Assembly (NCBI RefSeq): GCF_000420705.1
Contig: NZ_ATVL01000008.1
Coordinates: forward strand, 639,718-703,717
Direction: 5' to 3'
From: Hymenobacter norwichensis DSM 15439
Lineage (GTDB): Bacteria; Bacteroidota; Bacteroidia; Cytophagales; Hymenobacteraceae
Length of the DNA stretch: 64,000 nt
The first letter of the stretch is position 1; every line of letters starts with the position of its first letter. The notes under the pieces are model-generated. The model had not been told where the DNA came from. It searched no databases and saw nothing but the letters and a program-made list of their open reading frames with translations. The position numbers and the translations under genes are program-made. Positions 1 through 64,000 of this stretch are shown piece after piece.

Positions 1-358
1 GGTAGGCATAGAGCGACGGAGCCTGCGTGCCCGTGAAATGCAGCCAATAAATAGTCCAGGGAGCAGCTTCTTCGGCACCGTACTTATGGGGCATTTGCGC
101 CGGCAAAATCACCCATTGGTTGGCTTTAAGAGGCCGTTTCTCTTCGGGCTGAAATTGGTACCAGCCAGCCCCTTGCACGCAATACAACAGAATATATTGG
201 GCGCTACCGGCTCGGCGGTTGCGCTTGTGCGTGCGGGCTACGGGGTAAAAGCCAATATCTGTTACGTATAGCCCTTGGCAGAGCGGATGGCTTTGCGCCT
301 CCTGCAACAAACTTACTGGCAGGCTGTAGGCGCGTTGCCCTTGAAAACCTTCTTTCAT
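1..358 (-). CDS. AraC-family transcriptional regulator, N-terminal part (cut by window edge)
   Basis: The minus strand is open from an ATG at 358-356 down to base 1, giving 119 codons with no stop. The translation starts MKEGFQGQRAYSLPV and contains YILLYCVQGAGWYQF, QWVILPAQMPHKYG and PWTIYWLHFTGTQAP. This is the cupin-like sugar-sensing domain of AraC/XylS regulators, and the phrase 'YWLHFTG' is typical. The DNA-binding AraC helix-turn-helix domain should lie beyond the left edge and is not visible. The gene is divergent from the sugar transporter at 586, 227 bp away, so it is probably the local activator of the transporter-DUF5107-GH35-GH2 run. The inducer is unknown; a pentose or galactoside would suit the neighbours (inference). 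Confidence 0.85.
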   Translation of the reverse strand, partial: MKEGFQGQRAYSLPVSLLQEAQSHPLCQGLYVTDIGFYPVARTHKRNRRAGSAQYILLYCVQGAGWYQFQPEEKRPLKANQWVILPAQMPHKYGAEEAAPWTIYWLHFTGTQAPSLYAY

Positions 359-585
359 GGCAAGCAAAAGTACGGGTTTCGCCTGCCGTTGTATCGTCCA
401 TCTTTTCGTTGGAAAAACCATTTCTATAACGCGGGCAGGCTCCCATATTTGCTGACGCTTGGCTTCACCTGGTTTCCCCTGTTCGTTTCCCAACAACGGC
501 CACGCCATCAAGCCCAGCTTGCCGCCCCTGCTTGCCGATTGGCTGTTGCCGCCGGTTCTGTTTCCGCTTCCTCCCACCCCCGCCT
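359..585. promoter_or_regulatory. Divergent intergenic region between AraC regulator and sugar symporter
   Basis: This stretch has no convincing gene. It must hold the promoters of both divergent genes. On the plus strand CATATTTG at 444-451 matches seven of eight positions of the Bacteroidota -7 box TAnnTTTG, with TTTC at 421-424 about 20 nt upstream as a possible -33 element. The match is weak. No clear AraC direct repeat was recognised. Confidence 0.3.
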
Positions 586-1947
586 ATGCCTACCTCACCT
601 ATGCCTACCGCTCCGGTGGTACTCCAGTCCAGCTACATTGTGGGCATTGCTTTTATTGCGGCCTTGGGAGGTTACCTGTTCGGATTCGACTTTGCCGTGA
701 TTTCCGGAGCGTTGCCTTTTTTGCGGCCGCAGTTTGCCCTCACGGCTTGGTGGGAAGGCTTTTTGACTGGCTCTTTGGCCTTGGGCTGCATGGTGGGCTG
801 CTTAATAGCGGGCCAGTTGGCCGACCGCTACGGCCGCCGGCCGGGGCTATTGCTGGCGGCCGGCATTTTTGCTTTCTCCTCGTTGGGAATGGCTTTTGCC
901 CAAGGTTTTCAAATGTTTGTAGCGGCGCGTTTTGTGGCGGGTATTGGGGTGGGGATGGCGTCGATGCTAAGCCCGCTCTACATTGCCGAGGTGTCGCCGG
1001 CCCACGTCCGGGGCCGCAACGTGGCTATCAACCAGCTTACCATCGTTATCGGCATTCTGATAACCAACCTCGTCAACTACTTTCTGGCCGATATGGGCCC
1101 CGATGCCTGGCGCTGGATGTTTGGGTTGGGCGCGGTGCCGGCGGGGCTGTTTCTGCTAGGCGTGCTCTGGCTGCCCGAAAGTCCGCGTTGGTTGGCGCAA
1201 GTCGGCCAGCGCGCCCGCGCCGAGGCGGTGCTGCGCAAGATGGGCAACGCCGCTTTTGTTGAAACCACACTGGCTGGTTTGGAACCCGCCCCGGCAAACG
1301 GAGCACAACCATCGTTTCGGGATGTGCTGGACCGGAGCGTGCGGCCGGCCGTAGTGGTGGGCGTTGCGCTGGCCGTGTTTCAGCAGTTCTGCGGCATCAA
1401 CGTGGTGTTCAACTACACCTCTACCATCTTCGCAGCGGTGGGTGCCGACCTGAACCGGCAGCTGCTTGAAACGGTCGGTATTGGGGTTGTCAATTTGGGG
1501 TTCACGCTGATTGCCATGTTCCTGGTAGATCGGCTGGGGCGGCGGCCCCTGTTGCTGTTTGGCTCGCTGGGGCTGGCGGTGCTGTACCTGGTGCTAGCCT
1601 TTTTGCTGCAACACCACGCTGCGCCGGGGCTGGTATCGGTGGTGGTGCTGGCAGCTATTGGCACCTACGGCTTGTCGTTGGCGCCCGTGACGTGGGTGGT
1701 GATTTCCGAAATATTTCCGACCCGCATTCGGGGCGTGGCTTCGTCGGTGGCCACGGTGGCACTGTGGGCCGCCTACTTCGTGCTGGTGTTCACCTTTCCT
1801 ATTCTGGCGCAGGCTATGGGTACCTATGGGCCTTTTTACCTCTACGCAGGTATCTGCCTGCTGGGCTTTCTGTTTGTGCGAACCCGCGTGAAGGAAACCA
1901 AGGGCCAGACGCTAGAGCAGTTGGAAGACACATTCGCCCGGCATTAA
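586..1947 (+). CDS. MFS sugar porter, D-xylose/H+ symporter-like
   Basis: Major facilitator of the sugar porter family (XylE/GLUT type) with about twelve membrane helices, in the inner membrane. Signatures seen are GGYLFGFDFAVISG in helix 1, DRYGRRPG between helices 2 and 3, PESPRWL after helix 6, QQFCGINVVFNYT in helix 7, DRLGRRP, and the C-terminal KETKGQTLEQLE. The QQ..GIN motif is the sugar-binding stretch of XylE. I chose the ATG at 586 (MPTSPMPTAPVV); 601 is equally possible, and the upstream in-frame ATG at 532 would add a proline/cysteine-rich leader with no counterpart in the family. Length (453 aa) is normal. It opens the run with the DUF5107, GH35 and GH2 genes. Substrate is inferred; xylose would match the xylan locus downstream, galactose or arabinose are alternatives. 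Confidence 0.88.
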   Translation: MPTSPMPTAPVVLQSSYIVGIAFIAALGGYLFGFDFAVISGALPFLRPQFALTAWWEGFLTGSLALGCMVGCLIAGQLADRYGRRPGLLLAAGIFAFSSLGMAFAQGFQMFVAARFVAGIGVGMASMLSPLYIAEVSPAHVRGRNVAINQLTIVIGILITNLVNYFLADMGPDAWRWMFGLGAVPAGLFLLGVLWLPESPRWLAQVGQRARAEAVLRKMGNAAFVETTLAGLEPAPANGAQPSFRDVLDRSVRPAVVVGVALAVFQQFCGINVVFNYTSTIFAAVGADLNRQLLETVGIGVVNLGFTLIAMFLVDRLGRRPLLLFGSLGLAVLYLVLAFLLQHHAAPGLVSVVVLAAIGTYGLSLAPVTWVVISEIFPTRIRGVASSVATVALWAAYFVLVFTFPILAQAMGTYGPFYLYAGICLLGFLFVRTRVKETKGQTLEQLEDTFARH

Positions 1948-1961
1948 TTCTTTACCAGCTT

Positions 1962-4900
1962 ATGAATACCTCAGATTCCGGGGCCGTGCAGGTGTGGCAG
2001 GAAACCGTAACCATTCCAACCTACGGCGTGGGCGCCCCCGACCCGAACCCCATGTTTTTCGAGAAACGGGTGTACCAGGGCAGCAGTGGCGCCGTGTATC
2101 CGCACCCGGTCATCGACAAGATTTACGACGAGAAGCAGGACCGGGACTACATCGGCTTGTTTCTGGAAAACAAGTATTTGAAAATCATGATTCTGCCCGA
2201 GCTGGGTGGCCGGGTGCAGATGGCCTACGACAAGCTCAAGCAGCGGCATTTCGTGTACTACAATCAGGTGATTAAGCCTGCGCTAGTTGGCCTTACCGGC
2301 CCCTGGATTTCGGGTGGTATCGAGTTCAACTGGCCGCAGCACCACCGCCCTAGTACCTTCGAGCCGGTGGATTTTCGCCTGGAAGAGCACGCCGACGGCA
2401 GTTGCACGGTATGGGTGAACGAGGTGGAGCGCATGTTCCGGACCAAGGGCCTGACCGGCTTCACGCTGCACCCCGACCGAGCCTACCTGGAAATCAAGGC
2501 TCAGCTCTACAACCGTACGCCCTTGCCGCAGACGTTTTTGTGGTGGGCCAATCCGGCCGTCAAGGTCAACGACGACTACCAGTCGGTGTTTCCACCCGAT
2601 GTAAACGCGGTGTTCGACCACGGCAAACGCGACGTATCCACCTTTCCCGTTGCCACCGGCACGTACTACAAGGTCGATTATTCACCGGGCACCGACATTT
2701 CGCGCTACAAGAATATCCCGGTGCCGACGTCCTATATGGCCATCAACTCCGACTACGACTTTGTGGGTGGCTATGAGCACGACACGCAGGCCGGACTGCT
2801 GCACGTAGCCAACCACCATGTGTCGCCGGGTAAGAAGCAGTGGACCTGGGGCCACGGTGATTTTGGCCAGGCCTGGGACCGAAACCTCACCGACGAAGAC
2901 GGGCCCTATATCGAGCTGATGACGGGCATGTTCACGGATAACCAGCCCGATTTTAGCTGGCTGATGCCCTACGAGGAGAAGTCGTTCACGCAGTATTTTT
3001 TGCCCTACCAAGCCTTGGGCGTGGTGAAAAATGCCAGCAAGGATGTGCTGGTGAACGTGGAAGCAACTGGCCCTGACGCGGCCCTAGTGCAAGTGTTCGT
3101 AACGTCCGCTCAACCTAGCTGCCGAGTGCAGCTGCTGGTAGCCAGCCAGTTGGTTCTCGACGAAATCCGTGCCCTAGCCCCAGAGCAGCGGTTCGAGCAG
3201 CGCGTAGCCTTGCCAACCGGTACCACACCGCATGACTGGGTGCTTACGGTATCGGATAGCTACGGCATGGAGTTGCTGCGCTACGAGCCAGCTACCAACC
3301 AGCAAAACGAGGTACCCCAACCTGCCAAGCCAGCGCTTGAACCCGCCGAAGTGGCAAACAACGAGCAGCTCTTCCTAACCGGCCAACACCTGGAACAGTA
3401 CCGCCACGCCACCTACAGCCCCGTGCCATACTACGAGGAGGTCCTGCGCCGCGACCCGCAGGATGCGCGCTGCAACAACGCCTTAGGAGCCTGGTATTTG
3501 CGCCGAGGCTGCTTTGTGAAGAGTGAGGAGTATTTCCGACGGGCCATTGCCACCCTCACCCAACGCAACCCCAACCCCTACGACAGCGAGGCCTATTACA
3601 ACCTAGGCCTCAGCCTGCACTACCAAAACCGCCCGAACGAGGCCTACAATGCCTTTTTCAAGGCCACTTGGAGCAGCGCCTGGCAGGACGCCGCCTACTT
3701 TGCTGTGGCGCAACTCGATGTAGCCCGGGGCCACTATACGCTGGCGCTGGAGCACATCAACTGGGCGCTGGACCGCAATGCCCGCAGCAGCAAAGCCTAC
3801 GTGGTGAAAGCCGCTGCGCTGCGCTTGTTGGGGCGTATCAGTGAGGCCCTGAGCACTTGTGCCGAGGCCTTACAGCGCGACGGGTTCAACCTGGGGGCGC
3901 TGTTGGAACAAGCCTTGGCACATCGGGCTCTTACAAATACCACGGCCGCGCAGGCTAGCCTAACCCACTTACAAACGCTGGCACGCAGCAATGCGCATAA
4001 TTTCATTGAATACGCGCTTGACCACGGAGCCATGGGACGCTATGCCGAGGCCATCCAGCTGCTGACCGTTGCCCGCTACTTTGCCGACCCCGACCCGCTG
4101 GCAGCCTACCATTTGGCCCGCTTCCGGCAGCTCGAAGGCGACGACAGCCAGGCCCTAGTAGCCGCCCGGCAAGGGGCCACCACGCCCGCGGGCCGGTATT
4201 TCCCTAACCGGCTCGAAGATATTGCGGCCCTGCAACTAGCCACCAACCTCAACCCAACCGATGCCCAAGCGCCGTATCTGCTCGGCAATCTGTGGTACGA
4301 CAAGCGGCAGTACAACGAGGCTATTGCCGCTTGGGAGTTAGCCGCCGCCCGCGACCCGAAATTTGCTACGCCTTTGCGCAACCTGGGCATTGCTTACTTC
4401 AACAAGCGCCACGAGCCAGCCAAAGCACTGGAATCTTTTGAGCGGGCCTTTGCCCTGAACCCCACCGATGCCCGGGTACTGATGGAGCTGGCGCAGCTGT
4501 ACCGCCGCCTGAACCGAACATTAGCCGAGCAGCTTTCCTTGCTAGAAAACCACCTGCCAGTAGTGGAATTTCGCGACGACCTGTACCTGGAGCGCGTGGC
4601 CCTCTACAACCAGCTTGAACAGCCAAACCGAGCCTATAAACTCTTAATGGCCCGACAATTTCACCCCTGGGAAGGTGGCGAAGGCAAGGTATCAGGAGAG
4701 TATTTGCGCAGCCTCACCGAACTAGCCAAAGCCGCCCTATCCACTGGCCAACCCACCGTAGCCGTAGCCAAACTAACGCAAGCCCTAGCCGCCGGGTACC
4801 CGCATAGCCTGGGCGAAGGCAAGTTGCACGGCGCGCAGGAAAACGACCGGCACTACTGGCTTGGCTGCGCCCATGAAGTGCTAGGTGCACCCAACGCGGC

Positions 4901-5327
4901 TCGACTGGCTTGGCAGCAAGCCACGGCTGGCAGCAAGGAACCGGCCGCGGCCATGTTCTACAACGACCAGCAGCCCGACCAGATTTTCTATCAAGGGCTG
5001 GCCTGGCTGAAGCTAGGAGATGCAGCACAGGCCCAGCTTATCTTCACCCGCTTGCTGGACTACGGCCAAGAGCACCTGCACGACGAAGTGAAGCTGGATT
5101 ACTTTGCCGTTTCCTTACCCGACCTATTGACCTTCGACGACGACCTGAACCGGCGCAACAACTTGCACTGCCGCTACCTGATGGGCCTGGGCTACCTGGG
5201 CCTGGGGCAACATGAGGAAGCGGAAGCGGCCTTCGCCGAGGTGCTGCGCCAAGATGGACGCCACGCCGGTGCCCATACGCACCAGCAGTTGCTGCGCCAG
5301 TCGGTTTCCTTTCCATTTGCCAGCTAA
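1962..5327 (+). CDS. DUF5107 domain protein with long TPR tail
   Basis: Large protein of 1121 aa. The first roughly 430 residues look like a DUF5107 domain, with features recalling the aldose-epimerase/galactose-mutarotase beta-sandwich: LPELGGRVQMAYDK, GGIEFNWPQHHRPS, WWANPAVKVNDDYQ and YIELMTGMFTDNQPDFSW. From about residue 460 to the end there are repeated TPR-type helical pairs, for example NALGAWYLRRGCFVKSEEYF, NLGIAYFNKRHEPAKALESF and YLMGLGYLGLGQHEEAEAAF. I chose the ATG at 1962 (MNTSDSGAVQVW), 14 nt after the symporter stop, because the open frame upstream overlaps the transporter. There is no signal peptide, so it should be cytoplasmic, unlike the two exported hydrolases that follow. 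The activity is unknown to me; the domain resembles carbohydrate-active folds, and context suggests action on an imported sugar. Confidence 0.82.
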   Translation: MNTSDSGAVQVWQETVTIPTYGVGAPDPNPMFFEKRVYQGSSGAVYPHPVIDKIYDEKQDRDYIGLFLENKYLKIMILPELGGRVQMAYDKLKQRHFVYYNQVIKPALVGLTGPWISGGIEFNWPQHHRPSTFEPVDFRLEEHADGSCTVWVNEVERMFRTKGLTGFTLHPDRAYLEIKAQLYNRTPLPQTFLWWANPAVKVNDDYQSVFPPDVNAVFDHGKRDVSTFPVATGTYYKVDYSPGTDISRYKNIPVPTSYMAINSDYDFVGGYEHDTQAGLLHVANHHVSPGKKQWTWGHGDFGQAWDRNLTDEDGPYIELMTGMFTDNQPDFSWLMPYEEKSFTQYFLPYQALGVVKNASKDVLVNVEATGPDAALVQVFVTSAQPSCRVQLLVASQLVLDEIRALAPEQRFEQRVALPTGTTPHDWVLTVSDSYGMELLRYEPATNQQNEVPQPAKPALEPAEVANNEQLFLTGQHLEQYRHATYSPVPYYEEVLRRDPQDARCNNALGAWYLRRGCFVKSEEYFRRAIATLTQRNPNPYDSEAYYNLGLSLHYQNRPNEAYNAFFKATWSSAWQDAAYFAVAQLDVARGHYTLALEHINWALDRNARSSKAYVVKAAALRLLGRISEALSTCAEALQRDGFNLGALLEQALAHRALTNTTAAQASLTHLQTLARSNAHNFIEYALDHGAMGRYAEAIQLLTVARYFADPDPLAAYHLARFRQLEGDDSQALVAARQGATTPAGRYFPNRLEDIAALQLATNLNPTDAQAPYLLGNLWYDKRQYNEAIAAWELAAARDPKFATPLRNLGIAYFNKRHEPAKALESFERAFALNPTDARVLMELAQLYRRLNRTLAEQLSLLENHLPVVEFRDDLYLERVALYNQLEQPNRAYKLLMARQFHPWEGGEGKVSGEYLRSLTELAKAALSTGQPTVAVAKLTQALAAGYPHSLGEGKLHGAQENDRHYWLGCAHEVLGAPNAARLAWQQATAGSKEPAAAMFYNDQQPDQIFYQGLAWLKLGDAAQAQLIFTRLLDYGQEHLHDEVKLDYFAVSLPDLLTFDDDLNRRNNLHCRYLMGLGYLGLGQHEEAEAAFAEVLRQDGRHAGAHTHQQLLRQSVSFPFAS

Positions 5328-5329
5328 CT

Positions 5330-7810
5330 ATGATGCGTATCCGCTCTTTGCTTTTAGGGTTGTTGGTGGCCGCGGGCAGTTTTGGTGTGGCCTGCGCCCA
5401 ACCAGGGCCGCTAAGGGTAGACGCCACCGCGCCAGCCCCGCCACCCGAAACCGGCTATCTGCGCTTGGGCACCAGCACCGCCCCCAATGGCCAGACGCTG
5501 GGTGTTAACAGCCAGTACTTGCTTCGCAATGGGCAGCCCTGGCTACCGGTGATGGGGGAGTTTCATTTCACCCGCTTGCCTAAAGCCCGGTGGGAAGAGC
5601 AACTCCTCAAGATGAAGGCAGGCGGCGTGCAAATCGTGGCTACGTACCTGTTCTGGATTTTCCACGAGGAAGAGCAAGGCAACTTCAACTTCCATGGCGA
5701 CCGGGACTTTCGGGCTTTTGTGCAGCTCTGCGCTAAGCACGACCTGCTGGTACTGGCCCGCATTGGCCCCTGGAACCACGCCGAGCTGCGCAACGGCGGC
5801 TTCCCCGACTGGCTGGTAAAGCAAGTCCCAGCGGCGGCGCTACGCAGCAACGACCCCGCCTACCTGGCGGCAGTGCGACCCTATTGGCATCAGCTCCGCT
5901 TACAAAGCAAGGGTTTACTGTGGAAAGATGGCGGTCCTATTATCGGGATTCAGCTTGAAAACGAATACAACCGGGGCAAAACCGGCCAAGGCGCCGTGCA
6001 CATCCAGCAGCTCAAGGAAATGGCGCTGGCCGAGGGTTTCGATGTGCCGTTCTACACGGTTACGGGTTGGCAGGGCGCGCGCTACCCCGAGCAGGAGGTT
6101 ATTCCCGTGTTTGGCGGCTACCCCGACGAGCCCTGGGGCCGCGGCCCGGCCAAGATGCCGCCCGTGGAAGTCTATAACTTCCGCTTCAAGAGCCGTGAAG
6201 GCGGCAACCTGGGCATTCAGGGCGGCGAAACGGCACCCCGCAACAACCCGGCGCAGTTGGCGCACTATCCTTTTTTGGGGGCCGAGTTTGGTAGTGGAGT
6301 GCCGGTGATGTACCGCCGCCGGCCGTTGCTGGCGCCTGCCGATGTGGCCGCCATGCTGCCCGTGCAGCTGGGTTCGGGCGTGAATCTGTACGGCTACTAC
6401 ATGTTTCATGGGGGGCGCAATCCGCAGGGCAAACTGTCGTGGTTGCAGGAGTCGAGCCGCACCAACAGCTACAACGACTTGCCCCGTATCGGCTACGACT
6501 TTCAGGCGCCCCTCAGTGAAACCGGCGCGGAAAGCCCGCTGTTTGCTCAGCTCAAGCTGGTACACTATTTCCTGAACGAGTTTGGCGGCCTACTTGCGCC
6601 CATGACCACGCGCGCGCCCCAGGTGCAGCCCAGCAGCGCCAGTGACCTGACCGTACCACGCTGGTCGGTGCGGACGCAGGGCCAAAGCGGGTTTCTGTTT
6701 TGCAACAACTACGTGCGCAACTATCCTATGCCCGAGCGGCCGGAAGTGCAGTTCGAGGTACGGCTGCCCGGCGAAACGCTGACGTTGCCGCAAACACCCA
6801 CTACGGTGCCCACAGGTAGCTATTTTATCTGGCCGTTCAATTTCAACATGAATGGAGCCCGGTTGAAATATGCCACCGCCCAGTTGTTCACTGAGCTACA
6901 GGTTGGAAACGAGCCCTATTATGTGTTCTTCGCGCAGCCTGGCATTCCCGCCGAGCTGGTGTTCGATGCTGCCACCGTACAAGCGGTAACCACGCCAACC
7001 GGCCCGGTAGCGGCAACCAGCGGGCAGTTCCGGGTGGCTAACATTAAGCCGGGCACCGATATAGCCCTGACGGTGCAGCCACGCACGGGGCCTGCCGTAA
7101 GCATCCTCGTGCTTAGCGAAGAGCAAGCCCGCCAGACTTGGAAAGCCTCGTTGGCGGGCAATGAGCGCCTTGTGTATACCCCCCAGGAAATCTACTTCCA
7201 AGACAACCAGATTCAATTGCAGGCCGAGGGCAAGCCAACGTTTACAGTTGGAATATTTCCGGCCTTAGCTGCCGCGCCCGGCGGCAGCCTGCCCTTGCAG
7301 CAAGGCCCCACTGATGGCGTATTTCAAACCTACACGGCCACTGCGTCCGTTCGCAGCATTGAGGCGCGAACCGCCCTCTTGAAAGCCGGTGGCATTGTGC
7401 CGCCCTTGCGCTTTGGTGGGCCGGCCAAGGGAGTTGTGGAACCCAGCGACACCACCTACCAGCAGGCTGCGCAGTGGCGCCTTACGCTTACCAATGCCAA
7501 GCTCAACGGCCTCGACGACATCATTCTCCTCTTCACCTACGCGGGCGACGTTATCCGCCTGAGTGCAGGGTCCCGGCTCCTCACCGACGACTTTTACAAT
7601 GGGGCTCCGTGGCGCGTCAGCTACCGAAATTTGGTAGCCGATGGGCTGAAAATGCCCCTGCTGCTTGGTATTTTACCACTGCGCCAAGACGCCCCTATCT
7701 ATTTGGAAGATGGGCGACGCCCCGCCTTTCCGGCGAGCGGGCAAGTCAGCGAGCTACAGAACGTGGAGGCCATTCCGCGCTATCGGCTTGCGTTGAAAAT
7801 CACGAAATAA
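5330..7810 (+). CDS. GH35 family beta-galactosidase-like glycosidase, exported
   Basis: 826 aa with an N-terminal signal peptide (MMRIRSLLLGLLVAAGSFGV, cleavage near ACA-QP). A GH35 TIM barrel follows: GEFHFTRLPKARWEEQLLKM, VATYLFWIFHEEEQG, GPWNHAELRNGGFPDWL and GIQLENEY. By family pattern E212 of the ENEY motif is the acid/base, and E319 in LGAEFGSGVPVMYRR is the likely nucleophile. The C-terminal half (about residues 420-826) holds beta-sandwich domains. The ATG starts two bases after the stop of the DUF5107 gene, so the two are almost certainly co-transcribed. GH35 enzymes usually release terminal beta-galactose. The spacing between the two catalytic residues is longer than in human GLB1, so other exo-beta specificity is possible. 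Confidence 0.88.
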   Translation: MMRIRSLLLGLLVAAGSFGVACAQPGPLRVDATAPAPPPETGYLRLGTSTAPNGQTLGVNSQYLLRNGQPWLPVMGEFHFTRLPKARWEEQLLKMKAGGVQIVATYLFWIFHEEEQGNFNFHGDRDFRAFVQLCAKHDLLVLARIGPWNHAELRNGGFPDWLVKQVPAAALRSNDPAYLAAVRPYWHQLRLQSKGLLWKDGGPIIGIQLENEYNRGKTGQGAVHIQQLKEMALAEGFDVPFYTVTGWQGARYPEQEVIPVFGGYPDEPWGRGPAKMPPVEVYNFRFKSREGGNLGIQGGETAPRNNPAQLAHYPFLGAEFGSGVPVMYRRRPLLAPADVAAMLPVQLGSGVNLYGYYMFHGGRNPQGKLSWLQESSRTNSYNDLPRIGYDFQAPLSETGAESPLFAQLKLVHYFLNEFGGLLAPMTTRAPQVQPSSASDLTVPRWSVRTQGQSGFLFCNNYVRNYPMPERPEVQFEVRLPGETLTLPQTPTTVPTGSYFIWPFNFNMNGARLKYATAQLFTELQVGNEPYYVFFAQPGIPAELVFDAATVQAVTTPTGPVAATSGQFRVANIKPGTDIALTVQPRTGPAVSILVLSEEQARQTWKASLAGNERLVYTPQEIYFQDNQIQLQAEGKPTFTVGIFPALAAAPGGSLPLQQGPTDGVFQTYTATASVRSIEARTALLKAGGIVPPLRFGGPAKGVVEPSDTTYQQAAQWRLTLTNAKLNGLDDIILLFTYAGDVIRLSAGSRLLTDDFYNGAPWRVSYRNLVADGLKMPLLLGILPLRQDAPIYLEDGRRPAFPASGQVSELQNVEAIPRYRLALKITK

Positions 7811-7826
7811 CTTTTCCCTGCTGCCC

Positions 7827-10730
7827 ATGCGCCTAGCTGCCCATCTTGGCTTTTTCCTGTGGTTTGTTTTGTCAACCAGTGCCTTACAAGCTGCTGAGGT
7901 GCTACCACTGGCCGGTGAATGGCGCTGCCGCCTCGACCCGCAGGACGCGGGCGTGGCGGCCCGCTGGTTTACCACAACGCTGCCCGAAAAAGTAAGCCTG
8001 CCCGGCTCCCTCACCGACAACCACCTCGGCGACCCGGTATCGTTGCGTACCAAGTGGACGGCTACTATCTACGACAGCTCCTGGTTTTTCAACCCGCGTT
8101 TAGCCAAGTACCGCCAGCCCGACAACTTCAAAATTCCGTTCTGGCTGACGCCCAACACCTATTACGTGGGCCCGGCTTGGTACCAGAAAACGATTGACAT
8201 TCCGGCGAAATGGCGCGGCCAGCGGCTAGTGTTGTTTCTGGAACGCGCCCACTACGGCACCCGCGTGTGGGTGGACGACCAGGAGATAGGGCAGCAGATT
8301 TCCTTGGTAACGGCACACGAATACGACGTAACCGCCGCCTTATCGAGCGGCACGCACACGCTCACGGTGCGCGTTGATAACCGCCTGGAAATCCTGAACG
8401 TGGGGCCCGACTCACACAGCGTGTCCGACCACATTCAGGGCAACTGGAACGGGTTGATTGGTCGGTTGGAGTTGCAAGCGCATCCGCCGGTTTCACTGCT
8501 CGGCGTGCAGGTATACCCCGATGTAGCCCACCAATCGGCACGAGTTAAACTATCAATAAAAAACACCCTATCCAAAACTACAAAGGGCAGCGTACTGCTC
8601 ACTGCGCAGGCATTTAATACGGCCACGCCGCACCAGGTAGCGCCCATCAAGGCTCCGTTTAAGGCGCCCCCCGGCGAGACAACCGTGGAGTTGACTCTGC
8701 CTATGAGTACTGCGGTGCAGCTCTGGGACGAGTTTCACCCGGCGCTTTATCAGCTGACCGCCACGCTTCAATTGAAAAACGGCGCCACCAACCAGCAGCA
8801 GGTTGCCTTCGGCATGCGTGACATCAAAACCCAAGGCAACCGGCTGCTGGTAAACGGCCGGCCGGTGTTTTTGCGCGGTAACCTGCACAACGGCGAATTC
8901 CCGCTAACTGGCTACCCTGCCACCGACGTGCCCGCCTGGACTCGGGTGCTCACCGTGCTCAAAAATTATGGTTTCAACCACGTACGGTTTCATTCGTGGT
9001 GCCCACCCGAGGCAGCCTTTGTTGCGGCCGACCAGCTGGGCATTTACCTGCAACCCGAAGGCCCCAGCTGGCCTAACCACGGCACCTCGCTCGGCGACGG
9101 GCGCCCCATCGATAAGTTCATTTATGACGAAACCAACCGTATGGCCACCGCCTATGGCAACCATGCTTCCTACTGCTTGCTGGCAGCCGGCAATGAGCCG
9201 GCAGGCCGCAACCAAGCAAAATACTTGGCCGACTTCGTGAAATACTGGCAAGCCCGTGACACCCGCCGCCTCTACACTGGCGCTTCGGTAGCTATGAGCT
9301 GGCCGCTAGTACCCGAAAACGAATACATGATTAAATCCGGGGCGCGGGGCCTTCCCTGGACGAAAGAGCGCCCGAACAGCATGTTCGACTACCGCACCGC
9401 CATCGAGAAGTTCACTATGCCCTACGTGACGCACGAAATGGGCCAATGGTGCGTATTCCCCGATTTCAAGGAAATAAAACAGTACACCGGCGCGTACCGA
9501 GCCCGTAACCTGGAGCTGTTCCAGCAAGACCTCGCCGACCACGGCATGGCAGACCAAGCCGAAAGCTTCTTGCGGGCCTCGGGCCAATTGCAGGCGCTAT
9601 GCTACAAGAACGAAATTGAGGCCACACTCCGTACGCCTAACTTAGCAGGGTTTCAACTGCTGGGCTTGCAGGATTTTCCGGGCCAGGGCACGGCGCTGGT
9701 AGGCGTGCTGAACCCGTTTTTTCAAGAAAAAGGGTACGTAACGGCAGCACAATACCGGCGCTTTTGCCAGCCCACAGTGCCGTTGGCACGCCTGCCGAAA
9801 TTCGTGTTTACTAGCAACGAAACCTTTGAAGCCGCCGCCGAGCTGTACCACTACGGCCCGCAGGCACTACCCGCCACCGCACTAAGCTGGACAATTAAAA
9901 CGGCCACTGGTGCCACCATAGCGCAAGGCAGCTTTGCACCGGTAGCCGTACCTACGGGCACCAACACTCCCCTCGGCAACGTACGCCTCCCTCTGTCATC
10001 CATCAGCCAAGCCACGCGCCTGACCTTGGAAATAGCCCTACCTGGCACCGATATAGCCAACGACTGGCAGTTCTGGGTATACCCGGCCCGCCTCCCCGCT
10101 CTGCCCAAAAGCAATGTGTACGTGTGCACCAAACTCGACGAGCAAGCCCGGCAGGTACTGGCTAAAGGTGGATGCGTATTTTTGAATGCGGCGGGCCAGG
10201 TGGTAAAGGGTAAAGAAGTAGCCATGAATTTCACCCCCGTGTTCTGGAATACTTCGTGGTTTAAGATGCGCCCCCCCCACGTCACGGGGTTTGTGGCCGA
10301 CTCCGTGCACCCCGCCCTAGCTGATTTCCCTACCGAAACCCACAGCAACCTGCAGTGGTGGGAAATCGTGAATCAGGCGCAGGTGATGCACCTGGAGGAT
10401 TTCCCGGCCGGTTTTCGTCCCATTGTGCAGCCCATCGACACCTGGTTTCTCAACCGCCGCTTAGCCTTAATACTAGAAGCTCGTGTTGGGTCAGGCCGCT
10501 TACTGGTATCCAGCGCCAACCTTTCCGCCTCCGATGACGCCCAGCGCCCGGCCGCCCGGCAGCTGTATTACAGCTTGTTACGCTACGCGCAGTCGGCACA
10601 GTTCCGGCCGGCTACGGCAGTTGATTTCAACGTGGTGAAGGACTTGTTTGAGACACCTTCACGAGAACAATTCAGCACGTACACCAAAAACAGTCCGGAC
10701 GAGCTAAAGCCCCAGCAGATAAAGAAGTAA
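7827..10730 (+). CDS. GH2 family glycosidase, exported
   Basis: 967 aa. A signal peptide (MRLAAHLGFFLWFVLSTSAL, cleavage near QAA-EV) is followed by a jelly-roll sugar-binding domain with the GH2 phrases VWVDDQEIGQQ and NGLIGRLELQA, an Ig-like domain, and the TIM barrel from about residue 330. E457 in AAGNEPAGRNQ fits the acid/base and E537 in VTHEMGQW fits the nucleophile. HVRFHSWCPPEAAF is the usual GH2 barrel strand. A further roughly 300-residue C-terminal part carries no domain I recognise. It starts 16 nt after the GH35 stop and closes the run. GH2 covers beta-galactosidase, beta-glucuronidase and beta-mannosidase; the sequence alone does not decide which. A run of eight Cs lies inside the gene at 10271-10278, in frame. 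Confidence 0.85.
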   Translation: MRLAAHLGFFLWFVLSTSALQAAEVLPLAGEWRCRLDPQDAGVAARWFTTTLPEKVSLPGSLTDNHLGDPVSLRTKWTATIYDSSWFFNPRLAKYRQPDNFKIPFWLTPNTYYVGPAWYQKTIDIPAKWRGQRLVLFLERAHYGTRVWVDDQEIGQQISLVTAHEYDVTAALSSGTHTLTVRVDNRLEILNVGPDSHSVSDHIQGNWNGLIGRLELQAHPPVSLLGVQVYPDVAHQSARVKLSIKNTLSKTTKGSVLLTAQAFNTATPHQVAPIKAPFKAPPGETTVELTLPMSTAVQLWDEFHPALYQLTATLQLKNGATNQQQVAFGMRDIKTQGNRLLVNGRPVFLRGNLHNGEFPLTGYPATDVPAWTRVLTVLKNYGFNHVRFHSWCPPEAAFVAADQLGIYLQPEGPSWPNHGTSLGDGRPIDKFIYDETNRMATAYGNHASYCLLAAGNEPAGRNQAKYLADFVKYWQARDTRRLYTGASVAMSWPLVPENEYMIKSGARGLPWTKERPNSMFDYRTAIEKFTMPYVTHEMGQWCVFPDFKEIKQYTGAYRARNLELFQQDLADHGMADQAESFLRASGQLQALCYKNEIEATLRTPNLAGFQLLGLQDFPGQGTALVGVLNPFFQEKGYVTAAQYRRFCQPTVPLARLPKFVFTSNETFEAAAELYHYGPQALPATALSWTIKTATGATIAQGSFAPVAVPTGTNTPLGNVRLPLSSISQATRLTLEIALPGTDIANDWQFWVYPARLPALPKSNVYVCTKLDEQARQVLAKGGCVFLNAAGQVVKGKEVAMNFTPVFWNTSWFKMRPPHVTGFVADSVHPALADFPTETHSNLQWWEIVNQAQVMHLEDFPAGFRPIVQPIDTWFLNRRLALILEARVGSGRLLVSSANLSASDDAQRPAARQLYYSLLRYAQSAQFRPATAVDFNVVKDLFETPSREQFSTYTKNSPDELKPQQIKK

Positions 10731-10767
10731 GCCATTCCGCTTCCGACCTCTAGCTGTCTACCAGCAT

Positions 10768-11973
10768 CTACACACTTAGCGTAGCCGGCCCAAACTCCTC
10801 GAAGTGAATGGCCTCGCGCGGCACCCCCAAGGCTGCTAAGTCCTGCACTTGCTTGCGGATAAAAGGAGCCGGGCCGCATACGTAATAGTCGGCCTCGGGC
10901 AGCAGTATACCGCCGTTGAGCTGTTGCAGGTCCACGATGCCGGCGTAGTGGTTCTTAGCCTCAAGACCGGGGGCCAGGGTATCGTAGAAAATGTGCTGTT
11001 GCACGTTCTCGTAGCCTACCGCTAGGTCGGCTACCGGCTCCCGGAAGGCGTGCACCTGGGCATTACGGCTGCCGTGCACCCACACCACTTGGCGTGGGCT
11101 GCCGGTCAGGGTGAGGTAGTCGAGCATACTGAGCAGCGGAGTTTGGCCCACGCCGCCGCTCACCAGCACCACGGGGGTTTGCTTAGTGGTTTCCAACGTG
11201 AAGTCGCCGGCCGGGGCGGCTAGTTCCACGATGTCGCCCTCGCGCACGAAGTCATGGAGGCGGTTGCTAATCATACCGTTGGGGTGCTGGCTGCCGGCTT
11301 CTTTCTTCACCGAGATACGGTAATACTCGCCATTGGGCGCGCTGGAAAGGCTATACTGGCGCGGCTGAAACAGGTTCAGTTCCGGCAGAAACAGACGCAC
11401 GCTTACGTACTGCCCAGGCAGAAAATCGGCTACCCTACCCCCATCGGCGGGGTGCAGGTAAAAGGAGGTAATTTCTGCAGATTCAGCCACTTTTTGCTTC
11501 ACGGCGAAGGGACGCCAGCCCGTCCAGCCGCCCTCCTGGCTGACTGCTTTTTGGTACAGGCCGCTTTCCAGGCCGCTCATTAAGCTAGCCAACTCGCCGT
11601 ATGCCACGGTCCAGGCGTCAAGCAGCGCGGGCGTGGCGGCTTCGCCCAGCACTTCGCCGATGGAGGCAATCAGGTGCCGACCTACAATGGCATAGTGCTC
11701 GGGCCGAATGTCGAGACTGACGTGCTTGTGGCCAATTTTGGTGACAGCCGACACCAGCACCGAGGGGTCTTCGATGTTTTCGGCGTAGGCCAGCACGGCC
11801 AGCGCCAACGCCATTTGCTGCTTGCCGTTCTGCTGGTTGCCCATGTTGAAGACGTTCTTCAGCTCGGGGTTGTGCTCGAACATGCGGCGGTAGAAGTGCG
11901 TGGTAAGTGCCACGCCGTGCGCGCGGAGGGTGCCGACGGTGGCCGTCACGAGGGCTTTTTGTTCGGTAGTCAT
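10768..11973 (-). CDS. hmp: Flavohemoglobin, nitric oxide dioxygenase
   Basis: 401 aa from the ATG at 11973 (MTTEQKALVTATVG); an upstream in-frame ATG at 12015 would run through the operator and is rejected. The N-terminal globin has the E. coli Hmp heme-pocket residues shifted by one: Y28, Q52 and proximal H84 in HKHVSLDI. The reductase part shows the FAD motif RQYSLSSAP and the NAD-binding motif SGGVGQTPLLSML, and ends HFEEFGPATLSV. Hmp oxidises NO with O2 to nitrate using NAD(P)H, in the cytoplasm. It lies 52 nt downstream of the Rrf2 regulator on the same strand, with a copy of the shared operator 15 nt before its start codon, so repression by that regulator is likely. It is convergent with the GH2 gene. 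Confidence 0.95.
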   Translation of the reverse strand: MTTEQKALVTATVGTLRAHGVALTTHFYRRMFEHNPELKNVFNMGNQQNGKQQMALALAVLAYAENIEDPSVLVSAVTKIGHKHVSLDIRPEHYAIVGRHLIASIGEVLGEAATPALLDAWTVAYGELASLMSGLESGLYQKAVSQEGGWTGWRPFAVKQKVAESAEITSFYLHPADGGRVADFLPGQYVSVRLFLPELNLFQPRQYSLSSAPNGEYYRISVKKEAGSQHPNGMISNRLHDFVREGDIVELAAPAGDFTLETTKQTPVVLVSGGVGQTPLLSMLDYLTLTGSPRQVVWVHGSRNAQVHAFREPVADLAVGYENVQQHIFYDTLAPGLEAKNHYAGIVDLQQLNGGILLPEADYYVCGPAPFIRKQVQDLAALGVPREAIHFEEFGPATLSV

Positions 11974-11988
11974 AAGAAAGAAATTAAA

Positions 11989-12009
11989 GGATAAAATTGT
12001 CCGGTATTT
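11989..12009 (-). promoter_or_regulatory. Rrf2-type operator upstream of hmp
   Basis: Read on the minus strand, 12009-11989 is AATACCGGACAATTTTATCC preceded by one more A. It matches the site before the Rrf2 gene (12504-12523) at 19 of 20 positions. The core GGACAATTTTATCC (11989-12002) is a near palindrome. The site begins 15 nt before the hmp ATG and lies between a TTTTTTG run (possible -33) and the start codon, a position where a bound repressor would block transcription. Confidence 0.75.
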
Positions 12010-12025
12010 AAGCAAAAAAAGGGGA

Positions 12026-12466
12026 CTAGCTGAATTGCTTTAAAAAGCCTAAGCCCTCTTGCACCTTGCTCGCCAACTCGCCGATGGTGTGCGTGCGCAA
12101 CAGCTCGTTGAGTTGGTCGCGGATAGGCAAAAACTGATAGTGCATGGGGCAGGGCTGCTGGGCTGAGCACTGCGGCAGGCCTAGGGCGCACCCTTGCAGC
12201 ATGGCGCCCCCATCGATGGCCACCACCAGCTGGCGAAGCGTGACGGTGCGCAGCTGCTCAGGCGTCAGCTCGAAGCCGCCGGTGGGGCCCTTCACGGAGG
12301 TTAGCAGCTGCGCGCGCACCAGCTGCTGCAATATCTTGGCTGTGAAGGCTTCGGGTGAGTCGATTTCGGCGGCAATGTCCTTCAGGCCCACGCGGCGGCC
12401 ACCAGCCGACTGCTGCCCGATGTAAATAGCGGCCCGAATCCCATACTCACACGCCTTGGAGAACAT
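12026..12466 (-). CDS. Rrf2 family Fe-S transcriptional repressor, NsrR-like
   Basis: 146 aa from the ATG at 12466 (MFSKACEYGIRAAIYI); seven more residues are possible if the ATG at 12487 is used. The N-terminus is the Rrf2 winged helix: GLKDIAAEIDSPEAFTAKIL for helix-turn-helix and VKGPTGGFEL for the wing. Three cysteines, C93, C100 and C106 (CALGLPQCSAQQPC), sit where NsrR and IscR bind their Fe-S cluster, so the cluster ligands are intact. Fe-S Rrf2 proteins of the NsrR group release DNA when NO attacks the cluster. The gene directly precedes hmp, and both carry the same upstream operator, so I infer an NO-sensing autoregulated repressor. An IscR-like role in Fe-S biogenesis is less likely because no isc or suf genes are nearby. 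Confidence 0.85.
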   Translation of the reverse strand: MFSKACEYGIRAAIYIGQQSAGGRRVGLKDIAAEIDSPEAFTAKILQQLVRAQLLTSVKGPTGGFELTPEQLRTVTLRQLVVAIDGGAMLQGCALGLPQCSAQQPCPMHYQFLPIRDQLNELLRTHTIGELASKVQEGLGFLKQFS

Positions 12467-12503
12467 ACCTGGTGGTTTTGATGGCAAAGCTAGGGCACAA
12501 ATT

Positions 12504-12523
12504 AATACCGGACAAATTTATCC
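12504..12523 (-). promoter_or_regulatory. Rrf2-type operator overlapping the rrf2 -7 box
   Basis: The plus strand reads AATACCGGACAAATTTATCC. The core GGACAAATTTATCC (12510-12523) is its own reverse complement at 12 of 14 positions. On the minus strand the core contains TAAATTTG (12520-12513), an exact match to the Bacteroidota -7 consensus TAnnTTTG, facing the rrf2 gene 46 nt downstream. A repressor bound here would sit on the promoter, which suggests autoregulation. Confidence 0.75.
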
Positions 12524-12630
12524 TGTATATTTTTTTGGTGACTCACAAGTCCTTTCCGGGCTATCGGGCCAGTATTTATATGCTGCCTGGTCCAGTGCTA
12601 AAATGTGATTAACTGGTTAGGAGTGCCAAC

Positions 12631-12638
12631 TACTTTTG
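12631..12638 (+). promoter_or_regulatory. Candidate -7 promoter box for the exported unknown protein
   Basis: TACTTTTG matches TAnnTTTG exactly, 22 nt before the ATG at 12661. No convincing -33 element was found at the expected distance. No copy of the Rrf2 operator was seen in this upstream region. Confidence 0.35.
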
Positions 12639-12660
12639 TCCCGTTCTCCAACTACAACTT

Positions 12661-13404
12661 ATGTCCCACATGAAAAAGCCCTTGCTTACTCTAGCGATGC
12701 TTAGCGCCCTGACTGGCAGCAGTGTCGCGCAGTCTTCAGGCGCGGCATACCAGAATGCCGACTACACCCCGAAGAAGGCAGCCATCAAGTATTTGCCCGA
12801 GCTAGAAACCTTGGTATTTGAGTTCCAGGTGGCCGGCAGCGCTGGCAAAACCCAGCCCAAGCCCGCCGGCAAAACCGACGGTGCGCCGGTGCTCGGCTAT
12901 GTCTTCCCCACCACGCTTAAGTCCACCGACATCGGCATGGGCGCTACCGACGGCATCGTAGCTATGGCCCTGACCTCGCACCCCGACTTTGAGGACACCC
13001 CGCTGTGGGACGAGAATGGCGACGGCAACTACACCAACGATGGCTTGGTGTGGCACGCCCACTGGGTGGTGCTCATCAAGGACAGCCGCGTGGCAGGCGG
13101 CTTCTCAGTGAAGGAATTTGACCATATGGGCGCCGCGCCCAAGCTGCCGCCCACCAGCGCGCCCGGCATGCACATGTACATGGATTCGCCCGGCTTCACC
13201 GTCACGATGCAAGGCAACACCGGCCGCGTGGTGGTGCCGCTCGACCGCATCAACCGCCGGCGGAACTTCAAATTCGACCTCGTGACCTGCTACATGGAAG
13301 TCAACGCCTCCGATAAAAAGCGGCCCATGCTTGGCGTATACCAGGTGTACGGGGTGCTATCGGGTAATCTATCGCTGCCTTACTCGGTGGCCGCCACTAA
13401 CTAA
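12661..13404 (+). CDS. Exported protein of unknown function in NO/heme island
   Basis: 247 aa. The N-terminus MKKPLLTLAMLSALTGSSVAQ (from the fourth residue, ATG at 12670, an equally good start) is a signal peptide cleaved near VAQ-SS, so the mature protein is periplasmic or secreted. I do not recognise the family. The mature part is rich in beta-type segments and has histidine/acidic stretches: DFEDTPLWDENGDGNYTNDG, WHAHWVVLIKD and PGMHMYMDSPGFTVTMQG. WHAHW and the Met/His-rich MHMYM stretch could bind a metal such as copper, but this is only a suggestion. It is divergent from the rrf2-hmp pair and heads a plus-strand run that includes a small unknown protein, a protoglobin and DUF2024, so a link to nitrosative or redox stress is inferred from position. 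Confidence 0.75.
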   Translation: MSHMKKPLLTLAMLSALTGSSVAQSSGAAYQNADYTPKKAAIKYLPELETLVFEFQVAGSAGKTQPKPAGKTDGAPVLGYVFPTTLKSTDIGMGATDGIVAMALTSHPDFEDTPLWDENGDGNYTNDGLVWHAHWVVLIKDSRVAGGFSVKEFDHMGAAPKLPPTSAPGMHMYMDSPGFTVTMQGNTGRVVVPLDRINRRRNFKFDLVTCYMEVNASDKKRPMLGVYQVYGVLSGNLSLPYSVAATN

Positions 13405-13414
13405 CCTCCGCGTC

Positions 13415-13669
13415 ATGTCCGACTTGCAACTCGTACCCGGCAACAGCCTGCGCACGGCTACCCCGGAAGAAGGCCGCCAGCTTGCCGTTAAGCTCGCCCG
13501 CTTGGTCATCAAGCTCACGCAGCCCGACGACGAAAAGCGCCGTCAGCAGCGCGCCATCTACGCCGATAACCCGATGATGCTCATCAGCATCGGCCAGACG
13601 GTGGCCGCCGAATTTGCGACCATCGCCGCCGCCAATAATTACTGGCGCGACCACCCCGAAGTCCGCTAA
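13415..13669 (+). CDS. Small conserved-looking hypothetical protein
   Basis: 84 aa, from ATG 13415 (MSDLQLVPGNSLRTATPEEG), ten bases after the stop of the exported protein. An earlier in-frame ATG at 13331 overlaps that gene and is rejected. The protein is charged, predicted mostly helical, has no signal peptide, membrane helix or cysteines, and ends AANNYWRDHPEVR. I do not recognise the family. The tight spacing implies co-transcription with the exported unknown protein upstream and possibly with the protoglobin downstream (93 nt gap). A cytoplasmic accessory role in the same pathway is possible but unsupported by any motif. Confidence 0.65.
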   Translation: MSDLQLVPGNSLRTATPEEGRQLAVKLARLVIKLTQPDDEKRRQQRAIYADNPMMLISIGQTVAAEFATIAAANNYWRDHPEVR

Positions 13670-13762
13670 ACTCCTCTCTTTCGGAAACAATCTTAGCCAG
13701 ATTTTCTGCCTGGCCAGCCACCGCTTTGCCCTCACGCAACTACTTTTCACTTCTCCAACCCC

Positions 13763-14344
13763 ATGGAAAATTCCCCGATTCCTGGCTACGCCTACGGGCA
13801 GGTCAGCCGCTCCCCAGTTACCTTAGCGGACCTAGAATTACTCAAGCAAACGGTCCTTTTCTCGGCCGCTGACGTGGCCGCCCTGGCGCAGGCCGGGCCG
13901 GTACTAGCGCCCCAAACCGATGCTATCCTCGACGTGTGGTACGGCTTTGTGGGAGCGCACCCGCACTTGCTGCGCTATTTCTCGCTGCACGGGCAGCCCG
14001 ATGGCGACTACCTAGCCCGCGTTCGGGCCCGCTTCGGGCAGTGGATTTTGGATATCTGCACTAAGCCCTATGACCAAGCGTGGCTTGATTATCAGCACGA
14101 AATCGGCCTACGGCACACCAGCGCCAAGAAGAACACGACCGACGGGGCCACGGCCGAGCCGCTCATTCATCTGCGCTACCTCACGGCGTTCATCGTGCCG
14201 CTCACGGCTACCATCAAGCCGTTTTTGCAGCGCGGCGGTCACCCTGAGGCTGAAGTAGAAGCCATGCACGCGGCCTGGTTTAAGGCCGTCACGCTCACGG
14301 CCACGCTCTGGACCTACCCCTACGTCAAGGAAGGACAATTCTAG
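13763..14344 (+). CDS. Protoglobin domain protein
   Basis: 193 aa, a single-domain protoglobin close in length to archaeal protoglobins (about 195 aa). The signature is the F-helix stretch WLDYQHEIGLRHTSAKKN, where H118 in the LRH motif should be the proximal heme ligand. GYAYGQVSRSPVT at the start and PFLQRGGHPEAEVEAMHAAW later fit the family. Protoglobins bind O2, CO and NO and can act as gas sensors or in NO/nitrite chemistry. There is no output domain, so this is not a globin-coupled sensor. Its neighbours (hmp, NsrR-like repressor) support a role in NO or oxygen handling. Start ATG 13763 gives the usual short N-terminal extension. Confidence 0.88.
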   Translation: MENSPIPGYAYGQVSRSPVTLADLELLKQTVLFSAADVAALAQAGPVLAPQTDAILDVWYGFVGAHPHLLRYFSLHGQPDGDYLARVRARFGQWILDICTKPYDQAWLDYQHEIGLRHTSAKKNTTDGATAEPLIHLRYLTAFIVPLTATIKPFLQRGGHPEAEVEAMHAAWFKAVTLTATLWTYPYVKEGQF

Positions 14345-14422
14345 TACCGCGTACTGCTACGTTGGCCGAAGCAGAACAAGATCAATTTCAGTAAAACACT
14401 TAACCCTCAATTTCTTACACTT

Positions 14423-14686
14423 ATGGAAGTTGCCGTTTATGACACCTACGTCTCGAAGAAAGACGGTTCGGTTATGCACTTTGACATTCTAGTATCGGAT
14501 GAGGTAACCAGCAAGGAGCAGGTCTACCAATTTGGTCGCCAATACCTGGCCACGAAAGGCCAGGAAAGCCAACCTTTGGCGGCCAAGGAATGCCGGTTTT
14601 GCCACATCGAGGAGCCCACCCAGGAAGTGGTGGACGCTATTAGAGCCCAAGGGTACTACATCATTGAAATGCAGGGGTGCCAGTAG
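14423..14686 (+). CDS. DUF2024 family protein
   Basis: 87 aa, MEVAVYDTYVSKKDGSVMHF at the start, the standard opening of DUF2024 proteins (MxVAVYDTYVxxKDG.xMHFDI). A CRFCH motif at about residues 57-61 (KECRFCHIEEP) is a possible metal or redox site and is typical of the family. The length is normal for the family. The function is unknown; the fold is small alpha/beta and cytoplasmic. It lies 78 nt after the protoglobin. Its stop codon falls inside the loop of an intrinsic terminator (14674-14697), so the transcript of the exported protein-protoglobin-DUF2024 run probably ends here. Confidence 0.88.
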   Translation: MEVAVYDTYVSKKDGSVMHFDILVSDEVTSKEQVYQFGRQYLATKGQESQPLAAKECRFCHIEEPTQEVVDAIRAQGYYIIEMQGCQ

Positions 14687-14697
14687 GCACCCCTTTT
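14674..14697 (+). terminator. Intrinsic terminator overlapping the DUF2024 stop codon
   Basis: GGGGTGCC (14674-14681), loop AGTA, GGCACCCC (14686-14693), then TTTT. The eight-pair perfect stem and U-run are a textbook intrinsic terminator. The TAG stop of DUF2024 (14684-14686) lies in the loop and first stem base, so a translating ribosome would cover the hairpin's left arm. The Rof-like gene starts only 13 nt after the U-run. Confidence 0.8.
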
Positions 14698-14709
14698 GCC
14701 TTCCCCGCC

Positions 14710-14997
14710 ATGGCCTTAACTGCTTATAAACCTATTGATTGCGGCTTTCACGATTTACTGGAAGCCACTATTACGTTGCGCACATACACCCACTTGCAAT
14801 ACTTCACCGACCTTTGGGAGTTCACCACCGTTACCGGCCTGCTCAAAAACCTGGTTAGCGAGCGGGACGCGGTGGGCCTCGCCGAATACCTGGTTATCGA
14901 CACCGGCGAGCGTATTCGGCTCGACCGGGTGGTGAACGTGAACGGCACCTTTGCGCCGCCTTTTAGCCACTACCACGATTTCACCTGTGACTGCTGA
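14710..14997 (+). CDS. Rof-like Rho-binding antiterminator family protein
   Basis: 95 aa from ATG 14710 (MALTAYKPIDCGFHDLLEAT). The start Y-[KQ]-P-I-[DN]-C followed by D.LE matches E. coli Rof (YaeO; YQPINCDDYDNLE), and the C-terminal EYLVIDTGERIRLDRVVNV matches the Rof EYLVV...R.LRLDKI strand. Rof binds Rho and inhibits Rho-dependent termination. The tail FSHYHDFTCDC adds two cysteines not known from E. coli Rof. The gene sits directly behind an intrinsic terminator and overlaps the MarR gene, so it probably pairs with that regulator. Assignment rests on sequence pattern only; a related Sm-like/beta-barrel protein with another role is possible. Confidence 0.65.
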   Translation: MALTAYKPIDCGFHDLLEATITLRTYTHLQYFTDLWEFTTVTGLLKNLVSERDAVGLAEYLVIDTGERIRLDRVVNVNGTFAPPFSHYHDFTCDC

Positions 14998-15610
14998 TTC
15001 CGCCAGCCCGTTCGACCCCCACCGGCAAAACCATCCGCCAGACCTCGACCACAAGATTGTGGCCTCGCTCGAACGGCTGAGCGGCGTGTTTCGCCACTTG
15101 CTTTGGCAGGAAGCTACCCATAGCGGCCTGAGCCCGTTGCAATTGCAAGTGGTGGTGTTTCTGCGCTTTCACGCGCCAAGCCAGGGCACGGTGAGCAACC
15201 TAGCCCGCGAGTACCGGGTGAGCCGCGCCACCATCAGTGATGCGGTGAAAGCCCTGGCTCAAAAAGCGCTGGTCAGCCGCCACACCGACCCGGCCGATTT
15301 GCGAAGCCATTCGCTCCAGCTTACCCCCGCCGGCGAGCAGCTAGCCGACCAGAGCAGCCGCTTTGCCGCGCCACTTACCCCGCCTGTAGCTGCCCTACCC
15401 CCCCGCCAAAAGCTGAGCTTGTATTTGAGCTTGCTGACGATGCTGCACCAGTTGCAGCAGGCCGGTACCATTCCGGTGCAGCGCATGTGCTTTTCGTGCC
15501 GCCACTACGGGCGGCGGCCCGGTCAGCACTTCTGCCACCTGCTCAATATCCCGCTCGAAAGCCACGAACTCCGCATTGATTGCCCGGAGCACGACGCCGC
15601 GCTTTGGTAG
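14987..15610 (+). CDS. MarR-family regulator with C-terminal Cys4 tail
   Basis: 207 aa if the GTG at 14987 is used (overlap of 11 nt with the Rof-like gene); an ATG at 14951 would add 12 residues and a 47-nt overlap. The winged helix is clear: SPLQLQVVVFLRFHAP, REYRVSRATISDAVKAL for the recognition helix, and a wing at DPADLRSHSLQLTPAGEQLA. The last 35 residues contain CFSCRHY, HFCHLL and IDCPEH, four cysteines arranged as a possible metal or Fe-S site. I have seen the same CxxC...C...DCPEH tail pattern in other MarR-like proteins of unknown ligand. In this NO/heme island a redox or NO sensor is a reasonable inference. No operator was recognised. Confidence 0.8.
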   Translation: MTADSASPFDPHRQNHPPDLDHKIVASLERLSGVFRHLLWQEATHSGLSPLQLQVVVFLRFHAPSQGTVSNLAREYRVSRATISDAVKALAQKALVSRHTDPADLRSHSLQLTPAGEQLADQSSRFAAPLTPPVAALPPRQKLSLYLSLLTMLHQLQQAGTIPVQRMCFSCRHYGRRPGQHFCHLLNIPLESHELRIDCPEHDAALW

Positions 15611-15669
15611 CGCGGCATTTTTGCATTTACGCTTTCTGCGCCGTGGCTTTCTTGCTGCTGGCCTGGCTG

Positions 15670-17145
15670 TCAGCTTCCGCGCTGACGTAGCACGGCCCCT
15701 AGCTGCTCTACGCCGTGGGCCAGTTCAGTGGGCGTGAGGGCGGCGTAGCCCATGCGTACGGCGTTAGCGGCCGGCCCAGACAAGTAGTAGCGGCTACCGG
15801 GCGTAATCACCACTTTACGGCGCGCCAGCTCTTCGGTAACGCGCTCTAGGTCTATGTCTTCCCGAAAATTCACCCACAGGGCCATACCGCCAGCGGGCAG
15901 CACGAAATCCACGTAGTTGCCCGGCAGCCGGCGCAGGGCCTCCGCTAGTGCGTCGCGGCGGGTGTGGTACTCGGCGTGGGCGCGGCGGGTGTGCCGCTTG
16001 ATTTCACCTTCCTCAATCAGATCGGCCACGGCCTGCTCTAGCACGGTGTCACCTTGGCGGTCTATCAGCGCCCGTAGCCGACCCAAGGCCGTGATGAAGG
16101 CCGCCGGGCCGGTGACGTAGCCGATACGCAGGGCCGGCGCAATCAGCTTGGAAAGCGAGCTGATGTAGATAACCACGCCGTGCGGGTCGGCTGAGGCCAG
16201 CGGCAGCATGGGCTGGTAGTGGAAATGAAAGTCGTGGTCGTAGTCGTCTTCGATAATAGCCACGCCATAGCGGGCAGCCAGCGCTAGCAATTGCACCCGC
16301 CGCGCTGCCTTCAGCGTCACGGTGGTTGGGAACTGGTGATGCGGCGTCAGGTACAGGGCCCGCACAGTTTGGCGCTGGCATAGCATTTCCAGCTCGTCTA
16401 CGCACAAGCCTTCGGCATCGACTCCTACCGGGGCCAGCTCGGCCCCTAGCAGCCGAAAGGTTTGCCAGGCGGGCGGGTAGCCGGGGTTTTCCACGGCCAC
16501 CACGTCGCCGGGCTGGATGAGTAGGCGAGCGGTCAGGTACAGGGCCATTTGGGTGCCGCGCGTCAGGCAGATGCTGGCCGGGGTGGTGCTTAGGCCCCGG
16601 TCTTGGTTGAGCATGCGCGACAAGGCTTCGCGCAGGGGTAGGCTGCCCAGGGGGCTGTCGTAGCCCAGCTGGTTGCGGCGGCCGCGGCCCTGCATCACGC
16701 GGCGGTATGCGCTGGCCAGCGTGGCTACGGGCGCGAGTCGGGCATCGGGCGTGCCGTCGTTGAACACCAGGGCGCCGGGTATCACTGTGGGCAGCTGCTC
16801 TAACTCAAATGGGTCTTGCCACTGGAAGCCGGGGGCTGCTGCCGGGCCGTTGGCAGCGGGCGCGAAGGCCGTTGGGCTGGTCTCGGGCAGCCGGCTCGAT
16901 ACGAAGGTGCCGCGGGTAGTCTGCGACTCCAGCCAGCCTTGGGCCAGCAGCTCCTCATAAGCCAGCACCGCTGTCTTCCGATTCACGCCCAGCTGCTTGG
17001 CTAGCTCCCGCGTGCCGGGCAGGGCAGTACCAGGCTGGAGGCGGCCGCGGCGAATTTCGGCGGCAATTAGCTCGCTGATTTGCAAGTACACGGCGCGGCC
17101 CGCCGCGAAGGTTGGGTGAAAGTTGGTATCCCAGGCGCGCAACAT
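15670..17145 (-). CDS. MocR/PdxR-type regulator (GntR winged helix plus aminotransferase domain)
   Basis: 491 aa from ATG 17145 (MLRAWDTNFHPTFAAGRAVY); an upstream ATG at 17202 would add a leader without similarity. Residues about 15-80 form a GntR winged helix (AVYLQISELIAAEIRRGRLQ, ELAKQLGVNRKTAVLAYEEL). The rest is a fold-type I aminotransferase domain: GYDSPLGSLPLREALS, EDDYDHDFHF and SSLSKLIAPALRIGY with K333 as the PLP Schiff-base lysine. MocR proteins sense PLP-amino compounds. The gene is divergent from the cupin/DapA-like pair, which is therefore its likely target; a role as regulator of PLP synthesis (PdxR) is less likely as no pdxST is adjacent. Confidence 0.88.
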   Translation of the reverse strand: MLRAWDTNFHPTFAAGRAVYLQISELIAAEIRRGRLQPGTALPGTRELAKQLGVNRKTAVLAYEELLAQGWLESQTTRGTFVSSRLPETSPTAFAPAANGPAAAPGFQWQDPFELEQLPTVIPGALVFNDGTPDARLAPVATLASAYRRVMQGRGRRNQLGYDSPLGSLPLREALSRMLNQDRGLSTTPASICLTRGTQMALYLTARLLIQPGDVVAVENPGYPPAWQTFRLLGAELAPVGVDAEGLCVDELEMLCQRQTVRALYLTPHHQFPTTVTLKAARRVQLLALAARYGVAIIEDDYDHDFHFHYQPMLPLASADPHGVVIYISSLSKLIAPALRIGYVTGPAAFITALGRLRALIDRQGDTVLEQAVADLIEEGEIKRHTRRAHAEYHTRRDALAEALRRLPGNYVDFVLPAGGMALWVNFREDIDLERVTEELARRKVVITPGSRYYLSGPAANAVRMGYAALTPTELAHGVEQLGAVLRQRGS

Positions 17146-17299
17146 ACTGGACCCGTTTGTTTGTGAAAACTGGATGAATAGAGGGGGCCAAGCTACGCAC
17201 ATTTTTGTAGAGTCGAACGCAGGTATCTACCCTAACCCGGAATACAAAACAGGTTGTTGCCGGCGCCGCATGGTTTCATTTTTTCTACCCCTCTTTTTC

Positions 17300-17791
17300 A
17301 TGAACAACACTGCCCTTGACAACTCGGTTGAGGCCGCAACCCAAGACAAGTTCCAGTCTGCCGATTTTCACCGCACCTACGCCCGGCCCGAAGTCCGGAT
17401 GCCCGAAAAGCTGCACCACCCTAATGTGGAGCAAGCCGGCGCCCACGACCAGTTTTCGACCGAGCGCAAGCACCCCGTCTTCTTCGTTGATTTGCCCACG
17501 GTGGCTCTGAGCATGACCATCGGTGGGCTGCTACCCGGCCAGGTCACCAACCAGCACCGCCACACCTACGAAACGGTGATTTATGTCATCGAAGGCGAGG
17601 GCTACACCCAGATTGAGGACCGCTTGGTGGAGTGGAAGGCCGGCGACGCCATCTACATCCCTATCTGGGCCTGGCACAACCACGGCAACCGTAGCACAAC
17701 GACCGGTGCCCGCTACATCGCCTGCGAAAACGCACCCTTGCTGCAAAATCTGGGGGTAGCATTGCGCGAAGAGCGCGGCCGTGACCTGTAA
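17300..17791 (+). CDS. Cupin-domain protein
   Basis: 163 aa from ATG 17300 (MNNTALDNSVEAATQDKF); the longer open frame upstream runs into the MocR gene. A single cupin domain occupies residues about 65-150: NQHRHTYETVIYVIEGEGYT carries the metal-binding H..H......E, and AWHNHGN supplies the last histidine. The conserved metal site suggests an active cupin enzyme or a ligand-binding protein, as in gentisate dioxygenase-like families. The leading part FHRTYARPEVRMPEKLHHPN is not a known domain to me. It is 27 nt upstream of the DapA-like gene, so the two form an operon, probably under MocR control. The substrate is unknown. Confidence 0.8.
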   Translation: MNNTALDNSVEAATQDKFQSADFHRTYARPEVRMPEKLHHPNVEQAGAHDQFSTERKHPVFFVDLPTVALSMTIGGLLPGQVTNQHRHTYETVIYVIEGEGYTQIEDRLVEWKAGDAIYIPIWAWHNHGNRSTTTGARYIACENAPLLQNLGVALREERGRDL

Positions 17792-17818
17792 ATCACTGTT
17801 CTTAAACCGATTTCTTCG

Positions 17819-18721
17819 ATGAATCCGAACGTCCCTTTTCACGGCATCATTGCCTACCCCATCACCCCCTTTACCGCCGACAACGCGGTGGACCTACCCA
17901 CCTACCGCCACCTCGTGGAGCGCCTTGTGGCCAGCGGCTCGCATGGCATTGCCCCGCTCGGCAGCACCGGCGTGCTGCCCTACCTCACCGACGAGGAGCG
18001 CGAAGCTGTAACCGAGACGACTTTGCAGCAAGTAGCCGGCCGCGTGCCGGTGCTAGTAGGAGTATCGCACCTCACCACGGCCGGCGTGGTGCGCCACGCC
18101 CGCTTTGCCGAGCAGGCCGGCGCGGCGGCGGTGATGGTTATCCCGATGAGCTATTGGAAGCTCACCGATGACGAGATTTTCCGGCATTACGACCGGGTAG
18201 CTACTGCTATATCAGTGCCCATTATGGCCTACAATAACCCCGCCACGGGTGGCCTTGACATGTCGCCCACGCTGCTCAAGCGCCTGCTGGAAATCCCGAA
18301 CGTGACCATGATAAAGGAAAGTAGTGGCGACGTGCAGCGCATGCAGGCCCTGCGCCAGCTGCTGGGCGAAGAGGTGGCCTTCTACAACGGCTCCAACCCA
18401 CTGGCCTTGGCTGCTTTCGCGGCTGGTGCTACTGGCTGGTGCACCGCCGCTCCCAACCTCATTCCAGAGCTAAACATAGGGCTGTACGAAGCCGTGCAGC
18501 GCCAGAACCTAGCCGAAGCGCGTCAGCTATTCTACCAGCAGTTTGAGCTACTACAATTCATTGTGGCTAAAGGGCTGCCCCGCGCCATCAAAGCTGGTTT
18601 GCAGCTGCTAGGCCAGGAAGCTGGTGAGCTACGCGCGCCGCTACTGCCCTTGACTGGCGCTGAACAGCAGGAATTGCACCGCATCCTCGACCGGGTGCAG
18701 CTTCCGGCTAGTGTTAATTAG
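17819..18721 (+). CDS. DapA-family lyase/aldolase (dihydrodipicolinate synthase-like)
   Basis: 300 aa TIM-barrel of the DHDPS/N-acetylneuraminate lyase superfamily. K166 in MIKESSGD is the Schiff-base lysine and Y138 in AYNNPATG the catalytic tyrosine. The motif GSTGVLPYL replaces the GTTGE of true DapA: the threonine is kept but the glutamate is lost, so the substrate is probably not aspartate semialdehyde. Typical alternatives are 2-keto-3-deoxy sugar acid aldolases, neuraminate lyase or hydroxyproline-pathway enzymes. Together with the cupin and the MocR regulator it looks like a small catabolic cluster for an amino or keto acid (inference). It is convergent with the hydrolase at 18823. 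Confidence 0.85.
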   Translation: MNPNVPFHGIIAYPITPFTADNAVDLPTYRHLVERLVASGSHGIAPLGSTGVLPYLTDEEREAVTETTLQQVAGRVPVLVGVSHLTTAGVVRHARFAEQAGAAAVMVIPMSYWKLTDDEIFRHYDRVATAISVPIMAYNNPATGGLDMSPTLLKRLLEIPNVTMIKESSGDVQRMQALRQLLGEEVAFYNGSNPLALAAFAAGATGWCTAAPNLIPELNIGLYEAVQRQNLAEARQLFYQQFELLQFIVAKGLPRAIKAGLQLLGQEAGELRAPLLPLTGAEQQELHRILDRVQLPASVN

Positions 18722-18822
18722 CAAACCTTGTTATTGATGGATATACTACCGATTCGGTACTGCGAGAGACCATATGGGTTCACGCGTTGGCTTTCAGATA
18801 GGTAGCGCATGATTTGCAACCC

Positions 18823-19770
18823 TCATAGAGTAGCCAAAAACTGCAAAACAGCCTGCGTAAAGGCCACCGGATTGTCGAGGTTGGCAACATGGCCCGCGTT
18901 GGGCACTACGGCCACTTGCGCTCCGGGCACGAGTTGTTGCAGCGTTTCGTTGTCCTTTTGGCGAGCGGCTGATTCACGCGCACCGGCCAGTAGCAGCAGC
19001 GGCACTTGCACCGGGTGGGCTCGGAGCCGGGGCACAAGCGAGTGACCGAGCAACACGCGGGGCTCGACATGCAGCGGCTGCCACATCGACCAGTCTTGCA
19101 CCATCTGGCGCAGCAACGGCGCCGACCGCACGGAATCCGGCCCGCTTGATTTCAGTAAAGACTTCAGCCATTGAGTTTTGAAGGCGAAAGTACCGCGCGC
19201 TTGTAACTGCGCAATTTCGGTGCGGCGGCGTGCAATTTCGGCTTCAGTGATGGGTTCTTCGGGACCGGGCCTCGGGTAGATGCTGCCGCTGCACGACACC
19301 ACCGACAGCACGCTTTCGGGATGCAGAGCCATCAAGTCTACTGCCACAAAGCCGCCGAGCGAGACTCCCACCAAGTGAGCTTTGGGAATATGCAGGGCCT
19401 GGAGCAGTTGGTACAGGTCGTTGGCGTGCAGGAATTGCTGGCCTTCCACCGGCAGCGACGAAAGGCCGTAGCCGCGCATATCGTAGCGAATGACCCGGTA
19501 GTACCGCGCCAACTCCGCCACTTGTGGGTCCCACATGCGCCGGTCGAAGGAATGGCCGTGTAGCAGCACGACTGGGGTGCCGCGGCCCGTTTCCTCGTAA
19601 TACAGCTGCGCACCGGCAATAGCTATTTTGCCCTTCTTATTCAATAGCTGGCGGACGGGATTTTTGGGCTGCGCTACCGGCCCTTGGGCGCAGGCCAAGC
19701 TAGGTAGCAATCCTAGCATCATGCAGGCAAGGAAAAGCAGTTGGAATTTCAGGCGCGAAGTTGAGGACAT
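18823..19770 (-). CDS. Exported alpha/beta hydrolase
   Basis: 315 aa. The signal peptide is MSSTSRLKFQLLFLACMMLG with cleavage near ACAQ. The core is an alpha/beta hydrolase of the epoxide hydrolase/lactonase-like AB_hydrolase_1 type: VVLLHGHSFDRRMWDPQV is the oxyanion strand, S137 in GVSLGGFVAVDL the nucleophile, and H294 in NAGHVANLDNP the catalytic histidine. Such proteins hydrolyse esters or lactones in the periplasm. It is the last gene of the minus-strand group below SusC/SusD, but a palindromic repeat separates it from the next hydrolase, so co-transcription is uncertain. Substrate unknown. Confidence 0.82.
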   Translation of the reverse strand: MSSTSRLKFQLLFLACMMLGLLPSLACAQGPVAQPKNPVRQLLNKKGKIAIAGAQLYYEETGRGTPVVLLHGHSFDRRMWDPQVAELARYYRVIRYDMRGYGLSSLPVEGQQFLHANDLYQLLQALHIPKAHLVGVSLGGFVAVDLMALHPESVLSVVSCSGSIYPRPGPEEPITEAEIARRRTEIAQLQARGTFAFKTQWLKSLLKSSGPDSVRSAPLLRQMVQDWSMWQPLHVEPRVLLGHSLVPRLRAHPVQVPLLLLAGARESAARQKDNETLQQLVPGAQVAVVPNAGHVANLDNPVAFTQAVLQFLATL

Positions 19771-19833
19771 AAATTCACTGATGAGTCGACTTCTTGGATA
19801 CTGTTTAAGTTAGTTAAGCCCGCGAAACTGACG

Positions 19834-19893
19834 TAGAGACGCATAGTTGCATCTTGTCGAGCGCGCCGGCCCGAACGCAACTATGTGTCTCTA
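19834..19893. repeat. Palindromic intergenic repeat
   Basis: Left arm TAGAGACGCATAGTTGC (19834-19850) pairs with GCAACTATGTGTCTCTA (19877-19893); 16 of 17 positions are complementary and the other can form G-U. A 26-nt spacer separates the arms. It lies between two minus-strand hydrolase genes. The form resembles dispersed REP-like elements of Hymenobacter-type genomes (recollection, not checked). It could also stop or stabilise transcripts. Confidence 0.6.
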
Positions 19894-19934
19894 TATCGTT
19901 CTGACGACTCGTTCAACCGAACCATATGCCTTCA

Positions 19935-20933
19935 CTACCGCTTGAAAACCTTATTTAAAAAGGCCGCAGTGTAGTTTAGCGTTGTCTCGAACCACGGCGT
20001 AAACAAAGGGAAAGTATGCGGGGTGTTGGGAAGCGGGTGCACTTCATGGTAGATATGATAGGTATCGAGCTTTTGAATCATGTCTTCCCGACCGGCGTGC
20101 ATCCAATCAACTGAGCTGTTGACGAACATAATAGGCGGGGTTTGGGCCGTGACGTGGTTGAGGCTGGAAGCTTGCTGCCATAGTTCCGGGTTTTTCGCGG
20201 TAGAGGCCCCAAACCATTGGGTGCCTGCTGAGAGGCTTTTGCTGTCGTCGCCCTCGCGCGAATCGGGGTGAATAAAGGCCAGCACCCCGTCTACGTCTAC
20301 GATGGCCTGCACGCTGCTGGAATGGGTAGTGTTACACGCGCTGCCTTCCATCTGCGTATCGCCGTTGGTAGTACCGACCAGCGCCGCCAGCTGCCCACCC
20401 GCCGAGAAACCCCACACGGCAATTTTGGTGGTATCAATAGGGTACTGCTTGGCGTTGGCGCGCAGCCAGCGAATAGCCGCTTTCAGGTCGTGCACAGCGG
20501 CTGGGTACAGGGCCTCGGTGCTGAGCCGATACTCGGCCGTGACGGTCACGTAGCCCTTGGCGGCTAGTTGCTGGGCCATGGGCACGTGTTGCGACCGGTC
20601 GCCGGAACGCCAGCCGCCCCCATGAATGAAAAGTACCGCCGGGTAGCCTGCCTTCCGCTTGGCTTTGGGGTAGAAAATATCGAGTTGCAGCGCCCGGCTA
20701 CCTAGGGTACAGTACGTAACGTTGGTTTTCGTCTGGATGCTGGCCGGCACTGGGGGCCGGGCAACACGGGCGGCGGGGTACGTTTTCTGGATGTAGCGGA
20801 ATGCGCTGTACGTGGTGAACGACGTATCACGCGGAGCCGGCTGCTGCTGAGCCAGCGCCGAACCTGCCAGCAGCGCTTGGCCTAGCAGCAACCCGGCTAG
20901 CCGGAACAAGAAATTTGGAGCGTGCATAGACAA
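19935..20933 (-). CDS. Exported alpha/beta hydrolase, carbohydrate-esterase-like
   Basis: 332 aa with a signal peptide ending near SALAQ. It is a hormone-sensitive-lipase/BD-FAE type esterase: HGGGWRSGDRS (residues about 104-114) forms the oxyanion hole, S177 in WGFSAGGQLAAL the nucleophile, D in VNSSVDWMHAG and H306 in NTPHTFPLF the rest of the triad. Proteins of this kind in polysaccharide loci often remove acetyl or feruloyl groups from xylan or pectin. It starts 43 nt after the DUF6298 gene on the same strand, suggesting they are co-transcribed and act on the same ester-decorated polysaccharide (inference). An ordinary lipase or lactonase is the alternative. Confidence 0.82.
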   Translation of the reverse strand: MSMHAPNFLFRLAGLLLGQALLAGSALAQQQPAPRDTSFTTYSAFRYIQKTYPAARVARPPVPASIQTKTNVTYCTLGSRALQLDIFYPKAKRKAGYPAVLFIHGGGWRSGDRSQHVPMAQQLAAKGYVTVTAEYRLSTEALYPAAVHDLKAAIRWLRANAKQYPIDTTKIAVWGFSAGGQLAALVGTTNGDTQMEGSACNTTHSSSVQAIVDVDGVLAFIHPDSREGDDSKSLSAGTQWFGASTAKNPELWQQASSLNHVTAQTPPIMFVNSSVDWMHAGREDMIQKLDTYHIYHEVHPLPNTPHTFPLFTPWFETTLNYTAAFLNKVFKR

Positions 20934-20976
20934 CGAAAAATAATAGAACCAATGGCATTTCAGGCGAGCGGCTTGC

Positions 20977-23900
20977 CTACTCGGGTACGGAGCTTAATAG
21001 CAGCAGCCAATTCCGGGAGGTAGGCTTTTTGATGGAATAGCCGGCTTGCAGCCTTCTAATGGGGGCGGCCGGCAGCATGCTTTCCGTGAGCGGATCGTAC
21101 CAGGTGCCGGTGTAGGTGGCGTTTGAAAATGGCTGAGAAAACGTTATTTCGGCGCCGGAAAGCGAGTAAAGCAGCACCGTTGAACGGCTTGGTTCCGTGA
21201 GGCACCAAGTTTGGGTGCTGTCCTTCAGGAAAGAATTGTCGGGCTTCAGGTGCATCAACCTAGATGCTAGGTGTTGCTGCACGAAGGATGCGAAAGTAAG
21301 GTGCCCGTTGCCCCTGTCCTTAGCGCTGCCCATGATAACCTGCGCGCCCCCGGCCATCAAACTCGGAATGGGGCTGATATCATTGGCAATGGACACCACG
21401 GCTTTATCGCGGAATCGGTTGGTGTACTCCCGCACTTGGCGGTACATCAGCTCCTGCGTAGTGGGCAAAGGATAGTCGCTGGCTTGCAGGAAGGCTTCAC
21501 TTACCATTTCCCGGAACGAACTGTTTTGCCCGCTCGGCGGCGCCCACAGCGCATCCCCGTTAGAAAACAGTCCGTCGGGGCGGTATTGCCAGTAGCGGGT
21601 ATCAATGACGTCGACCTGTTTGGCTAGGTCGGCATCGGCCAGGATGGCATCGGTAATGTCCTTGGTGGTGTTCAGCACGACCCGCACGTTGCGGTTGTTT
21701 TTGCTTTCCCACTCGGCAATAGTCTGCAGGAAAAACCGCTGAAAAGCCAACGGGCCGCTGAACTGAAACCCTAGGTTGAAGATAATATTCTGGCTACCTC
21801 CCAGTTCATCCAGCGTATGGAAAATGTAGGCCCGGTGCAGGTTTCGCAACGAAGCATTGCTGGGGTCATAGAACTCGTTGCCGAGGTGAAGCCGCGCCCA
21901 CGGCTTGGCCGGGAGTGGCTCGGGCAATTTCGTTTGGTTGATGTTGTTGGTGGGCCGCCACGGATAATCCACCCAATGCGTCACGTATTCCAGCAGGTTA
22001 TGGGTGTCGTAGAGGCTATAATACAGCACCAGTCCGTTTTCATCGCACAAGTAGGCAAACTCTTTGACCCGTTTGAAAAACCAGGGATTGTAGGTGGTCA
22101 GGTCGAACTTGCTGAGGCCGTCCCAGGCTTTGCCTTGGCCGCTGCGGGCCCAGGGCATTTCGTAGAAGGGCGCCCACACGTTGCCATCGGGGCGGGCCAG
22201 CACGGCGTGGTCGTCGCGGCGACGGTCGTACCACAGGCCGGTGAGGCTCTGGTAGAAGCGGTTGTCTTGCTGACGCAGGGTTTTGGCGAGGTGTGGCAAA
22301 ATCTCCGTTAGGCCAGGGCCATCTTTGCCCGGCACGTAGCGCGTCAGGCTGACGCCTGAGTTTAATTCGCCGCCCGGAAAAGTTTGTCCCCGCCAGAATT
22401 GGTCGCCAGTAGTGCCGCTCCACACCGCTTGGCCGTCTATCACAAAACGCCCGTTCACGAACTGAAGAGGATGCACGCTAGGGCTGACGGTGGCGGCACT
22501 ACTATTTTGCAGAGTAAACTCTCGGAGAGCCTTAGATGCCGGCTTATATAAGTCCGAAGTCTTCTCCGCGGGCAACCGGTGCTTTCCTAATCGGCTTTCC
22601 AGCTGCGTTTGGTACAAGGAATAAGGAGCCGTTACTACTTGGTTCGGATAGCGAATGGGACCTTGGGCTTCCGCACCCTTAGCTTTGCAATTCCAGATGA
22701 GGGAATTAGCCGCCGTCCAGCCGCCCGCCTGGGCGCGGTCCATGTCGTAGGTCAGGCGCAGACCAGCTTTGTCTACCGTCACGTTTTCGTATAGCACTCC
22801 GGAGGCCCAACTTTCGAAGGAGCCACTGGCCCCGAGGGCGTTGGTGGCTTTGCATTTCAAAAACACATTCGGCCCGCCGGCACAGAACCCGATGGCAAAA
22901 TCGTTGAGCCCGGACTCGGCGGTGCAGTTGCTTACTACTACCTGCTGGCCTTCCACCAGAAAGCTCATGCGGCGGTAACCCCCTACTTCCGAAACGGGCT
23001 GCTCACTCCGGCAGCGCAAAATGCTTACGCGGCGGGCTTGGGCCCCTACCCTAACGGCAGAGCTTACAAAGTGCCGGGCGGTAATATCGCGCACCCACAC
23101 GTCCTGCGCATGGTCTATCTGGATACCAATCCAGGCGTGCTCCTCATCCAACGGATTGGCTTTTTTGAAGCTGCTTTCAATAGTAAAACCTTCCAGCCCA
23201 ATGGACTGAGCTAGGTTTTGGGTGTTCGCCTTTTGGACGGTACCACCGCCGTATTGGGCTTCGAGGGCCGTGGTAAGGGGAGCATCAAGAGTAAACTGGT
23301 TGGTTTGCGGGTCAACCTGCGTGATTTGGCGACGCCAAGTAAGGTCGCGCGAACCGGTGGGCCAGCGCAGGCCCCGCACGGCTGTGAACATGCCTTCGGC
23401 TTTGTTCATCCCTAGGTCGGCAATCCAGGTGCTGGTGCTGGGCCGCACAATGAGAATATGGTCTCCTACCTGCAAACCCGTTGTCTGGTCTAGGGTCAGC
23501 ACCCGCCCGCCGGTAGGCACCGTGTTTCGCACTTGCCGCGCTTCAGACAGTGCAGCGGCCTCTTCTCCCCTTATCGTAAGCAGCGCCCGGCGGCTGTTGC
23601 CAGTAGCCACTACAACGGTTTTCGTTTGGCTTGTGCCTCTTAGCACCACGCCAGCTTTAGCAAGGTTTAACTGCCCCGCCACCAGGTAGCGCCCTTCCAG
23701 CAGCTGAATTGCCCCTCTGAACCCGTCCTTTTGCAGCGGCAGCGCGCCTACGTAGTCAATGGCGGCCTGAAGCAACTGGGTGTCATCTTTTCCGCTGGGC
23801 TTTACCCGGATTACTGCCGCCACTTTGGGCGGCACTGCATTACGCCCCTGGTACCCGACGTACGAGAAATCAATTCGGGCAGCCAGCGAGTCGAACCCAG

Positions 23901-23979
23901 GACCTTTTTGCGCAAAGACTTCGGGGGCGAGCAAACAGAAAACAGCGCTACAACAGACCAGCCAGAAATTACTTCTCAT
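20977..23979 (-). CDS. Exported pectate-lyase-like beta-helix protein fused to DUF6298
   Basis: 1000 aa with signal peptide MRSNFWLVCCSAVFCLLAPE (cleavage near VFA-QK). Residues about 60-470 form a right-handed beta-helix of the pectate lyase superfamily: DDTQLLQAAIDYVGALPLQK, GIQIDHAQDVWVRDITARHF and VVSNCTAESGLNDFAIGFCA are rungs. From about residue 510 to the end the protein matches DUF6298: FVNGRFVIDGQAVW, FYQSLTGLWYDRRRDDHAVL, NVWAPFYEMPWARSGQG and DTRYWQYRPDGL. DUF6298 is an uncharacterised domain found with polysaccharide utilisation genes; its pattern suggests a TIM-barrel hydrolase (inference). The two parts together suggest cleavage of a pectin-like or decorated polysaccharide. It lies behind the SusCD terminator, with the esterase next. 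Confidence 0.8.
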   Translation of the reverse strand: MRSNFWLVCCSAVFCLLAPEVFAQKGPGFDSLAARIDFSYVGYQGRNAVPPKVAAVIRVKPSGKDDTQLLQAAIDYVGALPLQKDGFRGAIQLLEGRYLVAGQLNLAKAGVVLRGTSQTKTVVVATGNSRRALLTIRGEEAAALSEARQVRNTVPTGGRVLTLDQTTGLQVGDHILIVRPSTSTWIADLGMNKAEGMFTAVRGLRWPTGSRDLTWRRQITQVDPQTNQFTLDAPLTTALEAQYGGGTVQKANTQNLAQSIGLEGFTIESSFKKANPLDEEHAWIGIQIDHAQDVWVRDITARHFVSSAVRVGAQARRVSILRCRSEQPVSEVGGYRRMSFLVEGQQVVVSNCTAESGLNDFAIGFCAGGPNVFLKCKATNALGASGSFESWASGVLYENVTVDKAGLRLTYDMDRAQAGGWTAANSLIWNCKAKGAEAQGPIRYPNQVVTAPYSLYQTQLESRLGKHRLPAEKTSDLYKPASKALREFTLQNSSAATVSPSVHPLQFVNGRFVIDGQAVWSGTTGDQFWRGQTFPGGELNSGVSLTRYVPGKDGPGLTEILPHLAKTLRQQDNRFYQSLTGLWYDRRRDDHAVLARPDGNVWAPFYEMPWARSGQGKAWDGLSKFDLTTYNPWFFKRVKEFAYLCDENGLVLYYSLYDTHNLLEYVTHWVDYPWRPTNNINQTKLPEPLPAKPWARLHLGNEFYDPSNASLRNLHRAYIFHTLDELGGSQNIIFNLGFQFSGPLAFQRFFLQTIAEWESKNNRNVRVVLNTTKDITDAILADADLAKQVDVIDTRYWQYRPDGLFSNGDALWAPPSGQNSSFREMVSEAFLQASDYPLPTTQELMYRQVREYTNRFRDKAVVSIANDISPIPSLMAGGAQVIMGSAKDRGNGHLTFASFVQQHLASRLMHLKPDNSFLKDSTQTWCLTEPSRSTVLLYSLSGAEITFSQPFSNATYTGTWYDPLTESMLPAAPIRRLQAGYSIKKPTSRNWLLLLSSVPE

Positions 23980-24050
23980 GCGTCCTTCTCAATTCAGTAA
24001 CTCTTACTCCAGGCCACATTGCTAATTCGGCGGTGTAGCAAGCTGCAAAA

Positions 24051-24100
24051 GCAAAAGGCGAAGAACAGGACGCGCTGCCGCTCCCTATTCTTCGCCTTGC
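24051..24100 (-). terminator. Intrinsic terminator of the susCD transcript
   Basis: On the minus strand AAGGCGAAGAA (24098-24088) pairs perfectly with TTCTTCGCCTT (24065-24055) around a 22-nt loop, followed by TTTGCTTTT. It starts 12 nt after the SusD stop. It would end the FecR-SusC-SusD message before the DUF6298 gene. Confidence 0.65.
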
Positions 24101-24109
24101 GTTGCTCTA

Positions 24110-25615
24110 TTAATAATTCGGATTCTGCTTTAGGTTGGGGTTGGCAGTAAGCTGCTCGGCCGGAATAGGGTAGATGCCCCGCCACGTGGGCGTCTGGGTG
24201 GTTTTGAAGGTCCAGGTGCCAGTGAAATACGTTCCGAACCGAATCATGTCGCGCCGCCGCTGGCCTTCCCAGATAAACTCCCGAGCCCGCTCATCCTCAA
24301 TGTTTTTCAGGGTGAGGGCGGTAAGTTGGGAAGCGTTGCTGCGGGTTCTTATCTGGTTTACCAAAGGCAGAGCAGCGGCGGCGTTGCCGTTGCGGAATAG
24401 CAATTCAGCCTTCATGAGCAGAATGTCGGAGTAGCGCAGCAACACCAAGTCGTTGTCGGCATTGTAGCCCGACCAGCTGACGCCTTCGGGTACGTATTTC
24501 AGTACCCGGTAGCCTTCGTTGTCCTGGGCGCTGATGTAGTCGCGCACGGGCACCAGGTTCAACTGCACGCCGCGGCTGTCTACCAGCGGCTGGCCGTTGG
24601 CGTAGGTTTGCGGACCGAACTGCAACAGGTTGCGGCGACGGTCGGCGGTTTCGTACCGGTCCAGGGCTTCCTGGTAGGTGCTGTAGCCATTGGCCGGTGT
24701 GAAAGGCAGGTTGTAGCGCTGCTTGTCCAGGGCGGGCTGGGCGTACAGCATAAACTGGTTGGCCCCGGCATTGCGGGCTGGGTTCACAGAAAACGAGAAG
24801 ATAATCTCGTTGGAATTCACCTCATTGGTAGCTTTGAAGTTATCCACCACGTTGGCTTCCAAGGAGTAAGCCCGCGAGTTGATAACATTGTCACACATGG
24901 CCAGGGCTTCCGTCCGCTTCGGAGAACCGGTGTACACTTCGGCATTTAGGTACAAGGTGGCTAGGGCCGTGTACACAGCTTCTTTGGTGAGCCGGGGGTA
25001 GTAGGCAGCGGATACGTTGTTGGCCGAGGGCAAGTCATTCAGAGCCGCAAGCATCTCCTTTTCCACGAAGGCAAATACCTCGGCCCGGCTGTTGTTGGTA
25101 GGCAGGTTTTTGGGGTCGACCCGGGCTTGCGTGAAAATGGGCACGTTGCCCCAGAAGTCCATGGCGTAGAAATAGCCGTAGGCCCGCAGTGCCCTCGCTT
25201 CGGCAATTACACCCGGAAAATTCGCCTTGTTGGGGGAGCTTTCCAGGCTTTCAATTACGGCATTGGCGGTGCCTATTTCCTGGAAGATAAAGCCCCAGGC
25301 GCGGCCGGTGGTTGCGTTATCAGGCTTCACCTGGTGCAACATGATATCGATGTTGTTTTGGTCGAACCAGCCACCGCTAGCCCGGCCGGGCACCAGAAAT
25401 TCGTCGGTACCGAATTCAGCAATCCGGAATGGGTCGCCAATGTCTACTACGTAAGACAGTTGCTGGTACACGCCCACCACCGACGACAAGGCCTCTTCTT
25501 CGGTCTTGTAGTACGTTGTTGGGGAGAGGCTACCGAATTGCTCTTCGTCCAGGTTGGTACAGCCCGCCAACACCACGGCGGCACCTACCAGTATTTTTGT
25601 GATGATATGTTTCAT
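24110..25615 (-). CDS. SusD/RagB family outer-membrane glycan-binding lipoprotein
   Basis: 501 aa. The lipobox AAVVLAGCTN places the lipidated cysteine at residue 19. The SusD family is clear from TTYYKTEEEALSSVVGVYQQ near the start, RALRAYGYFYAMDFWGNVPI, and the C-terminal REFIWEGQRRRDMIRFGTY, GIYPIPAEQLTANPNLKQNP. SusD proteins sit on the cell surface as a lid on the SusC channel and hand oligosaccharides to it. It follows SusC by 30 nt on the same strand. Which glycan it binds cannot be read from the sequence; xylo-oligosaccharides are likely from the neighbouring xylan genes, pectin-derived sugars are possible given the DUF6298 protein. Confidence 0.95.
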   Translation of the reverse strand: MKHIITKILVGAAVVLAGCTNLDEEQFGSLSPTTYYKTEEEALSSVVGVYQQLSYVVDIGDPFRIAEFGTDEFLVPGRASGGWFDQNNIDIMLHQVKPDNATTGRAWGFIFQEIGTANAVIESLESSPNKANFPGVIAEARALRAYGYFYAMDFWGNVPIFTQARVDPKNLPTNNSRAEVFAFVEKEMLAALNDLPSANNVSAAYYPRLTKEAVYTALATLYLNAEVYTGSPKRTEALAMCDNVINSRAYSLEANVVDNFKATNEVNSNEIIFSFSVNPARNAGANQFMLYAQPALDKQRYNLPFTPANGYSTYQEALDRYETADRRRNLLQFGPQTYANGQPLVDSRGVQLNLVPVRDYISAQDNEGYRVLKYVPEGVSWSGYNADNDLVLLRYSDILLMKAELLFRNGNAAAALPLVNQIRTRSNASQLTALTLKNIEDERAREFIWEGQRRRDMIRFGTYFTGTWTFKTTQTPTWRGIYPIPAEQLTANPNLKQNPNY

Positions 25616-25645
25616 CTGCTTAAGTCGAAAGGGGATTTACTGCAA

Positions 25646-28600
25646 TTAGAAAGACACGCTGGCACCCAAGCTCACCGTCTTGGCCCGGGGGTAACTCAGG
25701 TAGTCTATCCCTAGCGGCGCCACCCCGGTACCCGACACCTCGGCGTTTACCTCGGGGTCGAGGCCCGAATAGTTGGTGATTAAGAACAGGTTCTGGCCGG
25801 TCAGGAAGATACGGGCGTTGGACAGCGGCGAATTCTTCACGTTGAAAGTGTAGCCCAAGGTGATGTTGTCGAGGCGGGCGAAAGAGCCATCCTCAATCCA
25901 GCGCGACGAATACTGCTTGGGCTGCTCCCGGCCGATGCCGTCGTTCAGTGCAGAGGCCAAGATGTTGCGGCCGGGCAGGTTGCTTTCGTACGCCAGGTTG
26001 TTGGCCGTCAGGTTGAACACATCATTCCCCACGGAGCCTCTGATGTTGAAAGACAAACTAAAGGCTTTGTACTGGAAGGAGTTGCTGACACCGTAGGTGA
26101 AATTCGGCTGGGCACTGCCAATAACCTGGTTGCCGGGCTCGAACTGCTCTACCCCGTTTTCCACCCCAATGAACTTGCGGCCGTAGAAAGTACCCAGCGG
26201 CTCGCCAGGCGTAATCAGCTGCGCATATATCCCCGACAGGCCGGCACCCTGCAACGGCGCTATTTGAATATTGTCGCCTTTGTAGAGGTTGTTGGAGAGG
26301 CTGAGCACCTTGTTCCGGTTGCGGCTGAAGTTCACGTCGGCACTCCAGTCGAAGTCGCCTTTGCTGATGATGTTGGCGCCCAGTTCCAGCTCAATGCCCT
26401 TGTTCTCCACGCTTCCCACGTTGGCCAACTGGGTGGTTACCACCGAAGGGGAAGGCACGGCAATGCGCAGCAGCAGGTCGGTGGTTTCCTTGCGGTAATA
26501 GTCGAAGGTGCCGTGGATGCGGTTATCAAACAAGCCGAAATCCAGCCCCACGTCCACCTGAGCAGTTTGCTCCCATTTCAAGTCGGGGTTGGCGTACTGC
26601 TGGGGCAGCACAATGGTAACCCGCTGGCCGCCCACCAAATAGCCGCGGTTGCTGGCGCCCAGCGTTGTAAGCGAATTTAGGTTGCCTATTTCCTGGTTGC
26701 CGGTTACGCCATAGCTGGCCCGCACTTTCAGGTCCGACACTGGGTTGGTGGGGTAGAACTTCTCTTGCGAAATCCGCCAGGCCACCGAGCCAGAGGGGAA
26801 CAAGCCCCACTTATTGCCCGACCCAAACCGACTGGAACCGTCGCGCCGGATGGTGCCGGTAACCAGGAAACGGCCGTTGAAGTCGTAGTTCACTCGGCTG
26901 TACATGGAAATCAGCGTGTTACTTTCTTGGAAGCTGCTGACGCCGCCCACGGTGCTGGCCGCTTGCAGGCTGTACCATTTAAAAGAATCGGACAGGAAAC
27001 CAGAAGCCGTGGTACGGCCACCTTCCCCCAGGAAATACTGGTAAGAATACCCCGCAATGGCATCGAAGGCGTGGCGGCCGAAGGTTTTATTGAACCGCAG
27101 CACCGTTTCCAGCAGCTTGCTGTAGTCGGAAAGCTTTTGGGTGCTGGCGTAGCCGCCAAGACCTTCGCCGAGCGGGCTGGATTTCTGGATAAAGGAATTG
27201 CGGTCAACTTCCTGCCGGGTGTACCCCAAACTCACGTTGATGCTCAGCGGGTCGAGGATTTTGTAAGTGGTGGAAAGGTTGCCCAGTAGCCGTTGCGCGG
27301 TTCTTTCGTCGGTTATGTCGGTGGAAAAGGAAACCGGGTTGACCCGGAAAGGCCCTACGTGGTTGTAGGCTCCGTTGGCATCGTACACCGGATAGGTTGG
27401 GTTGAAAACCAGCGCCTCGTAGTTCATGCTGGTACCTGCTTCGCTGCCCACCGTGTTGGACACCGGCGCCGCCGATGATTTGGTTTGGCCGTAGTTCACC
27501 ACCAAGTCAAACTTCAGCTTGTCGTTCAGCGCCGCGTGGTTGACGTTGATGGAGGCATTGGCTCTGGTTAGGTTGGAGCCCAGCATTACGCCCTGCTGGT
27601 CGCCGTAGCCCAACGATGCCCGGTACAGCGTTTTGTCGGTGCCGCCCGTCAGGGAAAGGCTGTGGTCTTGGCTTTTCGCGGTCCGGTAGATTTTGTCCTG
27701 CCAGTTGGTGCTTTCGCCCTTATCATCCAGCGTCAGGCCCAACTCATTCACTACCGCACGGTACTGGTCGGCGGAAAGCACATCCAGCGTGTTGGCCACT
27801 TTAGAAACGCCCGCCATTACGTTGTACGTTACCTGCGCTTTGCCGGCGCGGCCTTTCTTGGTGGTAATCACAATCACGCCATTGGCGCCCCGGGAGCCGT
27901 AGATGGCCGTAGCCGAAGCATCTTTCAGCACCGTCACCGATTCGATGTCGTTCGGGTTCAGCGTCATCAACGGGTTGGTGGGCTCCTGGTCGAAAACGTC
28001 GGTGCCGTTGCCACGAATGTTGGCTTGGCTGACGCCGCTGGTCGTGGAAATTGGTACGCCGTCAATAACGTACAGCGGATCGTTGGAGCCTGTAAGCGAA
28101 GTACCTCCTCTGATGCGGACCGTGTTGGACCCACCGGGCTTGCCGCTGTTCTGGGAGATGTTCACGCCCGCCATCTTGCCCTGAATCAGCTGCTGCGGGC
28201 TAAGCTGCGGACCCACGTTGAAATCTTCCGAAGAAACCGAGCTAACCGAGCCGGTAAGGTCGCTTTTCTTCTGGGTGCCGTAGCCCACTACTACTACCTC
28301 GTCCAAGGACTTAGCATCCTCCACCATGTTGACGGTTAGGTTGCTGGCTGCGCCCGTTACCGGCACTTCCTTGCGCACAAAACCCACGAAGCTGAATACC
28401 AGAGTACTATTCGCAGGCACGTTGAGCGTAAAGCTTCCGTCTGGCGCGCTGCTGGCACCTAGGGTAGTGCCTTTTACCACCACCGTAACGCCGGGCAGCC
28501 CTTCCCCTTTGGCATCAACCACGCGGCCGGTAACCGTGACATCCTGGATGCCGTAATCGTTTGCATTAGGAACACGCGAAACCGTAGCGGCCGGTACAAC

Positions 28601-28945
28601 TACGTAGCGGTTGGCGCTCAGCTTCTCGAACCGCAAGTTCACCTGGGCCAGCACCGTTGCCAAGTTCTCTTCCAAGCTACCTTGCCCAAGTTGCAGCGAT
28701 ACGCGCTTGTCGCGCACCAAGTCGCTGGCGTAGCCAATGGTGCTGCCATGCTGTTTTTCCCATTGGGCAAGCACCTTTTTCAGGGGTACTAAAGCTGGCT
28801 GCGCTGCGCCAGTTGACACCTGCTGGTTGGAGGCATATTGCGCTAAGGCAGAAGAGTTTGCGGCGTATAAACAGAGGGCACAAACCGTCAACGAAGCGGC
28901 GCGCGTCCTCCTTCCGCCCGTGGCGTGGGTAGGATTTGGTTTCAT
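25646..28945 (-). CDS. SusC/RagA TonB-dependent receptor with STN domain
   Basis: 1099 aa. After the signal peptide (ending near ALAQ) residues about 50-115 form an STN (secretin/TonB N-terminal) domain: LKKVLAQWEKQHGSTIGYAS and LSANRYVVVPA. Then comes a carboxypeptidase-D-like domain (VTGRVVDAKGEGLPGVTVVV), the TonB box DEVVVVGYGTQKK at about 213-225, the plug domain (RIRGGTSLTGSNDPLYVIDG, TAIYGSRGANGVI) and the 22-strand barrel ending in phenylalanine (KTVSLGASVSF). It imports glycan fragments with SusD using TonB energy. The STN domain usually contacts a FecR protein, and a FecR gene lies 26 nt upstream with an ECF sigma factor beyond it, so the receptor probably also signals its own expression. 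Confidence 0.96.
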   Translation of the reverse strand: MKPNPTHATGGRRTRAASLTVCALCLYAANSSALAQYASNQQVSTGAAQPALVPLKKVLAQWEKQHGSTIGYASDLVRDKRVSLQLGQGSLEENLATVLAQVNLRFEKLSANRYVVVPAATVSRVPNANDYGIQDVTVTGRVVDAKGEGLPGVTVVVKGTTLGASSAPDGSFTLNVPANSTLVFSFVGFVRKEVPVTGAASNLTVNMVEDAKSLDEVVVVGYGTQKKSDLTGSVSSVSSEDFNVGPQLSPQQLIQGKMAGVNISQNSGKPGGSNTVRIRGGTSLTGSNDPLYVIDGVPISTTSGVSQANIRGNGTDVFDQEPTNPLMTLNPNDIESVTVLKDASATAIYGSRGANGVIVITTKKGRAGKAQVTYNVMAGVSKVANTLDVLSADQYRAVVNELGLTLDDKGESTNWQDKIYRTAKSQDHSLSLTGGTDKTLYRASLGYGDQQGVMLGSNLTRANASINVNHAALNDKLKFDLVVNYGQTKSSAAPVSNTVGSEAGTSMNYEALVFNPTYPVYDANGAYNHVGPFRVNPVSFSTDITDERTAQRLLGNLSTTYKILDPLSINVSLGYTRQEVDRNSFIQKSSPLGEGLGGYASTQKLSDYSKLLETVLRFNKTFGRHAFDAIAGYSYQYFLGEGGRTTASGFLSDSFKWYSLQAASTVGGVSSFQESNTLISMYSRVNYDFNGRFLVTGTIRRDGSSRFGSGNKWGLFPSGSVAWRISQEKFYPTNPVSDLKVRASYGVTGNQEIGNLNSLTTLGASNRGYLVGGQRVTIVLPQQYANPDLKWEQTAQVDVGLDFGLFDNRIHGTFDYYRKETTDLLLRIAVPSPSVVTTQLANVGSVENKGIELELGANIISKGDFDWSADVNFSRNRNKVLSLSNNLYKGDNIQIAPLQGAGLSGIYAQLITPGEPLGTFYGRKFIGVENGVEQFEPGNQVIGSAQPNFTYGVSNSFQYKAFSLSFNIRGSVGNDVFNLTANNLAYESNLPGRNILASALNDGIGREQPKQYSSRWIEDGSFARLDNITLGYTFNVKNSPLSNARIFLTGQNLFLITNYSGLDPEVNAEVSGTGVAPLGIDYLSYPRAKTVSLGASVSF

Positions 28946-28971
28946 AAGAAGCGTTGGGAATTTTGGGAAAA

Positions 28972-30003
28972 CTATTCGGAAAGAACTATCTGATTCTGTT
29001 GCCGCTCTACTGTTAGCTTGAAGCTTTTCTCCAAGACTTGCAGGATTGTATTCAACTCCCCGGCGGGGAACGTACCCGTGACGGTGCGCTGGTTGAGGGC
29101 AGGCGTCGCCACAATGATTTTCACGCCGTAAGTATCACTGAGCCGGGTAGCCACCTCAGCCACCGGAGTTTCATCGAAGACGAGCTTGTCGTCTTTCCAG
29201 GCCGCGTACGTATCTACCCGTACAGCTTTGTGCACCACTTTCGGTTGAGCGTCGCGCGTTTCCAATAGCTCACCAGGTTTCAAAATAACGGGTTTGCGCT
29301 TGCTACTATCGGCAAAGTCCACGCGCACCTTGCCCGAAAGCAACACCACCCGCGCTTGCGCCCGCCGCCGAAACACGGTGAACTTGGTACCCAGCACTTC
29401 CACGTTCAGGCCCGCCGTAGTGTGCACAATAAAGCGCCGGTTGTCGGGCAAGTGCTTGATGGAGAAGTAGCCTTCGCCATCGAGCCATACTTCGCGGGCT
29501 TTGCCGTCCAGCAGATTGTTGGCGTAGCGCAGCGTGGAATGGCTGTTCAGCTTCACCTCCGATCCATCGGGCAGGTACACGGTACTCGTTTCGCCGTAGG
29601 CAGTGGCGTAATACCCACCGATAGCCGACGATGCTTGCCCCTCCTGGTGCTGCCATAGCCAGCCGCCACCGGCTATCATTACCAATATGGCTGCCGCAGC
29701 GGCCCACCGATACCACAAAGGCCGCACTATGCTTTCCGGTTCCGGCAGCTCAGGAGCAGTAGGCTCCTCTATCTCAAATCCCAGCTGGTGAAACAGCCGG
29801 CTCTCCAACCGTTGGATAGAGGGTGTTGCAACAGGCAGGGCGTCCTCTTGGTCCAGCATTTCAGCAAACCGGCTCATCCAGTGTTGTGCCAGCAGGCTGT
29901 TGGCTGGCTGAGCAAGCCATTGGCGTACCGCGCGTGCTTCTTCCGGAGAAGATTCTCCCCTTGAGTACCGTAAGTAAGCCTCAAAATCAACCGGCATAAG
30001 CAT
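28972..30003 (-). CDS. FecR family anti-sigma regulator
   Basis: 343 aa. The cytoplasmic N-terminus (YLRYSRGESSPEEARAVRQW) is the short sigma-binding part, followed by one membrane helix at about residues 98-118 (WAAAAAILVMIAGGGWLW) and the periplasmic FecR domain (YGETSTVYLPDGSEVKLNSH, EVWLDGEGYFSI, VEVLGTKFTVFRRR, KVRVDFADSSKRKPVILKPG). The C-terminal DUF4974-like part (DKLVFDETPVAEVATRLSDT, ILQVLEKSFKLTVE) resembles an STN fold. It passes the substrate signal from SusC to the ECF sigma factor that is divergently encoded 398 nt away. The ATG at 30003 or the one at 29997 may be used. It lies 26 nt upstream of susC, so the transcript is probably fecR-susC-susD. Confidence 0.93.
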   Translation of the reverse strand: MLMPVDFEAYLRYSRGESSPEEARAVRQWLAQPANSLLAQHWMSRFAEMLDQEDALPVATPSIQRLESRLFHQLGFEIEEPTAPELPEPESIVRPLWYRWAAAAAILVMIAGGGWLWQHQEGQASSAIGGYYATAYGETSTVYLPDGSEVKLNSHSTLRYANNLLDGKAREVWLDGEGYFSIKHLPDNRRFIVHTTAGLNVEVLGTKFTVFRRRAQARVVLLSGKVRVDFADSSKRKPVILKPGELLETRDAQPKVVHKAVRVDTYAAWKDDKLVFDETPVAEVATRLSDTYGVKIIVATPALNQRTVTGTFPAGELNTILQVLEKSFKLTVERQQNQIVLSE

Positions 30004-30401
30004 AGGTAGTGGAATAAGCTCCCTACTCTATACAACACCTCACCTGAGCGCTACCCTAGGTCGAGTATTCACTTTTCCTGTAATTATTTTTCATGCAAGC
30101 GACTGAATCATTACAACCAATTGAATTACAATAAATTACATCAATCAAAGAAGCAGTTGCATGAAAACGCATATTCTCGTTTTGTTTGATGAACGATACG
30201 TTGCGAGTATGCGCTGGCACGCTCAATTTAACTTCATTGCACTTGAGTGTGTGTGTGGATACTCACTGCTAGGTCAGTAGTGCAAACAGCCTTGACTAAC
30301 GTTGACTGTCATATCAAAATATTAATTATTAGGCGCTTAGTTATTATTCCTGTATTTCTGTAGGTTTAGCGAAACATTGTTTTCTCAATACCTGCAGCAT
30401 C
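30004..30401. promoter_or_regulatory. Divergent promoter region between fecR and the ECF sigma factor
   Basis: No gene is seen in this 398-nt AT-rich stretch. It should hold both promoters. TAGGTTTA at 30361-30368 is a seven-of-eight match to the -7 box for the sigma gene. CGCATA(TT)CTCG at 30168-30179 and CGAGTATGCG at 30204-30213 form an imperfect inverted repeat. ATTACA occurs three times in 30111-30146 in near-tandem arrangement. None of these has been tied to a known factor. Confidence 0.4.
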
Positions 30402-30989
30402 TTGGAAATTACAAGAGAGTTTTCGGAGGAGGCGTTTTCCGCTCGTTCGGGTGAGGAATACCTGTTTTTCAAGACGCTTTTCAAGCAACATGCCGCTGGC
30501 TTACTGCGGTTGGCCATGAGCCAACTGAAATCACAGGCAGAGGCCGAAGAAGTGGTGCAGGAATGCTTTCTTAAATTCTGGGAACAGCGCCGAGAGCTAG
30601 GCAATGATTTAACCGCGGCCAAAGGCTACTTATACACATCGGCGTACCGCACTATTCTAAACCAGTTGCGGCGGCAGCATTACTGGGTGTATCAAGAATG
30701 CACGGAAAGCACGCTCACCGAACTAGAGCCGCAAAGCACCGAACTGGAGTACGAGGAGTTGGAGCACTTATACAAGGTTGCTTTGGAACAGCTTCCACCC
30801 AAGCGCCGGCAGGTGTTTCTGATGAGCCGGCAGCAGGGCCTTTCGTATGCCACCATTGCCGCAGAGTTAGGCGTCTCGGTAAAAGCGGTGGAAGAACATA
30901 TGCGCCTTGCACTGAAGTTTCTACGCGTGTATTTTCGGGCACACGGAATTACGTTGAGTCTGCTATTTCTGCTGGCAGCCGTAAATTAA
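30402..30989 (+). CDS. ECF-type RNA polymerase sigma factor
   Basis: 195 aa. Sigma region 2 is YLFFKTLFKQHAAGLLRLAM...EEVVQECFLKFWEQR, and region 4 is LEQLPPKRRQVFLMSRQQGL followed by the helix-turn-helix SYATIAAELGVSVKAVEEHM. The size and the E-V-V-Q-E-C-F motif are those of Bacteroidota ECF sigma factors paired with FecR. The start is a TTG at 30402 (LEITREFSEEAF); no in-frame ATG lies near enough upstream, and the next ATG would remove region 2. It is divergent from fecR-susC-susD and is the probable direct activator of that operon. The tail GITLSLLFLLAAVN is unusually hydrophobic. Confidence 0.92.
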   Translation: MEITREFSEEAFSARSGEEYLFFKTLFKQHAAGLLRLAMSQLKSQAEAEEVVQECFLKFWEQRRELGNDLTAAKGYLYTSAYRTILNQLRRQHYWVYQECTESTLTELEPQSTELEYEELEHLYKVALEQLPPKRRQVFLMSRQQGLSYATIAAELGVSVKAVEEHMRLALKFLRVYFRAHGITLSLLFLLAAVN

Positions 30990-31683
30990 TCCGCAGGCAG
31001 TAGCTGCAAAATACTACTCCAGAGCTAAGCTCCTGCTATTGTAGTCGAACTGCTAGTTCGTACGGCGCCAAGAATATCGGTACCGGCATGCGCATCTGCG
31101 CAACGGTTGCATTATTGCTACTCAATAGTCCATCCTACTTTTTCTAAGTTGCCCGAAGAAGTGTTTTTGAAACATTTCTCGGGCGAATTGCTCTGCTTAC
31201 TTTATACAGCCGATTACTGCTACTGCAAGCCCTGCAATAAATCCAATATATGTACGCTTTAATACAACAAATGTATTGTATTAGGGGCTGTATTGCCTTT
31301 TTGAGGCTGTTTCGTGACTGCTTTACAAGGCAAATAGCACGACATCTATTGTAACAATATGCGCATTTCTGCGCTTCACAACCCAATACCTTTGGGCCAC
31401 TGCCACCACTTGGCGGCATCCTTCCAGCACTCTTATTACTTGACTGCGCTAGGCGCTTTCAACCGGTGGTAGATTTGCCTGTAGCGACAGTTCTACTGCC
31501 AGTTGAAAGCACGGCCACAGGATGCCAAACAGTGCGGATGACAGCTTTACTCCTACCTCTTCAAGCGAATTACACCTGTCACTTTGCCGGCAGTCCTAGG
31601 CTGGATAGTAACAGTTTCAGCAATCATCTTTTGCGCAATCGTTTTCCTTTCCACTCCATTCTTTAAAACCCACTTGTAAGCCT
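30990..31683 (+). promoter_or_regulatory. Intergenic region upstream of the T9SS xylanase
   Basis: 694 nt with no supported gene; the open frames here have no family features and cross the regulatory element. It contains the two-armed element at 31264-31375, a perfect TAnnTTTG box at 31387-31394, and then about 289 nt of pyrimidine-rich leader before the ATG at 31684. No riboswitch fold was recognised in the leader. Confidence 0.6.
31264..31394 (+). promoter_or_regulatory. Two-armed activator-type promoter element, copy A (GH10/T9SS gene)
   Basis: Left arm ACAACAAATGTATTGTA (31264-31280). The right arm (31340-31375) begins CGACATCTATTGTAACAATA. A perfect -7 box TACCTTTG lies at 31387-31394. 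Copy B upstream of the second GH10 gene matches the left arm at 15 of 17 and the right arm at 31 of 36 positions, with left-to-right spacing of 77 versus 76 nt and right-arm-to-box distance of 46 nt in both. No TTG-type -33 box is at the expected place, as expected for an activator-dependent promoter. Probable binding site of the HTCS at 34400-38536 (inference). Confidence 0.75.
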
Positions 31684-34308
31684 ATGAAAAACTGTAGACC
31701 CATTTTATTAGGAATTGGGTTAGGGCTGTGCAGCTTCGCACTGCATGCTCAAGACCTTCCTATTCCGCAACAAGCCGAATCGGGCACCGTGGGTGCCGAT
31801 TGGAACGTGCTCGACGATGCGGGCGTGCGCTACGTTTCTGTTACGCCAACCAGCACCATTAATTCGCAAAATCCGGGTACACCAGGGCGGATTATCACTT
31901 ACTCGGTTACGTTTCCGGCGGCGGGCTCCTATAGCCTCTACGCTCGGGTACGGGTGGGACCCGCCGGTGCCAACGATGACAGTTTCTATTACGGCAACGG
32001 CTTCGGCACGAAATCACCCACCAACGACAACGACTGGATTACGGTCAATGGCCTCGGCGTGGCGGGTTTTACTGCGCCGACTGACATAGTAACCGGGGCA
32101 GGAACGGCAACAACGGGAGTCTGGAAGTGGATTAATATCTCGCGGCTTAACCTGGTGAACAGCGGCAGCGAATCACCCATCCGGTTTACAGTAAATGCCA
32201 ATGCTCTTACGCAGACCATCCAAATTGGGGCTCGTGAAGACGGCCTTGATATCGATCAGCTTGCTTTCGGTACTTCAAACACCACGTTTACCGTCGAGAA
32301 CTTAAACTTAGGGCAAGCGGGTATCACACCGCCGCCGCCCCCACCCTACACCCCCACCGGGCCACCGTTGGCAACTGGTAAGTCCAAGTATTTCGGGGGC
32401 ATCTGGAGTCCGGCGCAGCTGACCAACTTCACGAACTACTGGAACATGGTGGTGCCGAGCAACGCGGGCAAGTGGGGCTCCGTGGAAGGCACTCGCGACG
32501 TATTCAACTGGACCAATTTGGATGCAGCCTATCGGTTGGCAAAGGATAATGGGTTTCCATTTCGCTTTCATGTACTGATTTGGGGCAACCAACAGCCAAC
32601 CTGGATTGAAACCTTGCCGCCAGCCGAGCAACTGGAAGAAATCAAAGAATGGTTTGCGGCCGTAGCCCAGCGCTACCCGGATATCGATATGCTGGAAGTG
32701 GTGAACGAACCGCTGCACGACCCGCCCGGAACTCCCGGCAACGGCGGTGGCAACTACGTTAACGCCTTGGGCGGCAACGGCGCAACCGGCTGGGATTGGG
32801 TAATCAACTCGTTTAAGCTGGCCCGGGAGTATTTCCCCAATACCCGGCTCATGCTCAACGACTACAGCGTGGAAAACTCGGTGGCCAATGCCACTAGCTA
32901 CCGTAACATCATTACGCTGCTGCAACAGCGGCAACTCATTGATGCCATTGGTATTCAGGGGCACTCGTTTTCTACCCGGCCTACCTCGTCGGCGGTCCTC
33001 AGAAGCAGCCTAGACGTGCTAGCAGCTACCGGGTTGCCGCTCTACATTACAGAGCTCGACATCAATGGCGTAGAAGAAGACGTTCAACTCTCGGAGTACC
33101 AGCGGGTTTTCCCTATTTTCTGGGAGCACCCAGCCGTGAAAGGCGTATCGCACTTCGGCTGGCTGCCAGGGGCTGATGCAGAAGCATACCTAGCGTACTC
33201 CAACGGGGCTGAGCGGCCGGCGCTGGTGTGGTTGAAAGACTACGTGCGCAATACCATACTGCCTTGCAACGTGAGTACCACCGCCCGGATTACCAATGCG
33301 CTTACGTGCCTGGGTAACAACGGCATTATCAACCTGACGGCGCAGGGCGGCGGCACGGCCACGTATACCTACAGCTGGACCGGGCCGAATAACTTCACGG
33401 CCACGACAGAAGATTTGGTGGGCGTAGTGCCCGGCGTGTACACCGTAACGGTAACGGCACCTAACAGCAACTGTAGCACGACCAGCACTTACACCGTTGG
33501 CAGCGACGCCGACACGCAGGCCCCTACTATTCTGGCCGCCGGCTTTATCGTCGGGCTGGAAGCCAATGGCACGCGCACCATTGAGGCCGCCGACGTGGAC
33601 TATGGCAGCACCGACAACTGCGGTATTGCCTCCATGACCCTCGACAAAACCCGCTTCACCTGTGCCAACATCGGCCCAAACCAAGTAACCATTACTGTGC
33701 GCGACAACGCGGGCAATGTGGCTACCCAGACCGTGACGGTAATAGTAGTAGACAACACGGCGCCAACGATTATGGCAGCTGGTTTTGCCGTAACATTGAA
33801 TAACGGCACGCGCACCATTGAGGTCAACGACGTGGACTATGGCAGCACCGACAACTGCGGCATTGCTTCCATGAGCATCAGCCCGCGGACGTTCACCTGC
33901 GCCAACATCGGTCCCAACCCGGTAACCATTACTGTGCGCGATAATGCGGGCAACGTGGCCACCCAAACCGTGACCGTAATGGTAAACGGCGATGCCAGCT
34001 GCCCCGCAGCGCGTAGCCTGAACAATAGCTATGCAGGCAGCGCCCAAGCTGCCGAGTTGCAGGCCTATCCGAACCCCGCCACCGACCAGGCCACGCTGAA
34101 CTTCCGGACCGCCGCTGCCGGTAAAGCGCAGGTACGGGTATACAACTCATTGGGCCGCTTGGTAGCTACCCTCTACGACGGGCCAGTTATGGCTGGCGGA
34201 CAGTATCAGGCCACTCTCGACAGCCACAAGCTAGTAGCAGGCGTGTACACCTGCCAGCTACTCGCACCCGGCACGGCCGTTACCACCCGGCTTATCATTA
34301 CCAAGTAA
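31684..34308 (+). CDS. Multidomain GH10 endo-beta-1,4-xylanase secreted by T9SS
   Basis: 874 aa. The signal peptide ends near ALHAQ. Residues about 25-207 form a CBM6-like beta-sandwich (QAESGTVGADWNVL, AAGSYSLYARVRVG, DGLDIDQLAFG). After a proline linker (PPPPPPYTP) the GH10 barrel covers about 225-525, with acid/base E342 in VVNEPLHD and nucleophile E457 in YITELDING. Then follow a PKD/Ig-like domain (about 530-610), two near-identical HYR-type repeats (about 612-775) and a T9SS sorting domain (about 800-874, QAYPNPATDQATLNF to TTRLIITK). It should be released or anchored at the surface by the type IX system to cut xylan chains outside the cell. It is the only enzyme here with that tail. 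A strong terminator follows. Confidence 0.93.
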   Translation: MKNCRPILLGIGLGLCSFALHAQDLPIPQQAESGTVGADWNVLDDAGVRYVSVTPTSTINSQNPGTPGRIITYSVTFPAAGSYSLYARVRVGPAGANDDSFYYGNGFGTKSPTNDNDWITVNGLGVAGFTAPTDIVTGAGTATTGVWKWINISRLNLVNSGSESPIRFTVNANALTQTIQIGAREDGLDIDQLAFGTSNTTFTVENLNLGQAGITPPPPPPYTPTGPPLATGKSKYFGGIWSPAQLTNFTNYWNMVVPSNAGKWGSVEGTRDVFNWTNLDAAYRLAKDNGFPFRFHVLIWGNQQPTWIETLPPAEQLEEIKEWFAAVAQRYPDIDMLEVVNEPLHDPPGTPGNGGGNYVNALGGNGATGWDWVINSFKLAREYFPNTRLMLNDYSVENSVANATSYRNIITLLQQRQLIDAIGIQGHSFSTRPTSSAVLRSSLDVLAATGLPLYITELDINGVEEDVQLSEYQRVFPIFWEHPAVKGVSHFGWLPGADAEAYLAYSNGAERPALVWLKDYVRNTILPCNVSTTARITNALTCLGNNGIINLTAQGGGTATYTYSWTGPNNFTATTEDLVGVVPGVYTVTVTAPNSNCSTTSTYTVGSDADTQAPTILAAGFIVGLEANGTRTIEAADVDYGSTDNCGIASMTLDKTRFTCANIGPNQVTITVRDNAGNVATQTVTVIVVDNTAPTIMAAGFAVTLNNGTRTIEVNDVDYGSTDNCGIASMSISPRTFTCANIGPNPVTITVRDNAGNVATQTVTVMVNGDASCPAARSLNNSYAGSAQAAELQAYPNPATDQATLNFRTAAAGKAQVRVYNSLGRLVATLYDGPVMAGGQYQATLDSHKLVAGVYTCQLLAPGTAVTTRLIITK
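33526..33987 (+). repeat. Intragenic tandem duplication encoding two HYR-type repeats
   Basis: Two units of roughly 235 nt, the first starting near 33526 and the second near 33760, encode nearly the same domain (both contain NGTRTIE, DVDYGSTDNCGIASM, FTCANIGPN and VTITVRDNAGNVATQTVTV). Long runs are identical at the DNA level, so the duplication is recent or kept uniform by conversion. Such repeats can expand or contract by recombination. Confidence 0.8.
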
Positions 34309-34335
34309 ACGGCGAAATATATACTGCCTGTAAAA

Positions 34336-34374
34336 AAGCAGCCCCAGCCTGATACTAGGCTGGGGCTGCTTTTA
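34336..34374. terminator. Bidirectional intrinsic terminator between GH10 and HTCS
   Basis: AAGCAGCCCCAGCCT (34336-34350) pairs perfectly with AGGCTGGGGCTGCTT (34357-34371) around a six-base loop, with A-tract before and T-tract after. It works for both strands and separates the convergent xylanase and HTCS genes. Confidence 0.9.
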
Positions 34375-34399
34375 TTATATAATAACCGAGGTGGCTGCC

Positions 34400-37300
34400 T
34401 CACTGCTTCTTGCCTTTGCGATAATCGGAAGGCAGGATGTTGAACTTGGCCTTGAACGATTTTGTGAAGTAGTGCGGTGTGGCAAAACCTGCCTGATAGG
34501 CCACTTCCGAAATAGTTAAGTCACTTTCCTGCAAGAGCACCGCCGCCCGGTCTAGCTTGAACGAGCGGATGAACTCCACTGGCGGCATGCCTGTCAACTC
34601 CAGTATCTTGTTGTACATCGAGCCCCGGCTCATACCAAAATGCTCACTTAGCTCTTCCACCGAGAAGTTTGTGTTCTTAAGGTTTTTTTCAATGTAGAGC
34701 ACTACATTGTTGAGAAACCGCTCACTACTCGACTCTATTTCCACGGAGCTTGGCACCACTTGCAACTGCTTGGTATAGGTGGTTTTCAGCGTGCGGTTCA
34801 GTTCCAGCAAATTCCTGATTCTGACATGCAGAATATCGAAGTTGAAGGGCTTGGACAGATAGTCGTTGGCTCCGGATTCCAAGCCTTTGAGGTGCTCTTC
34901 CTCGCGCGTGAGCCCCGTGAGCAGAATGATGGGAATATGGCTGGTGCGCTTGTCGGATTTTAGCTTCCGGCTGAGTGCAATACCATCCATATAGGGCATA
35001 GTAATGTCGCTCACAATAAGGTCGGGATGGCACGAAAGAGCTTTATACCAGCCATCCTTGCCATTAAGCACATCGGTAATTTTGTAATGGTCCTTCAGGT
35101 TGTCTTTCAGATAATAGCGGAAATCGTCGTCGTCTTCCACAATTAGCAGGTGCGGCAATTCCTCACCTTTTTGCTTTTTCGGCGGCTTGGGCGGCTTCTT
35201 GCGGTCCGGCACGGGGGCCAGTGTTTCGGCAACGGCCGGGCTGCCGTTTTCTGCAAGCGGCACATCCGACTCTAGCGGCAGCAGCACCGTAAATGTGGCA
35301 CCTTTGCCCAGCTCACTTTCCACCGCAATAGAGCCGCCGTGTAGCTCCACAAACTCCTTGGTAATAGACAAGCCGATGCCGTTGCTTTGGTTAAGCACCG
35401 TAGAAAGCTCATGGCCCTGAAAGAACCGCTCGAAAATCAATTCCTGCTGGCTGGCGTCGATGCCACTGCCGGTATCCGCTACCCGGAGGCAGATGGTTTT
35501 TTGGGAAGCATTAGGTGTGGCGGCAGAAGCGAAGAGTTCCACACGCACCCGCCCGCCTTCGGGAGTAAATTTGAAAGCGTTGGACAGCAGATTAACCAGA
35601 ATTCGTTCTACCTTATCATAGTCGAAGCGCACGTATAGCTTCTCCGATGTGAGGTGCAACGACAGCTCGATTTTCTTGATTTCGGCCAGATCCTGAAAGG
35701 AGGAAGAAACTTCCTGCACAAAACCGGTAAGCTCCCCCGCCGACAAACTCAAACGCAACTCGTTTTCCTCCATTTTCCGCGAGTCCAGCAGCTGATTAAC
35801 CAGGTGCAGGAGCCGGTGGGCATTGCGCCGGATAACCTGTAGCTGCCCCGCGCTCTGCGGATCTTTCTGCTGGGCGAGCAGCTTGGCCGTAGGTGCCAGA
35901 ATCAGGGATATAGGCGTGCGAAGCTCGTGGCTTAGGTTGGTTAGAAACTTGATTTTCAGCAAGTCAAGCTTACGCACCCGCTCCACTTCTTCGCGTTCCT
36001 GCTGCTGCTCGAACTCCTGTTTCAGCTTCCTGATTCCGCGGTAGCGGCTATAAAGCAGAGCCGCGCCGACCAGGCCCACATACAAGGCGTAGGCGTAGAT
36101 GGTTTTCCAGAATGGCGGCTGAATGACAATCTTGACGTGGGTGCCTGTGGTATTCCAGATACCGTCGTTGTTGCTGGCTTTCACCACGAAATCGTACTCG
36201 CCGGGGTCCAGGTTGGTGTAGTACGCGCTGGTGGTGGTTCCTACGTAGTTCCAATCCTTATCAAAGCCTACCAGTTTGTAGGCGTAGCGGTTTTTCTGGG
36301 GCAGCGTGTAGTTTAAGGCGGCATATGCCAGGGAGAAGTTCTGCTTGTAGTTCAAACGGATTTCCTTGGCCACGGTGATGTGCTGCTGCAAGGGCGACTG
36401 TTTCCCCACCACAACGGGCTCGTTATCGACCCGCAGGCCGGTGAGTACCACTTGGGGGACATTCCGGTTGACTTTCAGACGCAGTGGCGAGAAGTAGTTG
36501 AAGCCTTCGATGCCGCCGAAGAATAAGGTACCGCTGGTTGCTTTAAGGCCCGAATTGTTGAGGAAGGCTTTGTCCTGCAAGCCGTTTTCCCGCGAGTAGT
36601 TTGTGAATTGGCCTTGCTTAACATCCAGCCGGCTGATTCCCCGGTTGGTGCTTACCCAAATAGCGCCGGCATCGTCTTCCAGAATCTTGTGCACAAACCC
36701 GTCCAGCAGCTTTTCACGGCTCGAATAGACGGAAAACTTACTTGTGCGAGCATCAAACCGATACAAGCCGTTGCCGTTTGTACCGAGCCACATATTGCCC
36801 CGATGGTCTTTCGCAATAGTGGTGATGTAGTCGATGTTGAATCCGGTTTGGCTTGCTTTGTACGTAGTAAAGTCCCGACTACCAGGGTGATACACGCCAA
36901 CCCCGCCCCCACTGGAGCCAATCCAGATATTACCTGCCAGGTCTTCCTCAATGCCGCGGATGTAGTTGTTGGTAGGCAGTTGCCGGTCGAGCGAATCTTT
37001 GGGTGCGTTTATAAACCTGGTGATTACGCGGGTTTGCGGGTCGTACATATTCACTCCGCCTCCGTTCGTGCCAATCCAGACATTACCGGCGCGGTCTTCT
37101 TTCAGAATCCAGATTTGATTGCTACTCAGTTGTTGTTTTCCCGGACCTTGCAGCAGCTGTCGGTAGCTACCGGTTTTGGTGTTGAGCACGAACAGCCCGT
37201 GGTCGAAGGTGCCAATCCACAACTGCTCATGCCTATCAAGGAGCAGGCTCAGAATGGGTAGCCCAGCCAGGTTGACACGTTTTTGGCTTTTGAGGTCGAG

Positions 37301-38536
37301 GTGGCTAAATAAGCCTGTCTTCACGTGATATACGTTCAGGCCACCGCCGTCTGTGCCCACGAATACGTCGCCGTTGCGCTTTTCCGCAAACGACGTAACC
37401 AGAGGCGCATTCAGCCCGAAAGGGTCCAGCTCGTTGTTGCGTCGGCCATTGAACAAGGTTAAGTTCTGGTCGTATTTGCTTACCCCGCCCTTATACGTTC
37501 CCACCCAATGGATACCTTGCGAGTCAATTAAGATGCTGCGCACGGATTTGCTGTTCAGGCTATACGGGTCGCGGCTGTCGTGCACATGGCGCGTTGCCCG
37601 CCCCGATTTCACGTCAATAATATCGAGTCCGCCTTCTGTGCCCACCCACAGCGTGCCGTCGGGCCCCGCCGCCAGCGTGAAAATAAAGTTGCTGCCCAGC
37701 GTGTGCGGGTCGTCGTACCTGAACTTGAAGGTATCGAAGCGGCGCTCATCGGCGCTCAGCCGGTTCAAGCCATTGGTGGTCCCTACCCACAAGCGGCCGT
37801 TCAGGTCTTGGGTGATGGTATTGATGGTGTCGCCGATAAGGCCCTCTTGGCCCGGCGCAAACGGCTCTAGCACCTGAGTTGCTGAATTGTAGCGATACAA
37901 GCCACTCTCCGTGCCGAGCCAGATGCGGTGCTGACTATCGGCATACATGCATTGCGGTACTATGGGCCGAGGCGGGCGGGCTGTCGGGGCAAAGGGTACG
38001 GAAATGCTTCTGCCTGTCTTTGGGTTCAACTGCCTGACTTCGCTAGCGGTTACTATCCAGAGGTTGCCAAGCGCATCACTATCCACCTCTTTGATGTACC
38101 TACTAATTTGCTGGCCCGGTGCATTGTATCCGGTATATGCCACAAAGGCATTATGGGCTCGGTCGTAAGAATATAGCCCGCGGCCCATGGTGCCCACCCA
38201 CAACCGACCAGCTTGGTCTTCGTGCAAAGTTGAAATATCAACGGCTTGGAAAGACGCCGTTTTATGCGTGCCTAATAGGTATAAGCTGAACTGGTAGCCA
38301 TCGTATTTTCGTAAGCCCTCATCCGAGGCAATCCAGAGAAAACCATATCGGTCTTTAAGAATAGCATAAACAGTATTGGAAGCTAAGCCGTCTTTGGATG
38401 ACAATGAAGTGAACTTGACATCTGGTGGCTGCGCCAACACAGAATGGCTGGCTATTAGCAGGCCAAGCAGCAACAACACACCGGATAAAGCCCGAAGTGT
38501 AGCTGCGTAACCAGTGCGTTGAAAGGTATCACTCAT
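34400..38536 (-). CDS. Hybrid two-component system regulator (HTCS)
   Basis: 1378 aa in one chain: N-terminal signal/anchor, about fourteen two-component-propeller blades (residues about 40-680, repeated W[IV]G[TS]..G pattern such as GRLWVGTTNGLNRL), a Y_Y_Y domain (YKLVGFDKDWNYVGTTTSAY), one membrane helix near 805-830, a histidine kinase with H870 in NLSHELRTP and LVNLLSNAFKFTPEGG, a receiver with D1177 in LIVSDITMPYMDG, and an AraC helix-turn-helix (FSVEELSEHFGMSRGSMYNK, TISEVAYQAGFATPHYFTKS). HTCS proteins bind an oligosaccharide in the periplasm and activate glycan-degradation genes. Its position between two GH10 genes with a shared upstream element makes it the probable xylan regulator. 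All catalytic residues are present. Confidence 0.96.
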   Translation of the reverse strand: MSDTFQRTGYAATLRALSGVLLLLGLLIASHSVLAQPPDVKFTSLSSKDGLASNTVYAILKDRYGFLWIASDEGLRKYDGYQFSLYLLGTHKTASFQAVDISTLHEDQAGRLWVGTMGRGLYSYDRAHNAFVAYTGYNAPGQQISRYIKEVDSDALGNLWIVTASEVRQLNPKTGRSISVPFAPTARPPRPIVPQCMYADSQHRIWLGTESGLYRYNSATQVLEPFAPGQEGLIGDTINTITQDLNGRLWVGTTNGLNRLSADERRFDTFKFRYDDPHTLGSNFIFTLAAGPDGTLWVGTEGGLDIIDVKSGRATRHVHDSRDPYSLNSKSVRSILIDSQGIHWVGTYKGGVSKYDQNLTLFNGRRNNELDPFGLNAPLVTSFAEKRNGDVFVGTDGGGLNVYHVKTGLFSHLDLKSQKRVNLAGLPILSLLLDRHEQLWIGTFDHGLFVLNTKTGSYRQLLQGPGKQQLSSNQIWILKEDRAGNVWIGTNGGGVNMYDPQTRVITRFINAPKDSLDRQLPTNNYIRGIEEDLAGNIWIGSSGGGVGVYHPGSRDFTTYKASQTGFNIDYITTIAKDHRGNMWLGTNGNGLYRFDARTSKFSVYSSREKLLDGFVHKILEDDAGAIWVSTNRGISRLDVKQGQFTNYSRENGLQDKAFLNNSGLKATSGTLFFGGIEGFNYFSPLRLKVNRNVPQVVLTGLRVDNEPVVVGKQSPLQQHITVAKEIRLNYKQNFSLAYAALNYTLPQKNRYAYKLVGFDKDWNYVGTTTSAYYTNLDPGEYDFVVKASNNDGIWNTTGTHVKIVIQPPFWKTIYAYALYVGLVGAALLYSRYRGIRKLKQEFEQQQEREEVERVRKLDLLKIKFLTNLSHELRTPISLILAPTAKLLAQQKDPQSAGQLQVIRRNAHRLLHLVNQLLDSRKMEENELRLSLSAGELTGFVQEVSSSFQDLAEIKKIELSLHLTSEKLYVRFDYDKVERILVNLLSNAFKFTPEGGRVRVELFASAATPNASQKTICLRVADTGSGIDASQQELIFERFFQGHELSTVLNQSNGIGLSITKEFVELHGGSIAVESELGKGATFTVLLPLESDVPLAENGSPAVAETLAPVPDRKKPPKPPKKQKGEELPHLLIVEDDDDFRYYLKDNLKDHYKITDVLNGKDGWYKALSCHPDLIVSDITMPYMDGIALSRKLKSDKRTSHIPIILLTGLTREEEHLKGLESGANDYLSKPFNFDILHVRIRNLLELNRTLKTTYTKQLQVVPSSVEIESSSERFLNNVVLYIEKNLKNTNFSVEELSEHFGMSRGSMYNKILELTGMPPVEFIRSFKLDRAAVLLQESDLTISEVAYQAGFATPHYFTKSFKAKFNILPSDYRKGKKQ

Positions 38537-39435
38537 GGCAAGAATTAGAATTTTGCATTGCCTCTTGTCTGACTTTTACGCGCCTTATCATTTGATAATC
38601 AATTAGAAATACTGTTGCGGAGTATTCACGCCAAATAGAAGTCTTGGCGGCAAGCAACTTATAGCAGCCCCAGATAAAGCTACAAAACACAAGTAAGCAT
38701 GTTGCTCGCTTCATCTGGTTAGCCGTCGATTATACAGCCTACTTGCTTATTAGCAGGCATATCACCAAAAGTATAGCGAAAAGTACAATCATTTGGACGG
38801 TAACAACCCAAATAGCTTGGTGCAAGAGGATAAAAGCTGATCAGTAGAGGACAGCATATGGCTGTACTTGCAAGTAGCCTGTTGCCAATTCAGTACTCTT
38901 AATCAAACATAGCCATGAATACTGCACGAGCTAGTGAATTGCTCACCTTGCACACAGCACAATATCCATGTTCAAGTAGATAAATCAATGCTGTTACAGC
39001 ACTTCACTAGAAGCCAACGGATGTTCACAGGAGCACAACAGATGTATTGCAGTAAAAGCATTATGGCCCATAGCAGCGGTTTTCGCGGCATAGCAGGCAG
39101 CAGGCTTTCCGACATCTGTTGTAATAATATGTGCATTCCTGCGCCTTACTGTTTGATACATTTGAACAAGTGTAGTTGTAAGTTAAAAACGCTACTCCGA
39201 ACACTGAATCAAGCAGTAAAACCAGACCGGCTGATCTAAGACAAGGTGTGGGAACCTACTGGGGAGGGCCAGTTGGGAAGGTTTTATTGCTTGATACCAG
39301 TCTTCACCGAGCATCGTTCATTGTGGCTAGGCAGCCGCAAATTGAGGGCGTAGAGTGTAAGCAACTCCATTCGCCCAGTACCAACTCCCTACACCCACGC
39401 TTCCTACACTGATTTCCGGCTTATCTTCTATTCCC
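38537..39435. promoter_or_regulatory. Long divergent regulatory region between HTCS and second GH10 gene
   Basis: 899 nt with no supported gene; a 101-codon open frame at 38934-39239 has no recognisable features and runs across the promoter element. On the minus strand TACTTTTG (38773-38766) is an exact -7 box facing the HTCS gene, giving a leader of about 220 nt. On the plus strand it contains element copy B (39035-39145) and box TACATTTG (39157-39164), followed by about 270 nt of leader. Confidence 0.6.
39035..39164 (+). promoter_or_regulatory. Two-armed activator-type promoter element, copy B (second GH10 gene)
   Basis: Left arm ACAACAGATGTATTGCA (39035-39051). The right arm (39110-39145) begins CGACATCTGTTGTAATAATA. 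A perfect -7 box TACATTTG lies at 39157-39164. In this copy ACAACAGATGT (39035-39045) and ACATCTGTTGT (39112-39122) are exact inverted repeats 77 nt apart, about seven helical turns. Distances match copy A (see 31264). No -33 TTG is present at the standard distance. Confidence 0.75.
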
Positions 39436-40557
39436 TTGAAAATACAATCCACTAAGTTACTGATTGGCCTTGCGTTGGCTGGCATAGCATCTGGCTTCGG
39501 ACGGAAAACAGAACCGACGTTGAAGGCCGCGTTTAAGAAAGATTTTTACGTAGGTGCCGCCCTCAACTACCGCCAAATTAGCGGCCAAGATGCTAAGGCT
39601 ACCGCGCTTGTCAAGCAGCAATTCAACACCATCAGCCCGGAGAATCTGCTGAAATGGGGGCCCGTGCACCCGCAACCCGACAAGTACAACTTCAAGCCCG
39701 CCGACGACTATGTGGCCTTTGGGCAGCAAAACAAGATGTTCATTGTTGGGCACACTCTGATGTGGCACCAGCAGACCCCGAAATGGGTATTTGAAGACGC
39801 AGCCGGCCAAACAGTGAGCCGTGAAGTGCTACTTAAGCGCCTAGAAGACCACATTAACACAGTGGTTGGCCGCTACAAAGGCAAGATTGGGGGTTGGGAC
39901 GTGCTGAATGAAGCCATCGACGACCAGCAAGGCGACTTACGCAAAACTAAATGGCTGGAAATTCTGGGGGAAGATTTTGCCGCTAAAGCCTTCGAGTACG
40001 CCCACAAAGCCGACCCTAAGGCCGAACTTTATTACAACGACTACAGCCTCTACCGTCCCGAAAAGCGGGAAGGCGTGATCAAGCTGGTAAAAAGCCTACA
40101 AGCCAAAGGCATCAAAGTAGACGCCATTGGTATGCAGGGCCACTACGGCCTGACCCGCCCGAGTATTGAGCAGGTAGAAGCCAGCATTGTGGCTTTCTCG
40201 AAGCTGGGCGTACACGTCAATTTCACGGAGCTTGACATTGACGTGCTACCGAATCCGAGCCGGCGCCAGGGCGCCGACATTGCTGAAACCTTCGGGGCCG
40301 ATACCAAATACAACGTGTACACCGCGGGCCTGCCCGACTCGGTGCAGCAAAAACTGACGAAACGCTACGCCGACTTGTTTGCGCTGTTTCATAAGCACCG
40401 CGACGTTATTGACCGCATTACTCTGTGGGGCGTAACCGACACGGATTCCTGGCTCAACGACTGGCCCATCAGAGGCCGCACGAGCTACCCCTTGCTCTTC
40501 GGCCGCGACTACTTGCCGAAACCAGCTTTGCAAGCAGTAGTGCAAACTGCTAAGTAG
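39436..40557 (+). CDS. GH10 endo-beta-1,4-xylanase, single domain
   Basis: 373 aa, a GH10 barrel with little else. Acid/base E159 is in DVLNEAIDD and nucleophile E265 in NFTELDIDV; other landmarks are ENLLKWGPVHPQP, GHTLMWHQQTPKWVFE and LWGVTDTDSWLNDWPIRGR. The N-terminus (MKIQSTKLLIGLALAGIASG if TTG is read as Met) is a signal peptide, so the enzyme is probably periplasmic and would trim imported xylo-oligosaccharides. The start codon is TTG at 39436; no nearby in-frame ATG exists. No T9SS tail, unlike the GH10 at 31684. It is the first gene of the plus-strand xylan block and is preceded by element copy B. Confidence 0.94.
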   Translation: MKIQSTKLLIGLALAGIASGFGRKTEPTLKAAFKKDFYVGAALNYRQISGQDAKATALVKQQFNTISPENLLKWGPVHPQPDKYNFKPADDYVAFGQQNKMFIVGHTLMWHQQTPKWVFEDAAGQTVSREVLLKRLEDHINTVVGRYKGKIGGWDVLNEAIDDQQGDLRKTKWLEILGEDFAAKAFEYAHKADPKAELYYNDYSLYRPEKREGVIKLVKSLQAKGIKVDAIGMQGHYGLTRPSIEQVEASIVAFSKLGVHVNFTELDIDVLPNPSRRQGADIAETFGADTKYNVYTAGLPDSVQQKLTKRYADLFALFHKHRDVIDRITLWGVTDTDSWLNDWPIRGRTSYPLLFGRDYLPKPALQAVVQTAK

Positions 40558-40864
40558 GTGCTGGCTGGCACAAAACTAGTGCGCTACCGCAAGGCCTCGC
40601 AGCTTCCGCCCCGCTGTCCGGTTGCGTTCTGTATGGCATCGAAACGTCCTGCGAGAAGATTTCGGTTGGTGTAAGTCCTTGAGTATTCCCCACCTGATTG
40701 AGGTCGGAAAAGACAGTTAGTTGACCTAAATGATGTGAAGCGCAGTTTCCGCAAGATTGCCAAAGTGTGTACCAAGTGAAGCCACCCATCCAGCATACAA
40801 CAGCGGGCTAGGTAACTTAGACCAACACTTGGTGCGCAGTTAACACGTCGTTTAAAACTCACCA
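40558..40864 (+). other. Intergenic region before the GH127 remnant
   Basis: 307 nt without a supported gene. An inverted repeat ACCAAGTG (40771-40778) / CACTTGGT (40826-40833) is present. No TAnnTTTG box and no copy of the GH10 promoter element was found, so the genes downstream may depend on the GH10 promoter or on an unrecognised one. Confidence 0.4.
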
Positions 40865-41734
40865 ATGAATAAAGGTAAATTCTTGATTCTGGCCCTTTGG
40901 CTGGTTCCTGCATTGGGGATAGGGCAAACGGTGCCGCTACAAAGCTTTCCGGTGTCGACGGTGCGCCTGCTGGACAGCCCCTTCCGCGTGGCCCAGCAAA
41001 CGGACCTTGCGTATTTAATGGCCCTCAACCCCGACCGGCTGCTAGCGCCTTATTTGGCTGCGGCGGGTTTGCCACCCAAGGCTGAGCGCTACGGCAACTG
41101 GGAAAATACGGGCTTGGATGGCCACATGGGCGGGCACTATCTTTCGGCCCTAGCCTACATGTATGCCGCCACCGGCAACGAGCAGGTGCAGCAGCGCCTT
41201 ACTTACCTAATCGACCAATTGGAAGCCTGCCAGCAGAAAAGTGGCAACGGCTACCTGGGCGGCGTGCCCGGCGGCCTGGCCATGTGGCAGGAGGTGAAGG
41301 CTGGCAACATCAAGGCCAACAGCTTCGGACTAAACCAAAAGTGGGTACCACTCTACAACCTGCACAAAACCTACGCCGGCCTGCGTGATGCCTACGTGGT
41401 GGCTGGCAACGCGAAAGCCCGCGGCATGCTCATCAAGCTCACCGATTGGTTTCTGGACCTGACGGCCAACCTTATCGATGCGCAATTGCAGGACATGATG
41501 CGCAGTGAGCACGGCGGCCTGAATGAAATATTTGCCGACGTAGCCGACATGACCGGCGAGCGTAAATACCTGACGCTGGCCCAGCGCTTTTCGCATCAAG
41601 CGGTGCTAAAGCTCTTGCTAGCTGGCCAAGACGCACTCAACGGCATGCACGCCAACACCCAAATTCCGAAGGTTATCGGCTTCAAGCGGGTGGCCGAGGC
41701 CGGCGGCGTGTATGATGTGCGCCTGTTGCAGTAA
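40865..41734 (+). pseudogene. Truncated GH127-like (DUF1680) protein, N-terminal remnant
   Basis: 289 codons with a signal peptide (ending near GIGQ). The sequence follows GH127 beta-L-arabinofuranosidase family proteins closely from LLDSPFRVAQQTDLAYLMAL through GNWENTGLDGHMGGHYLSAL, KWVPLYNLHKTYAGLRDAY and EHGGLNEIFADVADMTGERK to NTQIPKVIGFKRVAEA, then leaves the family after about residue 275 (GGVYDVRLLQ, stop). Full-length members have roughly 620-800 residues. In the characterised B. longum enzyme HypBA1 the acid/base glutamate and the zinc-binding cysteine nucleophile lie after this point, so the remnant should be inactive. No trace of the missing part was seen before the GH43 gene 83 nt downstream, so a deletion is likely. 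It may still bind sugar. Confidence 0.8.
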
Positions 41735-41817
41735 GCTGGCACGTAGCAGCCATTAAAATTAATTGCCAGTTCCCCCTTTTACACTCTCAAACAATCGTTT
41801 TCATTCGACGAACCAGC

Positions 41818-43503
41818 ATGAAAATCAAGCGCATCAAAACATTTATTGCCGGTACAGCTACTTTTCTGCTGCCCACTTTCGGGCTGTTTGCACAATCGGT
41901 TGAGTTGGTTAATCCCATCATGACCGGCTTCTATCCCGACCCTAGCATTGTGAAAGTAGGCACGGACTACTACCTGGTAAACTCCACGTTTTCCTACTTC
42001 CCCGGTATTCCGGTGATGCACAGCAAGGACCTCAAAAACTGGAAGCAGGTGGGCAACGTCATCAGCCGGCCTTCGCAGATGAACTTCATGGGCGACCGAA
42101 TGACGCGGGGCTTGTTTGCGCCGGCCATTGAGTACCACAACGGCACTTACTATGTCACCTGCACCCAAATTGACCACAAAGGCAACTTCGTAGTGACGGC
42201 CAAAAACCCCGCCGGCCCCTGGAGCGACCCAATATTTATGCCCCAGGTGCGTGGCATCGACCCTTCGCTGTATTTCGAGGGCAACAAGGCCTACGTCATT
42301 TACAACAGCGACCCACCTGACAACAAGCCGCTCTACGACGGTCACCGCTCCATCAAGATCATTGAGCTAAACCCGCAAACGCTGCAAACCGTGGGCGAGG
42401 CCAAAATTGTGGTGAACGGCGGCGTAGACCTCAGCAAGAAGCCGGTCTGGATTGAGGGCCCGCACCTGATGAAGCGCAACGACTGGTATTACCTATACGC
42501 AGCCGAGGGGGGCACTTCCGTCAACCATACCGAGGTGGTATTCCGCAGCAAGGAGCCTTTAGGGCCGTTTGTACCTTACGAGAAAAACCCCATCCTCTCG
42601 CAACGCGAGTTGCCAAAGGACCGCAAAGACCCCATCACCTCGGCCGGGCACGCGCAGTTTGTGGAAGGCCCGGATGGCAAAACCTACGCTATTTTCCTGG
42701 CGGTGCGGCCCTACGAAGGCAATTTCTACAACACCGGCCGCGAAACGTTCATCGTGCCCGTAACCTGGAAAGACGAGTGGCCGGTGATGGAGCCGGGCCC
42801 GAATGGCGTGCAGTACAGCTACCAAGCTAAGTTTCCGGAAGTGAAACAGCCCGGCGCCCGACCCCAAAGTGGCAACTTCAGCTACACCCTCACCTTCGAG
42901 AAGCAGCTTGACCCGGCATTGCTGTTTATGCGCACGGTGGACAGCACCAATTTTTCGCTGAGCAAAGCCAAAGGCCTCACCCTGAAGCTGAAGCCTGAAA
43001 CGGTGGCCGAAACTGGTAATCCGGCCTTCATCGGAAAGCGGCAGCAGCACATGTACTGCACCACTGAAACCGAGCTGACGTTTGCGCCAAAAACGGCCAA
43101 CGAGAAGGCAGGCCTGGTTGTTTTCCAGGATGAGAAGCACTTCTACTACCTCTGCAAATCGGTAGATGGTGGCAAGCCGATGCTTCAACTGTTCAAAAGC
43201 ACGGCCGATGTGAAGCAGCCAGAACTGCTGGCTCAAGCGCCGCTTAAGTCGGCTACAGCCAGCGTGCAGCTACGCATCCAGGCTCAGGGTGACACCTACA
43301 ATTTCCATTTCTCGGAAAACGGCAAAACTTGGACGACGCTCAAGGACAAAGTGGATGGTAAGTTCCTGAGTACGCAAGTGGCCGGGGGCTTCATTGGCTG
43401 CCTGTTCGGGATGTACGCAACCTCCTCGGGCCAGCCTACCACCAACACTGCCGCCTTTAAGTGGCTGAAATACCAAGGCAACGACCCAATGTACAAGAAA
43501 TAA
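41818..43503 (+). CDS. GH43 glycosidase with C-terminal beta-sandwich (beta-xylosidase/arabinofuranosidase type)
   Basis: 561 aa; signal peptide ends near GLFAQ. The five-bladed GH43 propeller carries D41 (FYPDPSI, base), D148 (GIDPSLYF, pKa modulator) and E213 (WIEGPHLMK, acid). A C-terminal jelly-roll of the GH43_C2 type follows from about residue 340 (YTLTFEKQLDPALLFM...AGGFIGCLFGMYA), as in XynB3-like beta-xylosidases. It probably removes xylose or arabinose from short xylo-oligosaccharides in the periplasm. Of the five GH43 genes here, this one and 52284 share the two-domain layout. It is the first intact gene after the GH127 remnant. Confidence 0.9.
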   Translation: MKIKRIKTFIAGTATFLLPTFGLFAQSVELVNPIMTGFYPDPSIVKVGTDYYLVNSTFSYFPGIPVMHSKDLKNWKQVGNVISRPSQMNFMGDRMTRGLFAPAIEYHNGTYYVTCTQIDHKGNFVVTAKNPAGPWSDPIFMPQVRGIDPSLYFEGNKAYVIYNSDPPDNKPLYDGHRSIKIIELNPQTLQTVGEAKIVVNGGVDLSKKPVWIEGPHLMKRNDWYYLYAAEGGTSVNHTEVVFRSKEPLGPFVPYEKNPILSQRELPKDRKDPITSAGHAQFVEGPDGKTYAIFLAVRPYEGNFYNTGRETFIVPVTWKDEWPVMEPGPNGVQYSYQAKFPEVKQPGARPQSGNFSYTLTFEKQLDPALLFMRTVDSTNFSLSKAKGLTLKLKPETVAETGNPAFIGKRQQHMYCTTETELTFAPKTANEKAGLVVFQDEKHFYYLCKSVDGGKPMLQLFKSTADVKQPELLAQAPLKSATASVQLRIQAQGDTYNFHFSENGKTWTTLKDKVDGKFLSTQVAGGFIGCLFGMYATSSGQPTTNTAAFKWLKYQGNDPMYKK

Positions 43504-43599
43504 AACCCGCTCGTCATTTCTGCTTTCCGCTGTCCTGCTGCTGGCAAAACCGCTCGTCATCACCTTGGCGGCCTTGCCACGTTACCCGTCCTCTCACGT

Positions 43600-46086
43600 A
43601 TGCGTAATTGCCTCTTTGGAATTTTCTTACTGCTGGTTTGCTGGATGAGCATTGGGGCCAGTTATGGCGCACCCAAGACTACCCCGACGCCCCTACGGCT
43701 TTGGTACGATAAGCCGGCTGCCAACTGGAACGAGGCTCTACCCCTCGGCAACGGCCGCCTCGGAGCTATGGTGTTTGGCGCGCCGCAGCGCGAGCGGCTC
43801 CAGCTAAATGAAGAAACCATCTGGGCTGGCGGCCCCAACAACAACGTAAAACCCGACGCCCTGCCGGTGGTGCGGCAGCTTCGGGAGCAGTTGTTAGCCG
43901 GGCAGTTGGTGGAAGCGCAGGCCCTGGCGCAAGCCAAGATGCAGCCCGCCGGCAACAGCGGTATGCCCTACCAAATGGCCGCCAACGTGTACCTGAGCTT
44001 CCCCGGCCACGACAACGCCACCAACTACCAGCGCGACTTGGACATCAACCGGGCTGTGGCCTCGGTCAGCTACCAGCTCGGCGGCGTAACGTACCGCCGC
44101 GAGATGTTCAGCTCTCTGCCCGACCAAGTGGTGGTGGTGCGCCTCACAGCTAGCAAGCCGGGCCAAATCAGCTGCCAACTGAGCGAGGAAAGTTTGCTGC
44201 AATACACCCTGCACGCCGAAAATAACCAACTGGTGCTGGATAGTCGCGGCAGTGAGCACGAAGGCCAGGAGGGCAAAATCCGTTTCCAGACGCGAGTACA
44301 GGCTGTGGCCGATGGCGGCACCGTGCAAACCACCGACGCAGGCATCCGGCTAGAGCGCGCCAACAGTGCCACGCTGTACATTTCCATCGGCACCAACTTC
44401 AACAATTACCACGACGTGAGCGGCGACCCGGCCGCGCGGGCTACGGCCTACCTAGCCGCGGCCGTGCGCAAGCCCTACAAGCAGGCGCTGGCCGACCACG
44501 TAGCGGCCTACCAGCGCTACTTCAGCCGCGTGACCCTGAATCTGGGCGTGACGCCTGCTGCCGCGCTGCCCACCAACAAGCGCCTCGAAAACTTCGCCAA
44601 CGGCCAAGATCCAGCCCTGGCGGCGCTGTATTTTCAGTACGGGCGCTACCTACTCATTTCCTGCTCACAGCCGGGCGGGCAGCCGGCCAACCTGCAAGGT
44701 ATTTGGAACGACCAGCTTAAGGGCCCTTGGGACAGCAAATACACGGTGAACATCAACACCGAAATGAACTACTGGCCCGCGGAAGTCACCAACCTGACCG
44801 AACTGCACCAGCCGCTGTTCAGCATGCTTAAAGACCTGAGCGTGACCGGCCAGCAGAGTGCCCGCCAGATGTACGGCGCCCGCGGCTGGATGCTGCATCA
44901 TAACACGGATATCTGGCGCATCACCGGACAGGTGGACCCGCCGCAGTACGGCCTCTGGCCCATGGGCGGGGCCTGGCTGAGCCAGCACCTCTGGGACCAT
45001 TACCAGTTCACCGGCGACGAGCAGTTTCTGCGCGACTACTACCCCGTGCTCAAGGGCGCCGCCACTTACTTGGTGGATGCCTTACAGCCCGAGCCCACCC
45101 ACCAGTGGCTGGTGGTGGCCCCGTCGGTTTCGCCCGAAAATACTTATGCGCTTAATGGCAAACGCATTGCCATCGTGGCGGGTACCACCATGGATAATCA
45201 ATTGGTGTTCGATCTATTCTCGAAAACCATCCGGGCCGCCGAATTGCTGCGCCTCGACCAGCCCTTTACCGATACGCTGCGCACCCTGCGCGAGCGGCTG
45301 GCCCCGATGCAAATCGGGCAGCACGGGCAGGTGCAGGAGTGGCTGCAAGATGTAGACGACCCCAAGGATCAGCACCGCCACATTTCGCACCTCTACGGGC
45401 TATACCCAAGCGGGCAGATTTCGCCCTACCGTACGCCCGCCTTGTTCGAGGCGGCCCGCACCACGCTTACCCAGCGCGGCGACGTGTCCACGGGTTGGTC
45501 GATGGGCTGGAAGGTGAACTTCTGGGCCCGCATGCAGGACGGCAACCACGCCTACAAGTTGCTCACCGAGCAACTGCACCTGCGTTCCGGCGCAGGCGCC
45601 AGCCAGGGCGAAGGCGGCGGCACCTACCCTAACCTGCTCGACGCGCATCCGCCGTTTCAGATTGACGGCAACTTCGGCTGCACGGCGGGCCTGGCCGAGT
45701 TACTGGTACAAAGCCACGACGGAACCATCGACCTGCTGCCTGCCCTACCCGACGCCTGGCCCACGGGTGAAGTGACTGGCCTGGTGGCCCGCGGTGGCTA
45801 TGTGGTAGACTTGGCTTGGAAGCAAGGCAAAATCACGCGTGTGCGCATCATCTCGCGGCTCGGGGGCAACTGCCGGGTGCGGGTGCACAGCGCTGTGGCG
45901 GCGGCCAGCGGCTTGAAGCTACGGGAAGCACAGGGTGAAAACCCCAATCCGTTTTACCAGACCCTACCTGTCAAATCCCCACTGGTATCAACTAAAACCA
46001 CTTCGCGGCAACCTACCCTAGCGCCGTCGGTGGTGTACGATTTCCTCACTGAAGCCGGCCGTACTTATTCCTTGAAAGCCCGCTAA
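43600..46086 (+). CDS. GH95 alpha-L-fucosidase / alpha-L-galactosidase family protein
   Basis: 828 aa, exported (signal peptide ending near SYGA). Typical GH95 sequence: N-terminal beta domain ([34 protein letters not shown]), (alpha/alpha)6 barrel with [12 protein letters not shown], where N384 and N386 correspond in pattern to the catalytic asparagines of Bifidobacterium AfcA, and the C-terminal [22 protein letters not shown]95 enzymes invert alpha-1,2-linked L-fucose or L-galactose. Some GH95 members cut alpha-L-galactose from complex xylan side chains or fucose from xyloglucan; either fits a plant cell-wall locus. It lies 96 nt after the GH43 gene and 25 nt before the next GH43. The exact sugar cannot be read from the sequence. 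Confidence 0.92.
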
Positions 46087-46111
46087 CCCTCCCTAGCTAC
46101 CACTCAGCCTT

Positions 46112-47068
46112 ATGAAAAAGACCTTACTTGTTGCCCTGCTGACTTTGGCGGCCTACCTGCCTTTGCAGGCGCAAAACCCGATTATCAAAGACGTTTTCAC
46201 CGCTGACCCAGCACCGCTAGTGTACCGCGACACGTTGTTTCTCTACACTGGCCACGATACGGCTTCGGTGCAGGAAACCAACTACAAAATGCCCGACTGG
46301 CGCATCTACTCCACCACCGACATGGTGCACTGGAAAGACTACGGTGTGCGCCTTTCGCCCAAAACGTTTGCTTGGGCCACTGGTGATGCCTATGCGGCGC
46401 AGTGCGTCTACCACAAAGGCAAGTTCTACTGGTTTGTGTCCACCTTCCACAAGAAAAATGACCAGAGCCAGGGCGGCGCGGCCATTGGGGTGGCGGTGTC
46501 GGACCGGCCTACTGGTCCATTCAAAGATGCTATTGGTAAGGCCCTTATCGTCAATGAGATGACCAAAGACAAGCCGCACGCCTGGGACGACATCGACCCC
46601 ACGGTTTTTGTGGACGACGACAAGCAGGTATACATGTACTGGGGCAACGGCAGCTGCAAGTGGGTGAAGCTCAAGGACAACATGACCGAGCTGGCTGGTC
46701 CCATCAACACGTTCACGCCCAAAAACTACATTGAAGGCCCCTGGCTGTACAAGCGCAAAAAGCTGTATTACCTGGTGTACGCCAGCGCCGGCACCAAACC
46801 CGAAATGATAGAATACTGCACGGCCCCGAGCGCCGCCGGCCCCTGGACCTACCGCGGCATCATCCAGGAAAACGTGCCCAACAGCTTCACCACCCACCCC
46901 GGCATCATCGACTACAAGGGCAAGAGCTATTTCTTCTACCACAACGGCTCGTTGCCCACCGGCGGCAGCTACCGGCGTTCCATCTGCGTGGACGACATGT
47001 ACTACAACCCCGACGGCACCATCAAGCCTATCGTGCAGACAACTAAGGGGGTAGCACCAGTGAAATAG
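46112..47068 (+). CDS. GH43 glycosidase, catalytic domain only
   Basis: 318 aa: a signal peptide (MKKTLLVALLTLAAYLPLQA) and one GH43 propeller. D32 in FTADPAPLVY (base), D162 in DDIDPTVFVDDD (pKa modulator) and E208 in YIEGPWLYKRK (acid) are all present. The closest relative in the window is the GH43 at 49272, with the same openings (FTADPAPLV, DDIDPTVF, YYNPDGTI), so they are paralogues. This group of GH43 is usually alpha-L-arabinofuranosidase or beta-xylosidase acting on arabinoxylan oligosaccharides. Tight spacing to GH95 (25 nt) and GH67 (48 nt) supports one transcript. Confidence 0.9.
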   Translation: MKKTLLVALLTLAAYLPLQAQNPIIKDVFTADPAPLVYRDTLFLYTGHDTASVQETNYKMPDWRIYSTTDMVHWKDYGVRLSPKTFAWATGDAYAAQCVYHKGKFYWFVSTFHKKNDQSQGGAAIGVAVSDRPTGPFKDAIGKALIVNEMTKDKPHAWDDIDPTVFVDDDKQVYMYWGNGSCKWVKLKDNMTELAGPINTFTPKNYIEGPWLYKRKKLYYLVYASAGTKPEMIEYCTAPSAAGPWTYRGIIQENVPNSFTTHPGIIDYKGKSYFFYHNGSLPTGGSYRRSICVDDMYYNPDGTIKPIVQTTKGVAPVK

Positions 47069-47116
47069 ATGCTTGCACTACTTGTCTGCCGCCATACGCC
47101 CCTCCGCATCCCACCC

Positions 47117-49207
47117 ATGAAAACGCTCTTTCTCTCCATTCTTTTCCTAAGCACGCCGCTAGGACTACGTGCCGAAGACGGCCACCAGCTCTGGCTGCGC
47201 CCGCACGCGACGGTGCCGGTAACGGTGGTAGCACCCACCAAAACCTCGGCTTTGATCGCTACGGCCAAGCAGGAATTGCAGCAAGGCTGGCAGGGCCGCG
47301 CCGGGGCCACTGTCACGTTGACGCTCAAGAAGGACAGGGCCATCAAATACGACGGGTTTCAACTGAGCGCACAGGGTGTGCAGGCTACTACCGAGCGGGG
47401 CCTGCTGTACGGGGTGTTCGAGTTGTTGCGGCGTCAGCAAACCGGCCAGCCGATAACCGATGGTGTTTCCAACCCCTCGTATGAGCTTCGTTTGCTGAAC
47501 CATTGGGACAACCCCGACGGGTCGGTGGAGCGGGGGTACGCGGGCAAATCCATCTTCTGGCGTAAGGACAGTGCCTTGGTCGTGACTGCTCGAGACAAGA
47601 AGCTGTGGCAGGAATACGCCCGGGCTAATGCGTCCATTGGCATCAACAGCAGCGTGCTCAACAACGTGAATGCCTCGCCGATGATACTCTCGGCCGAGTA
47701 CCTGGGCCGAGTGAAAGCCATTGCCGACGTGCTGCGGCCGTACGGGGTGAAGACCTACCTCTCGGTGAAGTTTTCCTCGCCGGTGCTGTTGGGAGGCCTC
47801 AAAACTGCTGACCCGCTGGACCCGGCCGTTATCAAGTGGTGGCGCGGCAAAGCGCAGGAGATTTACCGGCAGGTGCCGGATTTTGGTGGCTTTTTGGTGA
47901 AGGCCAGCAGCGAAGGGCAGCCGGGGCCTCAGGACTACGGCCGTACCCACGCCGACGGCGCCAACATGCTAGCCGACGCCCTCAAGCCCTACGGCGGTCT
48001 GGTGATGTGGCGCGCCTTCGTGTACAGTCCCAACGATAAAGACCGCGCCAAGCAGGCCTACAACGAGTTTGTGCCGCTCGACGGCAAATTTCGCGACAAT
48101 GTCATCATTCAGGTGAAGAATGGGCCGGTTGATTTCCAGCCGCGGGAGCCATTCAGCCCGCTGTTTGGGGCGCTGAAAAAGACGGCCGTGATGCCCGAAT
48201 TTCAAATTACGCAAGAGTACCTCGGGCACAACATCGACCTGGCGTATCTGGCACCCATGTGGGAAGAGTGCCTGCAAAGCGACACCTACCAGGCGGGCCC
48301 CGGCAGCACGGTGGCCCGCTGCACCAACGGCAGCGTGTACCGCCAGGCGCACTCGGCCATGGCTGGCGTTTCCAACGTGGGCTTGGATACCAACTGGACC
48401 GGCCACGACTTCGCCCAGGCCAACTGGTACGCCTTCGGGCGGCTGGCTTGGAACAGCAACATGAAAAGCCCCCAGATAGCCGAGGAGTGGCTGAAGCTGA
48501 CTTTCCAAAACGCCGCCGGCAGCGCCAATCAGCCGGCCACCACGGCAGCCGACTGGAACGTTAAGTTCGTGACGCCCATGACGCAGCTCATGCTGGCCAG
48601 CCGCGAGGCCATTGTGGATTACTCGATGCCGCTGGGCTTGCACCACATCATGTCGGCCACGCACGACCACTACGGCCCCGGCCCGTGGTGGGCGCCGCCT
48701 AAAATGCGCGCCGACTGGACCCCACCTTACTACCATCAGGCCGACGCCAACGGCGTGGGCTTCGACCGTACCAAGACGGGCAGCGACGCGGTGAGCCAGT
48801 ACCACGAGCCGCTGGCTGCGCAGTTCAGCAACCCCGCCACTTGCCCCGATGCGTACCTGCTGTGGTTCCACCACTTGCCTTGGGATTTCAAGATGAAAAG
48901 CGGCCGCACGCTGTGGGATGAGCTGGCGCTGCACTACGACCACGGCGTACAGCAGGTGCAAGAGTTTCAGCGCACCTGGGACCAGGCCCGGCCCTACGTA
49001 GATGCCGAGCGCTTTGCAGTGGTGCAGAACAAGCTGCGCACCCAAAGCGGCAACGCCGTGGTGTGGAAAGACGCCTGTTTGCTGTACTTCCAGCAGTTCA
49101 GCCGCATGCCCATTCCGGCCGCCATCGAGCCGCCCATGCACACGCTGGAGACCCTCATTGCCAATGACACGCCGACTAGGCTGCCGCGTGTTTCTCGGCA
49201 ACCTTAG
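47117..49207 (+). CDS. GH67 alpha-glucuronidase
   Basis: 696 aa from ATG 47117 (MKTLFLSILFLSTPLGLRAE, a signal peptide); an in-frame ATG at 47069 would add a leader that breaks it. The sequence is GH67 over its full length. Catalytic residues fall at the spacing of Cellvibrio GlcA67A: acid E266 in KASSEGQPGP, bases D339 in NGPVDFQPREP and E367 in ITQEYLGH. The C-terminal QAGPGSTVARCTNGSVYRQA and LHHIMSATHDHYGPGP are standard. The enzyme removes (4-O-methyl)-glucuronic acid from the non-reducing end of xylo-oligosaccharides. It is the best single indicator that the locus handles glucuronoxylan. Confidence 0.95.
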   Translation: MKTLFLSILFLSTPLGLRAEDGHQLWLRPHATVPVTVVAPTKTSALIATAKQELQQGWQGRAGATVTLTLKKDRAIKYDGFQLSAQGVQATTERGLLYGVFELLRRQQTGQPITDGVSNPSYELRLLNHWDNPDGSVERGYAGKSIFWRKDSALVVTARDKKLWQEYARANASIGINSSVLNNVNASPMILSAEYLGRVKAIADVLRPYGVKTYLSVKFSSPVLLGGLKTADPLDPAVIKWWRGKAQEIYRQVPDFGGFLVKASSEGQPGPQDYGRTHADGANMLADALKPYGGLVMWRAFVYSPNDKDRAKQAYNEFVPLDGKFRDNVIIQVKNGPVDFQPREPFSPLFGALKKTAVMPEFQITQEYLGHNIDLAYLAPMWEECLQSDTYQAGPGSTVARCTNGSVYRQAHSAMAGVSNVGLDTNWTGHDFAQANWYAFGRLAWNSNMKSPQIAEEWLKLTFQNAAGSANQPATTAADWNVKFVTPMTQLMLASREAIVDYSMPLGLHHIMSATHDHYGPGPWWAPPKMRADWTPPYYHQADANGVGFDRTKTGSDAVSQYHEPLAAQFSNPATCPDAYLLWFHHLPWDFKMKSGRTLWDELALHYDHGVQQVQEFQRTWDQARPYVDAERFAVVQNKLRTQSGNAVVWKDACLLYFQQFSRMPIPAAIEPPMHTLETLIANDTPTRLPRVSRQP

Positions 49208-49271
49208 TTGATTTCGCTTAGCTAGGCGGCCATTCAAGGCTGCTTACTTTATCGTTTTTCACCCTGTATGT

Positions 49272-50933
49272 ATGCGTAAGTCCTTCCTCCGTGTGGTCCT
49301 GTTCGTGGCACTTGGGCTGGCTGGTTCTGCTCCGCGCAGCTACGGCCAGGCCAACCCCAAGCCGGGCGAAAATCCTATTCTGCGCGACATCTTCACGGCT
49401 GACCCAGCGCCGCTGGTGTACAAGGACAAGGTGTACCTCTACGTGGGCCACGACGAGGCGAAAGAGGGCCAGATGTTCAACATGAACGACTGGCGGTGCT
49501 ATTCCTCATCTGATATGAAGAACTGGACCGCGCACGGCTCTATCATGAACGTGCGCGACTTCAAGTGGGCCAGCAAGGATGCCTGGGCCTCGCAGGTGGT
49601 GGCCCGCAATGGCAAGTTTTACTTCTACGCGGCGGTGCAGGAGGGCACCCCAGCCAACGCCAAGGCCATCGGGGTGGCCGTATCCGACAGCCCCACCGGC
49701 CCCTTCGTGGATGCCCGCGGCTCGGCCCTTATCTCCGACAAAACCACGCCTGGCCCTAACGGCTGGGACGACATCGACCCCACCGTATTCGTGGACGACG
49801 ACGGCACGGCCTGGCTGGCTTGGGGCAACCCCAACTGCTACCTGGCCAAGCTCAAGCCCAACATGACCGAGCTCGACGGACCCATCCAGCGCATCGAAGT
49901 ACCCAACTACACGGAAGGACCATGGCTGCACAAGCGCGGCAGCACCTACTACCTCACCTACGCCGCCTTTGCGCACCAGGGCATGTCGGAGAAGCTCTGC
50001 TACGCCACCGCCCCCCGCGTTACTGGCCCCTGGACCTACCAAGGCATCCTTACTGACCAAGCGAAAAACAGCTACACCATTCACGCTGGCATCGTCGAGT
50101 TTAAGAAGCAGTGGTACCTGTTTTACCACAACGCCACCCTCACGCTGCCCACCGGCGAAAGTGGCGCCCTGGGCCGGCGCAGCGTGTGCGCCGAGTACCT
50201 CTACTACAACCCCGACGGCACCATCCAGCCCATTGCTCACACGCTGGCTGGCCTGAGTGTACCGCCCCGCAAAGGTGCTAATCCGGCATCACCCCAGCGC
50301 CCACCAGTTGCCCCAACGGCCACGCCACCAGCCACCAGCGCAGGTGTTTCTCTCACCGAAAACACCCAGCCCCGGCCTATGCAGTGGCCCGGCAGCCCGG
50401 TTTTCAGCACCATGCCTGACCCAGCTACGGTAGCCCTCGATAACTTGAGCTTCAACCACAAGCAGGGTACTACCAGCCTTGGCCAGACCTTTGAGGTGAA
50501 AGCAGATTGCCGCCTGACACGCCTCGATTTATTTGGGGGTGACGGTTTCGGGACAGATGCCAAGCAACCTGTGGCCCTAGCCCTCTACGACCTAGGACCA
50601 GCCACCGGCCTGGCTGCCGACGCACCCACCTACGCCGTTGGCGCTAACCTGCTAGGTGCCGCCAACAGCCTAATTTTCACCTACACACCCCAGGCCGCTG
50701 GGATACTGCAATTCGACTTTGCCGCCTCCCACCAAGTGACGCTGAAAGCGGGGCACCGCTACGCGCTGGAGCTGCAAGGCGTGGCGAAGTCGGCGCCGCT
50801 GTTTTGGCGAGTGAGCCGGCAGGATACCTACGCCGGCGGTGGCGCCTACCAAAACCGCCAGCCCGTGCTGCTGAACGACAAGCGCGGCTACGACTTTGCC
50901 CTGGCCGTGTACGGTACCCCGCTAACTAATTAG
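49272..50933 (+). CDS. GH43 glycosidase with unrecognised C-terminal domain
   Basis: 553 aa; signal peptide ends near RSYGQ. The GH43 propeller (residues about 30-325) has D44 (FTADPAPLV), D169 (DDIDPTVF) and E215 (YTEGPWLHKRG). A proline-rich linker (about 325-350, PQRPPVAPTATPP) leads to a C-terminal region of about 200 residues (LSFNHKQGTTSLGQTFEVKA, ITFTYTPQ-like strands, LKAGHRYALELQGVAKSAPL, YDFALAVYG) that looks like an all-beta accessory domain, perhaps carbohydrate-binding. I do not recognise its family. It is a paralogue of the GH43 at 46112 with this domain added. Probable arabinofuranosidase or xylosidase on arabinoxylan fragments. Confidence 0.88.
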   Translation: MRKSFLRVVLFVALGLAGSAPRSYGQANPKPGENPILRDIFTADPAPLVYKDKVYLYVGHDEAKEGQMFNMNDWRCYSSSDMKNWTAHGSIMNVRDFKWASKDAWASQVVARNGKFYFYAAVQEGTPANAKAIGVAVSDSPTGPFVDARGSALISDKTTPGPNGWDDIDPTVFVDDDGTAWLAWGNPNCYLAKLKPNMTELDGPIQRIEVPNYTEGPWLHKRGSTYYLTYAAFAHQGMSEKLCYATAPRVTGPWTYQGILTDQAKNSYTIHAGIVEFKKQWYLFYHNATLTLPTGESGALGRRSVCAEYLYYNPDGTIQPIAHTLAGLSVPPRKGANPASPQRPPVAPTATPPATSAGVSLTENTQPRPMQWPGSPVFSTMPDPATVALDNLSFNHKQGTTSLGQTFEVKADCRLTRLDLFGGDGFGTDAKQPVALALYDLGPATGLAADAPTYAVGANLLGAANSLIFTYTPQAAGILQFDFAASHQVTLKAGHRYALELQGVAKSAPLFWRVSRQDTYAGGGAYQNRQPVLLNDKRGYDFALAVYGTPLTN

Positions 50934-50960
50934 GTTATTCCTCGCAACGAAAGCAGCTTC

Positions 50961-52268
50961 ATGAACAATTCTTTCGCCCTTATACTTCGTAGCAAACACG
51001 CTATCCTAGCGGTGGCCTGCCTGCTTTTTGCGGGCCCTGGCCCCAGCTTCGGCCAGCGCCCTACCCCCCCGAAGGAACCAACGAGCACCGCGGCTTTTTA
51101 CACCAACAAGTACCCCAACCTGCTGCGAGAAGCGGGTTACAGCCAAGCCGACATCGATAAGAAAGTAGCGCAGGCGTACCACGACGTGTTTGAGGGGCCG
51201 AACAAGGTGTACTTCACGGTGGGCGACTCCATGGCCTACGTGTCGGATGTGAAAAACGAGGATGCCCGCACCGAAGGCATGTCGTATGGGATGATGGTGG
51301 CGGTGCAGCTTAATAAAAAGGAGGAGTTTGACCGCCTCTGGCGCTGGTCGAAGAAGAACTTGCAGCACCAAAGCGGCCCATTGGAAGGCTACTTCGCCTG
51401 GAGCTTCAATACCACCACGATGAAGCTCAATTCGGAGGGGCCGGCCTCAGATGGCGAGTTGTATTTCGTGACTAGCCTGCTGTTTGCCTCCAACCGTTGG
51501 GGCAATGCTACGGGCATCAATTACTACAAGGAAGCCCGCCGCATCTTGGATGCCTCTTGGAAAAAGGACGGCACCGGCGGCGTACACAACCTCTTCAACA
51601 CCAAATACAAGCAGATAAGCTTCGTGCCCGTCGGCGACATGTATAACTGGACCGACCCGTCCTACCACGTGCCAGCTTTTCTGGAAGTGTGGGCCGAATA
51701 CGCCAAGGATGGGCACGAACAGTTCTACCGGGACTGCGCCGATACGTCGCGCGTGTTTCTGCACCGCGCCTGCGCCGCCCCCACCGGCCTCAACTACGAT
51801 TACACCGAATTTAGCGGCAAACCCCACACGACTCGGTGGGCGCCCGCCGCGTTTCGCTACGACTCCTGGCGCGTGCCCATGAACATTGCCATGGACTACG
51901 TGTGGTTTGGCAAAGACCGGGCCTGGCAGCAGCAGTACGCCCAGCGCTTCCAGGGTTTTCTGCGCAGCAAAGGGGTCAACACCTTCGAGGACCAATTCAA
52001 CGTGGACGGCTCACGGCCCGACTTTGTTCTGCCGGCCGGCAAGGTGAAGAAACTGCGCCACTCATTAGGCTTGGTCGCTACCTCGGCGTCGGCCTCGCTT
52101 ATGCGCCCCGCCCCGCCGCAGCTGGACTTCGTGCACGCCCTCTGGAATGCCAAGCTGGCGCCCTACGAAGACGGCTACTTCGACCCTTACTATGACGGCC
52201 TGCTCTACCTGTTCAGCCTGATGCACCTGAGCGGCAAGTACCAGGTAATAAAGCCCGTAGCGCGTTAA
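50961..52268 (+). CDS. GH8 reducing-end xylose-releasing exo-oligoxylanase (Rex-like)
   Basis: 435 aa with a signal peptide. The (alpha/alpha)6 GH8 barrel shows the general acid E105 in DARTEGMSYGMMVAVQ, SEGPASDGELYFVTSLLF, and a probable base D301 in YDSWRVPMNIAMDYVWF, about the spacing seen in the Bacillus halodurans Rex enzyme (E70/D263). Family members close to this form release xylose from the reducing end of xylo-oligosaccharides; GH8 cellulases and chitosanases are the alternative, but the xylan neighbours favour Rex. It would feed xylose directly in the periplasm and complement GH3, which works from the other end. It starts 27 nt after the GH43 gene and is followed by another GH43 after 15 nt. 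Confidence 0.9.
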   Translation: MNNSFALILRSKHAILAVACLLFAGPGPSFGQRPTPPKEPTSTAAFYTNKYPNLLREAGYSQADIDKKVAQAYHDVFEGPNKVYFTVGDSMAYVSDVKNEDARTEGMSYGMMVAVQLNKKEEFDRLWRWSKKNLQHQSGPLEGYFAWSFNTTTMKLNSEGPASDGELYFVTSLLFASNRWGNATGINYYKEARRILDASWKKDGTGGVHNLFNTKYKQISFVPVGDMYNWTDPSYHVPAFLEVWAEYAKDGHEQFYRDCADTSRVFLHRACAAPTGLNYDYTEFSGKPHTTRWAPAAFRYDSWRVPMNIAMDYVWFGKDRAWQQQYAQRFQGFLRSKGVNTFEDQFNVDGSRPDFVLPAGKVKKLRHSLGLVATSASASLMRPAPPQLDFVHALWNAKLAPYEDGYFDPYYDGLLYLFSLMHLSGKYQVIKPVAR

Positions 52269-52283
52269 CTATTAGAGTAAGCC

Positions 52284-53855
52284 ATGAATAACTACTTGTT
52301 GCTACTACTGCCCATATTGACCCTTTTGAGTCCGGCAGCGTGGGCACAGACCCCGGCGGCCCACAACCCCGTGATACATGCCGACGTGCCCGACCTGTCC
52401 ATGATTCGGGTGGGGAAAACCTACTACATGAGCAGCACCACCATGCACATGAGCCCCGGCGTGCCCATCATGAAATCCACGGACCTAGTGAACTGGCAGC
52501 TAGTGAGCTACGCCTACGACACTCTTTCCACTGTTGATGCCATGACGCTCGCCAATGGCAAGAGCACCTACGGGCGCGGCTCCTGGGCCAGCAGTTTGCG
52601 CTACCACCAGGGCACCTACTACGTCAGCACGTTTGCCCAGACTACGGGCCGCACCCACGTGTATTCCACCAAAGACATCGAAAAAGGTCCCTGGAAAGCA
52701 GTTTCCTTTCGGCCAAGCATGCACGACCATTCGCTGTTTTTCGACGACGATGGCCGGGTGTACATGGTGTACGGCGCGGGCAAGCTGCAACTAGCCGAAC
52801 TCACGGCCGACGTGTCGGGCCTGAAGCCGGGCACCACGCCGCAAACCATCATCGAGAATGCCAGCACCCCCGCCGGCCCCAACCTCGGCCTGCCGGCCGA
52901 AGGCTCGCAGTTGTTCAAAATCAAGGGTAAGTACTACCTGTTTAATATCACGTGGCCCAAGGGCGGGATGCGCACGGTGGTGGTGCATCGGGCCGACAAA
53001 ATAACGGGCCCCTACGAGGGCCGAGTGGCGTTGCAAGACCTCGGCGTGGCCCAGGGCGGCCTTATCGACACGCCTGACGGCAAGTGGTATTCCTATTTGT
53101 TCCGCGACTACGGGGCGGTGGGCCGCATTCCGTACCTGGTGCCGGTACAGTGGAAGGATGGCTGGCCGGTACTGGGCAGCCCCGCGGGCAAAGTGCCCGA
53201 AACGCTGCCTCTGCCCGCTAATAAAAGCTTAATTCCGGGCATCGTGGCTTCCGACGAATTCACCCGGCGCAAGGGCGAGCCGTCCCTGCCGCTAGTGTGG
53301 CAGTGGAACCACAACCCCGCCAACCAATTCTGGTCGGTGGCCAAGCGCCCCGGCTACCTGCGCCTCACTACGGGGCGGGTGGATACGTCGTTTGTAATGG
53401 CCCGCAACACCCTGACGCAACGGACCATTGGCCCGGTGTGCGCTGGTACCACGGCCCTGGATGTATCTCACCTGAAGGCGGGGGACTTTGCCGGCCTTGG
53501 GGTATTACAGAAGCGCTACGGTTTAGTGGGCGTGCAAGCCAGCGCGGGCGGTAAAGCTATTGTAATGGTTAGCGCCGAGTCGGAAAAACCGGTGGAGTTG
53601 CAGCGCCTGCCGCTGAAGCAAGACAAGGTGTACTTTAAAATCGAGTGCGACTTCCAGGACCGGAAGGACATTGCCACCTTCTTCTACAGCCTCGATGGCA
53701 ACACCTGGCAGCCCGTGGGCGGGCCGTTGAAAATGGCCTACACGCTGCCGCACTTTATGGGCTACCGCTTCAGCCTGTTCAACTACGCCACCCAAGCAGC
53801 AGGCGGGTACGCCGACTTCGACTATTTCCGCATCACCGATAAGCTTACTAAGTAG
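52284..53855 (+). CDS. GH43 glycosidase with C-terminal beta-sandwich
   Basis: 523 aa; signal peptide ends near AWAQ. GH43 residues are D37 in DVPDLSMIRVG (leucine replaces the usual proline after the Asp), D148 in MHDHSLFFDDDG and E206 in PAEGSQLFKIKG. STTMHMSPGVPIMKSTDLVN is a hallmark of the GH43 branch that includes arabinoxylan arabinofuranosidases and beta-xylosidases. From about residue 320 a GH43_C2-type sandwich follows (RPGYLRLTTGRVDTSFVMAR...GYRFSLFNYATQAAGGYADF), often needed for substrate binding. It begins 15 nt after the GH8 gene, so they are co-transcribed. The exact substrate is not decided by sequence. Confidence 0.9.
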   Translation: MNNYLLLLLPILTLLSPAAWAQTPAAHNPVIHADVPDLSMIRVGKTYYMSSTTMHMSPGVPIMKSTDLVNWQLVSYAYDTLSTVDAMTLANGKSTYGRGSWASSLRYHQGTYYVSTFAQTTGRTHVYSTKDIEKGPWKAVSFRPSMHDHSLFFDDDGRVYMVYGAGKLQLAELTADVSGLKPGTTPQTIIENASTPAGPNLGLPAEGSQLFKIKGKYYLFNITWPKGGMRTVVVHRADKITGPYEGRVALQDLGVAQGGLIDTPDGKWYSYLFRDYGAVGRIPYLVPVQWKDGWPVLGSPAGKVPETLPLPANKSLIPGIVASDEFTRRKGEPSLPLVWQWNHNPANQFWSVAKRPGYLRLTTGRVDTSFVMARNTLTQRTIGPVCAGTTALDVSHLKAGDFAGLGVLQKRYGLVGVQASAGGKAIVMVSAESEKPVELQRLPLKQDKVYFKIECDFQDRKDIATFFYSLDGNTWQPVGGPLKMAYTLPHFMGYRFSLFNYATQAAGGYADFDYFRITDKLTK

Positions 53856-53915
53856 CCGTGCTAGCGGGGTGCCCTGCTAAACCCTATAACTCGTATTTAC
53901 CATTCGCAAAACGCA

Positions 53916-55268
53916 ATGCGTCACCTTAAACTTTACTGGCTACTGGCGGCCCTAACCCTCGTTGGTCTTTCGCCCGCCTACGCCCAAAATCCCTTCATCA
54001 CCAATCAATTCACCGCCGACCCTACAGCCCGCGTGTTCGATGGCCGGGTGTACGTGTACCCCTCGCATGATATTCCGGCTGCCCCAGGGCGCGGGCGGGC
54101 GGGCTGGTTTGTCATGGAAGACTACCACGTCTTCTCCTCCGCCAACCTCACCGACTGGACCGACCACGGCGTCATCGTGACGCAAAACAAGGTGCCCTGG
54201 GTGAAGCCCGACAGCTACAGCATGTGGGCGCCCGACTGTATCCAGCGCAACGGCAAGTACTACTTCTACTTCCCCACCACGCCCCGCGATACGACCGTCA
54301 GCAAGGGCTTTACAGTGGGGGTGGCTGTGGCCGATAAGCCCACCGGGCCGTTTGTGCCGCAGCCGCTGCCCATCAAAGGTGTGCGCGGCATCGACCCGAA
54401 TGTGCTTATCGACAAAGATGGCCAGGCCTACCTCTATTGGTCGCAGGGCAACATCTACGGCGCCAAGCTGAAGAGCAACATGCTGGAGCTGGCCGAAGAA
54501 CCCCAAACCCTCGGCGAGCTACCCACCAAAGGCTTGAAGGAAGGCCCGTACGTATTTGAGCGCAAAGGCATTTACTACCTCACCTATCCGCACGTCGAGA
54601 ACAAGACCGAGCGCCTCGAATATGCCACCAGCACCAGTCCGCTCGGGCCGTTCACAGTAAAGGGGGTAATTATGGATGAGTCGCCAACCGGGTGCTGGAC
54701 CAACCACCACTCGTTGCTGCAACTCAAAAACCAGTGGTACCTGTTCTACCACCACAATGATTTGTCGCCGAACTTCGACAAGAACCGCTCGGTCAGAATC
54801 GACAGCTTGTCCTTTGCCGCCGACGGCTCTATCAACAAAGTGCAGCCCACCCTGCGCGGTGTCGGCCTGACCAGCGCTAAGCAGAAAATCCAGCTGGACC
54901 GCTATAGCCGCCTGAGCCAGCGAGGCGCAACCATTGCCTTCCTAGATACGGCCAACACCTTTCAGGGCTGGAAAACCGTCTTCGCTGGCAACTCCGGTTG
55001 GGTACAGTATAACGGCGTCGCATTCGGCGCGCAGAAGCTAAAAACTGTTTCGCTCCGCGGGACTTCCCCTGCTGGGGCTACCCTGCAAATCCGGTTGGAT
55101 AACGCAACAGGGCCAGTGGTAGCGGAAGTTATCGTACCCAAGGGCACCGCGTGGCAAGAAGTGAAAGCCCCGGTCTTGGCATTCAAGCCCGGCACGCACG
55201 CGCTGTATGTCGCGCCCAAGGCCAAAGCGGCGGGTACCGTTGAGGTGGACTGGGTGCGCTTCGAGTAA
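53916..55268 (+). CDS. GH43 glycosidase with C-terminal CBM6-like domain
   Basis: 450 aa; signal peptide ends near PAYAQ. The propeller residues are D35 in FTADPTARVFDG, D160 in GIDPNVLIDKDG and E209 in KEGPYVFERKG. The C-terminal part (about 318-450) has the CBM6 pattern: IQLDRYSRLSQRGATIAFLD, FAGNSGWVQYNGVAFG, LQIRLDNATGPVVAEVIVPK and TVEVDWVRFE. GH43-CBM6 proteins are commonly arabinoxylan arabinofuranosidases or exo-acting xylosidases. It lies 60 nt after the previous GH43 and 93 nt before GH3. No lipobox; periplasmic or secreted. Confidence 0.9.
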   Translation: MRHLKLYWLLAALTLVGLSPAYAQNPFITNQFTADPTARVFDGRVYVYPSHDIPAAPGRGRAGWFVMEDYHVFSSANLTDWTDHGVIVTQNKVPWVKPDSYSMWAPDCIQRNGKYYFYFPTTPRDTTVSKGFTVGVAVADKPTGPFVPQPLPIKGVRGIDPNVLIDKDGQAYLYWSQGNIYGAKLKSNMLELAEEPQTLGELPTKGLKEGPYVFERKGIYYLTYPHVENKTERLEYATSTSPLGPFTVKGVIMDESPTGCWTNHHSLLQLKNQWYLFYHHNDLSPNFDKNRSVRIDSLSFAADGSINKVQPTLRGVGLTSAKQKIQLDRYSRLSQRGATIAFLDTANTFQGWKTVFAGNSGWVQYNGVAFGAQKLKTVSLRGTSPAGATLQIRLDNATGPVVAEVIVPKGTAWQEVKAPVLAFKPGTHALYVAPKAKAAGTVEVDWVRFE

Positions 55269-55361
55269 GCCCGCAAGCGTGGCCTAAGCCGCAAAAAATC
55301 CCTTCCTTCAGGATACAGCTAGAGTACGAAGCTGTCTGACTCTCTTTCCAATTCCATTTCT

Positions 55362-58028
55362 ATGAAGCTCGCTACTGCTTTACTAGGCCTGCTCCTGCTC
55401 ACCAGTGGGGCCCAACCGGCCACCAATCCCACCCACAGCCTAGTGGCCGAATATCCCTTCCAGAACCCCGACTTGCCAATCGACCAGCGAGTCAATGACT
55501 TAGTGGGCCGCTTGACCTTGCCCGAGAAGGTGTCGCAGATGCTGAACGCCTCACCGGCCATCGACCGGCTCGGCATTCCGGCCTATAATTGGTGGAACGA
55601 AGCTCTGCACGGCGTAGCCCGAACCAGCTTGAAAACTACGGTGTTCCCGCAGGCCATCGGTATGGCCGCCACCTTCAACACCGAGTCCATGCTGCAAATG
55701 GCCACCATCACCTCCGACGAGGCGCGGGCTGTCCACCAAGAGTACGTGCGGCGCGGCGAGCGGGGTATCTACCAGGGCCTCACGTTCTGGACGCCCAACA
55801 TCAACATTTTCCGCGACCCGCGCTGGGGCCGGGGCCAGGAAACCTACGGCGAAGACCCCTACCTGACCGGCCAGCTCGGTAGCGCGCTGGTGAAAGGCTT
55901 TCAGGGCGACGACCCCAAGTACCTGAAAGTAACAGCCTGCGCCAAGCATTTCGCCGTACACAGCGGCCCCGAGTCGTCGCGCCACGAGTACAACGCCCAA
56001 ATCAGCGACTACGACCTGTGGGACACGTATTTACCGGCCTTCCGCGACTTGATAGTGGACGCCAAGGTGGCCGGCGTGATGTGCGCCTACAACGCCTACG
56101 CCGGCCAGCCCTGCTGCGGCTCCGACAAGCTGATGAACGAGATTCTCTACGATAAGTGGAAGTTCAAAGGGTACGTCACCTCCGACTGCGACGGCATCAA
56201 CGACTTCTGGCAGCACCACAAAACCGACCCCGACGCGGCCACCGCCGCCGCCAACGCCGTGCTGCACGGCACCGACCTGGAGTGCGCCACCGGCAAGCTC
56301 TTCACCTATAACTCGTTGCTGGAATCGGTGGAGAAGAAGCTCATCAGCGAGCAGCAGCTGGACACCTCGGTGAAGCGGCTCTACAAAATCCGGTTTCAGT
56401 TGGGCATGTTCGACCCGGTGGAGCGCGTGAAATACGCCCAAATTCCCATGAGTGTGGTGGAAAGCAAGCCGCACCAAGCCCACGCCCTCAAAATGGCCCG
56501 CGAATCGGTGGTGCTACTCAAGAATGACAAGAACACGCTGCCACTGCGCAAGAACCTAAAGAAGATTGCCGTGCTCGGCCCCAATGCCGACAACGAAAGC
56601 GTGCAGCTCGGCAACTACAACGGCTTCGCTACCGACATCGTGACGCCGCTCGAAGGCATTCGGGCCAAGGTGGGCCCCGGCACCGAGGTGGTGTACATTC
56701 AGGGGGTTGACTACGCCAGCAACGTGGTGTACGAGCCGCTGGATATCAACAAGCAGCTTGCCTACAATGGCAAACCGGGCTTTCAGGCCGAGTATTTCAA
56801 GGGTATCACCCTGGAAGGCCAGCCCGTGGCTACCCGGCAGGAAGCGGGCCTGGACCGCTACCTCGCCAACGTGAAAATGGAGGTGGCGCCCGGCCTGCCC
56901 GCCGAGAATTTTTCGGCCCGCTACCAGGCTACGTTCACGCCCACCAAGTCCGAGGAGCTGGCTTTGCAAATCAATGGCGACGACGGCTACCGGCTGTTTG
57001 TGGATGATAAACTGGTGATTGACGCCTGGAAGGGCCGGGGCTTTTCCACCAACCAGCACACCCTGAACGTAACGGCCGGCCAGCCACTGAAGCTGCGGCT
57101 GGAATACCTGCAAACCGACCGCCGCACCATCCTAAAGTTCACCGGCGCGAAAGTGGTGCCGATGAACGCGGCCAACATTCTGGCCCAGGTGAAGGACGCC
57201 GACGCTATTGTGATGATAGGTGGTATTTCGCCCAAGCTGGAAGGCGAAGAAATGAACGTGAAAGTGCCCGGCTTCAGCGGCGGCGACCGAACCACCATTG
57301 GCCTGCCCCAGGTGCAAACCGAGTTGCTTAAGGTGCTGCACAGCTCCGGTAAGCCGGTGGTTTTCACCATGATGTCGGGTAGTGCGCTGGCTACTCCCTG
57401 GGAGGCTGCCAACCTGCCGGCCCTGATTACCACCTGGTACGGCGGGCAGTCGGCGGGCACGGCGCTGGCCGACGTGCTGTTCGGCGACTACAACCCCGCC
57501 GGCCGCCTGCCGGTCACGTTCTATAAGTCGGAAACCCAGCTGCCGCCCTTCGATAATTACAGCATGGCCGGCCGCACTTACCGCTACTTCACCGGCGAGC
57601 CGCTGTTTCCGTTTGGCCACGGCCTGAGCTACACCACCTTCCAATACAGCAACGTGAAAGTGCTGTCCAAGCCCGTAACCGGGCAGCCCATCAGCGTGAG
57701 CGTGCAGGTGCAGAACACCGGCCAGCGCGCCGGCGACGAAGTGGTGCAGCTGTACGTTCGCCACCCCGGCGCATCGGGCCGCGTAGCCCGGCATGCACTC
57801 GAAGGCTTCCGGCGCATGAACCTGAAGGCCGGCGAGAAAAAGACGGTGACGTTCACCCTAACGCCACGCCAGCTTTCGCGCCTCAACGCTAAAGCCCAAC
57901 GCGTGGAGCTAGCCGGAAAAGTGCAGGTGTTTGTGGGGGGGGGCCAGCCGCTGGCCGCTGCCGTGAAAGCCGGCCGCGTGCAGCAAGCCGACCTCGTGCT
58001 GACCGGCGCCACCAAGACGATTGACTAG
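55362..58028 (+). CDS. GH3 beta-xylosidase/beta-glucosidase with PA14 insert
   Basis: 888 aa, exported. The GH3 barrel carries nucleophile D275 in YVTSDCDGIND, with WNEALHGVAR, FPQAIGMAATFN and YGEDPYLTGQ upstream. A PA14 domain is inserted at about residues 470-593 (GFQAEYFKGITLEG, NGDDGYRLFVDDKLVIDAWK) in the second domain. The acid/base is probably one of E627, E629 or E630 in KLEGEEMNVKVPGFSGGDR. A fibronectin-III-like domain ends the protein. WNEALHGVA and CAYNAYAGQPCCGS are common in the GH3 xylosidase branch, so I favour beta-xylosidase acting at the non-reducing end. The gene has a run of nine Gs near 57935-57943, in frame here. Confidence 0.92.
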   Translation: MKLATALLGLLLLTSGAQPATNPTHSLVAEYPFQNPDLPIDQRVNDLVGRLTLPEKVSQMLNASPAIDRLGIPAYNWWNEALHGVARTSLKTTVFPQAIGMAATFNTESMLQMATITSDEARAVHQEYVRRGERGIYQGLTFWTPNINIFRDPRWGRGQETYGEDPYLTGQLGSALVKGFQGDDPKYLKVTACAKHFAVHSGPESSRHEYNAQISDYDLWDTYLPAFRDLIVDAKVAGVMCAYNAYAGQPCCGSDKLMNEILYDKWKFKGYVTSDCDGINDFWQHHKTDPDAATAAANAVLHGTDLECATGKLFTYNSLLESVEKKLISEQQLDTSVKRLYKIRFQLGMFDPVERVKYAQIPMSVVESKPHQAHALKMARESVVLLKNDKNTLPLRKNLKKIAVLGPNADNESVQLGNYNGFATDIVTPLEGIRAKVGPGTEVVYIQGVDYASNVVYEPLDINKQLAYNGKPGFQAEYFKGITLEGQPVATRQEAGLDRYLANVKMEVAPGLPAENFSARYQATFTPTKSEELALQINGDDGYRLFVDDKLVIDAWKGRGFSTNQHTLNVTAGQPLKLRLEYLQTDRRTILKFTGAKVVPMNAANILAQVKDADAIVMIGGISPKLEGEEMNVKVPGFSGGDRTTIGLPQVQTELLKVLHSSGKPVVFTMMSGSALATPWEAANLPALITTWYGGQSAGTALADVLFGDYNPAGRLPVTFYKSETQLPPFDNYSMAGRTYRYFTGEPLFPFGHGLSYTTFQYSNVKVLSKPVTGQPISVSVQVQNTGQRAGDEVVQLYVRHPGASGRVARHALEGFRRMNLKAGEKKTVTFTLTPRQLSRLNAKAQRVELAGKVQVFVGGGQPLAAAVKAGRVQQADLVLTGATKTID

Positions 58029-58065
58029 CTCTAGTGAGCATTGACTCCGAGTACTAACAATTAAG

Positions 58066-58175
58066 AAAGAACGGTCATGCAGAGCGCAGCGAAGCATCTC
58101 GCGTGCTGACTCAGAATATATCACTCAGACAGCAGCACGCGAGATGCTTCGCTGCGCTCTGCATGACCGTTCTTT
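58066..58175. repeat. Perfect 43-bp inverted repeat (intergenic palindromic element)
   Basis: The arm at 58066-58108 (begins AAAGAACGGTCATGCAGAGC) is exactly complementary to 58133-58175, with a 24-nt AT-rich loop. The arms end in AAAGA...TCTTT, so a T-run follows the hairpin on either strand. It lies between the GH3 and CE1 genes. It could be a dispersed repeat unit of the genome or a strong bidirectional terminator, or both. No open frame and no transposase are associated. Confidence 0.8.
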
Positions 58176-58178
58176 TAA

Positions 58179-60152
<1,974 letters not shown>

Positions 60153-60155
60153 GCA

Positions 60156-60224
60156 GCACTCCACTAAACTAGCGCAGCACCGAGGCAACGTATGCCTCGG
60201 TGCTGCGCTAGTTTAGTGGAGTGC
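60156..60224. terminator. Perfect 32-bp hairpin at the end of the xylan block
   Basis: 60156-60187 is exactly complementary to 60193-60224 with a five-base loop ACGTA. It starts three bases after the CE1 stop. The flanks lack a T-run, so it may act as an RNA-end protecting or Rho-assisted structure, or be a repeat element. It also faces the convergent adenylate cyclase gene. Confidence 0.65.
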
Positions 60225-60328
60225 CATTCAAGGCTCAGAAGAGGTAACTAAGCCGCTCACCTAAAGCAGATAAGCCGAAGAAGACCGGCAAACAGGAAGC
60301 ACACAAGTACCTTTCTTACAGCACTTTA

Positions 60329-61375
60329 CTAAGCCATCACTTCGTAAGTCATGACGGGTTTGGCCTTGTTTTTCAGGTGCACCTCCCCTACCTCTTGGCA
60401 TTGAAACGACTCTTTTACCTTGGCGTAAATAGCGTCGGTGATGATGATTTGGTTGGGCTTGGCCGAGGATTGTAGGCGCTGGCTCACGTTCACTGTATCG
60501 CCAATTACGGTGTAGTCGAGGCGGCGCAGGGAGGCCGAACCGATGTTGCCGGATACCATTTCGCCGGTATTGATGCCGATGGATACGCGCGGCTGATAGG
60601 CGCTGCCGTCGGGCAGAATGTTCTGCTGGGCCTGAATAACGGAACGCACCGCCAGCGCGGCATCAATGGCCCGGTCCAAGTGAAACTCGCCCCGGAAAAC
60701 GGCCATAACGGCGTCGCCCATAAACTTATCGATGTAGCCGCCTTGCGCAATAACGGCCTTTACAATCTGGTCGAAATAGGTGTTGAGCAGCGTGACAACC
60801 GTGCCGGCCGGCAATACTTCCGACAACGATGTGAAGCCGCAGATGTCGATGAAAACCACGGTAGCTTCCACGGTTTCGCTCAGCATCAGGGAGTTTTCGA
60901 AACCGGGCCGCGCCATAAAATTGATGACCGTTTCGTCCACGTACATCTTCAGGATGTTGTTTTCCTGAATGGCGCGCAGCGTTTGGCGCAACTGCTGCAC
61001 GTGGCTGGCAGTTTTCTCCATGGTGACCTGTAAATCGGTGAAATCCACTGGCTTGCACACGAAGTCGAAGGCGCCCCGGTTCATGGCCGTCCGGATGTTG
61101 GCCATGTCGCCATAGGCCGAAACGATGACGGTTTTCACTACCGCATTCAAATCGTGTAGCTTAGTGAGCAGCGTCAGGCCATCCATTACGGGCATGTTGA
61201 TGTCGCTGAGCACAATGTCCAGGTCAGGATTGGCCTGCACGCAGTCCAGCGCCTCCTGCCCGTTGGCCGCGAATTTGAATTCGTACACGCCTTCGCGGAT
61301 TTGCCGCCGGAATTTCTGCTTGATCAGCAGCTCTAGGTCTGCCTCGTCATCTACTACCAGAATCTTCGTTTTCAT
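60329..61375 (-). CDS. Response regulator fused to class III adenylate cyclase
   Basis: 348 aa. Receiver domain 1-125 with acidic pocket DD at 9-10, phosphoacceptor D58 in VLSDINMPVMDG and K108 in CKPVDF. A short coiled coil (about 125-150) leads to a class III cyclase domain: metal aspartates D177 (FIDICGFT) and D221 (FMGDAVMAVF), adenine-selecting K217 and D287 (RRLDYTVIGD), and transition-state N296 and R300 (VNVSQR). With K/D rather than E/C it should make cAMP. All catalytic residues are present, so phosphorylation by the kinase at 61801 would control cAMP synthesis. Its ATG overlaps the stop of the preceding response regulator by four bases. Target of the cAMP unknown; no CRP-type gene is in the window. 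Confidence 0.93.
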   Translation of the reverse strand: MKTKILVVDDEADLELLIKQKFRRQIREGVYEFKFAANGQEALDCVQANPDLDIVLSDINMPVMDGLTLLTKLHDLNAVVKTVIVSAYGDMANIRTAMNRGAFDFVCKPVDFTDLQVTMEKTASHVQQLRQTLRAIQENNILKMYVDETVINFMARPGFENSLMLSETVEATVVFIDICGFTSLSEVLPAGTVVTLLNTYFDQIVKAVIAQGGYIDKFMGDAVMAVFRGEFHLDRAIDAALAVRSVIQAQQNILPDGSAYQPRVSIGINTGEMVSGNIGSASLRRLDYTVIGDTVNVSQRLQSSAKPNQIIITDAIYAKVKESFQCQEVGEVHLKNKAKPVMTYEVMA

Positions 61376-61761
61376 AGCTTCTCCAAGGAGAGTAATTTTT
61401 CTTTGAGCGCGCCAAAATCCACAGGCTTGGTCAGGAAGTCGTTGGCCCCGAGCTGCATGGCTTGGTTGTAGCTGTCGGTGTCGCCGTACGCGGTTATCAT
61501 CATCACCATCGGGGCCGGCGGCGGCGGCGCGTCGTATTCCTGCTTCACGCGGCGCAGCAGCTCCAGCCCGCTCATGCCGGGCATGTTGATGTCGGACAGA
61601 ATCAGCACCACTTCTGAAGGGTGACCGTGCAGATAATTGAGAGCTTCTTCGCCGGAATAGGCAAATGAAAACTCGAATTGCCCGCTGCGAATCTCCCGCC
61701 GGAAGCGTTGTTCAAATAGCGTCCGTACGTCTGTTTCGTCGTCAACAACCAGTATTTTCAT
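61372..61761 (-). CDS. Single-domain response regulator
   Basis: 129 aa, receiver only. DD at 7-8 (ILVVDDET), phosphoacceptor D57 in LILSDINMPGMSG, T/S in MITAYGD and K in TKPVDFG form a complete site. There is no output domain, so it works by protein contact or as a phosphate relay. It is translationally coupled to the cyclase fusion (ATGA overlap at 61372-61375) and lies 39 nt downstream of the histidine kinase. The sequence is close to the receiver of the cyclase fusion (both have FRR.IR.G..EF.FA..G.EAL), so the two arose by duplication. It may compete with the cyclase receiver for phosphate (inference). Confidence 0.92.
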   Translation of the reverse strand: MKILVVDDETDVRTLFEQRFRREIRSGQFEFSFAYSGEEALNYLHGHPSEVVLILSDINMPGMSGLELLRRVKQEYDAPPPPAPMVMMITAYGDTDSYNQAMQLGANDFLTKPVDFGALKEKLLSLEKL

Positions 61762-61800
61762 CTTATGCTAAGGTAGTACAGTTACCAGATTAAGTTGTCT

Positions 61801-63192
61801 TTACTCGGGCAGCACAATCACAAACTCGGTGCCGCGGCCCTCCTCGCTGTCCACGGTTAGCGTACCGTTGTGGCCCTGCGTGATGATGTCGTAGCTGAGC
61901 GAAAGGCCTAAGCCAGTACCTTCGCCAGTAGGTTTGGTGGTGAAAAAGGGCTGAAAAATCTTCTGCTTCACGCTCTCCGGAATACCCAGCCCGTTGTCAC
62001 GAACCCTAATTTCGCTGCCTTCACTGGTGCGGCGGGTGCTTACCGTAACCGTCGGGTAGTAGCCGGTTTCCTGGCGTTTTTGGCGCTGCTGCACGGCGTA
62101 GAAGGCATTGGTGAGCAAATTGAGCAGCACCCGCCCAACATCCTGCGAAATCACTTCTACCTGCCCCAAATTGGGGTCGAAATGGGTTTCGAGGGTGGCG
62201 TTGAAGGTTTTGTCTTTGGCGCGCAAGCCGTGGTAAGCTAAGCGCAGGTATTCGTCGCAGAGGGCGTTGAGGTCGGCGGGGCTCCGCTCGCCGGTGCTGG
62301 CGCGGCTGTGCTCCAGCATGCCCCGGACAATGCTGCTGGCCCGCTGCCCGTGGTGCGTTATCTTCTGAAGGTTGAGTTTAAGGTCGGCGAGCAGTTCGTT
62401 TTCCAGCTCTGGGTCCCGCTCTGCCTTCTGGCACTCTTCCTCCAACTCTTGCACCAACTCAGCCGATACCTCCGAAAAGTTGTTGACGAAGTTGAGCGGG
62501 TTCTGAATCTCGTGGGCAATGCCGGCCGTCAGTTCCCCCAAGCTGGCCATTTTCTCGGCCTGAATCAGCTGGGCCTGCGTGGTTTTCAGCTCGGTAAGCG
62601 TGTAGCGCAGTTCTTCGGTCTGCTGGGTGAGGGCCACCGTGCGCTCCGATACCAGCCGCTCCAGCTCCATATTTTGGGCTTCAATGCGCCGCTTGTTTTG
62701 CTCTTCTTCTTCGCGCAGCAGGCGCTCGGCTTCCAGGTTTTTCTTTTGGCTGCGGGCAATCAGCAGAAAGGTAGCCAGCCAGATAAATGCAAACCCCTGG
62801 GCCGTATCGAAGGCGTCATCATATTCATCCAACAGTCCGTTGCCCAGCGCCTTCGCCAGAAATTCGAACAGGTAGTGTAGCGCGAAGGGAGCTATAGCCA
62901 GCAGAATAGTACGGGCCGGGCGGTAGTCCCGGATGCGAAGCAGCAACGCTACCGTGCCAGCCATGGTGAGTAGCCAGAACACACCGTTAAGATGGTCGCT
63001 TTTGATGTTGAACAGCAGCCCGAATACGGCCACGCTTATTCCCAGTACCCAAACTTTGTTGGCGGCCACGGACCAGCGCGGCGCCCGGACTGGCAGGTTC
63101 AGAAACTTGCCGTACGCCCGCAGGATGCCCCAGGCCACCAGCACAGAGAATGACAGCTCGGCATTAATATTTATAAACGATTTAGAGTCCAT
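61801..63192 (-). CDS. Membrane sensor histidine kinase
   Basis: 463 aa. The N-terminal third has about five hydrophobic helices (VWVLGISVAVFGLLFNI, GVFWLLTMAGTVALLL, TILLAIAPFALHYLFEF, GFAFIWLATFLLIA), then a long coiled coil (about 150-205). The HisKA motif is GIAHEIQNPLNFVNNFSEVS with H227. The ATPase boxes are LLNLLTNAFYAVQQ (N), RDNGLGIPE (G1) and GEGTGLGLSLSYDI (G2). No extracellular sensor domain is evident; the signal may be sensed in the membrane. The order kinase, receiver, receiver-cyclase in one minus-strand run points to a phosphorelay that controls cAMP. Confidence 0.92.
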   Translation of the reverse strand: MDSKSFININAELSFSVLVAWGILRAYGKFLNLPVRAPRWSVAANKVWVLGISVAVFGLLFNIKSDHLNGVFWLLTMAGTVALLLRIRDYRPARTILLAIAPFALHYLFEFLAKALGNGLLDEYDDAFDTAQGFAFIWLATFLLIARSQKKNLEAERLLREEEEQNKRRIEAQNMELERLVSERTVALTQQTEELRYTLTELKTTQAQLIQAEKMASLGELTAGIAHEIQNPLNFVNNFSEVSAELVQELEEECQKAERDPELENELLADLKLNLQKITHHGQRASSIVRGMLEHSRASTGERSPADLNALCDEYLRLAYHGLRAKDKTFNATLETHFDPNLGQVEVISQDVGRVLLNLLTNAFYAVQQRQKRQETGYYPTVTVSTRRTSEGSEIRVRDNGLGIPESVKQKIFQPFFTTKPTGEGTGLGLSLSYDIITQGHNGTLTVDSEEGRGTEFVIVLPE

Positions 63193-63474
63193 AATCTGCC
63201 TTTGGATGCGCAGGCGCTTCGGTTTGGTACATGTAAGGCATTGCCGCTACCAGCGCAGGTTGTTGGTACAAGTTGGGAGAAGGAATGCGGTTTTTCTGGT
63301 ATTGCTTGCGGTGCTGAAGGTAAAGAAAGGGCGAATTTTTCAGGCTACCGCACATGCTCCTCTTCGCACGGCGGGGAGTTTTATTTTCCGGCCGCTTGAT
63401 TCACTGCTTCAACCACTAAATATCTCCTGGTATCGATATATTGCTGGGCTTTCCGGTTGTTAGCCGTTTCCCAT

Positions 63475-64000
63475 ATGAATCAGGAGCTTGCCGAAAAATA
63501 CATCCTGCACGAGCTGAAAACCCAGCTTCCGGCCACGCTATACTACCACAGCGTGCATCATACCCTAGACGTAACGCACGCGGCTATGCAGCTGGCTACT
63601 GCCGAAGGAGTTATCAATGAGGAACCACGCAAGCTGCTGCGTACGGCGGCCCTTTTTCATGATGCTGGTTTCCTACGCACCCTCAACGAGCACGAGGCCG
63701 CTAGCTGCGAGCTGGTGCACGACGTATTGCCCGGCTTCGGCTACAGCCCAGCGCAGATAGAAGCTATTTCTGCCATGATTATGGCTACCAAGCTACCGCA
63801 GGCTCCTCAGTCGCACCTGGCTGAAATTCTCTGCGATGCCGACCTCGACTACTTGGGCCGACCCGATTTCGAGCCAATAGCTCACACGCTATTTCTGGAG
63901 TTTCAGGCGCGGCAGCTTATTGCGGCCGACGATAACGCTTGGAACCGTTTGCAGGAGCAGTTTCTGGTGGCGCACCGCTACTGGACGAAAACAGCCATAG
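63475..64000 (+). CDS. HD-domain phosphohydrolase-like protein (cut by window edge)
   Basis: From ATG 63475 (MNQELAEKYILHELKTQLPA) the plus strand stays open for 175 codons to the right edge. The metal-binding HD pattern is visible: YYHSVHHTLDVTHAAMQLA supplies the first His, AALFHDAGFLRTL the HD pair, SAMIMATKLPQAP the region that usually carries a further His, and LCDADLDYLGR the final Asp. HD proteins hydrolyse phosphoester bonds of nucleotides or cyclic nucleotides. It is divergent from the histidine kinase, 282 nt away; a cyclic-nucleotide link to the cyclase is possible but not shown. A cyclase or other domain may follow beyond the edge. Confidence 0.8.
   Translation, partial: MNQELAEKYILHELKTQLPATLYYHSVHHTLDVTHAAMQLATAEGVINEEPRKLLRTAALFHDAGFLRTLNEHEAASCELVHDVLPGFGYSPAQIEAISAMIMATKLPQAPQSHLAEILCDADLDYLGRPDFEPIAHTLFLEFQARQLIAADDNAWNRLQEQFLVAHRYWTKTAI

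Follow-up and report, generated by a model that had tools for sequence, protein, structure and literature searches.

HTCS proteins control many polysaccharide loci of Bacteroidota, and to our knowledge their operators have mostly been predicted and seldom dissected. In the AraC system of E. coli, a direct-repeat dimer site overlapping the −35 region is accompanied by a distal site that mediates repression, possibly with looping between the two. For Bacteroides thetaiotaomicron, motifs were predicted for 16 of 36 HTCSs, all of them direct repeats with a mean spacing of 21 bp, and the motifs of SusR, a regulator whose DNA-binding domain is described as lacking significant similarity to known ones, were reported to consist of boxes repeated in the same orientation at a distance of 67 or 77 bp (Ravcheev et al. 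2013, PMC3878776). In the receiver domain, a motif named SHIP has been linked to the control of DNA binding (PMC11253607).

The window analysed here is a 64,000-nt stretch of the genome of Hymenobacter norwichensis DSM 15439, in which two GH10 xylanase genes, lying on either side of an HTCS gene, are each preceded by a copy (A or B) of the same two-armed element. The features referred to below are as follows.

31244..31253, + strand: half-site 1 of copy A, distal, CAATATATGT; absent from the preliminary description; CAAYNNATGT in 9/9 copies (located with that pattern)
31265..31274, + strand: half-site 2 of copy A, CAACAAATGT; direct repeat 21 bp downstream of half-site 1, corresponding to the left arm first described
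31342..31351, − strand: inner right half-site of copy A, reverse complement CAATAGATGT; model R2 match 31243-31402, E=2e-19
31363..31372, − strand: putative outer right half-site of copy A; weak, 21 bp beyond the inner one, near the −33 region
31387..31394, + strand: −7 box of copy A, TACCTTTG
31684..34308, + strand: GH10a, GH10 xylanase with SprB repeat and Por secretion tail, downstream of copy A (Pfam)
34400..38536, − strand: HTCS with Reg_prop, Y_Y_Y, HisKA, HATPase, REC with SHIP motif and AraC-type HTH (Pfam; SHIP read in the translation)
39015..39024, + strand: half-site 1 of copy B, CAACGGATGT
39036..39045, + strand: half-site 2 of copy B, CAACAGATGT; corresponding to the left arm first described
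39112..39121, − strand: inner right half-site of copy B, reverse complement CAACAGATGT; model R2 match 39013-39166, E=5.8e-14
39133..39142, − strand: putative outer right half-site of copy B; weak
39157..39164, + strand: −7 box of copy B, TACATTTG
39436..40557, + strand: GH10b, GH10 xylanase, downstream of copy B (Pfam)

Two Copies of One Element

Measured from half-site 1 to the −7 box, copy A occupies 31244-31394 and copy B 39015-39164, the conserved span reaching from about 97 nt upstream of the core to the TACCTTTG-like −7 box. The similarity reported in the preliminary description was reproduced: the left arms (31264-31280 and 39035-39051) are identical at 15 of 17 positions and the right arms (31341-31376 and 39111-39146) at 31 of 36, the distance from arm start to arm start is 77 nt in copy A and 76 nt in copy B, TAnnTTTG lies 46 nt from the start of the right arm in both, and copy B carries an exact 11-bp inverted repeat, ACAACAGATGT (39035-39045) being the reverse complement of ACATCTGTTGT (39112-39122). 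The HTCS gene does sit between both xylanases with a complete Pfam domain set; it adjoins copy B directly, and copy A stands before the next gene, GH10a.

Comparison with chance was made at several levels. The best ungapped 36-mer match between the 600-nt upstream regions of both xylanase genes has 31 identical positions; over 200 resampled pairs (first-order Markov chain), the corresponding value averaged 21.7 and never exceeded 25. With up to three mismatches, the 21-nt core occurs at two places in the 6.0-Mb genome and a reversed control pattern at none. Shorter pieces are less telling on their own: the 12-mer ACATCTRTTGTA from the right arm is unremarkable (43 occurrences in the window at up to three mismatches, 44.1 expected), and the 15-mer of the left arm occurs five times in the window against 1.62 expected, a count reached by 1 of 100 shuffles. 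Model R2, a profile built from seven other Hymenobacter promoters with the window left out, recovered both copies with the E-values given above; its next matches in the window were the A and B sites on the opposite strand (E 0.026 and 0.035), as a convergent arrangement would give, followed by one at E=3.

A TAnnTTTG −7 box is present in 9/9 copies known from the genus, 46 nt after the start of the core. As first noted, TTG is absent at −33 from copies A and B; within the 30 nt before the box copy A has none and copy B one, 1 nt before the box. With the spacer range of 17-23 nt that is used for the −33 element, no TTG was found in any of the nine copies, and three of them have one at 15 nt. 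TAnnTTTG is the Bacteroidota sigma-A −7 consensus as quoted in PMC7366714, where a −33 motif is also stated not to have been identified in Flavobacterium johnsoniae, so that the absence of a −33 TTTG here is weak evidence. The 5′ leaders implied by both promoters would be long, about 265-285 nt (31395-31683 and 39165-39435), if the listed starts are right (that of GH10b is TTG).

Two observations concern the neighbouring genes. In the segment 24110-30989, a second susCD pair (its SusC with an STN domain) is accompanied by a gene for a FecR anti-sigma factor and, divergently oriented at 30402-30989, by one for an ECF sigma factor; the segment is probably a PUL under ECF control that directly adjoins the HTCS-controlled one. 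On the other side, a GH127 gene of 289 aa (40865-41734) covers positions 2-242 of the 376 in the catalytic profile, the gene at the corresponding place in H. tibetensis encoding about 787 aa; judged by this length, it is probably a truncated remnant.

Distribution among Relatives

The GH10 gene of the window has its nearest relatives in Hymenobacter, and exact or near copies of the core are present in further members of the genus. Profile R1, a sequence-only profile from eight aligned copies, was used with stricter filters to search 120 Hymenobacter genomes, and gave strong matches (E 1.7e-23 or better) in eight of them, two in H. norwichensis and one in each other, and one additional weak match (E 1e-4) in genome G049. 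The same 8/120 genomes encode an HTCS orthologue, 66-100% identical (in genome G064 as two pieces, 79% and 59%); in the other 112, the best full-length match was 34% and the best partial match 40% among the best five candidates per genome. At E 0.01 the element was found in 8/8 genus genomes with the orthologue and in 0/112 without it. Part of this co-occurrence follows from linkage: in all seven relatives (7/7) the element directly adjoins the HTCS gene and lies before susCD, between the two divergently transcribed units.

The xylanase itself is a poor predictor. In a set of 36 GH10b loci (34 of 80 relatives' loci, L117 on an H. volaticus plasmid and L118 of H. tibetensis), the element occurs at 4/4 loci with an HTCS orthologue in the fetched stretch and at 0/32 without one, a count that an HTCS gene farther than the 10-kb flank would escape. 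As its four species are among the eight above, the only new information in this count is that presence of the element is not tied to the xylanase; the idea of a general mark of GH10b genes was rejected, 32/36 loci being without it. A looser core scan (up to four mismatches) of 80 GH10b loci returned L032, L033 and L052, the last with four mismatches and on the other strand. The annotated loci of H. volaticus and H. tibetensis came from a plasmid search.

Beyond the genus, a search of 390 genomes of the order returned three Hymenobacter already known and 11 weak matches of E 2.5e-4 to 0.008, where about four matches are expected at E 0.01, E-values are rough and the best seven candidates per genome were considered. 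A sensitive search of the eight genomes at E 10 yielded the nine strong copies, sites in genome G049 and in H. tibetensis, and eight others (E 0.2 to 3.7) that were taken as chance. The G049 site (E=1e-4) stands before a GH43-CBM6 gene, which on its sequence is a possible extra regulon member. At this site (L161 ~8453, G049:C24) the right arm is diverged, and TACCTTTA is displaced downstream from its usual position by about one helical turn. The H. tibetensis site is a weak copy (L118:594-704) before a LacI-type gene, with E 0.0018 in the locus set and 0.015 in the genome, a borderline value given that E=0.015 counts one genome and eight were searched.

The regulator shows a corresponding pattern: in six orthologues, the split H. 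volaticus protein left out, the HTCS DNA-binding domain is 91-96% identical and the periplasmic part 58-78%, as would be expected if the site is conserved while sensing diverges. The H. volaticus orthologue (L117:3062-7197) is annotated as two genes, a sensor propeller and a kinase-receiver-HTH protein, either through a frameshift or as a real division. Position, co-occurrence, DNA-binding domain identity and the 21-bp repeat form discussed below, from which binding is inferred, give good support to the earlier proposal that the HTCS has its site here. On this comparative evidence, the HTCS whose gene separates the xylanases very probably has its operator-promoter in this element.

Architecture of the Arms

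The nine copies were compared part by part. Mean pairwise identity is 97% for the −7 box, 82% for the right arm and 64% for the left pair of half-sites, compared with 41% for the linker, 40% for the spacer and 35% for both the upstream and the downstream flank. A CAAYNNATGT half-site lies before the core in all nine copies, its own conservation, higher than that of the left-arm half-site 21 bp downstream, being inflated by the use of a pattern to find it. The fixed geometry claimed at first holds for the 77/76 nt and 46 nt of copies A and B; the spacing is not rigid, half-site 1 preceding the core by 96-98 nt across the nine copies.

When a matrix of the inner right half-site was run over 760 left-hand placements, the top two (z 7.4 and 6.9, offsets −2 and +19) were half-site 1 and, on the same strand and 21 bp downstream of it, a second half-site. 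Half-site 2 is clear in copies A and B and in H. telluris; in the remaining six of the nine copies it is degenerate. On the right side, the putative outer half-site ranked sixth (z 3.9) of 940 placements with the half-site-1 matrix and eighth (z 3.0) of 940 with a combined matrix, and fell outside the top eight of 940 with the inner-right matrix; TGCGC, overlapping its end, is invariant. The arm centres are 97 bp (copy B) or 98 bp (copy A) apart, with the arms in opposite orientation.

These results alter the reading in the preliminary description, which saw two half-sites about seven helical turns apart. What it took for the left arm is the second member of a tandem pair spaced by 21 bp, and what it took for the right arm contains a strong half-site in inverted orientation, perhaps followed after 21 bp by a weak one. 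A large dimer or looping, regarded there as a requirement, is possible but not required. Because the published Bacteroides HTCS motifs have the form of direct repeats with a spacing of about 21 bp, a dimer site in each arm is more likely than a single half-site. By this reading of the alignment the left arm would form one tandem dimer site, faced by a second that the right arm probably provides.

History of the Locus

H. telluris offers the closest comparison of gene order. GH10a and the HTCS gene are collinear with it (31666-38478, 81%), window positions 38959-39144 with copy B match H. telluris 9007-9194 (68%), and the GH10b region, 39201-40555, matches H. telluris 14891-16243, which leaves one junction.

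39145..39200, no strand: junction at which about 5.7 kb with the susCD of H. telluris is missing; flanks match H. telluris on both sides

A simple loss of susCD had to be revised, as an orthologous susCD is present on another contig: the SusC there (G000:C9:51813-54644) is 97% identical to that of H. telluris, and the pair (L223:2679-7848) matches the H. telluris pair in DNA at 92% over 5,170 bp and stands behind other genes. No copy of the element was found upstream of this relocated susCD. Its left flank matches H. telluris contig C47 and not the HTCS locus of that species, and the HTCS protein is only 83% identical to its H. telluris counterpart, compared with the 92% of susCD DNA; by appearance, the relocated susCD looks like a transferred cassette. 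Since susCD stands elsewhere in the H. norwichensis genome, copy B, judged from these alignments, is the former susCD promoter, now before GH10b.

Copy A is 93% identical over 55 nt to the susCD promoter of H. telluris, and it has 9/10 linker positions in common with that promoter, compared with 3/10 for copy B; its upstream flank agrees with H. telluris at 28% over 60 nt. A BLAST search of eight genomes (E 1e-4) with the region around copy A reported elements in three of them (H. telluris, G049 and G061) but did not report copy B. Because of the match over 55 nt and the difference in the linker, copy A looks like a grafted promoter allele. In H. telluris no element was found before GH10a, which is 93% identical and lies beside HTCS, and three other GH10a orthologues (77-78%) have none; in all four, the best core within 1500 nt upstream has six or seven mismatches. 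Control of GH10a conserved across species was accordingly rejected, the four orthologues (77-93%) having no core within five mismatches in those 1500 nt, and it would be peculiar to H. norwichensis. The earlier statement that the two copies reflect selection on the sites and not a recent duplication therefore stands for the arms, which are kept while the flanks are not, and is qualified for copy A by its resemblance to a promoter graft.

Proposed Mode of Action and Alternatives

It is very likely that each copy acts as operator and promoter of the xylan HTCS (34400-38536), with a dimer on each arm activating the downstream gene. Briefly, the periplasmic sensor would detect xylan oligosaccharides, whereupon the phosphorylated response-regulator part with its AraC-type HTH would bind as dimers to the CAAYNNATGT repeats spaced by 21 bp. 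The proximal dimer on the right arm, beside the place of the missing −33 element, would recruit RNA polymerase to the −7 box; activation from a site by the −33 region is termed class II-type, which the proximal site most likely serves. The distal dimer would sit on the left pair, 97-98 bp upstream from centre to centre and in opposite orientation, and may help by cooperative contact or bridging, possibly via a loop. In H. norwichensis the target of copy B would be GH10b and that of copy A GH10a, susCD being elsewhere, and in the relatives the element would serve the susCD genes that it precedes. The model builds on sequence, conservation, orientation and HTCS co-occurrence, to which binding, phosphorylation, activation, a xylan signal and looping are added as proposed steps. 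A wider picture, in which convergent tandem-dimer operators about nine helical turns apart hold a looped or bridged complex of two membrane-anchored regulators and form a portable operator-promoter cassette, which as susCD moves away is retained, joined anew or transferred to new CAZyme genes, is offered tentatively and is doubtful as a whole.

A rather improbable alternative is a division of labour in which the right arm alone would be the activator site of the HTCS and the left pair a separate operator for autoregulation of the divergent HTCS gene, conserved through the common intergenic region. The left pair does lie on the HTCS side in 7/7 relatives, and the diverged G049 site before the GH43 gene consists, by eye, of a right arm without a left pair. 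Copy A, however, keeps its left pair at the same distance (97 nt) with no divergent HTCS gene alongside, its upstream neighbour being the ECF sigma gene (30402-30989) on the + strand.

An activating HTCS on both arms is also to be weighed against binding of the arms by another regulator (SusR-like, LacI-type or a global sugar regulator), with the HTCS as a mere neighbour. The 67 or 77 bp between SusR repeats (PMC3878776) come near the 76-77 nt of the arms, and a LacI-type regulator gene comes after HTCS in H. tibetensis; yet the inverted orientation of the arms disfavours the SusR form, whose repeats are direct, none of the 112 genomes without the HTCS gave a match at E 0.01, and the 21-bp spacing fits an HTCS, which makes this reading improbable. 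Plain duplication of one promoter within the genome, with arms not under selection, would account for the likeness of A to B and could draw on the 93% identity of A to the H. telluris promoter over 55 nt, but is very improbable given that the same blocks, and not the spacer and flanks, are kept in seven other species. In the least credible reading the arms would be terminal repeats, those of a small mobile element, or part of an invertible promoter, as might be suggested by the 11-bp repeats of copy B, exactly inverted and about 77 bp apart, and by the presence of two copies in one genome; this was rejected on the constant orientation to the −7 box in 9/9 copies and the presence of the core (up to three mismatches) at only two genome places, to which come a conserved block that takes in the −7 box outside the arms and an unchanged promoter position in seven relatives.

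Comparison with Known Systems

HTCS direct-repeat operators are already known as a kind. Among the open-licence papers surveyed by title and abstract opening, none on HTCS operators in Hymenobacter or on convergent HTCS sites was found; the proposed convergent double site, its co-occurrence with one Hymenobacter HTCS and its place before xylanases did not appear among them either. The element provides a precise, testable candidate operator, at a set distance from the −7 box and with eight species supplying natural variants. H. norwichensis provides a genome with this promoter before two xylanases instead of susCD, which suggests that PULs may be rewired when genes are shifted across a regulatory site that itself stays conserved.

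Another Hymenobacter HTCS orthogroup (12 loci) likewise shows conservation immediately before a TAnnTTTG-like box. Judged by eye in one alignment, the block there holds C-rich repeats about 21 bp apart, is the only one evident and has unrelated letters. The two conserved boxes of the xylanase element resemble SusR-like motifs, in which the spacing is 67 or 77 bp, but differ from them in being inverted and in having an HTCS as neighbour. The arrangement recalls the AraC operators of E. coli in its putative proximal direct-repeat dimer site, its distal site and the possible looping, the regulator being a membrane hybrid kinase here. It comes closest to the HTCS motifs of B. thetaiotaomicron as presented in the motif descriptions of PMC3878776, with an AraC-type HTH and direct repeats of about 21 bp before susCD or CAZyme operons near the regulator, a likeness that concerns the repeat form only, the motif letters being uncompared. 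Whereas those descriptions give a direct repeat of two sites, the Hymenobacter element probably has two such pairs facing each other, 97-98 bp apart, and, unlike what is described there, its proximal arm starts 46 nt before the −7 box.
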